DNA of 33,057 nucleotides from the IMG/VR virus record IMGVR_UViG_3300044611_002191, positions 1-33,057 of that record; one strand, given 5' to 3'. Made by a program: the position numbers and the translations under genes. Below are positions 1 through 33,057 of the stretch, piece by piece; position 1 is the stretch's first letter, and each line of letters opens with the position of its first letter. Under the pieces are notes generated by a model that did not search any database, had not been told where the DNA came from, and was given only the letters and a program-made list of their open reading frames with translations. The stretch is from a virus.

Positions 1-54
1 GCTTTACCATCTTAGTTTCTTCCTGTATTCCATTATTAGACTGTCCACATCTGG

Positions 55-63
55 TTTGGGCGG
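55..63 (-). promoter_or_regulatory. CGCCCAA motif, site 1
   Basis: On the minus strand this reads CCGCCCAAA, the core of a motif that recurs upstream of late-looking genes here. Downstream leftward are an ATG at 33 (a 9-codon ORF ending at 4) and an ATG at 10 preceded by AGGA, which probably starts a gene leaving the window on the left. The TATA part seen at better copies is absent, so this is one of the weaker sites. Confidence 0.35.
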
Positions 64-77
64 AAATCACACCCCCC

Positions 78-785
78 CTAAAATGCCCTGACTTTTTGAC
101 TTTCTACTACTTTAGCAGTCTCCACCACATAATCTTTTATCGAAAATTCATCTTTGAATCTTCCTCTCGCTCTGTCAGATTCCTCCACTACATGAACCCA
201 TCCCATCTTTTCACACTCCTCTTTTACCTTCCGTCCTCCCCCGTATACTGTGAAATAGATTTCTCTACTCTGGGCATGACGACAGGCCATCTCATACTCA
301 TCGTATGTTGCTTGGATTCTTTCACTATATCCATGTGTACAGTAGGCTTTCCACCCTTTCGGTACTCCTAATAAGGCGATTTCTTCAAACTCCGTCGGTA
401 CATTCAGGTCTACTAGGATTTTTATCCCCGCTTCCCCCCAATAACGGGATAGCCATCTTTTTTGGAATACCTTCTGGATTGCTATTGCTTTTGGACTTTG
501 TAAGGAAATCGTATAGTTTACTTCCCCCACTAAAGTTATTTCTGTTTCAATCAGTTTTGAGGGATTTTTCCAATGTCCCGACATTCTATAGTCATCAGTG
601 TAATGGAATATTGTTCCCTTTAATTTATTCGTTCTTGCCTTTGCTCCCCAGATGTTTATTGGTAACTCTGGCCATTTTCCTTGCATATCTAAGCTCAAGA
701 CGGGTATTCCCCATTCATTATTTGTTGGGAATATCCAATTAATCACGTTATTCCCTATTGGATTTAATATTTCTTTAATTGTCAC
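78..785 (-). CDS. DUF4417-like phage protein
   Basis: A 235-residue protein starting at GTG 785, with a GGGGG run about 9 nt upstream. Its layout resembles the DUF4417 family found in phages and mobile elements: a GIPVL segment near residue 26, FHYTDDYRM followed by W..P, then a block of the type QKRWLSRYWGEAGIKI, a GVPKGW turn, and a C-terminal YGGG segment. The function of that family is not known to me, and I see no catalytic motif. The start lies 25 nt after CGCCCAA site 2, which points to late expression. Assignment rests on pattern memory, so it is moderate; existence as a gene is much surer. Confidence 0.6.
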   Translation of the reverse strand: MTIKEILNPIGNNVINWIFPTNNEWGIPVLSLDMQGKWPELPINIWGAKARTNKLKGTIFHYTDDYRMSGHWKNPSKLIETEITLVGEVNYTISLQSPKAIAIQKVFQKRWLSRYWGEAGIKILVDLNVPTEFEEIALLGVPKGWKAYCTHGYSERIQATYDEYEMACRHAQSREIYFTVYGGGRKVKEECEKMGWVHVVEESDRARGRFKDEFSIKDYVVETAKVVESQKVRAF

Positions 786-809
786 TTACTTTTCCCCCTT
801 TTTCAACTG

Positions 810-820
810 TTTTGGGCGTA
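810..820 (-). promoter_or_regulatory. CGCCCAA motif, site 2
   Basis: Minus-strand TACGCCCAAAA lies 25 nt before the GTG of the 78-785 gene. Its core TTTTGGGCGT at 810-819 is a perfect inverted repeat of ACGCCCAAAA at 894-903, so the two sites face outward from a shared 74-bp divergent control region. No -35 box is visible. Confidence 0.5.
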
Positions 821-823
821 GTC

Positions 824-835
824 GGGGGGGGGGGG
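824..835 (+). repeat. Poly-G tract (12 G)
   Basis: Twelve consecutive G in the divergent intergenic region between the 78-785 and 1026-1478 genes, between two outward-facing CGCCCAA motifs. Such tracts are prone to slippage and to miscounting in sequencing. Confidence 0.8.
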
Positions 836-892
836 AATCTACCACCCTATTTACCCCATTAGTATTTGAAGTCTTCGTTGTTGATAGACAAT

Positions 893-903
893 AACGCCCA
901 AAA
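893..903 (+). promoter_or_regulatory. CGCCCAA motif, site 3
   Basis: Plus-strand AACGCCCAAAA, the mirror of site 2. The first ATG after it, at 929, is 28 nt beyond the AA of the core, the same spacing as at other sites, and has GGAG before it; but it opens only a four-codon ORF (MLLI, stop at 941-943). The lysis-type gene starts at 1026, giving a leader of about 125 nt. Confidence 0.5.
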
Positions 904-1025
904 CTATTTACAGGAGATAGGGAGTTAAATGCTCTTGATTTGACCACCCTAGAAAAAGTAAAAAAAAAAAAGTAAACCCCCCGCTCGATTCCTAAAATGG
1001 TTCACCCTGTTTTAGACTTTTTTCT

Positions 1026-1478
1026 ATGTCTTATCCTGTTTCTGCTGAATATATTTTTCGTCCTCGTCAAAGTACCGAACTACTTTGGGGTACTTTTGTT
1101 CTTCGTGATTCGGAGGGCAAACAACTTTGTGCCGTAGTCGCTACTTCTGGTGCTACTGGGTTTCAGAATCACACCCACTATAAGACTAAAGGTAAGGGTT
1201 TGTTACCCCCTTATAGTGAATACACCATTTCTACTGAAGGTTATTTTCTTGCTACCAAAGGTATTGAAGGTATGTTTTACCCTATTTTACCCTCCCCCGT
1301 CCCCGGTTATGGTCGGTCTGAACTGGGTTTACACGATGATGCCAATGTCCCAGGTTCAGCAGGGTGTATTGTTATCGAAAATCGTGCTACTTTCCGAAAC
1401 ACGGTAGTTCCACTATTGTCCGCCACACTAAAACAGGGGATTAAAGAAATCCCCCTTAAAATTACATACCAGCGTTAA
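1026..1478 (+). CDS. Putative cell-wall active protein, L,D-transpeptidase-like SAGC motif
   Basis: A 150-residue protein without signal peptide. The C-terminal half has H103 in GLHDDANVPG followed by SAGC at 111-114, the His/Ser-x-Gly-Cys arrangement of small YkuD-like and related phage proteins, where Cys is the nucleophile. The His-Cys gap of 11 is shorter than the classic YkuD motif, so it may belong to a side family. A role in peptidoglycan cleavage or lysis is inferred from this motif and from the nearby rightward membrane proteins at 2412-3414, one of which could be a holin. It is transcribed from the divergent region holding CGCCCAA site 3. Function confidence is moderate to low. Confidence 0.6.
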   Translation: MSYPVSAEYIFRPRQSTELLWGTFVLRDSEGKQLCAVVATSGATGFQNHTHYKTKGKGLLPPYSEYTISTEGYFLATKGIEGMFYPILPSPVPGYGRSELGLHDDANVPGSAGCIVIENRATFRNTVVPLLSATLKQGIKEIPLKITYQR

Positions 1479-1481
1479 AGA

Positions 1482-1928
1482 CTATTGGGGGTGGTTTTCA
1501 TTTTCCACCTTAAAGAAGAATTTTTCTGCTAACCCCGTGTCCGCAAAACAAATACCCTTTTTCAACCATTTGCTAAACTGCTCAAAGGGTATTTGGGGGT
1601 TAACTTTCTGTAATTCTTTTACTAACTCTATCTTTTTGTCAACTATTATTTCCGCTTCTTTCTCTGATAGTAGTTTCTTGCTCGCTACTGGCTCATGGAG
1701 CAATAGGAATCCACCTTTTTCACAAAATCTTAATTCTGATTTTATCAGTAGTGCGAATACACCGCCCGCACTTATAGCCCTTCTGACCAGTACAGGTGTA
1801 CTACACATTTGGGCTAACTCTATCGCTATATCTAACTCTCCCCCCTTAGTGTCCACAATAATAGGAGTTCTACCCTCTTTTTGGGCTTTTTCAAGCTCTT
1901 TTAGGGTAGAACTTTCAATATTCCCCAT
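1482..1928 (-). CDS. ClpP/crotonase-fold serine protease-like protein
   Basis: A 148-residue protein with the small ClpP/SppA fold signature: DTKGGELDIAIELAQ (substrate-binding Gly-rich strand and helix), then AISAGG with the candidate nucleophile Ser53, then FLLLHEPV with candidate His78, and a late FADTGLAEKF segment like the C-terminal GL element of ClpP. Phage members often process capsid proteins, but no capsid gene is visible next to it. The longer frame begins at TTG 1955 inside the upstream gene; I prefer ATG 1928, 10 nt after that gene's stop. It forms an operon with 1939-2271. Alternative: a host-derived ClpP modulator. The Asp of the triad is not certain. Confidence 0.6.
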   Translation of the reverse strand: MGNIESSTLKELEKAQKEGRTPIIVDTKGGELDIAIELAQMCSTPVLVRRAISAGGVFALLIKSELRFCEKGGFLLLHEPVASKKLLSEKEAEIIVDKKIELVKELQKVNPQIPFEQFSKWLKKGICFADTGLAEKFFFKVENENHPQ

Positions 1929-1938
1929 TGTATAGGGA

Positions 1939-2271
1939 TTATTCCACAATAGCAACCGTTTTTTCCCCAGGGAATAAGTTTACCGTTTTCCCATTCACGG
2001 ATAAGACCAACTTGGTATTTTCTACTGCTCGAACTACGCCTAGCAATAACTCTGCTTTTTCTCCTGTCCAAGCAAAGTACACCACTTTGTTCTCTGGGTA
2101 AATCCTTTTCCCTTGTATTTCCCAGTATTCAGGGGTAGGGATTTCCCCAGGCACTTCTACGGAATCTTCTGCATTTAAGCTTAGTTCTTCCTCTTTACGC
2201 AATTGTGCATCCAGAAGTTTGCCCGCATGATACGAAGGGCTTAAAAGTTCCATTTCTTCCATTTTTTCCAT
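1939..2271 (-). CDS. Hypothetical protein upstream of ClpP-like gene
   Basis: A 110-residue acidic protein of unknown family, with an N-terminus rich in Glu and Met (MEKMEEMELL) and a C-terminal half that looks like a small beta-barrel (VVYFAWTGEKAELLLGVVRAV). The open frame extends to 2307, but that ATG lies inside the -10 box of the promoter at 2303-2332; ATG 2271 has AGAGG about 6 nt upstream and is the likelier start. It is the first gene of a two-gene leftward operon with the ClpP-like gene, so it could be a substrate or partner, which is inference only. Confidence 0.6.
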   Translation of the reverse strand: MEKMEEMELLSPSYHAGKLLDAQLRKEEELSLNAEDSVEVPGEIPTPEYWEIQGKRIYPENKVVYFAWTGEKAELLLGVVRAVENTKLVLSVNGKTVNLFPGEKTVAIVE

Positions 2272-2302
2272 TTTTACCTCTTGGGGTTTTCTTTGTTTTT
2301 TT

Positions 2303-2332
2303 ATCATAGACCGTGTGAACTCCTTTTGTCAA
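2303..2332 (-). promoter_or_regulatory. Sigma-70-type promoter
   Basis: TTGACA (2327-2332), 18 nt, TATGAT (2303-2308), leftward. The predicted start near 2296 leaves a 25-nt leader before ATG 2271, which decides the start of the 1939-2271 gene. Confidence 0.7.
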
Positions 2333-2411
2333 GTCATCAATTAATATTGAGCGTTAAGACTTTTTTAAGAGTAGCACCCACTCTACTTAGGCAGACCCTG
2401 TTAGTAGACTA

Positions 2412-2999
2412 ATGTTACGAGTTTTTATTTATCTATCCCTTATTTTTTGGGAACTGCTTATGATAGCTGTTTTCCTTTTTCAAGCTCAAGATAATAATCC
2501 CCCCACCCTGAACCCTCCGCCAGCGAAGTTTTGCTATCCCGGTAAGCCCTTATATCTAACCTACAATTTGGATACAACCATTTTCTTTCTTGGAAAATAT
2601 AGCCTTCAGTCTTCCCCATTAGAGCTTAGTAAGGGCTGTGTTATGAGTGCGGGGACTCTAAATGCTCTTACTCAATCTGTCTCCGTCTTTTTAAAACATC
2701 GGTTCCCTCAAGCTCTTATTGTTCGTTCTAATGAGAATGTTAGGGCTGATTTAGGTTTCACTAAGGGTTTAATTACTCCGGTTTTTTGGGAGAAAACTAA
2801 GATTTTAGTCACTATTACTCAGGTTTCTGATTCCTACCGCTTATCCGTTATTGTTTCTGCTAATAAGGCAGGTGGGAACTTACTCTCCCCTCCCCCCGAT
2901 GATGATTTTAATTCTATCAGTGATAACTACGCTCAATATTTGGATGTGTTCACTTTGAAACTTTTAACAGATTTGGGGCAATATTTGAGTGGCAAATAA
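2412..2999 (+). CDS. Hypothetical membrane-anchored protein
   Basis: A 195-residue protein with one N-terminal hydrophobic segment (about residues 4-25, YLSLIFWELLMIAVFLF) serving as a signal anchor or signal peptide, then a soluble domain with Pro-rich stretches (NNPPTLNPPP; LLSPPPDDD). I do not recognise a family. It overlaps the next membrane gene by 11 bp and follows the cell-wall gene at 1026, so a lysis or envelope role such as a spanin-like partner is possible but not shown by any motif. No clear promoter is seen in 2333-2411. Confidence 0.55.
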   Translation: MLRVFIYLSLIFWELLMIAVFLFQAQDNNPPTLNPPPAKFCYPGKPLYLTYNLDTTIFFLGKYSLQSSPLELSKGCVMSAGTLNALTQSVSVFLKHRFPQALIVRSNENVRADLGFTKGLITPVFWEKTKILVTITQVSDSYRLSVIVSANKAGGNLLSPPPDDDFNSISDNYAQYLDVFTLKLLTDLGQYLSGK

Positions 3000-3414
3000 T
3001 TTGGAAATGGCAGATGTAAAGTCCCAAATCGGTAGGGAGTTCTTTGTGGGGGTTGGCGTAATCTATTTTTCTACGACCCTGGTTCGTCTATTTGGTGGAC
3101 TTAGTGATGACCAACTCCAACAGACTTATTTACTTTTATTGTCTAGTCTTGTCGATTTTAGTATACCTGTTTTAAGCTTTTTTCTCCGAAATAAACTACT
3201 AAAGTCTGAGCCTATTCCCAAAGCTAATGCTCAAACTTTAATTTGGGTATCTCGTACTTATCCTTTGGTTATTACCCTAGTAAATCTGGTTAGGGTTGCC
3301 CCTTTACCACTTTTAACCTCGTTCTCTACTTATTTTACTATGGTATCGTCTGTCCAAGCTATCTTTGGTTTGTGGACATCTTGGATTTTACATACTTTCT
3401 ACGAGAAGCATTGA
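2989..3414 (+). CDS. Multi-pass membrane protein, candidate holin
   Basis: A 141-residue protein with about four hydrophobic segments (around residues 19-35, 46-66, 85-110 and 112-133) and a charged end. Size, topology and place after a cell-wall active gene fit a holin, but no holin family is recognisable. The start is either GTG 2989, overlapping the upstream stop, or ATG 3007. Its 3' end overlaps the convergent gene 3399-3614 by 16 bp. Confidence 0.55.
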   Translation: MANNLEMADVKSQIGREFFVGVGVIYFSTTLVRLFGGLSDDQLQQTYLLLLSSLVDFSIPVLSFFLRNKLLKSEPIPKANAQTLIWVSRTYPLVITLVNLVRVAPLPLLTSFSTYFTMVSSVQAIFGLWTSWILHTFYEKH

Positions 3415-3614
3415 GTTCTTAAGAAATATTCACCGTTAAAAGTCATGATATAGACTTCATGACTTGTTCCGATTAACGCCACTGGACGTATTAACCCTAA
3501 TTTGGCTAAATACCTTAATTCAGGGTTCTTTGTATCTCCCAAGATAAACCCCGCTTTAAGGATTAACTTTAAAAGACGGGTATTGATTTCTGGATTTTGC
3601 TTTTTCTTACTCAT
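3399..3614 (-). CDS. Small hypothetical protein
   Basis: A 71-residue basic protein (MSKKKQNPEINTRLLKLILK at the start) with a possible winged-helix-like pattern (RYLAKLGLIRPVALIG followed by a strand pair). The open frame begins two codons earlier at TTG 3620; ATG 3614 is preferred and overlaps the stop of the upstream gene by 8 bp, implying translational coupling. Unknown family. Confidence 0.5.
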   Translation of the reverse strand: MSKKKQNPEINTRLLKLILKAGFILGDTKNPELRYLAKLGLIRPVALIGTSHEVYIMTFNGEYFLRTQCFS

Positions 3615-3873
3615 CGCCAAAAAGGTTGTCTAATTTTTCTAAGTAAATTCTCATTTTTAATCCCATTTGTGACAGTCTGAAATATGCTTCTGGTTTGGCA
3701 AAATAAATAACCGGTTCCACCACTTCTACTGCTCCCAACTCAATACCAAATACTAAGGCTAATTCTAAGTCATCTAATTTTAGTTCCTCTAATTCCTCCA
3801 TTCTAGACATTTTAGTTGGACTTAACGCAATTAGAAGCCTAATGACATCTGCATTTACATATTCAATCCACAT
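3607..3873 (-). CDS. Small hypothetical protein, winged-helix-like
   Basis: An 88-residue acidic protein with a helical N-terminus (VIRLLIALSPTKMSRMEELEELKLDDLE is the helix-turn region, residues 10-37) and a hydrophobic strand pair (VVEPVIYFAKPEAYFRLS), resembling a small wHTH domain. It lies 28 nt after CGCCCAA site 4 and is coupled to the 3399-3614 gene. Unknown function; a DNA-binding role is a guess. Confidence 0.5.
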   Translation of the reverse strand: MWIEYVNADVIRLLIALSPTKMSRMEELEELKLDDLELALVFGIELGAVEVVEPVIYFAKPEAYFRLSQMGLKMRIYLEKLDNLFGDE

Positions 3874-3900
3874 TTTTTACCCCTTGCTTTTCAGAACTAC

Positions 3901-3909
3901 TTTGGGCGA
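3901..3909 (-). promoter_or_regulatory. CGCCCAA motif, site 4
   Basis: Minus-strand TCGCCCAAA, 28 nt before ATG 3873, the same spacing as at 16957-16971. It is in the gap between the polymerase gene and 3607-3873, so it would let the latter pair be expressed apart from the early operon. Confidence 0.4.
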
Positions 3910-3940
3910 AAGGGGGCATCGAACCCCCCTTTTTTAAGAC

Positions 3941-6667
3941 CTATTTAGTTAAAGAACCACCAGTTGCTTTCAAAATCTCAGGCATCGTTCGGAGTTTTCC
4001 TAACGGTAATCCTTGAGGTTGAGACGGGGTAATCGCTGGACTGTCTGGAGACTTACGAATTGTGAAGTCGATGTCCACCCCAGAGAACCATGCTACTGAT
4101 GCGGGGAGGTCGTATATCCCTACTGAATAGCAGAACATCGCACGAGTCCAGAGGTGGGCAATCTGGAAGGCCAAGCAAAACCTCGCTGAATCTTCCTTCT
4201 TTACGATGTAACGGTACTCGTCGTGAATCGTGATACATAAGCGGGCGTTAATATTGTACTCTCGACATAGATAGGATGTGGCGGTTAGACAGAGGTGCAT
4301 GAAGTCTACACCACTGCTCTGGACTACCCAATTGATTTTTGAACTTAAGAAATCCCGATTTCCTGTGTATCGGGGGTGTAAAGCATCGCTAAGAGTTCTC
4401 CCTAGAGCCGGAGTACGAGGGTCATAAGATGTAGCAATATGCTCCATTTCATTAAACATTACTGATTCTGTACCCAGTTTCCACTTTCCTTCTATTTTTT
4501 TACCTTTCGTTTTGGTGAACATTTCAGTGGCAATAGACTTAGCTTCCGCAGTAGAGAGACTTTTGCGAAACTGTTTTAAGGTGTTTACAGTCGATGTTAG
4601 CCCCGCATTATAACGCCTCGAATAATTAATTACCTTAGCATCATCCCGTGATATTCCCAGGATTTGAGCAGTGGTAGTGTGCATATCAGACCCATCCTCT
4701 TTTCTCCCTACGAGGGTTTGGAAGCTTGCGGGAGTTCCCCCAATAATTCCTACCTTAGAATCCCCAAAAAGGTCGGATAAAGCCAATTCCTGTGAATCGA
4801 CATCAGCCCCAATTTGCAAATAACCTTCAGGAATCCGAATTGTGGTTTTAATCTCGCTACCTATACGGTTCTTTTTTGGGTTACTGCTTGTCAACCAAGT
4901 GCTTTCTACTGCCCGTCCCGTGACTGTTCCTGCTACCACCATCTGGGGAATAATAAATCCCGTTTGGTTGTCGGAGTTCATTACTACAAATTGGGATTTT
5001 ACCCGACTTTGTACTGATACCCAGTAAGAACAGGAAATTGCCGCTTCGAGGGCTTGTTTAGCTTCAGGGAAATCAGAGTTCAGCACTCCTTTCTCCATTT
5101 CAGCTAAGTAATCTTTGGATAGGGGGCAACCCACATTTGAGTCATCCCCGTCTTTATGGGGTATAGGGTAGTACACCTTAGTCGCTTCAGTCTCCCCCAC
5201 TTCTTCCCCAACATCATTTAGATAAATTGGGTCTAAATTGGATTCGACTTCTTCCCCAACTGGTGTCACAAAGCCCCATTTTCTTTTGGGATGGTGGTAG
5301 AGTGGGTAGTCAAACCATTTTAAACGAAGTAAGTAAGGAGTACACTGGGTTTTCACCGTTAGATTGATTTTTTCCCCCTTAAATAGTTTCCGATACCACT
5401 CAGGCTTATCCTTCATGATTTTTGCCCGGGAAGAAGGCATAGTCCAATCCAGATTACATAACCACGGGTCTAGTTTGGGGTCAAGACTCCCGTTTAAGAA
5501 TCCCTCAACCGCTTCATCTGTCAATAGACGCAAATGTTTCTCAACACGGGTTTTTTCTTCAACAAATTTACTTTCGGCTCTGTCTATATAACCGAACCAC
5601 GATTCACGGGTAATAGGCAGGATAGCCGTACCCATTTCTAGCATCCCAAAGAAAGTCACGTTAGATGGGCATTTTTCCCGAAATCTTGCCCACAATAGCT
5701 TATAAAGTTTGAAGGTAATCTCAGTGTCTTTCACACAATAGTCAGCTAATTGTTGAAAGCGGTTTCGGATTTCCAATAGAGTTCCAGTAACAAAATAGTC
5801 TCGGTCGTCTTTGGACATTTCGACACCCAGGTACAACCGAGCGGCATCTTTTAATGAATTACCAGAGCTAACATCAAGCCATGCAGAGGCATAATCTAAT
5901 CTAGCGTCCTCACCATTAGCTTTTGCTTTGGCATTTTTTATGCTCAGTGGACGTTGTTTAGAAGAAAGCCCCCCCACGCATTGGTGCATGGACATGACAT
6001 CCCAAAATCGGAGTCCACCTAACTCTAGGCTATAGGGTTCTAAAGTTCTCTGCCGGTCGTACTGTATATTCCACCCAGCTACCAGTTTAGGGCTATTTCC
6101 TAGTGGACAGAGGACATCACTGCCGTCTGTTGCCAACTTCGGACTAACCCAAAAGTACCAAGCTACTGGTGAGACAGCACTAGCCATCACAGGGTAATTT
6201 GAACTTCTTACAGCAACTTCCACGTCATACACCAGTCCATCTTCTGCTGGGTACGGAACGGGGTAGGGTTCTTCACCTGGTTCATAGCACGTCCAACCTG
6301 GACGTAACAGAATTTCGGGGGGTCTCGCTGGAATAACGGCTCTGGACATTTGTTCTGCGATAGATAAATAAGGTTGGGCTTGGGATTCTGCTATTTTATT
6401 GAAATGTTCTTCCAGGTCTGCCCCCTGGAGTGGGGGTAACTCAAATTCAATGTCTTCTGGTACATCGACTTCCACATTATCCAGTCCAAATCGGGCTAAT
6501 TCAGCTTTAGCCAATTTAACACTACCGGCGAAGGGCTTTTGACGTTCCCCGCCGAATAGTTGCTTCCGCATGGATTCAGGGATAAGTGGGATTCCTACTT
6601 CGTTTAACCTTGGCATTAGACCGTTATAAAAATGTTTACTTTGACTAACATTGATTTCTTGCTTCAC
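3941..6667 (-). CDS. DNA polymerase gamma-like family A DNA polymerase with 3'-5' exonuclease
   Basis: A 908-residue replicative polymerase of the mitochondrial polymerase gamma type. Proofreading motifs: Exo I D148/E150 (VYDVEV), Exo II N200..D204 (GWNIQYDR), Exo III Y310..D314 (YCVKD). Polymerase motif A is GADVDSQEL with D622, motif B R674..K678..Y682..Y686 (RDDAKVINYSRRYNAG), motif C HDEYRY with D816. GADVDSQEL, NWVVQSS, IPHKDG, LEMG and SVA.F..VDID match human POLG almost word for word from N- to C-terminus. It lacks a mitochondrial presequence, a large part of the spacer, and about 60 residues after TKGK. The start is GTG 6667 with no Shine-Dalgarno, after a 128-nt leader from the promoter at 6802-6830. 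Such enzymes are known from Acaryochloris phages. Confidence 0.96.
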   Translation of the reverse strand: MKQEINVSQSKHFYNGLMPRLNEVGIPLIPESMRKQLFGGERQKPFAGSVKLAKAELARFGLDNVEVDVPEDIEFELPPLQGADLEEHFNKIAESQAQPYLSIAEQMSRAVIPARPPEILLRPGWTCYEPGEEPYPVPYPAEDGLVYDVEVAVRSSNYPVMASAVSPVAWYFWVSPKLATDGSDVLCPLGNSPKLVAGWNIQYDRQRTLEPYSLELGGLRFWDVMSMHQCVGGLSSKQRPLSIKNAKAKANGEDARLDYASAWLDVSSGNSLKDAARLYLGVEMSKDDRDYFVTGTLLEIRNRFQQLADYCVKDTEITFKLYKLLWARFREKCPSNVTFFGMLEMGTAILPITRESWFGYIDRAESKFVEEKTRVEKHLRLLTDEAVEGFLNGSLDPKLDPWLCNLDWTMPSSRAKIMKDKPEWYRKLFKGEKINLTVKTQCTPYLLRLKWFDYPLYHHPKRKWGFVTPVGEEVESNLDPIYLNDVGEEVGETEATKVYYPIPHKDGDDSNVGCPLSKDYLAEMEKGVLNSDFPEAKQALEAAISCSYWVSVQSRVKSQFVVMNSDNQTGFIIPQMVVAGTVTGRAVESTWLTSSNPKKNRIGSEIKTTIRIPEGYLQIGADVDSQELALSDLFGDSKVGIIGGTPASFQTLVGRKEDGSDMHTTTAQILGISRDDAKVINYSRRYNAGLTSTVNTLKQFRKSLSTAEAKSIATEMFTKTKGKKIEGKWKLGTESVMFNEMEHIATSYDPRTPALGRTLSDALHPRYTGNRDFLSSKINWVVQSSGVDFMHLCLTATSYLCREYNINARLCITIHDEYRYIVKKEDSARFCLAFQIAHLWTRAMFCYSVGIYDLPASVAWFSGVDIDFTIRKSPDSPAITPSQPQGLPLGKLRTMPEILKATGGSLTK

Positions 6668-6830
6668 AGTGGGTAAGACGGCTTAACTCCACTCCACAAG
6701 CTAACACGAGCTAACTGCCCGTTTTACCCTAGTTAAAGGGGGTTTAACCCTGATTAATTAAGCTTGGTTCTCACTTAACCAGTTTTTGTTGGGTTAACCC
6801 CAGTATAACAGAGGGTGTGGCAGATGTCAA
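6621..6830 (-). repeat. Pol promoter-leader-start repeat, copy A
   Basis: About 210 bp covering the polymerase promoter, the 128-nt leader and the first 16 codons; a second copy lies at 21112-21323. Promoter plus leader differ at about 5 positions in 145, while the shared coding part differs at about 7 in 47. The leader contains GGGTTAACCC at 6791-6800 right at the predicted start point and small hairpins (GGTT/AACC; CCCT/AGGG). Confidence 0.9.
6802..6830 (-). promoter_or_regulatory. Early promoter of the polymerase gene
   Basis: TTGACA (6825-6830), 17 nt, TATACT (6802-6807), followed by the palindrome GGGTTAACCC at the likely start point. The -35 box overlaps the stop codon of the 6827 gene. 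One of a family of promoters here that share CCCC before -35 and CTCTGT before -10. Confidence 0.85.
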
Positions 6831-6982
6831 GGGGTTCCAGTATTAGAAATTGTTATTACTTTGGGGGGGCTTGGGGCGGTGATAAGTTTTTCTGATTGTA
6901 GAACCCATACAAGACCTACTGCCCCTACCAGTGCCAAACTTTTTAGCACGTTGACCATGCTTGGAACTTTAGTGCTTAACAT
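6827..6982 (-). CDS. Small single-pass membrane protein
   Basis: A 51-residue protein from ATG 6982 with a hydrophobic segment (VLKSLALVGAVGLVWVL) and a Pro-rich tail. The frame is open to ATG 7051 (74 residues, very basic extra N-terminus), but that would overlap the upstream gene by 44 bp, which is out of style here; neither start has a strong Shine-Dalgarno. Its stop codon overlaps the polymerase -35 box. Unknown role; last gene of the leftward cluster before the polymerase. Confidence 0.45.
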   Translation of the reverse strand: MLSTKVPSMVNVLKSLALVGAVGLVWVLQSEKLITAPSPPKVITISNTGTP

Positions 6983-7007
6983 TTTTCCGTAATTAAAGAC
7001 TTTCACT

Positions 7008-7559
7008 TTAATCTTGGGTGGTTTCAGTTTCTTCTGGTAGTTCACCACCATAGAGTCGTCTTAACTTCTCCCCTAAGACTTTTTTTGTGACGGGGTGAAT
7101 GAACCGTGACTCCGTTAAGCTCATTGAATTTGCTGTTTCTACTTCTATTTTCAGTTGTATGACCTCAAATATGTATTTGTCCGTTGTTTGTTTTCTGGCA
7201 AATGCCCCATATTTAGTCGGGCAGGGTCTGCTAATCACCCAATTCTGGTACTCCAAGAGTTTTTTAATTAGCGGTTTAAGTATCAGACAGTAGGGTTCTA
7301 TGTCTTCTAGGACATCTGCCGCATTCTGATACCTTACAAACAGCTTAAACTGTTTACTCCTTTTTTTCTTCGTTACCGTTCCTCCGATATAACTCTGCAT
7401 TAGATACAGGTAATCCGCACTCTTATGGTAAAGCTCTATGCTGGGGTAGACAATATCTCTAGCTGTTTCTACAGTTAAACCTACCGATGCTTTTGCCTCA
7501 ATTACCCCCGCTACATACGCTACGACCACTGGTGGATGATTCTTTAATATTGATAACAT
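7008..7559 (-). CDS. LAGLIDADG-like homing endonuclease-fold protein
   Basis: A 183-residue protein with one LAGLIDADG-type helix near the start (AYVAGVIEAKASVGL, residues 14-28), where the usual acidic Asp is Glu, followed by a pattern typical of the fold (SADYLYLMQSYIGG, then LFVRYQNAADVLEDIEPY and LLEYQNWV). Single-motif proteins act as homodimers. It overlaps the upstream PD-(D/E)xK gene by 16 bp and stands as a free-standing gene, so it may be a mobile endonuclease or a domesticated relative such as a resolvase. Activity is uncertain because of the altered motif. Confidence 0.65.
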   Translation of the reverse strand: MLSILKNHPPVVVAYVAGVIEAKASVGLTVETARDIVYPSIELYHKSADYLYLMQSYIGGTVTKKKRSKQFKLFVRYQNAADVLEDIEPYCLILKPLIKKLLEYQNWVISRPCPTKYGAFARKQTTDKYIFEVIQLKIEVETANSMSLTESRFIHPVTKKVLGEKLRRLYGGELPEETETTQD

Positions 7560-8050
7560 TTTGCTAACTTTGGGTTAAACCCTACATCGAATATCTTACT
7601 TAATCTTACCTTACTTTCGCCCCAGGATAGCCTTTCCCCATTTACTTCCTTACAGGGTACAAGGACTCCTTTTGACCAATACCCGTTGGCATTGTGACAG
7701 GTTTTAATAGGGTATCTGCTTTTCCAATGTTCTATTTTACTTCTTAGATAGTCAGGTGTTGTGAATAATAGATTGTCCCCGCAAACCAGAACTAACCGGT
7801 CTGCTTGGCAACTCATCACCCAACCCAACTTGTCTTGGGGTAATTCTATCTCTAAGTAAAAGTTTCGGGTCTGTTTAGCTTTGAAGTCACTCTTTATTTC
7901 TAAGGAGTATTCCCCCACAAAACAATCTATCCCCCTTTTTTGGTCAACCATTTCCGCCAATTTGAGAGGTTTTCCTAACTCCTCAAGCATCTGGATTACC
8001 CGTTGCTCAACGGCTTGACCTTTTTTAAGCTGTTCTTGAAAAGTGTACAT
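7544..8050 (-). CDS. PD-(D/E)xK nuclease-like protein
   Basis: A 168-residue protein whose first half has the restriction-endonuclease-like core: an N-terminal helix with E15, then RGIDCFVGEYSLEIKSD giving D41 and E51-x-K53, the D-(x)n-ExK metal site. The second half (YPIKTCHNANGYWSKGVLVP) does not match a family I know. Phage enzymes of this fold resolve Holliday junctions, process recombination ends or degrade host DNA. It sits in the replication cluster between the 8055 gene and the LAGLIDADG-like gene, which favours a role in DNA processing. The specific activity is unknown. Confidence 0.6.
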   Translation of the reverse strand: MYTFQEQLKKGQAVEQRVIQMLEELGKPLKLAEMVDQKRGIDCFVGEYSLEIKSDFKAKQTRNFYLEIELPQDKLGWVMSCQADRLVLVCGDNLLFTTPDYLRSKIEHWKSRYPIKTCHNANGYWSKGVLVPCKEVNGERLSWGESKVRLSKIFDVGFNPKLAKCYQY

Positions 8051-8054
8051 TATG

Positions 8055-8621
8055 CTAACTCAGGGCTACAATGGTTGAACCGAAATTGTCAGAAATAAAC
8101 GTCAGTAGGTCTGCTCTATTTTTTTGCCCTGCTATTAGGTTTTTTTCCATGTCGAACATGGCCAAGGTTCCATGGTGAAGTAGCCATTTATCCAGCAAAT
8201 CCGCCTTAGAGACTTTGAACATCCTTACATACTCTTCGTAATTTCCCCCCAATATTAAACTTTGGCACAGAACGTAGGCATGGTAATTTTTTAACAGGAA
8301 CGCCGATAGCTCATAATTCGAGCTAAAATTGTACCCTACATAGTAAACACTACCTTCGACTTCTAAGGGTAAAACCTCATACCACCCTCTTGTCTCCTCT
8401 AAGGGGTAACAACGGTTACGCCAGTCAAAATATCTTTCTGCAACTGCTTCATAGCCTATCCCCACTAATGTTTCTATGGTATTACTATACAGTGATAGTT
8501 TTCCCACTAATGGCATTTGTGCCTTTTGTAGAGTTTTCAGGAAAGTCTCAAACTTTTCTTCTATTAGCATCTCTGTTAGAATTACGATTCTTTCTGTTTC
8601 TTTGTCAAATACTGGTTCCAT
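8055..8621 (-). CDS. Hypothetical protein behind a palindromic operator
   Basis: A 188-residue, mostly helical protein of unknown family (features: ERIVILTEMLIEEKFETFLK helix at residues 10-29, a GWYEVLPLEVEGSVYYVGY strand pair, and a C-terminal LLTFISDNFGSTIVALS). ATG 8621 has no Shine-Dalgarno; a 13-bp perfect inverted repeat lies 4-37 nt upstream and overlaps the -10 box, so expression is likely controlled there. It heads a short cluster with the two nuclease genes. A regulator or nuclease partner is possible; nothing in the sequence fixes it. Confidence 0.6.
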   Translation of the reverse strand: MEPVFDKETERIVILTEMLIEEKFETFLKTLQKAQMPLVGKLSLYSNTIETLVGIGYEAVAERYFDWRNRCYPLEETRGWYEVLPLEVEGSVYYVGYNFSSNYELSAFLLKNYHAYVLCQSLILGGNYEEYVRMFKVSKADLLDKWLLHHGTLAMFDMEKNLIAGQKNRADLLTFISDNFGSTIVALS

Positions 8622-8624
8622 AAA

Positions 8625-8658
8625 AGTATAGAGTTGTAAAGAATAACAACTCTATACT
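8625..8658. promoter_or_regulatory. 13-bp perfect inverted repeat, candidate operator
   Basis: AGTATAGAGTTGT (8625-8637) and ACAACTCTATACT (8646-8658) with an 8-nt gap. The right arm covers most of the -10 box TAGTAT, and the palindrome fills the space from -10 to the ATG. It would work as a dimer binding site or as a hairpin in the first part of the mRNA. Confidence 0.8.
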
Positions 8659-8682
8659 ATCTAATTTTTCACTTTCTGTCAA
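8654..8682 (-). promoter_or_regulatory. Sigma-70-type promoter of the 8055 gene
   Basis: TTGACA (8677-8682), 17 nt, TAGTAT (8654-8659). The -35 box touches a second hairpin at 8681-8700 that spans the stop codon of the kinase gene. Confidence 0.75.
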
Positions 8683-8700
8683 TAGGTGTTTTCACCTATT
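8681..8700 (-). terminator. Hairpin at the 3' end of the kinase gene
   Basis: AATAGGTG / CACCTATT with a 4-nt loop overlaps the TAG stop at 8696. Leftward there is no U tract after it, so it is at best a weak terminator for the kinase gene; rightward it is followed by TTTTT. Confidence 0.4.
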
Positions 8701-9385
8701 TTTGTATGGTTTTCACTATCCTGTCCACTATTTCCATCGGTTCTAACTGAGGATTAACTATTTCCAGCACTTTTCCTGAATTATGGTCATAGCCCATGCG
8801 ATAGCTTACTAGCTTTTGGTATTCTTCGTATTCCGCTATTAGTGCTTCTTTGAACATAGGGGTTAGCTCCTCGTACCCCCGACTTCTTCCCTGTATTCGG
8901 GATACCAAAAACTCAAACGGGGGGTTTAAAAATACCCTTAAAGTTTCTTTGGGGTAATCGTGCGGGTTATGCCCCTGAAGTGCGCTGGATACCACAAATA
9001 TTCTTTTTTCCCCTAAGTAGTAGTCCGAGGCGTAGATGGATTTAATGTCTTTAAAAGTGGTGTCTTGGATTACGTTGAACCCCTTTTCCCACCAGAATCG
9101 TCCTACCATTAGCTGTGTTTTAGCGTTTTGGAGTTGTAACTCGGTTAAATGTATTGCCTCTTTCGACTTTGGCTCTGGGTTAAGAGGTATATAAGGGTTA
9201 TTCTCCCACAACTCTGGCACTATTTGGGTCATTCTTTGCCACATTCCTAGTGCGTTCAAGGGGGTTTTTAAGCTTTCTACCAAAGTGCTTTTTCCTGAAC
9301 CCCTTAGCCCTGAGATTACGATGTACTGTTGGGCTATAGGATTTTCACTAACTCTCACGGGGGTTACAAGTTTTAGTTTTCTCAT
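8696..9385 (-). CDS. Deoxynucleoside kinase-like protein
   Basis: A 229-residue P-loop kinase with the layout of the dNK/thymidine kinase family: Walker A GLRGSGKST (residues 26-34), a helical middle region, QDTTFKD (about residues 107-113) in the place of the DR(S/Y) substrate motif, VFLNPPFEFLVSRIQGRSRGYE as the LID region with the Arg cluster that grips ATP phosphates, and a helical C-terminus. It would phosphorylate deoxynucleosides with ATP to feed phage DNA synthesis. The usual DRS motif is replaced by DTT, so substrate choice is open and a different P-loop kinase, such as a 5'-end polynucleotide kinase, cannot be ruled out. Follows a small gene with AGGAG just before ATG 9385. Confidence 0.7.
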   Translation of the reverse strand: MRKLKLVTPVRVSENPIAQQYIVISGLRGSGKSTLVESLKTPLNALGMWQRMTQIVPELWENNPYIPLNPEPKSKEAIHLTELQLQNAKTQLMVGRFWWEKGFNVIQDTTFKDIKSIYASDYYLGEKRIFVVSSALQGHNPHDYPKETLRVFLNPPFEFLVSRIQGRSRGYEELTPMFKEALIAEYEEYQKLVSYRMGYDHNSGKVLEIVNPQLEPMEIVDRIVKTIQK

Positions 9386-9387
9386 CC

Positions 9388-9543
9388 TTAATTCTCTCCT
9401 TTATTTTTTGATGAAGACTTGTTTCTTACTTTATAGGGTTCATGTCCCATTTCCCATAGAGTTTGTAGAATCTCCTCCAAGGTCGGGGGTTTGGACACTT
9501 TATCCCATGTTAAACCCTTATTTTTAGTCTTCCTTTTCTTCAT
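9388..9543 (-). CDS. Small basic protein (51 aa)
   Basis: A short gene between the helicase and kinase genes: ATG 9543 has AAGGAG 10 nt upstream, and the stop at 9388 is 2 nt before the next ATG, with that gene's AGGAG lying inside its end. The product begins MKKRKTKNKGLTWDKVSKPP and continues with a TLEEILQTLWEMG helix. Good spacing and ribosome-binding site on both sides support a real gene; unknown function. Confidence 0.6.
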   Translation of the reverse strand: MKKRKTKNKGLTWDKVSKPPTLEEILQTLWEMGHEPYKVRNKSSSKNKGEN

Positions 9544-9551
9544 TTTTTTTC

Positions 9552-11150
9552 TTACTCCTTAATGAACACTTGTTTTTTAGCTCGTGTCACTGCCACATAA
9601 AGCAGTTTCTTCCAGTTTGGGGCTGAATAAATGTCCTCTCCATCTACGAACACTGTGTCCCATCCAGAGCCTTGCGATTTATACACGGTAATCGCATTGT
9701 TATAACTCCAGTGATAAGTGAGGAAGCACAGGTTTTGCCACTCTTTATAAGCACCGTACAGTGCTTTACAATTTTTTTGCAAAACATTTCCAATTGCAAT
9801 TACTTCGTCTTTGTACTGTGTCCCTATAAAATCCAGAATTTCTGAAGCTAATTCCTCTGTGTCCATATTTTGGTCATATCCCGATTTTCCAGCAATCATT
9901 TCTTGTACCCGGTAAAGCACGTTTGTTACAAATTGTATGTCTTCCTGAATACTTTTTGAACGATTTAAAGTGTCCACCATTTGTTCATGTTTTGATGGGT
10001 CAACAAAAATCAATCTCCATGCCGCAGGTCTGTCTAATGACCGCACTTCGGTATCCCAGACTTCAACAGGATAGTTTTTTCGTTGCTGGAAGTTTAAAGT
10101 GAAATCCACCACTTCTTTTGCATCGAATATGTCTAAGCCTTTTTCAGGTAGGGGGTCGCAAAAATATTTTACAGTTTTTTGACTGAATACGACTTCCACT
10201 TCTTCCCCATTGGTAAAGGATATTCTTCTCACTTGACCGTTTTCAAACTTTTGGTAGAGATTTCTTTTTAGTGATAATAACTGCTCCCCACTTGAAAATG
10301 GTTTGTCATCGATTCCCCGTAAAGCTCGGATTAGGTTATTATAGCTACAGACTTTTTCGTTTCTGTGTGCTAGAACCTTATATTCCTTTTGGGCTAACGC
10401 ATATTCTCTGATTTTTCCGAACCAATCTCCTTTCGATAGAAGAAAGACATTGTGATACTTTTCTTCAAGTTCCTCCTGCGTGGACAGTATCTGCTCCAAT
10501 GGTGGTTTTTCAGGGGTTTGGACTTTGATTAACTTTCTAAGGTAATCGGCTACCTTTAAAGCCCCAGCATCAAATCTCACTACCTGTTCTAGTATTGAAG
10601 AACTTTTAATACTGAATACTGAGCTTGGTTTTTTACCTGGTGGGGGAAGTTGACATTCATCCCCCACCCATAGGATTTTCGATTTTATTTCTGTTGCCTT
10701 TTGTCGGATTTTTGTTTCGACTTCCAAATCTAAAACAGATACTTCGTCTACAATTATTAAGTCGTAGGTGTTATCCATTTTTGTAGACCCAGTATCCAGT
10801 ATTTGGCTTTCCGAGTCTCTGATGACTCTGGAACCTTTTACCTTGTAGTTTCCCCCAGTTTCTTGAACTACCAGCCCTAGAATGGCATGGATAGTTGACA
10901 CATCCGCCTGAAAGGTTAATTTTTCTTTCAATACTTTGGCCGCCTTGTTTGTCGGGGCGAGCATCACCACCTTGATTTCAGGGTGCAATGAAATCCAGTG
11001 CGCTATAAGCGTGGATTTTCCAGTACCCGCCGCACCGATTAGCAGATGCTCTCGTTTATTTAACCCCATTCTCCACCAGGTTTCTAGTTCCTTTGTGGCC
11101 ATAGCTTGGTCATTGGTTAATGTTTGGACTGATGGGGTTAATTGGGTCAT
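9552..11150 (-). CDS. RecD/Dda-like superfamily 1B DNA helicase
   Basis: A 532-residue 5'-3' helicase. Seen: Walker A GAAGTGKS (39-46), motif Ia MLAPTNKAA, Walker B IIVDEVSVLD, motif III ILWVGDECQLPPPG, and C-terminal motifs VYKSQGSGWDTVFVDG (V) and LLYVAVTRAKKQVFI (VI). This is the RecD2/Dda pattern. Size and lack of a nuclease domain fit T4 Dda, which helps origin opening and recombination. The region between motif III and V contains an SH3-like insertion (GEEVEVVF...). Leftward operon head, driven by the promoter at 11177-11205. Works presumably with the gamma-type polymerase and the SF3 helicase. Confidence 0.92.
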   Translation of the reverse strand: MTQLTPSVQTLTNDQAMATKELETWWRMGLNKREHLLIGAAGTGKSTLIAHWISLHPEIKVVMLAPTNKAAKVLKEKLTFQADVSTIHAILGLVVQETGGNYKVKGSRVIRDSESQILDTGSTKMDNTYDLIIVDEVSVLDLEVETKIRQKATEIKSKILWVGDECQLPPPGKKPSSVFSIKSSSILEQVVRFDAGALKVADYLRKLIKVQTPEKPPLEQILSTQEELEEKYHNVFLLSKGDWFGKIREYALAQKEYKVLAHRNEKVCSYNNLIRALRGIDDKPFSSGEQLLSLKRNLYQKFENGQVRRISFTNGEEVEVVFSQKTVKYFCDPLPEKGLDIFDAKEVVDFTLNFQQRKNYPVEVWDTEVRSLDRPAAWRLIFVDPSKHEQMVDTLNRSKSIQEDIQFVTNVLYRVQEMIAGKSGYDQNMDTEELASEILDFIGTQYKDEVIAIGNVLQKNCKALYGAYKEWQNLCFLTYHWSYNNAITVYKSQGSGWDTVFVDGEDIYSAPNWKKLLYVAVTRAKKQVFIKE

Positions 11151-11176
11151 AGTTGTTACTTGAAATGGTTGAATCC

Positions 11177-11205
11177 AGTATATCAGAGAGTAGATTAGGT
11201 GTCAA
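11177..11205 (-). promoter_or_regulatory. Early promoter of the helicase operon
   Basis: TTGACA (11200-11205), 17 nt, TATACT (11177-11182). The spacer shares CTAATCTACTCTCTG with the copies at 21295 and 29131. Upstream is AAAAGTTTTTT plus AACCCC, a T-tract block also found before the 21295 promoter and possibly an UP element. Confidence 0.85.
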
Positions 11206-11286
11206 GGGGTTTAGAAAAAACTTTTAGACTTTAACCTTAGTAGAAAACTACCGAAAATGTTAATAAATATCAACAAGGGTGGGTCT

Positions 11287-11304
11287 AAAACAGAACCCTG
11301 TTTT
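11287..11304. terminator. Weak hairpin after the RNA ligase gene
   Basis: AAAACAG / CTGTTTT with a 4-nt loop, 18 nt past the RNA ligase stop in the leftward direction. The U run is part of the stem, so this is a weak terminator candidate. Confidence 0.35.
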
Positions 11305-11321
11305 GACAATGTGGAACTTAA

Positions 11322-12338
11322 TTAGTCCTTCTGTTTTAATAAAAACTGGTTGGATATTGCCTTAAAGGAGGTGTATTCTCCCGTAAAGCTTCTATAAACT
11401 AAACCTTCTCGTTTAGACTGTGGGTTAAGCACGGAGGAGCCATCTGCCGCTTGGATTAGCTCGTCTACATTGGGGGGCAGAGTAGCAAACCCCTCTAGTA
11501 GGGGGACGGTATCAATACCTGCCTTTTTTAGCATACCCAGATAAGGGGCTTTGAAAATATCAAGACGTTCCCCCGTATCAAGATTGATTAGGTTAAACAC
11601 AAATAGCTGATGCTGTCCCAGTTTATAAGGGTTTCCTTGGATTTTGCCTCCCACAATTTCCCCTTGTAAGGCGGCATTAAAAGACAGGGAGAGTAAAAAA
11701 TCTTTAACCTTGTATTTATGGTAAGTCATCCAATATACGTTACCCTCAGTCTCCTTAAGCTCTAAATTACGAGAGCATACACCATGTTCGTCATTTTGAC
11801 GGTAAGCCGAAAAGCTAGTCCCGTCTAGTTTTTCAGTCACGGTGTAGGTTTTTTCGGATAAACTGGAATACTGGCTTTTTAGGTTTTGGATGCGTTCTTC
11901 ATCCGTTTTAGGGAGGAAGCCGGGGAAATTACCCTTAGCATCACCCCCTAATGAAGCACTAACGGGGGGTTCCCATTTTTTAACCCCTAGACGGTCAGAC
12001 AAGTCAAAACCTACGGGGAGATACTCTGAACCAGAGAGTAACTTGCAAAGAGGCAAAGCTAACCCTTGGCTAATTTGCCCTCTTAACTTTAAGGTTTTAA
12101 TGCGAAACCCCTTCTCACCCGTTGCAAGAGTTTTAAAACTAGAACTTCGCAAAAACTCATAAATAGGTAATTCGGGCAAAAAGGAATCAATTTCAAAGTA
12201 AACACACTGGTCTCCTACTTTAAATTCACCTTTCTTTACTACTACTTTCCATCCCTTAATGTGAGCTAGTTCAATAGCGGTGGCATCGGGGATGGGGGAA
12301 AGATTTTCAATAACTTCGAGGCTGGCTAGTTTACGCAT
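11322..12338 (-). CDS. RNA ligase (Rnl5/DraRnl-like)
   Basis: A 338-residue nucleotidyltransferase. The N-terminal 100 residues form an OB-type domain (KGEFKVGDQCVYFEID) as in Deinococcus RNA ligase. The catalytic domain has motif I EKLDGTS with Lys170 as the site of AMP attachment, ALQGEIVGG (motif III/IIIa), EGLVYRS (motif IV) and FKAIS (motif V). It seals nicked RNA or RNA-DNA ends through a ligase-AMP intermediate; in phages it is used for tRNA or RNA repair. Strong Shine-Dalgarno (AAGGAG) before ATG 12338. It is downstream of the Dam gene with a 75-nt gap holding a hairpin (AATGGG/CCCATT, 12370-12392). A phage tRNA-like RNA elsewhere in the window could be a substrate; that is only a guess. 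Confidence 0.88.
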   Translation of the reverse strand: MRKLASLEVIENLSPIPDATAIELAHIKGWKVVVKKGEFKVGDQCVYFEIDSFLPELPIYEFLRSSSFKTLATGEKGFRIKTLKLRGQISQGLALPLCKLLSGSEYLPVGFDLSDRLGVKKWEPPVSASLGGDAKGNFPGFLPKTDEERIQNLKSQYSSLSEKTYTVTEKLDGTSFSAYRQNDEHGVCSRNLELKETEGNVYWMTYHKYKVKDFLLSLSFNAALQGEIVGGKIQGNPYKLGQHQLFVFNLINLDTGERLDIFKAPYLGMLKKAGIDTVPLLEGFATLPPNVDELIQAADGSSVLNPQSKREGLVYRSFTGEYTSFKAISNQFLLKQKD

Positions 12339-12413
12339 GGTGACTCCTTAATTAATTTTTGGCTAAAGATAAATGGGTTTTAGGGTTCCCATTGAAACAG
12401 GTTAGAAATCAGG

Positions 12414-13250
12414 TCAACTTTTATAATTACGGATTATTAACTCTTTTCCCGTTTTCCCATTGGTCATCCCATACCCTAACTCCCATGTTATTTTCTCGTA
12501 CTTTTCTTCGGGATATAGGTTTCTGACCGCTTCACTATCATTATAGGCTATCATTACTGGGTTTGTCAAGCCATGCACCACTTTTTTTAATCTCGCATGG
12601 GGGAACCCAGTGTGAAGACTACCGTTGACCCCATACAGCTTAGATTTCTCAGCCGCTAGGTACGGGGGGTCTAGAAAGACAAACTCCCCCTGTTTTGCTT
12701 TGGTAGATAGGCAACCTTCAAAATCTATGTTGGTAATTACAGCCCCCTCCAATAACCCTTTCAGCTTCGCCAATCGTTCGATGGAACTGATTGTGAAACG
12801 CTTATGGAAAGCGTCTTTGGAGAATCCCCCGCTTTCTAACGTTTCGCTAAAAGTTACAAGATTCAAAACATACCACCGTGCCGCTCTGTTCGTAAACCCT
12901 AAAGTTTCAGGGCATATATTTTTTAGGAACTCAAAGAACTTTTTCTCTTTTGTTAAAAAGTTCTTTTTAACACTATACCATGCTTCTACCCCTTTGATGA
13001 GATTGTCCAAATCATCCCTTACAGATTTCCAGAAAATGAAGACTTCGGGGTTTAGGTCGTTAATACATAGTTTAGCTTTGGGGTATTGTTGCCGAACATA
13101 CAGCATTACCGAGCCTCCCCCTACCATAGGTTCCACAAAAGCATCAATTTCTTGGGGGAAAAATAGACTAAGAAAGTCTACTGCCTTTTGTTTATCACTG
13201 GGGTAGCGTAGGGGGGATTTGATAAATTGGTTAGACTTCTTTTTGGACAT
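12414..13250 (-). CDS. dam: Dam-type adenine-N6 DNA methyltransferase
   Basis: A 278-residue class alpha (D12) adenine methyltransferase. Seen: KSPLRYPSDK at the N-terminus (residues 11-20), AdoMet motif I FVEPMVGGGSV (38-48), and catalytic motif IV DPPY (194-197). The frame opens at 13322, but ATG 13250 has GGAGG 6 nt upstream and is the likely start, overlapping the upstream gene by 20 bp. No restriction partner is visible, so it is probably an orphan enzyme shielding phage DNA from host restriction or marking it. Recognition sequence cannot be read from sequence alone. With the Dcm-type gene at 14126 the phage would modify both A and C. Confidence 0.9.
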   Translation of the reverse strand: MSKKKSNQFIKSPLRYPSDKQKAVDFLSLFFPQEIDAFVEPMVGGGSVMLYVRQQYPKAKLCINDLNPEVFIFWKSVRDDLDNLIKGVEAWYSVKKNFLTKEKKFFEFLKNICPETLGFTNRAARWYVLNLVTFSETLESGGFSKDAFHKRFTISSIERLAKLKGLLEGAVITNIDFEGCLSTKAKQGEFVFLDPPYLAAEKSKLYGVNGSLHTGFPHARLKKVVHGLTNPVMIAYNDSEAVRNLYPEEKYEKITWELGYGMTNGKTGKELIIRNYKS

Positions 13251-13524
13251 ACCAACCTCCAATAATTTTGGTTCCTTCAAGGATAAAAACAAACACCGCA
13301 TCACAGTCAAACACCGCATCACAGTAGACGTACTCGTTTAGGGCGGATACACAATTTTCTAAACTAGAACAGGCACAATTGCAGTATTCTGTACCATCTT
13401 CCATTACTATCACTGGCGAGTAAGGAAAACGACTGTCCATATAACCATAGAACGAGGTTAATTTAAAGCTTTCAAGGCTTTTTAGGGGGATTAGTTCTTT
13501 TTGTAATCCTTTATGTTGGCTCAT
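13231..13524 (-). CDS. Hypothetical protein with internal tandem repeat
   Basis: A 97-residue Cys-containing protein (EYCNCACSSLENC, then YCDAVFDCDAVFVF). An exact 18-bp tandem duplication (13290-13307 and 13308-13325) encodes the doubled CDAVFD. Unknown family. Its ATG follows directly on the stop of 13525-13794, and its end overlaps the Dam start, so the three are one operon. Confidence 0.55.
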   Translation of the reverse strand: MSQHKGLQKELIPLKSLESFKLTSFYGYMDSRFPYSPVIVMEDGTEYCNCACSSLENCVSALNEYVYCDAVFDCDAVFVFILEGTKIIGGWYVQKEV

Positions 13525-13794
13525 TTAAACAACCTCTATTACTAAGTATTTGCAAACACCCGTACTGTCTTGACCTTTCCTAATTTTTACCTCTTGTCCT
13601 ACTTCAGGAGTTAAGGCTTTTTCAAACTCTCTCAGTATCATTTCGTTTAGGTAAAATTCTTCTGCTTGGTTGGTAAATATGCTACAGCTTTCTTTCCCTC
13701 TTTTTAAACTATCAGTTATCGCATTTCTCAAATCACATAATAGGGTGATAAGAACATCATTGTCAAGTATTTCCAACGGTATTGTTTCAAACAT
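13525..13794 (-). CDS. Small hypothetical protein
   Basis: An 89-residue, mainly helical protein (VLITLLCDLRNAITDSLKRGKES; FYLNEMILREFEKAL). The frame opens at 13863, but ATG 13794 has AGGAG upstream and avoids overlap with 13856-14122. Unknown family. Confidence 0.55.
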   Translation of the reverse strand: MFETIPLEILDNDVLITLLCDLRNAITDSLKRGKESCSIFTNQAEEFYLNEMILREFEKALTPEVGQEVKIRKGQDSTGVCKYLVIEVV

Positions 13795-13855
13795 TTTTAC
13801 TCCTATTTTTTTGGGGGGGTCTAAGCTAGTTTTAAACTGTAAACCCCGTTTAATT

Positions 13856-14122
13856 TTACGCAAACCAGTCTAGTAGGACTTTAAATCCTACCACACAAAG
13901 TAGGGGGATTTCCATTCCAGCATATTCGGTAACTTTTACCAGTTGGGCAGTGTCTCCAAACATTAGATGGTTTTGGTTTTTTACTTCTATTTGACCTAAG
14001 CCCTGGATTACCCACCCATCCTCGTAGGATGGCATTTTATAGCATAGACACTGGGTTTTTTCAACACTGAAAAATGTGTCTAAAGCGGGGGTCGTTTTTA
14101 AGGGGGTTAAACTGTTAATCAT
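13856..14122 (-). CDS. Small hypothetical protein
   Basis: An 88-residue protein with mixed strand character (DGWVIQGLGQIEVKNQNHLMFGD), 3 nt downstream of the Dcm-type gene. No family recognised; probably co-transcribed with the methyltransferase. Confidence 0.5.
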   Translation of the reverse strand: MINSLTPLKTTPALDTFFSVEKTQCLCYKMPSYEDGWVIQGLGQIEVKNQNHLMFGDTAQLVKVTEYAGMEIPLLCVVGFKVLLDWFA

Positions 14123-14125
14123 GGT

Positions 14126-15154
14126 TTAAATTCCTGAGTGTAATTGTTTCCAATCTGTCGGATTCAAAAAGCTTAGTTTTGGTTCAGCTTCTTGGAGTCC
14201 CAACAAAACGTTTCGTGCTACCATTCTCACTACTGGGATGGCTACTGAATTGCCAAATTGTTTATAGGCTTGAGTGTCGGACACTACAATCTTAAAACTT
14301 TCTGGAAAACCTTGTAGTCTTGCCCATTCCCGTGGTGTCATGACTCTAATATACTCTGTATTAGATTTACTGTCAAGCCCTCCTCTCTTTTTTATTGACG
14401 GGTCATAAATTAAGTTTCGTTCCCGCCCTTGTCCCCCAACCATTATTGTGTTAGAAACACCGTAGGGGTCTAGAATCTGATACCCAAATCCATTGTCTTT
14501 CCCTTCGTGTCTGGACTTATGCGCTTTTAACCCTTCCCAATACCTCTGGGAAATGTAGTATTTAGGGGATACTTCTTGTTCTAGAATCTTTTGGACATAG
14601 TTATTGTGCGGTACGGGGTATGGGTAGTTGAATAAGGTAATATTTAAGTCCCCCCGAAATCCCACAATAAATACTCTCGGTCGGTTTTGGGCTAATCCAA
14701 AACCTTTGGCATTCAATATTCTCGGTTTAGGTACAAGGTAGCCTAAGTCCTCTTTCAAGGCTTTTAGTATGGTCGTTAATGTTCTCCCTTTGTCATGTGT
14801 AATTAGACCTTTTACATTCTCCAAGATAAATGCTTTCGGTCTTTTGGCTTTTAGGATTCTCACTATGTCCAGAAAGAGTACCCCTCGGTCATCTTCAAAT
14901 CCTAACTGCTTGCCAGCCTGTGAGAAGGCTTGACATGGGAATCCCCCACACAATATGTCGTGGTCTGGCACTAGGTTCTCATCCTGCTCCCGAATGTCGG
15001 AGTTTTCAGGTTTATGGGCGTAATTGACCTCATAGGTTTGTCGACAGAATTTGTCTATTTCAGAGGCAAATACACACTCCCCCCCTAAACTTTCTAGGGC
15101 TATCCGAAATCCGCCAATGCCCGCAAATAAATCGATAAACTTGAAATTACTCAT
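14126..15154 (-). CDS. dcm: DNA cytosine-C5 methyltransferase
   Basis: A 342-residue C5 methyltransferase with all key motifs in order: I IDLFAGIGGFR (7-17), IV GGFPCQAFSQAG with catalytic Cys74, VI FILENVKGL (ENV at 112-114), VIII QNRPR, IX RVMTPREWARLQGFP, X YKQFGNSVAIPV. The target recognition domain between VIII and IX is short. No cognate endonuclease is near, so it is likely an orphan enzyme used for anti-restriction. It overlaps the upstream 15147-15575 gene by 8 bp. Confidence 0.94.
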   Translation of the reverse strand: MSNFKFIDLFAGIGGFRIALESLGGECVFASEIDKFCRQTYEVNYAHKPENSDIREQDENLVPDHDILCGGFPCQAFSQAGKQLGFEDDRGVLFLDIVRILKAKRPKAFILENVKGLITHDKGRTLTTILKALKEDLGYLVPKPRILNAKGFGLAQNRPRVFIVGFRGDLNITLFNYPYPVPHNNYVQKILEQEVSPKYYISQRYWEGLKAHKSRHEGKDNGFGYQILDPYGVSNTIMVGGQGRERNLIYDPSIKKRGGLDSKSNTEYIRVMTPREWARLQGFPESFKIVVSDTQAYKQFGNSVAIPVVRMVARNVLLGLQEAEPKLSFLNPTDWKQLHSGI

Positions 15155-15575
15155 TTCCTTTTATTTCTTCCACAATTTGAGCCACTTCTGCCATTTTAGC
15201 ATACAATACATGGTTTTTTTCTGTACAGGAATCTAAATCTTTAGACCATTCACAAACCATGAAAGCTTGTCGCTTGAATATTTTCAGTCTTCGATACTCA
15301 GTTAATTGGTTCTCAATTTCTTCATCAAAGAAAACCCCGTCTCTCCCTGTATAATCACCCTGAAATCGGTAGCAGTATTTCTCACTAAACGAATTGAAGT
15401 AAGGCTTTCTGGCGACGAGAAATTCTCTGTCTCCAAATGTTTTTTTGTCATTCAAACATTTTACTTTGGCTTTCTTTGGTGTTGTTCTTACTACCTCAAA
15501 TACCCGAAAGTAGTCTGAAAAGGCAGAACTGTAACCGATTGACGCTATTTTGTCCCCTACTTGAAGTTCTTTCAT
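15147..15575 (-). CDS. VGD-family hypothetical protein, divergent member
   Basis: A 142-residue protein beginning MKELQVGDKIASIG, followed by YFRVFEVVRTTPKKAKVKCL. This N-terminal pattern (L-x-VGD, then FEVVR-T-x-A-x-VK) is shared with the two genes at 15950 and 16408, although the rest is divergent. It looks like a small beta-barrel with a helical C-terminus (MAEVAQIVEEIK). Unknown function; overlaps the methyltransferase start by 8 bp. Confidence 0.6.
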   Translation of the reverse strand: MKELQVGDKIASIGYSSAFSDYFRVFEVVRTTPKKAKVKCLNDKKTFGDREFLVARKPYFNSFSEKYCYRFQGDYTGRDGVFFDEEIENQLTEYRRLKIFKRQAFMVCEWSKDLDSCTEKNHVLYAKMAEVAQIVEEIKGNE

Positions 15576-15579
15576 CTCT

Positions 15580-15672
15580 TTATTTCTCTCCTGCTAGTCT
15601 TTGTTTAACTGGTTCTACATCTAGGTTTAATTCTTCCATTAGACTGATAAGTTTAAGAATTGCATTTTCCTA
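15580..15672 (-). pseudogene. C-terminal remnant of a VGD-family gene
   Basis: About 90 bp nearly identical to the end of the 15950-16411 gene, encoding ENAILKLISLMEELNLD and onward to LAGEK and TAA. It lies in the same reading frame as the 15670-15846 ORF, directly after that ORF's TAG, so the antitoxin-like gene seems to have replaced the N-terminus of a VGD copy. Readthrough of the TAG would give a fusion protein. Confidence 0.75.
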
Positions 15673-15846
15673 ATCATCATCAAAAGGAAGAGCATCGGTA
15701 TCTGACAAAGCATTAGCCTCGATTTCTGCATCACTCATCGATTTAACTCGCTCCCAATCGGTTAAATCGCTTAAATCTTGCCTTTCCTCTCTTGTGTTAA
15801 GAATCCCCATTTTGGGGGCTACTCTCTTGATACTTTCTTCGCTCAC
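15670..15846 (-). CDS. Small antitoxin-like protein (BrnA-like pattern)
   Basis: A 58-residue protein with TDWERVKSMSDAEIEANALS, a pattern common in short antitoxins of host toxin-antitoxin pairs (DWER..x..SD..I). GTG 15846 with GGAGAG 9 nt upstream is preferred over the earlier GTG 15867, where that ribosome site would be inside the ORF. No toxin partner is adjacent, and the C-terminal DNA-binding part seen in BrnA is missing. The TAG stop is followed in frame by a VGD-family tail. Either an orphan antitoxin countering a host toxin or a fragment. Confidence 0.45.
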   Translation of the reverse strand: MSEESIKRVAPKMGILNTREERQDLSDLTDWERVKSMSDAEIEANALSDTDALPFDDD

Positions 15847-15949
15847 GTTCGTTTGCTCTCCTAGCACTAATCAATCGGCAAGTTTCCCCTCTTATACTAT
15901 AAGACAACATAACAGATTATCCCGTTTAATTGTCCCAGTAAACACATCC

Positions 15950-16411
15950 TTATTTCTCTCCTGCGAGTCTTTGTTTAACTGGTTCTACATCTAGGTTTAA
16001 TTCTTCCATTAGACTAATAAGTTTTAGAACCGCATTTTCTCGGTCTACTCCGTCTGAGGCAGGTAGATTTCTAATTGTTTTTTCTAGTTTCTCCACCCCA
16101 TATTTCAGTGCGATGGTTGTTCTTCGTCCTTTTTCTAAATTCCCGCACTCCTCATCATAGAGATATAACATAGAACTTGTACCCACAGCACAGGGTACAA
16201 TCCCGTACCAGTTTGCGTATTTTCTCCCGTTATTCTGTTTTATCTCTCTTTTTACCTTCCACTCACCACTTGGCCAGGTTGAGTTTACTACCTTAACATA
16301 GGCTAAGGTTCTAGTGACCCTTTTTACCTCAAATACTAGGAAAGAGCCATTTCTTGTCTTAACTCCTAATCGGTCTCCGACTTTAAGTTCTAACCCTGAT
16401 TCTTCTGTCAT
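15950..16411 (-). CDS. VGD-family hypothetical protein, copy 2
   Basis: A 153-residue paralogue of the next gene: LKVGDRLGVKTRNGSF, then FEVKRVTRTLAYVKVVN, WKVKREIKQ, YGIVPCAV, and a shared helical C-terminus (DRENAVLKLISLMEELNLD). The N-terminal half looks like an SH3-like beta-barrel, the C-terminal half a helical bundle. Overlaps the 16408 gene by 4 bp. Function unknown. Confidence 0.65.
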   Translation of the reverse strand: MTEESGLELKVGDRLGVKTRNGSFLVFEVKRVTRTLAYVKVVNSTWPSGEWKVKREIKQNNGRKYANWYGIVPCAVGTSSMLYLYDEECGNLEKGRRTTIALKYGVEKLEKTIRNLPASDGVDRENAVLKLISLMEELNLDVEPVKQRLAGEK

Positions 16412-16848
16412 TTATTTAGTTCATCCTTTACTCGTTTTGAATCTAATTTCAATTCTTCCATTAATTGTAATAATATTAGAACTGCATTTCCCCGGTCTAC
16501 CGAGTCTAGATTTGATAGTCCTCTCACTTCCTCCTTGACTATGGATACCCCTAATTTTAATGCTAGGGTAGTCGCCTGTCCCCTTTTTTGCACCTCGCAC
16601 GCTTTGTCGAATAAATATAGTGGCTCAAGCGTATTTACAACATTGGGGGTAGTCCCGTACCAAACTGCTACTTGTCTGTCTCCCTCTAGTTTCAACTCTT
16701 TTTTTACCTTGAACACCCCACTTATCCAATTGTAGTTTGTCACTTGGATATGGGCTAAGGTTGGAGTTACCCGCACTACTTTAAACTCTAAAAAATCATC
16801 AAAGGTTCTAATGCCTAGTCGGTCTCCCACTCTAAGTTCATTTCCCAT
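16408..16848 (-). CDS. VGD-family hypothetical protein, copy 1
   Basis: A 146-residue protein: LRVGDRLGIRTFDDFLEF, KVVRVTPTLAHIQVTN, FKVKKELKL, WYGTTPNVV, and DRGNAVLILLQLMEELKLDS. Clear tandem duplicate of 15950-16411. The open frame extends to 16902, but that start lies in the -35 box of the promoter; ATG 16848 gives a leader of about 19 nt. First gene of a leftward operon that continues towards the methyltransferases. Confidence 0.65.
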   Translation of the reverse strand: MGNELRVGDRLGIRTFDDFLEFKVVRVTPTLAHIQVTNYNWISGVFKVKKELKLEGDRQVAVWYGTTPNVVNTLEPLYLFDKACEVQKRGQATTLALKLGVSIVKEEVRGLSNLDSVDRGNAVLILLQLMEELKLDSKRVKDELNK

Positions 16849-16873
16849 TTCTTTACTCTTGTCACTTTCCCTA

Positions 16874-16902
16874 AGTATAGCTCCTGACCTACCCCTTGTC
16901 AA
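16874..16902 (-). promoter_or_regulatory. Sigma-70-type promoter
   Basis: TTGACA (16897-16902), 17 nt, TATACT (16874-16879). Heads the VGD-methyltransferase operon and fixes the 16848 start. Confidence 0.8.
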
Positions 16903-16956
16903 CTCTTAGCCGCATAGGGGTTTTTCTATTCTTACCAGGATATACATTTATTTTTC

Positions 16957-16971
16957 CCTATGCTCGCCCAA
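16957..16971 (+). promoter_or_regulatory. CGCCCAA motif, site 5
   Basis: CCTATGCTCGCCCAA, 28 nt before ATG 16999 of the fibre-like gene. The sequence after it (TCTACAGG) matches that after site 6 (TCTAAGG), so conservation runs past the core. Confidence 0.5.
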
Positions 16972-16998
16972 TCTACAGGAAACTCGCTATATTTTTAA

Positions 16999-17895
16999 AT
17001 GTCTACCTCTACAGACAATATTGGTAATACTTACTGGAACTCCTTTAATGGGATTTCTCAAATCTTTGTCAGCACTGGTATCTGGGATTTTAATACTTAT
17101 TTCTCTGCGGCTCTTGGTACTAGATACACTAGGGTGAACCAGAATACCCGAAATTCTTATTTTACTTTTAATCACCCTAACGAAGGGGCAAGTCTACCAG
17201 TGACAAGCTCTAACTATCGTTGGGCTATTCGTGACCCTGGTAATCTAACTTCTCATATTTTCGGAGGGTTTGCAAGCTATAGCCAGACTCAACCTGATTT
17301 TAGACACCTTGGGGCTACTAATAGTAGTGTTCTTTCTAGAGTTTCAGGGAGTTTCCTAGTGGGTGCTACTCAGTACAATAATTTTATTTCCGTCACTAAC
17401 CAATACTCCACTATTTGGTATTTGTGGCATTCCCCTACTGCCAATCTTCAAAATATTACTAGCTGTAGTCTAATTTATTTTGGTTATACTAAGGACTCAT
17501 TCTTTACGGGTTCTAACTTTCTCTCCAGTAGTATTAATCTTCTCTATTCTTGGAGGGGTAGCAGTAATACTAACCAGTTAGACATTGTGTACCCCTATAG
17601 TAGTGTTTGGGTTGGTTGTCTTAATTCTGGTAATTCCAACTACTCTATATCTTGTGAAAACGCTACTGCTGGTGCTAATATTACTGACTTTTGCCCTAGG
17701 GACTCTGGTTCTCCTTTTAATGCTATTGGTCGCTGTTGGAATCTTATTTATTCCCCTTCTGCTATTACTATGGGGACAATTATTAAAAGCACTGGTGTTG
17801 ACCCCGATAGCGGTGATAATCCCTTTTGGCTCTCGGTTGCTAATTTTAACTCTGGGAGTCTTCTTATGCGTATCCGTACTACTGATGTTCTATAG
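16999..17895 (+). CDS. Putative virion fibre or surface protein
   Basis: A 298-residue protein rich in Ser, Asn, Thr, Gly and aromatic residues and poor in Lys, with repeated short strand-like stretches (IWYLWHSPTANLQNI; WVGCLNSGNSNYSISC), typical of beta-rich tail fibre or adhesion proteins. No signal peptide, no enzyme motif. The last 75 residues (TAGANITDFCPRD to TTDVL, with STGVDPDSGDNPFW) are repeated in a downstream, frameshifted copy at 17940-18325. Expressed from CGCCCAA site 5, as expected for a late gene. I do not recognise a family; the structural role is inferred from composition and duplication. Confidence 0.6.
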   Translation: MSTSTDNIGNTYWNSFNGISQIFVSTGIWDFNTYFSAALGTRYTRVNQNTRNSYFTFNHPNEGASLPVTSSNYRWAIRDPGNLTSHIFGGFASYSQTQPDFRHLGATNSSVLSRVSGSFLVGATQYNNFISVTNQYSTIWYLWHSPTANLQNITSCSLIYFGYTKDSFFTGSNFLSSSINLLYSWRGSSNTNQLDIVYPYSSVWVGCLNSGNSNYSISCENATAGANITDFCPRDSGSPFNAIGRCWNLIYSPSAITMGTIIKSTGVDPDSGDNPFWLSVANFNSGSLLMRIRTTDVL

Positions 17896-17900
17896 AATCT

Positions 17901-17911
17901 TATACGCCCAA
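17901..17911 (+). promoter_or_regulatory. CGCCCAA motif, site 6
   Basis: TATACGCCCAA, a full match to the best version of the motif, 29 nt before ATG 17940. It directly follows the fibre-like gene and so gives the frameshifted downstream copy its own start signal. Confidence 0.55.
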
Positions 17912-17939
17912 TCTAAGGTTGTATCCTGCTTTTTGTTGT

Positions 17940-18325
17940 ATGCGTTGGCTCTATTTCCCTACTTCAGGCTTTTTTGCTTTAGAACGTCTTTATTGTAGGC
18001 AGGACATAAATTCTCTCAGGGTTTTAATGACTGCTTCTACAAGAGTTTATTGTAAGCAAAAATTGCCAATTACTCAATAACTTGTCAAACTTCTACACCG
18101 GGGGCAAATACTACCGACTTAGTGCTTAGGGACAATGCCAGTCCCAATAGAGCTATTGGTGTAGCATCCAATCTCCTAAAAACATCCCTAGCCATCCCCG
18201 TTGGTCAAATTTATCGTAATACGGGGGTAGACCCTGATGGTAGTGATAACCCTTTTTGGATATGTGTTGGGGTTATGGGTAGTGAGAGGATTCTAATGAG
18301 AGTAAGGACTCTAAACCTAACCTAA
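17940..18325 (+). pseudogene. Frameshifted second fibre-like gene
   Basis: Starts at ATG 17940 (MRWLYFPTSGFFALERLYC...), reads to a stop at 18078, but from about 18056 the other frame encodes AKIANYSITCQTSTPGANTT and on to NTGVDPDGSDNPFW and MRVRTLNLT, matching the C-terminus of the 16999-17895 protein (NSNYSISCENATAGANIT; STGVDPDSGDNPFW). One extra A in the AAAAA run at 18058-18062 would restore a single gene of about 128 residues. It is therefore either a spare tip module, a decayed duplicate, or an intact gene with a base missing from the assembly. Confidence 0.65.
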
Positions 18326-18337
18326 TTTTTGGGTACT

Positions 18338-18643
18338 ATGACTAAAACTATTCGACAAACCTTTTCTAATTGGAGGAAATCTTCTAATGGACAATCGGCT
18401 ATCCAGATTCTCAAACGTAGTCAAAGATTCCTTTGCCCAAGCTGTTTACAACATCTTCCCCAAGACTACCACGTTCACCACTTATTCCCAATTTCTAAAA
18501 TGGATTCTTCCAACTCTAATTTAGCTATTGATATTAACAATTTAGTTCTCCTTTGTCCTAAATGTAATTTATCTCAGGGTGCAAAAATAGATACCCGTTT
18601 TTCTGATTTAGAACCAGAGGATAGGGTATCTATTGATGGTTAA
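18338..18643 (+). CDS. HNH endonuclease
   Basis: A 101-residue nuclease. Zinc pairs CPSC (about residue 34) and CPKC (about 75) frame the HNH core YHVHHLFPISKMD with the catalytic His, followed by the Asn of INNLVLLC and the third-motif region. The frame opens at TTG 18329; ATG 18338 is preferred. Sitting directly after the duplicated fibre module, it looks like a free-standing mobile nuclease that could have promoted the local duplication, although phage HNH proteins may also assist packaging. Confidence 0.85.
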   Translation: MTKTIRQTFSNWRKSSNGQSAIQILKRSQRFLCPSCLQHLPQDYHVHHLFPISKMDSSNSNLAIDINNLVLLCPKCNLSQGAKIDTRFSDLEPEDRVSIDG

Positions 18644-18694
18644 CCTAGCTAATTATTAGTCAGGTATAGAGTTATAGTCTAAGTAGGAACCAGC

Positions 18695-18964
18695 TTAAAT
18701 GGGGTCTAGAATTTCTCTTTCCTCGATGAAACTACCAAGACAGGTTAAACTTTCGATGGTGAGAGACTCTCCGGGGTGGGCATCAATAAGTTTTATAAAC
18801 TGGTCATCCTGCTCATGCTCGAATTGCTCAGTGAAATTACACACGGCTTCCGCTAAACTACCCCCAAAACCACCTACTACGGGGAAAGTTAGCAACACTA
18901 CTCCACCTCCCACGAATCTAAGTTTCCAACAATAGGAACCGACTTGTCTGTACTCTTTAGTCAT
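18695..18964 (-). CDS. Small hypothetical protein
   Basis: An 89-residue protein with strand-rich N-terminus (YCWKLRFVGGGVVLLTFPVVGGFGG) and acidic C-terminal part (EQFEHEQDDQFIKLIDAHPGE). Unknown. It lies downstream of the broken specificity gene in the leftward direction, with a run of 11 T before it. Confidence 0.5.
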   Translation of the reverse strand: MTKEYRQVGSYCWKLRFVGGGVVLLTFPVVGGFGGSLAEAVCNFTEQFEHEQDDQFIKLIDAHPGESLTIESLTCLGSFIEEREILDPI

Positions 18965-19003
18965 TTTTTTTTTTACCTCTGTCTTAGCTTTAATTGTTTT
19001 GCT

Positions 19004-19454
19004 TTACTCAAATTGGTCAAGCAAAAGACTCATTTCGTTAACCACATTTTCACTTGCTTTTAACGCTTCTTTTCTAATTGCTTGAATTTTAGCCATACTT
19101 TTTGCTATTTTCTGCTGTTCAGATTTGGGTGGAATAGGCACTAAAACTTTTGACAAATCATCTACTAAAATAGTAGGAATCGCATGACCTGTCATGTACC
19201 TTTTAATCTGACGCAAAAAAAGTCTGTCCGCATATATACTAATAAAAACAAAGGCTCGACTCCCTGAATATTTCTTAATACTGAAAATCCATTTGAGCAA
19301 ATTGCTCCGTCTTCATCTTCCGTGATTAGGGCTGTTGCTTGACGTGAGCTTCCTGTACTTGCTCCTGAAATTGCTGTAATAATATCACCTTTGTACACTC
19401 TATATGTTGCGCGAGATGGAGCTTCATGTGCTTTGACAATCTTTGCTTTTTCAT
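19004..19454 (-). pseudogene. Frameshifted type I restriction specificity (HsdS-like) half-domain
   Basis: Two overlapping frames together make one HsdS-type target-recognition half: VYKGDIITAISGASTGSS, then NGFSVLRN and PLFLLVYMRTDFF, which continues in the other frame as LRQIKRYMTGHAIPTI, VPIPPKSEQQKIA and a closing coiled helix. Joining needs one extra T in the T7 run (19215-19221 region). A further extra A near 19449 would connect ATG 19454 (MKK) to AKIVKAHEAPSRATY. No hsdM or hsdR is present. It may be a decoy or remnant of a host restriction system; both breaks are -1 in homopolymers, so error is possible. Confidence 0.6.
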
Positions 19455-19487
19455 TTGCTTTTCAGGGGTGATTTGGTTTACTTATTT

Positions 19488-19516
19488 AGTGTAACATAGG
19501 GTTCAGAATATGTCAA
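19488..19516 (-). promoter_or_regulatory. Sigma-70-type promoter of the HsdS-like gene
   Basis: TTGACA (19511-19516), 17 nt, TACACT (19488-19493), with AACCCC before -35 and CCCTATGT before -10, so it belongs to the phage early-promoter family. Confidence 0.7.
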
Positions 19517-19528
19517 GGGGTTCATCGA

Positions 19529-19717
19529 TTATTTATTTTTAGTCTTCTGAAGGCAATCTGGGTGTCTCTGAACCCACCCAGATTCATCGGGGTAAACTAC
19601 ACCAAATATATGACAGCTACATTGGTTTCTTAAATCTGACTTGAAGAATTGGCAAAAATTCCCCTTGCTACTGGCACAAGTTTTTCCACCGCAATCAATA
19701 TCTAAAATCAGTTCCAT
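19529..19717 (-). CDS. Small Cys-rich protein, possible zinc ribbon
   Basis: A 62-residue protein with seven Cys in a regular pattern (DCGGKTC, FCQFF, QCSCHIFG, HPDC). Spacing suggests metal binding, perhaps a Zn or Fe-S site. AAGG precedes ATG 19717. Downstream of the deoxyribosyltransferase-fold gene, probably same transcript. Confidence 0.55.
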   Translation of the reverse strand: MELILDIDCGGKTCASSKGNFCQFFKSDLRNQCSCHIFGVVYPDESGWVQRHPDCLQKTKNK

Positions 19718-19750
19718 TGGTCTACCTTAAATCAGTTTGACTATCAGATT

Positions 19751-20296
19751 CTAACTTCTGGAGTTTAACCCAGTTTTTTTTTTTTTAGTTTCACGCTCCC
19801 CAAAAACTATTTTTGCTAAAAACTCTTTAGCCCCCTGAATTTGGTCTAGCGTAAAGAAATTTATTCCTGCCTCTTCAGACCAGAAAGGATGTCCCACCAT
19901 ATCTGGAGTTCCAACCACGATAATAGTCTTAAAGGGGAAAAAATGACTCAAGGAGGGGATACTAGAGACGATTTTATTCAAACCCTGGGCATAACCAATT
20001 TCAAAGGAAGTACCATGCCCGCTTCCACAAGGTAGGTAGGCATAAATGATATTTGCTTTTTCTACCGCAGAGATGTCATCGTTGTAGATTTGCTCAGGAT
20101 TATACCCGTTTAATTCAGTTTCAGAGTTGTTAATGGGGCGGTCTAGGGCTTCAAGGGTTTTGGATTTATCCATAGGGTCTAAGACTTCTACTGGCCAAAC
20201 CTTAACATAGTTTTTAAGTTCATTACGCCAACCAGTGGCTTGGGGGTACGTTAACCCGTGGATACGTCCAGCCAGATAGATTTTTACTTGGGTCAT
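19751..20296 (-). CDS. Nucleoside 2-deoxyribosyltransferase-fold protein
   Basis: A 181-residue protein with the NDT/DUF4406-type layout: KIYLAGRIHGLTYPQATGWR at residues 5-24, NDDISAVEKANIIYAYLP, then GSGHGTSFEIGYAQGLNKIV with the usual Glu of the E-x-G-Y-A motif. Members cleave N-glycosidic bonds of deoxynucleosides or related nucleotides; in phages they serve nucleotide salvage or modification. The last 15 residues are basic and coded by a T12 run on the plus strand. Driven by a consensus promoter at 20318-20346 with GGAG before ATG 20296. Confidence 0.72.
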   Translation of the reverse strand: MTQVKIYLAGRIHGLTYPQATGWRNELKNYVKVWPVEVLDPMDKSKTLEALDRPINNSETELNGYNPEQIYNDDISAVEKANIIYAYLPCGSGHGTSFEIGYAQGLNKIVSSIPSLSHFFPFKTIIVVGTPDMVGHPFWSEEAGINFFTLDQIQGAKEFLAKIVFGERETKKKKTGLNSRS

Positions 20297-20317
20297 TTTA
20301 ATTTCTCCGTTTTTTCC

Positions 20318-20346
20318 ATTATATAGTTTATGTTTCTGGTTGTCAA
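20318..20346 (-). promoter_or_regulatory. Consensus sigma-70 promoter
   Basis: TTGACA (20341-20346), 17 nt, TATAAT (20318-20323): an exact consensus in both boxes. It drives the 19751 gene. Confidence 0.9.
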
Positions 20347-20369
20347 GTGGGGATTAAAACCAATTAAAG

Positions 20370-20565
20370 TGCTATTGACGGGAATTGAACCCGCAAAATA
20401 GTCCTAAATCTTCTGGCGAAACGCCCTTCCCTCACCCATAGCTTTTACAGATTTGGTGGATTCGCAAATTCCAGTTGAACCACTAACTAAAGGTTAGTTA
20501 ATGTGGGTATTCCTTTTCGGTTGGAGGTTTCCGTTTCAAACCTCTGGCTACCAAGCCACAATAGC
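20370..20565 (-). ncRNA. 196-nt RNA with tRNA-like ends
   Basis: The two ends form a perfect 7-bp acceptor stem (GCTATTG at 20565-20559, CAATAGC at 20377-20371) with A as discriminator. The 3' side has a T arm, GCGGG TTCAATT CCCGT. The 5' side has a D-like arm GGC-TTGGTA-GCC and an anticodon-like arm, GAGGT TTGAAAC ... ACCTC, with a 4-nt insert. Between this arm and the T arm lie about 120 nt folding into further hairpins (CTAAC/GTTAG, GTGG..CCAC, AAATCT/AGATTT around GGCG-TTT-CGCC). Transcription from a consensus promoter would start a few nt before base 1. No CCA is encoded. It is too short and lacks a tag ORF for tmRNA. Confidence 0.55.
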
Positions 20566-20571
20566 ATTCTT

Positions 20572-20601
20572 ATTATATCTTGGGCTAATAGGTTTTGTCA
20601 A
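20572..20601 (-). promoter_or_regulatory. Consensus sigma-70 promoter of the tRNA-like RNA
   Basis: TTGACA (20596-20601), 18 nt, TATAAT (20572-20577). The predicted start falls a few nt ahead of the acceptor stem at 20565, as for stable RNA genes. Confidence 0.85.
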
Positions 20602-21111
20602 GTGGGTAGGGGGGTAGGTCGGTTTTTTCTTGGTTGACCCTTGCTTTCCCCCGCACTGCCCCAGTCGAGATAGGGTGTAATACAAATGTACTAGACATAA
20701 AGTTTCACCAGCAATTAGGGGGGTAGGTAGGGGGGGGTTCTTGGTTTTTTCTTGGGCTACCCCCTCACTTCCCCCATTAAACCAAGTTCAAACAGGGTAT
20801 GAGTATTTATACCTATTTCTAAAGGCATAGCTCTAAGAAAACCTATCAACTGGGGGGGTTATCCCAGTTTTTCTATGTCTGACCCTGTCCCTCCGGTTTG
20901 ACCCTGCCGTAGATGGTTTCCATTATGGGAATCCCCGCAACGCCCGTGCTGGAATGGTTTGGCGATGTTGATGTCCTTTAAACCAATTTAAACCAATTAA
21001 CCCAAAATGTACCAAATTATACATTTATTATTTCTTGGCAGGTCAAATGTTTGTTCTAGAGTTTAATTTGACCTCAGAACTCTTGCACCAAACTTGACTG
21101 GGGATTTTCTC
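20602..21111. other. Non-coding region with G tracts and imperfect repeats
   Basis: About 510 bp with no convincing ORF. It contains two degenerate copies, about 110 bp apart, of a block with GGTTTTTTCTTGG, a C-rich stretch and AGGGTRTRA (near 20630 and 20743); G-rich runs at 20604-20620 and 20718-20738; a hairpin AACTGGG/CCCAGTT at 20848-20869; and AT-rich AAACCAATT repeats near 20980. Candidate replication or packaging control site; also the leftward run-out of the duplicated pol start. Nothing here proves a function. Confidence 0.5.
20848..20869. other. Hairpin in the non-coding region
   Basis: AACTGGG (20848-20854) pairs with CCCAGTT (20863-20869); rightward it is followed by TTTC, weakly terminator-like. 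Confidence 0.4.
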
Positions 21112-21323
21112 CCGTTATAAAAAATGTTAACTTTCATTAACATTAATTTCCTGTTTCACAGGGGGGTAAGACGGCTTAACCCCACTCCACAAGCTAACAC
21201 GAGCTAACTGCCCGTTTTACCCTAGTTAAAGGGGGTTTAACCTTGATTGATTAAGCTTGGTTCTCACTTAACCAGTTTTTGTTGGGTTAACCCCAGTATA
21301 ACAGAGAGTAGATTAAATGTCAA
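21112..21323 (-). repeat. Pol promoter-leader-start repeat, copy B
   Basis: A second copy of 6621-6830: promoter, leader and a decayed start of the polymerase gene. From GTG 21159 it reads MKQEINVNES then a stop, against MKQEINVSQSKHFYNG in the real gene, so the coding part is dead while leader and promoter stay nearly identical. It marks either a recombination scar from an old polymerase duplication or a retained regulatory element. Confidence 0.9.
21295..21323 (-). promoter_or_regulatory. Early promoter in repeat copy B
   Basis: TTGACA (21318-21323), 17 nt, TATACT (21295-21300), with GGGTTAACCC at 21284-21293. The spacer matches those at 11177 and 29131 rather than the polymerase one. It would transcribe the 21112-21290 leader and the non-coding region. 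Confidence 0.85.
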
Positions 21324-21335
21324 GGGGTTCGAGAA

Positions 21336-21377
21336 AAAACTTTTAGACTTCGGGAAAACTTTATTCTAAAAGTCTAA
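21336..21377 (-). terminator. Rho-independent terminator
   Basis: Leftward TTAGACTT (21377-21370) pairs with AAGTCTAA (21350-21343), followed by AAGTTTTTT. It closes the candidate small RNA begun at the promoter 21561-21589. Confidence 0.6.
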
Positions 21378-21554
21378 GCACTGAGTTTCAGGTAAGGGGC
21401 TAAACATTCGCTAACAGGGGGAGGGAGGCAAACCAGTCAAGAATCGGGCGATAAGTCCAGAACCCCAAAAACTTGTTTAAGGCTAGGGTTCCGACCTTGC
21501 CCGATTAAGACTGTCTGCCCATGTAGAATGGGCGAACTTGGTGTATGTGTTTAC
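21343..21554 (-). ncRNA. Candidate structured small RNA
   Basis: Between a sigma-70 promoter and a terminator with no ORF of note. The minus strand folds as nested stems: AATCGGGC (21506-21499) with GCCCGATT (21449-21442), enclosing GAACCC (21491-21486) with GGGTTC (21465-21460), preceded by GCCCAT/ATGGGC (21533-21528 with 21522-21517). Length about 210 nt. No Rfam family recognised by eye. Confidence 0.45.
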
Positions 21555-21560
21555 TATTTG

Positions 21561-21589
21561 ATTCTAGCAAAATTGAAAAAAGATGTCAA
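21561..21589 (-). promoter_or_regulatory. Sigma-70-type promoter of the small RNA
   Basis: TTGACA (21584-21589), 17 nt, TAGAAT (21561-21566), with CCCC before -35. Confidence 0.7.
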
Positions 21590-21694
21590 GGGGCTAACAG
21601 ATGAGTTTGGTCAAATAAGTTTAAATTGGCTACGGGGTGAAATTAGGGGGTGTCCCGTGAAAAAAAGAATGAACCCCCCCACCCCCCTAGTTGG

Positions 21695-21721
21695 CAATAA
21701 AAAACCCCTTTGGAAGGGGTT
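21695..21721 (-). terminator. Rho-independent terminator of the 21729 gene
   Basis: Leftward AACCCCTT-CCA-AAGGGGTT (21721-21703) followed by TTTTATT, 8 nt past the gene's stop. A textbook hairpin. Confidence 0.85.
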
Positions 21722-21728
21722 AGTCAAA

Positions 21729-21992
21729 TTAGTTGCAGTAGATGCCCAATGTCGGGGCTATCGTGTATTGGTAGAAATCTAATGATTTGATAAAGTCCAT
21801 AATCACCCAGTCAGTAGATAAAGAAGACGCATACTTGTAAAGCATCTTACTATGGTTAGGAATGTCAACCATAATGGCTAAATGTCCTGCATGGGTGGAT
21901 AATCTCTCTACTTTAAGCCCTAAAGCCTCTGCTCTCATAGCTAATTCTTGAACAATTTGAAGTTTGGACGGCGGGGTTATTGGTCTTTCCAT
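21729..21992 (-). CDS. Small hypothetical protein
   Basis: An 87-residue protein with an alpha/beta look (IVQELAMRAEALGLKVERL, then HAGHLAIMVDIP). Monocistronic: own promoter at 22021-22049 and own terminator at 21703-21721. No Shine-Dalgarno before ATG 21992. Unknown family. Confidence 0.6.
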   Translation of the reverse strand: MERPITPPSKLQIVQELAMRAEALGLKVERLSTHAGHLAIMVDIPNHSKMLYKYASSLSTDWVIMDFIKSLDFYQYTIAPTLGIYCN

Positions 21993-22020
21993 AATGAGAT
22001 GTCAAAAGTTTGATGCCTTT

Positions 22021-22049
22021 AATATAACATACCCCAACTGGTATGTCAA
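22021..22049 (-). promoter_or_regulatory. Sigma-70-type promoter
   Basis: TTGACA (22044-22049), 17 nt, TATATT (22021-22026), upstream of the 21729-21992 gene. Confidence 0.8.
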
Positions 22050-22114
22050 GGGTTTAGGGGACAACTAGGGGGGTTATCCCATTCTTGAAAAAAGCCTGGA
22101 ACCCCCCCCACTTG

Positions 22115-22567
22115 TTACCCCAGCCTTATCAAATGAAGCATGGTAGTAAGTTTGCAACCTGCTTTAGCAAATTTAGCTTGTAGAATCAAAGCATTGGTTC
22201 TGATTCGACGAGAGTAAGTCCAGAGCTTTATAGCTTCCAGAGTGAAAAATAGTCCATGCTCTGGGATTAGGAAAATCTTTTGTAAACCCCCATTTGATAA
22301 GGATTTTACTTCTTTCACGCAATTTTCAAACGACCAAAACTCGTTGTCAGGTAAATGGCATCCAGGGGGGATTTCACTTAACTCCTGATACAGACTGCCC
22401 TTCTCGTATTCCAGCAATTTAGCCAAACCAGATACAGAGATACCTTTTAAACCAGATACTGGCTGAAAGTATAAATCTACTCCATAAAGAGAAAGAGACT
22501 GAAAAGGGATTCCTTCAATGGGCTGAATGGAGTTAAAATCAAACACTTGCGTTAGACGGTTATCCAT
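22115..22567 (-). CDS. Hypothetical protein, possible phage regulatory type
   Basis: A 150-residue protein starting at ATG 22567 (a GTG three codons earlier is open). It begins MDNRLTQVFDFNSI and has GLKGISVSGLAKLLEYEKGSL, reminiscent of the N-terminal part of antirepressor or BRO-type proteins in cyanobacterial elements, followed by a helical region (TLEAIKLWTYSRRIRTNALI). The match is weak. The gene is preceded by (TGATAAC)3 repeats shared with the FGE-fold genes, suggesting it came with them from a cyanobacterial genome. Confidence 0.5.
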   Translation of the reverse strand: MDNRLTQVFDFNSIQPIEGIPFQSLSLYGVDLYFQPVSGLKGISVSGLAKLLEYEKGSLYQELSEIPPGCHLPDNEFWSFENCVKEVKSLSNGGLQKIFLIPEHGLFFTLEAIKLWTYSRRIRTNALILQAKFAKAGCKLTTMLHLIRLG

Positions 22568-22593
22568 GACAATCACACTAAAACTCTAATTGC

Positions 22594-22614
22594 TGATAAC
22601 TGATAACTGATAAC
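22594..22614 (+). repeat. (TGATAAC)n short tandem repeat
   Basis: Three TGATAAC units between the FGE1 stop and the 22115 gene. The same heptamer is at 23271-23295 (three units), 23429-23439 and 24459-24472. Short tandem heptamers of this kind are common in cyanobacterial chromosomes. Confidence 0.85.
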
Positions 22615-22617
22615 TAA

Positions 22618-23244
22618 CTAATCGTCGCACGCAACCCGAAAACCAAAGTCGTCGTAGTGGATGACGGGGTTGTTCTGGAGGCGGTTAGCAGAACGACAGT
22701 AATAAGGGAAGATGTGCCAAGAACCGCCCCGCAGACAAATATCCTCACACCACTCCCAAACATTACCACTCATGTCATAAAGCCCCCAACCATTGGGCTT
22801 TTTCTGTCCTACAGGATGAGTTTTGTTATTAGAATTTTCGTCATACCAAGCGTACTCCCCTAACTGATTAGCATCATTACCAAAATAATAGTGAGTAGTT
22901 GTACCTGCTCGACAGGCATATTCCCATTCAGCTTCTGTGGGAAGACGATAGGTTTTGCCTGTGATTTCACTTAATTTTAGGCAAAAGGCTTGAGCATCGT
23001 CCCAACTAACTTGTTCTACTGGATTTTGGGGACTATTTTCAAAGTAAGAGGGATTGGTTCCCATTACTGCTTGATACTGTGCCTGAGTAATGGGATATTT
23101 GCCAATGGCAAAACTGTTTACTTTAACTTGGTGTTTAGGCTTTTTAGAATCACTTTCAGAAGAACCCATGAGAAATTGACCTGCTGGTAAGCTTACCATT
23201 TCTAATGTTACTCCGTTGGGTAGTTTTTCGGTAAATTGGTTCAT
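22618..23244 (-). CDS. FGE/SUMF1-fold protein 1, candidate DGR target
   Basis: A 208-residue FGE-sulfatase (C-type-lectin-like) domain: EMVSLPAGQFLMGSSESD, YPITQAQYQAVMGTNPSYF, PVEQVSWDDAQAFC, YRLPTEAEWEYACRAGT, GLYDMSGNVWEWCED, then RGGSW..... GFRVACDD at the end. The final 35 codons are mostly NNC (CAC ATC TTC, TAC, CTC, AAC AAC, GTC ATC CAC TAC), the trace left when AAC codons in a template repeat are varied. It lacks about 25 residues present in FGE2 between WEWCED and RGGSW. ATG 23244 follows an A-run without Shine-Dalgarno; the longer frame to 23391 starts inside the promoter. Confidence 0.82.
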   Translation of the reverse strand: MNQFTEKLPNGVTLEMVSLPAGQFLMGSSESDSKKPKHQVKVNSFAIGKYPITQAQYQAVMGTNPSYFENSPQNPVEQVSWDDAQAFCLKLSEITGKTYRLPTEAEWEYACRAGTTTHYYFGNDANQLGEYAWYDENSNNKTHPVGQKKPNGWGLYDMSGNVWEWCEDICLRGGSWHIFPYYCRSANRLQNNPVIHYDDFGFRVACDD

Positions 23245-23270
23245 TTTTTTTTTTGTTAGTCCCAAATAGT

Positions 23271-23295
23271 TGATAACTGATAACTGATAACTGAT
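23271..23295 (+). repeat. (TGATAAC)n short tandem repeat, FGE1 leader
   Basis: Three and a half TGATAAC units in the untranslated leader of FGE1; a matching two-unit version is in the FGE2 leader at 24459-24472. Confidence 0.8.
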
Positions 23296-23362
23296 TATAG
23301 CGTTCGACTGGTTGTTTATCGTTACCCGTAATCTTGTTTTCCGTGTTTGTTTGCCTGATGCT

Positions 23363-23391
23363 ATCTTATGCGATTCTCCCAGAAATGTCAA
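23363..23391 (-). promoter_or_regulatory. Promoter of FGE1 with degenerate operator
   Basis: TTGACA (23386-23391), 17 nt, TAAGAT (23363-23368). ATTCTCCCAGA (23373-23383) and TATGAGAGAAT (23395-23405) form an inverted repeat with two mismatches around the -35 box. Confidence 0.7.
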
Positions 23392-23428
23392 GTGTATGAG
23401 AGAATCTTTTTTTGAACAAGTGTACTAC

Positions 23429-23462
23429 TGATAACTGATTAATTGTCGCAGACTAGCAACCA
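23429..23462 (-). repeat. Remnant of an FGE gene end
   Basis: The sequence TAATTGTCGCAGACTA here repeats the coding end of an FGE gene (VCDN) as at 23740-23757, next to a TGATAAC unit. It suggests that FGE2 once ended here or that a third copy was lost. Confidence 0.5.
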
Positions 23463-23474
23463 ATAATTAATGAA

Positions 23475-24434
23475 TTAAGCTTTGCAATCTTGGAGAAAAG
23501 CCCATAAATAATCTTTATGTTCGGTAAAATTATTTAGCATTTGATACACTTTTTGAGTATCAAAAACACCTGGATAAACACCGGAATAGGGTTGGTGGAA
23601 ATATATTTTACAGTAGAGACCATCTTCGCTTATTGCTAAACGATGTCCTAACTTTACTAGCATTTTTTCGAGCTTTACAGCAAATTCTTTTACACTAGAG
23701 GTAAGAAGGGGGAAATTAAAGGCGTTGTAAAAGAACATTTGATTGTCGCAGACTACCCGAAAACCGTCGGTGTCGTCGTAGTTGTGGCGGCTGTCGTAGT
23801 AACGGTAAGCGGAACGGCAGTCACACCGAAAGTCGCTCCAAGAACCACCCCGCAGTATTTGATAATCATTATCATTTGTTACCCAGGCACTGCCATTCTT
23901 TGGTGCATTTTCGTAGCTATCGTGCCAATTGTCTTCGCACCACTCCCAAACATTGCCACTCATGTCATATAGTCCCCAACCATTGGGCTTTTTCTGTCCT
24001 ACAGGATGAGTTGTATTTTGAGAATTTCCTTCATACCAAGCGTAATTTCCTAACTGATTGGCATCATCACCAAAATAATAGCGAGTAGTTCTATCCGCAC
24101 GACAAGCATATTCCCATTCAGCTTCTGTGGGTAGGCGATAGGTTTTGCCGGTTATTTGACTCAATTTCTGACAAAAGGCTTGAGCGTCATTCCAACTAAT
24201 CCTTTCTACCGGATTTTGGGGATTATTATAAAAATAAGAGGGATTGGTTCCCATTACCGCTTGATATTGTGCTTGAGTAATGGGATATTTCCCAATAGCA
24301 AAACTGTTGACTTTAACTTGGTGTGGAGGCTTTTCATCCTCGCTTTCAGCAGAACCCATGAGAAACTCACCTGCTGGTAAGCTTACCATCTCTAGTGTGA
24401 CTTGATTGGGTAGTTTTTCGGTAAATTGGTTCAT
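23475..24434 (-). CDS. FGE/SUMF1-fold protein 2 with C-terminal extension, candidate DGR target
   Basis: A 319-residue tandem paralogue of FGE1, nearly identical over the first 150 residues. RGGSWSDFRCDCRSAYRYY and DGFRVVCDN (about residues 197-232) hold the variable-type patch with AGC GAC, TAC, TAC TAC GAC AGC, CAC AAC TAC GAC GAC codons. After it comes a distinct 87-residue domain (EFAVKLEKMLVKLGHRLAISED, YCKIYFHQPYSGVYPG, FLQDCKA) absent from FGE1. In cyanobacteria such proteins are ligand-binding targets of diversity-generating retroelements. No reverse transcriptase or template is in the window. ATG 24434 follows a poly-A leader. Confidence 0.82.
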   Translation of the reverse strand: MNQFTEKLPNQVTLEMVSLPAGEFLMGSAESEDEKPPHQVKVNSFAIGKYPITQAQYQAVMGTNPSYFYNNPQNPVERISWNDAQAFCQKLSQITGKTYRLPTEAEWEYACRADRTTRYYFGDDANQLGNYAWYEGNSQNTTHPVGQKKPNGWGLYDMSGNVWEWCEDNWHDSYENAPKNGSAWVTNDNDYQILRGGSWSDFRCDCRSAYRYYDSRHNYDDTDGFRVVCDNQMFFYNAFNFPLLTSSVKEFAVKLEKMLVKLGHRLAISEDGLYCKIYFHQPYSGVYPGVFDTQKVYQMLNNFTEHKDYLWAFLQDCKA

Positions 24435-24566
24435 TTTTTTTTGTTAGTCCCAAATAGTTGATAACTGATAACTAATTATAGCGTCGGATACAGGAATTTG
24501 TGTTGTTTCGATTGGTTGTTTAGCGTTACCCGTCATCCTGTTTTCCGTGTTTGTTTGCTTGATTCT

Positions 24567-24595
24567 ATCCTATGATATTCTCCCAGAAATGTCAA
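24567..24595 (-). promoter_or_regulatory. Promoter of FGE2
   Basis: TTGACA (24590-24595), 17 nt, TAGGAT (24567-24572), with the same upstream sequence (GATTCTC, seven-T run) as FGE1, showing that the duplication included the promoter. Leader of about 125 nt. Confidence 0.75.
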
Positions 24596-24609
24596 CTGTC
24601 TGGGAGAAT
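24577..24609. promoter_or_regulatory. 11-bp perfect inverted repeat around -35, candidate operator
   Basis: ATTCTCCCAGA (24577-24587) and TCTGGGAGAAT (24599-24609), 11-nt gap, centred on the -35 box of FGE2. The size and position fit a dimeric repressor site. Confidence 0.8.
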
Positions 24610-24732
24610 CTTTTTTTGAACAAGTGTACTACTGGTAACTAAGCGAAGTGCGGGGACAAGTGGTGAAATTAGGGGTAGCCGTTATAAAAACCCATGTACC
24701 TACCTCCCCCCCCTACCAACATGAGTTAGGAC

Positions 24733-24765
24733 AAAAAAAAATTCGCCCACGGAACAGTGTAGACG
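24733..24765 (-). terminator. Rho-independent terminator
   Basis: Leftward CGTCTAC (24765-24759) pairs with GTGGGCG (24750-24744) through two G-U pairs, then AA and nine T. It ends any transcript from the promoter at 24803-24831 after about 60 nt, or the upstream zincin operon. Confidence 0.6.
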
Positions 24766-24802
24766 ACCTAGAAAAAATAACTAACAAGGAAACCTTTTCT
24801 CT

Positions 24803-24831
24803 AATATAACAAACCTTAAAAGATTTGTCAA
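24803..24831 (-). promoter_or_regulatory. Sigma-70-type promoter
   Basis: TTGACA (24826-24831), 17 nt, TATATT (24803-24808). There is no ORF beyond 17 codons before the terminator at 24733-24765. The rest of 24610-24802 holds a G-rich stretch and no gene. Confidence 0.65.
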
Positions 24832-24834
24832 GTC

Positions 24835-25161
24835 CTAAGTCAAAACCCCTTCAGGCATTTTGCTGGCTTTAATTTCAGTGAGTTCATCTACGGAAAAGCC
24901 GTCAAGACCTTGTAAAGCGACGTATAAATCCATATTAGTGGAGTCAAAGGTATCATTCTCTTTGTCGTAAAACACGCCGATATGACCATAAAGACCAGTA
25001 GCCCGGTCTAGTTCACGAACAAAGATGGATTTTAGGACAGGGATAGCCTTTGGGACAGTAGAATCTACCTTATATTCAGCAACAACTGGTTTGTCAGGGT
25101 GTGTGTCCACGTTGGTAGAAATACTTACTGTACCTAAAAAATGGGATAGGGTAGCTTTCAA
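24835..25161 (-). CDS. Hypothetical protein
   Basis: A 108-residue acidic protein starting at TTG 25161 with GGAGG 9 nt upstream. Content: SHFLGTVSISTNVDTHPDKPVV, IFVRELDRATGLYGHIGVFYD, NMDLYVALQGLDGFSVDELTE. Unknown family. It lies 41 bp after the zincin gene and is probably co-transcribed, so a virion or chaperone role is possible. Confidence 0.55.
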   Translation of the reverse strand: MKATLSHFLGTVSISTNVDTHPDKPVVAEYKVDSTVPKAIPVLKSIFVRELDRATGLYGHIGVFYDKENDTFDSTNMDLYVALQGLDGFSVDELTEIKASKMPEGVLT

Positions 25162-25202
25162 GAAATTAATCCTCCGAGTTAAAATTTGGTCGTTCGAGAC
25201 TA

Positions 25203-28200
25203 CTAATATATTGTAGCAGGTATTGGTTTTAGATGTTCAGGGACTTTAAGGGATTCTATAATCCCCAAAGTTAGAGCAAAATGTTCCTTATCTTTAAAAT
25301 AAAATTCCGCCATATCTTTAGGACTAGCAAATCGTTCTATACCCATTGAAATTACTTCTGTGGAGGGGGAATTTTTATAAATTTTACCCACATAGGGGTG
25401 AACCCAGTTTCCGGGGTAAGCCACTTCGCCAGCAGGATAACCCTTTATTTGCTTAAGTTCATCTGAAGTTCTATTTTTAGCTAAAAATTCCTTAGCTAAG
25501 TTGGCAAATTTAGGGTCAGACCCTTCCAGCAGGTGTGCCGCTTCATGAAAAACTGAGGGTTTAACATCATTGGAACGGGTTACAGATATAGAAAGATAAT
25601 TATTTTTTTGGGGTTCTTGTGCATCGAATCCAGCCCAACTTCTTTTTTTTTCGCTGAGTCCAATACGGGGGACTAAGTTGTTCAGAATCCCCCCTGTAAG
25701 TTTATGAAATTCAGCCAAAGCCTTACTAATTACAGGAGTGTGAGTTTTATAGATAGGGTCTTCAGTATTGGCTGGTTTAAGATTTTTAGTGTATTCACCT
25801 ATTTGAAAATTAGTTTGTCCCACTAGGAGGTCAGAGTTTACAGAATTATTATTATCAAGCAGTTCTTGATACAATAAGTTCATCTGTTTCTCAAGGTAAG
25901 TATCAAGAGACTGCTTCAGTTTACGTTTTCTAGCAAAAAGTTTTTGGGCTTTTTCAACGTCTTCAGGGTTTTTAGGGTCTAAAGATTTTAGCTCCGCATT
26001 GATTTGGGCATCTTGAGTTTCAAAAACTTTGACAAGTCTATCCAGTTTAAACTGGGAGATTTTAGATTTTGCAGAATTAATAGTATCAGTGTACTCTTTG
26101 GAAACCTGTTTAGGAGTAGTTGGTTTTGGCTCTGCGGGTTCTGGTTTAGGGTCTAAGTTTTTTTGAGTTAAGCTACTCATTAATTTTGTTTTAGGCGGCT
26201 CAGTCTGGTTAATACTATCTAGAACCCCAAGAATAAAATTAAAGTGATGGTTTGATTCTGTGTAGAGAGTAAATGCGTCTGTAGGGTTACGAAGTCTTTC
26301 AAAACCTGTAGATATAACCTCTGTGGCTGATACCCCTTTGTTGTATGTTCTACCCACATAATTATTTATAAAATCACCTTTATACCCTCTGTAGGTCATA
26401 CCCCTGTGTTCGATGTCTTCCTCTTGCCCCGAATAACTATGTTTTTTCAGGAACTCCATAGATGCTTTTAGGAGTCCAGGTATGTGGGATTCCAGAATGT
26501 GAGCCATTTGATGGAAGGTCTGAAGTTTAAATACTTCATCACCGAGTCCAATAGCCCCGATTCTAATATGTGTCAATTTTTCTGGCTTATCTGGATGGTA
26601 GCGGACGTAACTAGAACCATTTCTGTCTACGTCAATCATAGGAACCAATTCTCCCAGAAACCCCTTAGTAAGAGAGTGGAAATCTTTAACACTTTCTTTC
26701 ACTAAATCCACGTTCCTATCTGATTTATCTAGTTCTTGCCCATACAATGTGAATTTAGAATTTTCCAAAAGTTTCTCTAAGTCTAAATCTTTACTAGCTT
26801 CTTTGTAGGATTCTAGAAGATTTTGAACATTTTTCTCGAATTTTGCCCTAAATTTCTTTTCAAGATTTTTGTGTTTTTTGAAAACCTCGTCAAATTGACG
26901 TATAACTTCTTCTCTGTCGGAGTCGGTTAAAGTAGGGTCGTCATACATACCCATTATTTTAGTGTTAAATTCTCTTAGTATACCACTTAGTTCTTGGAGT
27001 TTTCCTAGTGTTTTAGTATCGTTCAACCCATATTTAGAGCTAATTTCTTGTCCTCTTTGAGTGTAGTTATCTAGGGTCAAATTCTTTGCCTCAGCAGATT
27101 TATTTGGTATTTCCTCAGCAGATTTATTTGGTATTTCCTCAGCAGATTTATTTGGTATTTTCCTAACAGATTTATTTGGTAGCCGGTAAGATTCAGAATT
27201 TCTAGTAGAGTTAACACGGTCAAGCGCACCAAGAATATAATTAAAGTGATGATTAGAATTTACAAAAAGTTTAAATGCGCTATCTGGATTACTTAAACGT
27301 TCAAATCCCGTAGATAAAACCTCTGTGGCTGAATTTTGGACGTAAAATCTACCCACATATTCATCTATAAAGTCCCCCTTATATCCTGAGATAGGTACAC
27401 CCAGGTAATCAAAATTCTCTAGAGTTCCAGTGTAACTATGTTTTTTCAGGAACTCTAGAGACGCTTCTTTGAGACCAGGAACATGAAGCTCAACTAGGTG
27501 CGCCAATTCATGGAAGGTCGCCTGCCTCAGAGGAACTTCCCCCTGTCCAGATGTCCCAATGCTGACTATTGAACTTTGTGCGGGTTTATTAGGGTAAACG
27601 GCATAGCTATTACCTTCATTGTTAACATCCAACAAATTGGGAAAGCCTATAATATTGCCGTTAGTGAGATAGTGAAAATCTTTATAGGCTTCCCTCACCA
27701 TATCAACGTCCTCATTTAAATCTCTTGGAAAACCATTTCTTACAAATCTAGTCTTTAAAATTACTTTATCCATGTCTAAATCTGAAGCATTTTCTCTATA
27801 GTCGTCTAAAAGTTGTTCAACTTTTTTCTCAAAGTCTTCATAGGCCTTCTTTTGTGTCTCCAATATATCGTCATTAATTTTTTTTAGTTCCTCCATGTCA
27901 GAAGGCGTTAATGACGGTTTTTCTTGGAAACTGAGTAATTTGTCTATTAACTTCGCCAGTCTGCCTAAGAACTTATTATCACTCAACCCATATTTAGAGC
28001 TAATTTCTTGTCCTCTTTGAGTATAGTCATCTAGGGTAAAATTCTTTTTCTCAATAGGTTTAGCATTAACTGGCACAGTTGACACAGAATCAGGTTTAGA
28101 CGGTGTGGATTTAGACTTATCTGATTTATTTTTTGCGTAATTAATTAATTGTTGTTTTAAAGCATCACGAACCCTTTGTCTAAATTTGGCGAAGGGGGAG

Positions 28201-28466
28201 GATGGTTTAGTTTTTTTAGCCTCGGAAGAAGTGGGTTTAGTGGCTTTTTTCTTATCTTTTTGGGGCTTAACCACATCAGGTTTAGTAGCCCATTTACCAG
28301 TCAAGGGGTCTCGTTTGTGCTTAGACGGGTCAAAGGAAAAAGCTTCCCCTTTAACATTAGTACCTTTAACAACCCCCATACCATCTTTAATATTACCGCC
28401 ACGGGATTTCCCGGGGTCTTGGGGGGAATTAGGGGAGTATAATTTTCTACCTTTGCGTCTGGCCAT
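25203..28466 (-). CDS. Three-repeat zincin-like metalloprotease, candidate virion-associated effector
   Basis: A 1087-residue protein: a basic N-terminus of about 130 residues (MARRKGRKLYSP; RDPLTGKWATKP) followed by three homologous domains. Each has a metal-site helix: HELAH (27498-27512), HQMAH (26499-26513), HEAAH (25533-25547), then YVGR.Y or YVGK.Y and S(A/P)TEV(L/I)S(T/M)G.ER with a conserved Glu, and an HF end motif. The middle copy has Gln for the catalytic Glu. Repeats 1 and 2 are closest and are joined by IPNKSAEE repeats. Phage heads often carry such domains on MuF-like proteins. ATG 28466 is 36 nt past CGCCCAA site 7; the ATG at 28502 lies in the motif itself. Confidence 0.8.
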   Translation of the reverse strand: MARRKGRKLYSPNSPQDPGKSRGGNIKDGMGVVKGTNVKGEAFSFDPSKHKRDPLTGKWATKPDVVKPQKDKKKATKPTSSEAKKTKPSSPFAKFRQRVRDALKQQLINYAKNKSDKSKSTPSKPDSVSTVPVNAKPIEKKNFTLDDYTQRGQEISSKYGLSDNKFLGRLAKLIDKLLSFQEKPSLTPSDMEELKKINDDILETQKKAYEDFEKKVEQLLDDYRENASDLDMDKVILKTRFVRNGFPRDLNEDVDMVREAYKDFHYLTNGNIIGFPNLLDVNNEGNSYAVYPNKPAQSSIVSIGTSGQGEVPLRQATFHELAHLVELHVPGLKEASLEFLKKHSYTGTLENFDYLGVPISGYKGDFIDEYVGRFYVQNSATEVLSTGFERLSNPDSAFKLFVNSNHHFNYILGALDRVNSTRNSESYRLPNKSVRKIPNKSAEEIPNKSAEEIPNKSAEAKNLTLDNYTQRGQEISSKYGLNDTKTLGKLQELSGILREFNTKIMGMYDDPTLTDSDREEVIRQFDEVFKKHKNLEKKFRAKFEKNVQNLLESYKEASKDLDLEKLLENSKFTLYGQELDKSDRNVDLVKESVKDFHSLTKGFLGELVPMIDVDRNGSSYVRYHPDKPEKLTHIRIGAIGLGDEVFKLQTFHQMAHILESHIPGLLKASMEFLKKHSYSGQEEDIEHRGMTYRGYKGDFINNYVGRTYNKGVSATEVISTGFERLRNPTDAFTLYTESNHHFNFILGVLDSINQTEPPKTKLMSSLTQKNLDPKPEPAEPKPTTPKQVSKEYTDTINSAKSKISQFKLDRLVKVFETQDAQINAELKSLDPKNPEDVEKAQKLFARKRKLKQSLDTYLEKQMNLLYQELLDNNNSVNSDLLVGQTNFQIGEYTKNLKPANTEDPIYKTHTPVISKALAEFHKLTGGILNNLVPRIGLSEKKRSWAGFDAQEPQKNNYLSISVTRSNDVKPSVFHEAAHLLEGSDPKFANLAKEFLAKNRTSDELKQIKGYPAGEVAYPGNWVHPYVGKIYKNSPSTEVISMGIERFASPKDMAEFYFKDKEHFALTLGIIESLKVPEHLKPIPATIY
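27090..27182 (-). repeat. 24-bp coding tandem repeat (IPNKSAEE)
   Basis: Four units, the last degenerate, of a 24-bp repeat encoding IPNKSAEE between zincin domains 1 and 2, probably a flexible linker of variable length. Confidence 0.85.
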
Positions 28467-28501
28467 TATAAATTGGGGGAATGATGCTTCTGTACAGGAC
28501 A

Positions 28502-28513
28502 TTGGGCGTATAG
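28502..28513 (-). promoter_or_regulatory. CGCCCAA motif, site 7
   Basis: Minus-strand CTATACGCCCAA, 36 nt before ATG 28466. It is a perfect 12-bp inverted repeat of site 8, so this region copies the outward-facing design of 810-903. Confidence 0.6.
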
Positions 28514-28553
28514 ATTTTTCTCAATACCCACCCTGTTTAAGATTGATAAAATC

Positions 28554-28565
28554 CTATACGCCCAA
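28554..28565 (+). promoter_or_regulatory. CGCCCAA motif, site 8
   Basis: Plus-strand CTATACGCCCAA, 32 nt before ATG 28597. Together with site 7 it defines a 64-bp divergent control region. Confidence 0.6.
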
Positions 28566-28596
28566 AGATTTAGGTAGGGATTGCGGGAAAACCAGT

Positions 28597-28995
28597 ATGG
28601 AACCAATAAAAGTTAACATATTAATAAGACAAGGAGCCAGCTATAGGGGTAAATCTTTACTATTAGCGGGTAACTATAGTGACTGGGAGTTCGCTTGGCA
28701 AATTAAGAGAAAACATAAGGGAACTCTATTGGCAGAAGGAGACTTTGAAATAGTTAATGATGATTTCGTAATAGGGGATATTACCTATGAGAACCACACA
28801 TTAATAACTCCAATTATGGTTTATCAGACCACAACCTTATTACCGGCGGCAATGGGGAATATAGTTGGGAGGGATGCTTGGGTATATGACTGTGAAATGA
28901 AGTCCCCCGATGGGCTAATTGTACACAGATTTTTTGAAGGATTGGCTAATGTAAGCCCGGAAGTGACTACGGAGGTAATTCCCGATGGCAATTGA
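28597..28995 (+). CDS. Putative virion structural protein
   Basis: A 132-residue beta-rich protein (VNILIRQGASYRGKSLLLAGNY; DWEFAWQIKRKH; LLAEGDFEIVND; VYDCEMKSPDGLIVHRFFEG). The style resembles small tail or neck adaptor proteins, but no family is recognised. The frame is open further upstream, yet ATG 28597 lies 32 nt after CGCCCAA site 8. It overlaps the next gene by 11 bp (ATGGCAATTGA). Confidence 0.6.
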   Translation: MEPIKVNILIRQGASYRGKSLLLAGNYSDWEFAWQIKRKHKGTLLAEGDFEIVNDDFVIGDITYENHTLITPIMVYQTTTLLPAAMGNIVGRDAWVYDCEMKSPDGLIVHRFFEGLANVSPEVTTEVIPDGN

Positions 28996-29137
28996 ACTGA
29001 ATGGAGAAATATTATTTTCTAATGAGACTAACGGGGTGTATGTAGTTACCACCCCTGAGACTTTAGTTCAAACAATAACATCCACAAATAATGTCTTCTA
29101 TGTGACAACAGTTTTTGTCGGGTTAAACCCAGTATAA
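28985..29137 (+). CDS. Small protein, possibly truncated at a repeat
   Basis: A 50-residue ORF (MAIELNGEILFSNETNGVYV, TTPETLVQTITSTNNVFYV, TTVFVGLNPV) overlapping the previous stop. Its last eight codons lie in GTTTTTGTCGGGTTAAACCC, which resembles the pol-leader repeat, and its TAA is inside the -10 box of the leftward promoter. It may be the surviving N-terminus of a longer structural gene cut by recombination at that repeat. Confidence 0.45.
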   Translation: MAIELNGEILFSNETNGVYVVTTPETLVQTITSTNNVFYVTTVFVGLNPV

Positions 29138-29159
29138 CAGAGAGTAGATTAGATGTCAC
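29131..29159 (-). promoter_or_regulatory. Early-family promoter, antisense to virion-like genes
   Basis: GTGACA (29154-29159), 17 nt, TATACT (29131-29136), followed by GGGTTTAACCC. The -10 side is identical to the family, but the -35 box has lost its first T. It points left, opposite to 28597-29137, towards the zincin gene. Confidence 0.65.
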
Positions 29160-30463
29160 GTTGACATGGTGAAGTTTGGTTCTAGTCCTGAGTCTTCTGT
29201 TTCTAGGACGGAGAAATTTACCACTTGACCACCGCAGAATTTAGCGAACCCTTCTTTGACTGAGGAAGTGAGATTAGAGAAGTCAGCAGAAACACGGACG
29301 TAAGTGGCTTTTACTTTTTGCTCCATCTTGTTTAGGACTTGTCTCTGGATATTATAAAGATTCTGCCAAGCGGCTTTAAAAATATCCTTATCAGATTTGG
29401 GGGGTTTTCTAAGCTTTAAAGAGTAAGGAGCGTAGTTTAATGGGTCGTCAGAATAAACGAATTGGGAAACCCACTCGTAAAAAAGAACCTCACATTTGCC
29501 TTTGTTCCAAGCATTTATTTGCCTTCTACTGTAGGATTTTCCTACTTGCCATGGGAACATCTTTTCTAAAAGCATAGTAATGGAAAGGGGATTGTTATCA
29601 AGGTCTCTCCCCAATTGATTGCCCCAACAACCCTCGTGTTCAATTGGTATGCCCATACTAGAGTAGGTTTTAACGGCTCCTACGTTATCATAGAAATTAA
29701 CCCAAGCTCTAAAGATACCCTTCTTATCAAGTTCAGCCTTAAACGTATGGAGAGCCTCGGCAAGTTCACCACAGGGGCGGTTAAATTTATTTTCGCTGAA
29801 CTCTAGAATGGAGAACATATAGTCAAGATAGGTGTTGGTGTGTTCACGCCAGTGAGCCATAGTCTGGTCAATATAGGCCTTTCTCCCATCTACATCTTCA
29901 GGGGGGATGCAAGAGTAAGCAAAAAAATCCTCATTACGGATTAAATCATCCGCACTACGAACCTCTTTAGGTCTAAGTCTAGGCTCTCCTTTCTCAACAC
30001 TTCTAACTAAATCATGAAAAATTTCGTGGGTAAAATCCATTGCAATTTGTAATTGTAATAGGACAGCACTACCCGCCGCAACAGTCTGAGAGCCAGTTAG
30101 TTTTACGGCTTCTGTTTTCTTTTTGAAGGGAGTGTTAACCATAGTGGTTAATACGGAACCCATAGCGGCGTTGTAAGCGGCTTGTAGACCCTTATTGGAA
30201 GTAGCCTTAGTTTTCGGGGGGTTATAAACGGGTAAAAGTTTTTTTAGGAGTTTATAGATGTCCACGAAATGACGGCTGGTATAGCCAGTGGGTGTGACAA
30301 CTTTCTCTACAAAAAGTTTAAATTCTTCGTGAACGGCGATAAAAGTGTCGGTATCCACAATTTCCGCCTCTAAAGCTTCGATAGAGACGTTATTAAAGTC
30401 TCTGAAGTCCATTTCGACTTCTACTGTGGAAGTTTTTAATATTTTGTTGGCTGTTCCTAACAT
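29156..30463 (-). CDS. Hypothetical protein of the replication block
   Basis: A 435-residue protein of unknown family, mostly helical with several Trp and Cys: THEIFHDLVR (about residues 144-153) includes an HExxH-like HEIFH with no obvious third ligand, then FFAYSCIPPEDVDG, YLDYMFSILEFSENKF, EGCWGNQLGRDLDNNP, and a C-terminal strand region. Own early-family promoter at 30491-30519 with a 21-nt leader and no Shine-Dalgarno. The HEIFH sequence is the only catalytic-looking motif, and I would not call a protease from it. Position suggests replication or virion function. Confidence 0.6.
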   Translation of the reverse strand: MLGTANKILKTSTVEVEMDFRDFNNVSIEALEAEIVDTDTFIAVHEEFKLFVEKVVTPTGYTSRHFVDIYKLLKKLLPVYNPPKTKATSNKGLQAAYNAAMGSVLTTMVNTPFKKKTEAVKLTGSQTVAAGSAVLLQLQIAMDFTHEIFHDLVRSVEKGEPRLRPKEVRSADDLIRNEDFFAYSCIPPEDVDGRKAYIDQTMAHWREHTNTYLDYMFSILEFSENKFNRPCGELAEALHTFKAELDKKGIFRAWVNFYDNVGAVKTYSSMGIPIEHEGCWGNQLGRDLDNNPLSITMLLEKMFPWQVGKSYSRRQINAWNKGKCEVLFYEWVSQFVYSDDPLNYAPYSLKLRKPPKSDKDIFKAAWQNLYNIQRQVLNKMEQKVKATYVRVSADFSNLTSSVKEGFAKFCGGQVVNFSVLETEDSGLEPNFTMST

Positions 30464-30490
30464 AGGTGTCTTTGGGGTAGCAATAACTAA

Positions 30491-30519
30491 AGTATAACAG
30501 AGGGTATGGCAGGTGTCAA
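30491..30519 (-). promoter_or_regulatory. Early-family promoter
   Basis: TTGACA (30514-30519), 17 nt, TATACT (30491-30496), with CCCC before -35 and CCCTCTGT before -10. Drives the 29156-30463 gene. Confidence 0.85.
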
Positions 30520-30569
30520 GGGGGTTGAGAAAAATTTTTTAGGTTTTAGCCACCCCCGTAGGTCTAAAA

Positions 30570-32552
30570 CTAATCCACCATCAGTTTTAAAAACCCCTTA
30601 GCAAGGTTAGTTAGGACTTTGTGAAACCCTAGATATACGTCCTCATCGTCTAAGTCTTGGACATCTGAGATAATTTGGTTATATAGGGGGTCATAGCTTT
30701 TACTGCCTTCGTAGTAGCTCACGATTACGGATAAGTCCCTACGAAGTTCGTAACCTCCAGTAGTGGTTAACCCCTTAAGCATATTTTCTATGATGTTAGC
30801 GGGGCTATTGTGTTGGGAAGCTAACTCCAAGCCTTTTAGTATTGCATTATTTAATCCTGTAGCGGACACGGATTCTACTATGGCGTAGGGATGACCTTTA
30901 GGTTTCCCCCTTTTCTCAAAATCAGACTTTAAATAGCGACATAAATCAATACCTTTATTTCCCATAAAGGCTCTTTGAGCTTCGAGAAAGAACACTGCGA
31001 GTTGGTCATCAAAGTTAGCACTAGACTCGTAGTATTCACCAATCCCACTCTTGGAGTCAATTCCCGAAAAAACCATACAGAATCTCCAGAAGTGAACCAT
31101 ATCCTTTGTAGCATTTTGAACTGTACGGATTCTCAGTTCTTTATGGAGGGCTACAATGGTTTCTTCCAGACGGTTAGGATTGGTTTGAGCCATAGTAGCC
31201 CCAGTCATCCTCAGCATCTGATTATAAGTTTCATCTGATAGCGAAGGAAATTTTTTGGGGTCACGGGGCAATACGGACTCAGTGTAACCTGCCACTTTGA
31301 GGAACTCTTCGGAGGACAAGTGGAGTAGCCAAAACCCCAAAACATCGGTAGTGGTATTAAGTTTTTTAGCCAGATAATTCCAATGATGCCAAGTTCGGAA
31401 ATCAGGGCTACCAGAGGATAACCCAGTACCCACCATTTTCTTTAATTCTGTCTCCTGGTAAATAGAGAGCATATTTACCCTGTCCTTAATACCGTCATCA
31501 GCATTATACAAGTCACGAGCATTCCACTCGTTAGAACAAGCAATTATGACAGTTCGAGACTTAACGTTTATTGCGTCAACTCCTTTATTTTCGGTGCGTA
31601 GTACACCGTTACTAACCAATTGCTTAGTCAGCCCGGAGTGTAACATTTTTTGTTGGGTGGATTTGGTGAGGTCATCCAGATAAGCCAGATGGGAGACAGC
31701 AATTTCCCCCCAACCAAATCTGCCAAAGTTATCAGCCATGGTTTGGATGTCATAGCCGCAATTTTTCAGAGCGTCCATTACAAAGGTCATTAGAGCCGAT
31801 TTACCCAAGCCTGGTTCACCCAAGACAATGCCCATAGAGCGAAACTTATGGTTAATGTCGATTCCCTCAACAGTTGTGGAATCACCACTTCCAACCACAA
31901 TTCTCCCGACTAATAAGAGGAACATTTGACGTTCTGCTTCGGGAAAGATGGACAACAAATCTTGGGCTGTAACCTCCTGAATGCGGGGGTCAAACCAAGA
32001 TTTCTGGGGAACTATATATTTCCCACCAGTACCACCCCTTAAACTGATGCCAGAATTGTATCGTTTGGTTTGCTCACCAGCCAACATTAAAAGAGCAGTA
32101 TTAAAAACTGGTCTACGATTGTCCCCATTGTGAAACACTAAAGGTTTCCAGTATTCCCAAACTTGCTTGCTACAATGAATCTTAATCGTGTTTACTGCGT
32201 CCTCCAGGGTGTCCTGGTGTTCCATTGGCACAATTTTCTTTTTCCAATGGAAATCCGAAGGTGGTTTGTAGCCATCCCCAGTGGAAGCTACCGTGTAGGG
32301 ACAGTCAATATAAATTTTGTGTCCAGCTAAATCACCCTTTGGATGGGGGATAAGCTCTAGCCCATGTTGAGCCAGAACTCGCATTCCCTCCCGATAACGG
32401 GTGAAATCCCCCATAAACTGACCCTCATCATCAGAATCTCTAGGGGTTTTTTGTTCTTGCTGGTTCTCAAATCGGTTTTCATGGGGGTCACAACCCTCAT
32501 GGTTGAATTTGTCCACGCTATTTTTTTCTCTTGGAGTTAACTTTCTCGTCAT
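30570..32552 (-). CDS. SF3-type helicase / D5-like primase-helicase
   Basis: A 660-residue protein. The C-terminal half has a superfamily 3-type AAA+ core: Walker A GEPGLGKS (245-252), Walker B AYLDDL, and sensor/motif C VIIACSN, followed by an Arg-rich KDRVNML region. The N-terminal 200 residues (IDCPYTVASTGDG, RGGTGGKYIVPQ) might be a degenerate primase or DNA-binding part; no zinc finger is seen. It would unwind DNA at the fork for the gamma-like polymerase. The frame opens at TTG 32564; ATG 32552 is preferred. Confidence 0.78.
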   Translation of the reverse strand: MTRKLTPREKNSVDKFNHEGCDPHENRFENQQEQKTPRDSDDEGQFMGDFTRYREGMRVLAQHGLELIPHPKGDLAGHKIYIDCPYTVASTGDGYKPPSDFHWKKKIVPMEHQDTLEDAVNTIKIHCSKQVWEYWKPLVFHNGDNRRPVFNTALLMLAGEQTKRYNSGISLRGGTGGKYIVPQKSWFDPRIQEVTAQDLLSIFPEAERQMFLLLVGRIVVGSGDSTTVEGIDINHKFRSMGIVLGEPGLGKSALMTFVMDALKNCGYDIQTMADNFGRFGWGEIAVSHLAYLDDLTKSTQQKMLHSGLTKQLVSNGVLRTENKGVDAINVKSRTVIIACSNEWNARDLYNADDGIKDRVNMLSIYQETELKKMVGTGLSSGSPDFRTWHHWNYLAKKLNTTTDVLGFWLLHLSSEEFLKVAGYTESVLPRDPKKFPSLSDETYNQMLRMTGATMAQTNPNRLEETIVALHKELRIRTVQNATKDMVHFWRFCMVFSGIDSKSGIGEYYESSANFDDQLAVFFLEAQRAFMGNKGIDLCRYLKSDFEKRGKPKGHPYAIVESVSATGLNNAILKGLELASQHNSPANIIENMLKGLTTTGGYELRRDLSVIVSYYEGSKSYDPLYNQIISDVQDLDDEDVYLGFHKVLTNLAKGFLKLMVD

Positions 32553-32586
32553 CACTGGCCGCAAATAATTTGTCCTTGTTGAACCC

Positions 32587-32616
32587 AGTTTGACAGACCT
32601 CCCCCAGAATTGTCAA
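32587..32616 (-). promoter_or_regulatory. Degenerate early-family promoter
   Basis: TTGACA (32611-32616), 18 nt, CAAACT (32587-32592), then GGGTTCAAC. The -10 has decayed from TATACT; weaker than its relatives. Confidence 0.5.
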
Positions 32617-32647
32617 GGGCTGATTTAAAGTGGTTTTACTTTAGTTT

Positions 32648-33057
32648 TCAAATGTTTTTCAAATGTTTTTCGTATGCAGTAAGGATACGCTCATCATAAG
32701 GTGGGCGATGTTGGTTGTAAGCCGGGCCATTATAAGAACGAGCAAACCCTTTAAAATCTTTTCGTCTCAGGGAAACCACCAAAGCATTACGAACTAAAAA
32801 CTGCCCTAAAGCTTTTAACTGGTCTTTAGGGCTGTGCATGGCTTGGAAAAATTCTTCAACTGTAGGGTAGCCAACCACTTCATAGTTGAATCCCATAATC
32901 TGGAAAGCCCCAAAGGATGCTGATTGTAATGCCGCTTCCCGGTCTAAAAGCATAGCCGCCTCTAAGCGTAGGTATTCCCCCTCAGAACTACGGGAGTTCA
33001 ATAAGGGAGAGTATTTGCGAGTAGAGAGTTTAGGATGGGAAGAATCAAATTTACGGT
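32648..33057 (-). CDS. N-acetylmuramidase endolysin, partial
   Basis: The C-terminal 136 residues of a gene that enters from the right edge. It matches the DUF3380 / N-acetylmuramidase family: EYLRLEAAMLLDREAALQSASFGAFQIMGFNY, VEEFFQAM, QLKALGQFL, and FKGFARSYNGPAYNQHRPPYDERI. The frame stays open past the TTG at 33001 to the edge (RKFDSSHPKLSTRKYSPLL), and the family's catalytic Glu lies further upstream, so TTG is not the true start. It cuts cell-wall glycan at lysis. Confidence 0.9.
   Translation of the reverse strand, partial: RKFDSSHPKLSTRKYSPLLNSRSSEGEYLRLEAAMLLDREAALQSASFGAFQIMGFNYEVVGYPTVEEFFQAMHSPKDQLKALGQFLVRNALVVSLRRKDFKGFARSYNGPAYNQHRPPYDERILTAYEKHLKNI

Follow-up and report, generated by a model that had tools for sequence, protein, structure and literature searches.

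The window analysed here, an IMG/VR virus fragment of 33,057 bases taken over its whole length, carries on the minus strand a GTG-initiated open reading frame of 908 codons with 0 internal stops (positions 3941-6667), here denoted polG, together with other genes of a replication module. The features relevant to this analysis are the following:

3941..6616, minus strand: polG, probable true coding sequence from the ATG at codon 18, 891 aa (judged from the homology start, a repeat and low pLDDT)
4196..4240, minus strand: Pol C motif, H815/D816/E817 (motif reading)
4298..4987, minus strand: tract divergent from the intron-bearing siblings, down to 53% identity per 100 nt, against 94-100% elsewhere
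4592..4660, minus strand: Pol B motif, R674/K678/Y682 (= human Y951)/Y686 (= human Y955)
4772..4822, minus strand: Pol A motif GADVDSQEL, D622/E627; relatives carry a putative group I intron after S625
4792..4793, minus strand: empty intron site, GATTCA/CAGGAA here, GACAGT/intron/CAAGAG in L008-L010
5708..5752, minus strand: Exo III motif, Y310/D314 (motif reading)
6038..6082, minus strand: Exo II motif, D204 (motif reading)
6206..6238, minus strand: Exo I motif, D148/E150 (motif reading)
6621..6840, minus strand: promoter-bearing dispersed repeat of about 220 nt; second copy at 21112-21333, likewise on the minus strand
9552..11150, minus strand: replication-module helicase (SF1, Dda-like), 56% to its Mic1 counterpart
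30570..32564, minus strand: primase (DUF5906) of the replication module, 39% to the Mic1 primase

The predicted product of polG matches the mitochondrial DNA polymerase exonuclease domain of Pfam (DNApol_Exo, PF18136) with an E-value of 2.3e-80 and 270 bits (cut-off 26.7), the family A Pol domain PF00476 (3.6e-13), and PHROG 22619 (6e-191). In a phmmer search of the PDB, the top match was yeast Mip1 (E=1.4e-196, window residues 18-901), followed by human and mouse POLG (about 1e-166 to 1e-170; human, 5.6e-170), with 37-39% identity to the yeast and human enzymes from end to end. The catalytic residues are kept in all six motifs, Exo I-III and Pol A-C. An AlphaFold model built on phage sequences only (pLDDT 83, pTM 0.83) has POLG of human or mouse, or yeast Mip1, as its best twenty PDB fold matches, with TMq of 0.83-0.88. 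An earlier note, made from the letters alone, had described this gene as a full-length POLG homologue in a phage, with three Exo and three Pol motifs matching those of POLG and with the shared segments GADVDSQEL, NWVVQSS and IPHKDG; all three segments are present in the protein, and the structural comparison proposed there agrees with that description. Sequence and predicted fold thus confirm a complete gamma-type, family A DNA polymerase that is a true homologue of POLG, with predicted polymerase and 3'-5' exonuclease activities and, possibly, processivity. There is next to no likelihood that the gene encodes a polymerase of the common T7-like or Pol I-like sort whose motifs resemble those of POLG by chance, a reading for which the PF00476 match could be cited: the PF18136 match, the full-length POLG matches with E-values below 1e-165, the fold (TM only about 0.4 to T7 polymerase) and the tree described below all contradict it, and membership in either group is ruled out by tree and fold.

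The protein probably starts at the ATG of codon 18 (window position 6616) rather than at the GTG, because codons 1-16 lie inside the dispersed repeat, pLDDT is below 50 over residues 1-16 of the model, and the alignment with Mic1, like those with the yeast and human enzymes, begins at residue 18-19 of the 908-aa frame. Two repeat copies of the sibling locus L008 have stop codons in the frame of the polG start. The repeat upstream of polG contains TTGACA (6830-6825) and, after a 17-nt gap, TATACT (6807-6802), and then a conserved leader of about 170 nt followed by a terminator-like, AT-rich hairpin with a T run. Copies occur also in siblings (L008 765-979, 20302-20475 and 22389-22605; L095 9878-10066). 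The leader appears structured, with a fold z of -3.1 for one copy and -1.0 for the polG copy. Searches of Rfam and of phage databases gave no match to this repeat, which could represent a small RNA present in several copies or a leader with an attenuating role.

The closest described relative is the polymerase of Mic1, a phage of the bloom-forming cyanobacterium Microcystis described in 2020, 64% identical to that of the window over its whole length. The two phages have in common the helicase, an RNA ligase, two methyltransferases, the primase, an endolysin-like gene and the genes flanking polG, and the Mic1 DNA polymerase gamma (ORF85/ORF86, PMC7156551) has the same replication-module neighbours. 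In Mic1, the polymerase (gp85-gp86), primase, RNA ligase and helicase form one middle-expression cluster (PMC11237433). The host of the window phage is probably Microcystis, judging by the relationship to Mic1 and by a stretch of DNA with 85% identity to Microcystis myophages. Phage homologues of POLG were known, as the earlier note had said: published phage gammas include those of A-HIS1/2, S-TIM5, S-CBWM1 and Mic1 (PMC7156551). The A-HIS1/A-HIS2, S-TIM5 and S-CBWM1 enzymes resemble that of the window in being full-length and compact, without spacer or presequence, but are only 30-32% identical to it and are farther from POLG than the window clade. We found 130 IMG/VR stretches encoding relatives; among the best 80 of the 130 that were kept, full-length phage gamma frames are about 890-1010 aa long, and all those read are compact. 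No relatives were matched in plasmids, and cellular genomes yielded one partial match, in a MAG contig that is possibly viral. A pattern scan for A-HIS-type relatives matched none, with patterns that were too narrow. The earlier note had placed the novelty of the gene in its context and compact form. Neither is new, because the same gene sits in a conserved neighbourhood in Mic1 and the phage gammas that were read are all compact, so that a context or compactness unique to the window is ruled out; in these respects, the gene is of a known kind.

Compared with yeast Mip1 and human POLG, the polymerase of the window has the same domain order, six motifs and fold but lacks the presequence, about 180 aa of the human spacer and the C-terminal extension of Mip1. 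Its spacer comprises 308 residues, against 491 in the human enzyme, where we take the span to be D399-D890; the absence of a mitochondrial presequence and of the long human spacer, which had been read from the letters alone, is thereby borne out. The features of the animal POLG holoenzyme, an accessory-interacting spacer and a POLG2 partner, are not found in the window phage. No domain of POLG2-like fold (HGTP_anticodon) and no DnaB/Twinkle-type helicase were detected in ten polG-bearing phage records, with positive controls in both searches; a search for a T7-type RNA polymerase likewise gave no match, but neither did its control. Co-encoded partners of a mitochondrial-type replisome were rejected for these ten records on the strength of the first two results, and thus POLG, if it came from such phages, would have come without those partners. 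The suggestion that the window enzyme represents an ancestral, accessory-free form is consistent with the lack of a POLG2-like domain in the ten records, which falls short of establishing it.

In pairwise comparisons, human POLG scores 591 bits with the window protein, 585 with that of Mic1 and at most 430 with about 80 other phage proteins; the respective values for yeast Mip1 are 658, 607 and at most 425 bits. By these scores, the next best relatives of the window protein after Mic1 are the yeast and human enzymes, ahead of other phages. Maximum likelihood trees were built under a mixture model, with two eukaryotic sequences, yeast and a human sequence put together from aligned PDB segments and lacking most of the spacer, and no protist or early-branching fungal POLG. 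In the tree with Pol I and T7-like outgroups, human and yeast group with the window and Mic1 (92/82); when siblings and L096 are added, the eukaryotes join the window/Mic1 clade with support of 100/99 in an unrooted tree and 100/100 with T7-like outgroups. The window and eukaryotic POLG form a monophyletic group excluding T7 and Pol I (100/100), with the window gene on the sister side of the eukaryotic gamma clade. Forcing the eukaryotes to group with A-HIS (p=1.2e-7), S-TIM5-type (1.5e-6) or S-CBWM1-type (4.8e-5) enzymes was rejected in AU tests. The data therefore support the window/Mic1 lineage, and not the marine cyanophage gammas, as the group specifically sister to POLG of animals and fungi, and, on present data, as the closest relative of the mitochondrial enzyme among the sampled phage versions. 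The authors of the Mic1 study concluded a common origin from a neighbour-joining tree (PMC7156551); in the available part of that paper, Mic1 is not singled out as the sister of POLG.

When the root is of T7 type, the eukaryotic genes come to lie within the phage family, and monophyly of all phage gammas is rejected (AU p=0.017), so that transfer from phage to eukaryote is favoured, with a root within the phage gammas that is weak (68/38 with Pol I and T7-like outgroups, and a different order with T7-like outgroups only, on a very long T7 branch). It has already been proposed that POLG came from a cyanophage and took the place of POP in animals (PMC3914683); our data back this idea and point to a lineage of the Mic1 type. 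We put at slightly under even the chance that the Mic1/window lineage is a living remnant of the phage stock that donated the mitochondrial polymerase to the ancestor of animals and fungi. Should this be so, the donor enzyme would be open to study in a compact, single-chain form.

Two other readings of the trees have to be weighed. The first, which we deem unlikely, holds that the position of the root is an artefact of long branches or composition, such that all phage gammas form one clade to which POLG is merely sister. Human POLG and some outgroups do have an odd composition, the outgroup branches are long, and the AU p-value is only moderate; yet the tie between the window/Mic1 clade and the eukaryotes does not depend on the outgroup (100/99 without one), is visible in plain pairwise scores, and was recovered under a mixture model with the other pairings strongly rejected, so that such an artefact would touch only the root. 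The second and still less probable reading reverses the direction: an ancestor of the Mic1 and window phages would have taken POLG from an early opisthokont or a relative of one, making this clade a eukaryotic gene in a phage, separate from the other cyanophage gammas. The unrooted sister relation is silent on direction, and with seven IMG/VR loci and Mic1 the Mic1-type clade is small next to the wide range of S-TIM5/S-CBWM1-type gammas. However, human and yeast form a clade of their own (100/99) with the phage clade outside, the eukaryotes lie inside the phage family under the T7-type root (AU p=0.017), and the gene resides in a conserved phage replication module, without presequence or spacer insertions. 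Where mitochondrial Pol gamma came from has long been an open question. A phage clade that is specifically sister to POLG, and nearer to it than the marine phages behind the original idea, offers a direct means of rooting the family and allows the enzyme to be compared before and after its mitochondrial add-ons.

The window gene differs from most of its close relatives in being continuous. The seven other Mic1-type alleles covering the site (L008-L010, L095-L097 and Mic1) are all interrupted after codon 625, at the S/Q junction of the Pol A motif (GADVDS/QEL), by inserts of 898 nt (L008-L010), 894 nt (L095 and L097), 298 nt (Mic1) or 294 nt (L096). Representative coordinates are as follows:

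L008, 11876-12773: polG intron
L095, 4282-5175: polG intron
L096, 7834-8127: polG intron
Mic1 (L002), 11254-11551: polG intron

The inserts look like group I introns. Rfam matches to RF00028 (group I intron) were obtained for Mic1 (E=1.9e-10) and L008 (2.5e-6), with scores of 45.5 and 32.9, respectively, below the curated cut-off of 50; exon GACAGU pairs with intron CTGTC to form P1, in which the 5' splice site is marked by a U.G; the introns end in G; and both ends are conserved between Mic1 and L008. The long versions hold a 223-225 aa reading frame, which in L008 is that of an HNH_3/NUMOD4 endonuclease. An intein was considered in place of an intron and rejected: neither 898 nor 298 is divisible by three, and the frame of the 5' exon meets a stop (TAA) immediately after the site. 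Phage group I introns with HNH endonucleases occur in DNA polymerase genes, for example in SPO1-type phages. The present case resembles those in the kind of gene interrupted, the HNH frame inside the intron and the divergent tract in the flanking exon, but here the polymerase is of gamma type and homing, like splicing, is presumed from the sequences. The A-HIS1/A-HIS2, S-TIM5 and S-CBWM1 copies that were read have no intron at this site.

Neither the window nor L007, its near-identical twin, has the intron; in the window, the site is empty at the very position where the 298-nt intron splits the Mic1 gene. The two site sequences are GACAGTCAAGAG and, in the window, GATTCACAGGAA; with GATTCA/CAGGAA in place of GACAGT/CAAGAG, the P1 pairing is broken. 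In the final 1400 nt of the 5' exon, the DNA of L008-L010 is 94-98% identical to that of the window. Identity to the siblings, mostly 94-100%, drops to 53-84% around the empty site, in a stretch that reaches about 100-300 nt upstream of it and 500 nt downstream. Between the window and L008, codons 626-790 have 67 synonymous and 37 nonsynonymous differences, against one in codons 1-400. The sharp divergence tract and the HNH/NUMOD4 frame of L008, whose endonuclease activity is only predicted, fit a homing intron, and the pattern as a whole fits an intron polymorphism that bears a recombination footprint like that of homing. The simplest account would be that alleles with and without the intron recombined, in one direction or the other, and the window allele is now likely a poor homing target owing to its changed site. 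That the window instead lost its intron by precise removal is highly improbable: the presence of the intron in 7/7 of the other alleles would suit such a loss, but precise removal leaves the exon unchanged, and the exon tract around the site is massively different. The gene provides a natural pair of replicative polymerase alleles with and without an intron; this polymorphism and the specific sister position to mitochondrial POLG are what takes it beyond routine.

We hold with considerable confidence to an account in which polG supplies a phage related to Mic1, and probably infecting Microcystis, with its replicative DNA polymerase, a single-chain, proofreading enzyme of gamma type that would act with the phage's own Dda-like helicase and primase. 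The lineage comprising the window phage, its near-identical IMG/VR siblings, Mic1 and L095-L097 would share with animal and fungal POLG a common ancestor more recent than that of POLG and any other sampled phage polymerase, and the eukaryotic enzyme would most likely have descended from a phage enzyme of this stock, later gaining its targeting sequence, spacer insertions and, in animals, the contact with the accessory subunit. In most relatives, a group I intron, sometimes with its own HNH endonuclease, would interrupt the most conserved Pol A codons, whereas the window allele is free of it, with a site that should be a poor target.

Several further features were observed in the window. Tandem duplicated genes at 22618-24434 encode proteins of 257 and 319 aa with an FGE-sulfatase fold, called kinase in Microcystis phages; their DNA is 86% identical over 300 nt, and part of it is 85% identical to MaMV phages. 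A 1099-aa reading frame at 25203-28502 (minus strand) contains long internal repeats about 1 kb apart and has no Pfam match. Across small reading frames at 15577-16507, a repeat of 81-93 nt occurs in three degenerate copies spaced at 370 and 452 nt.
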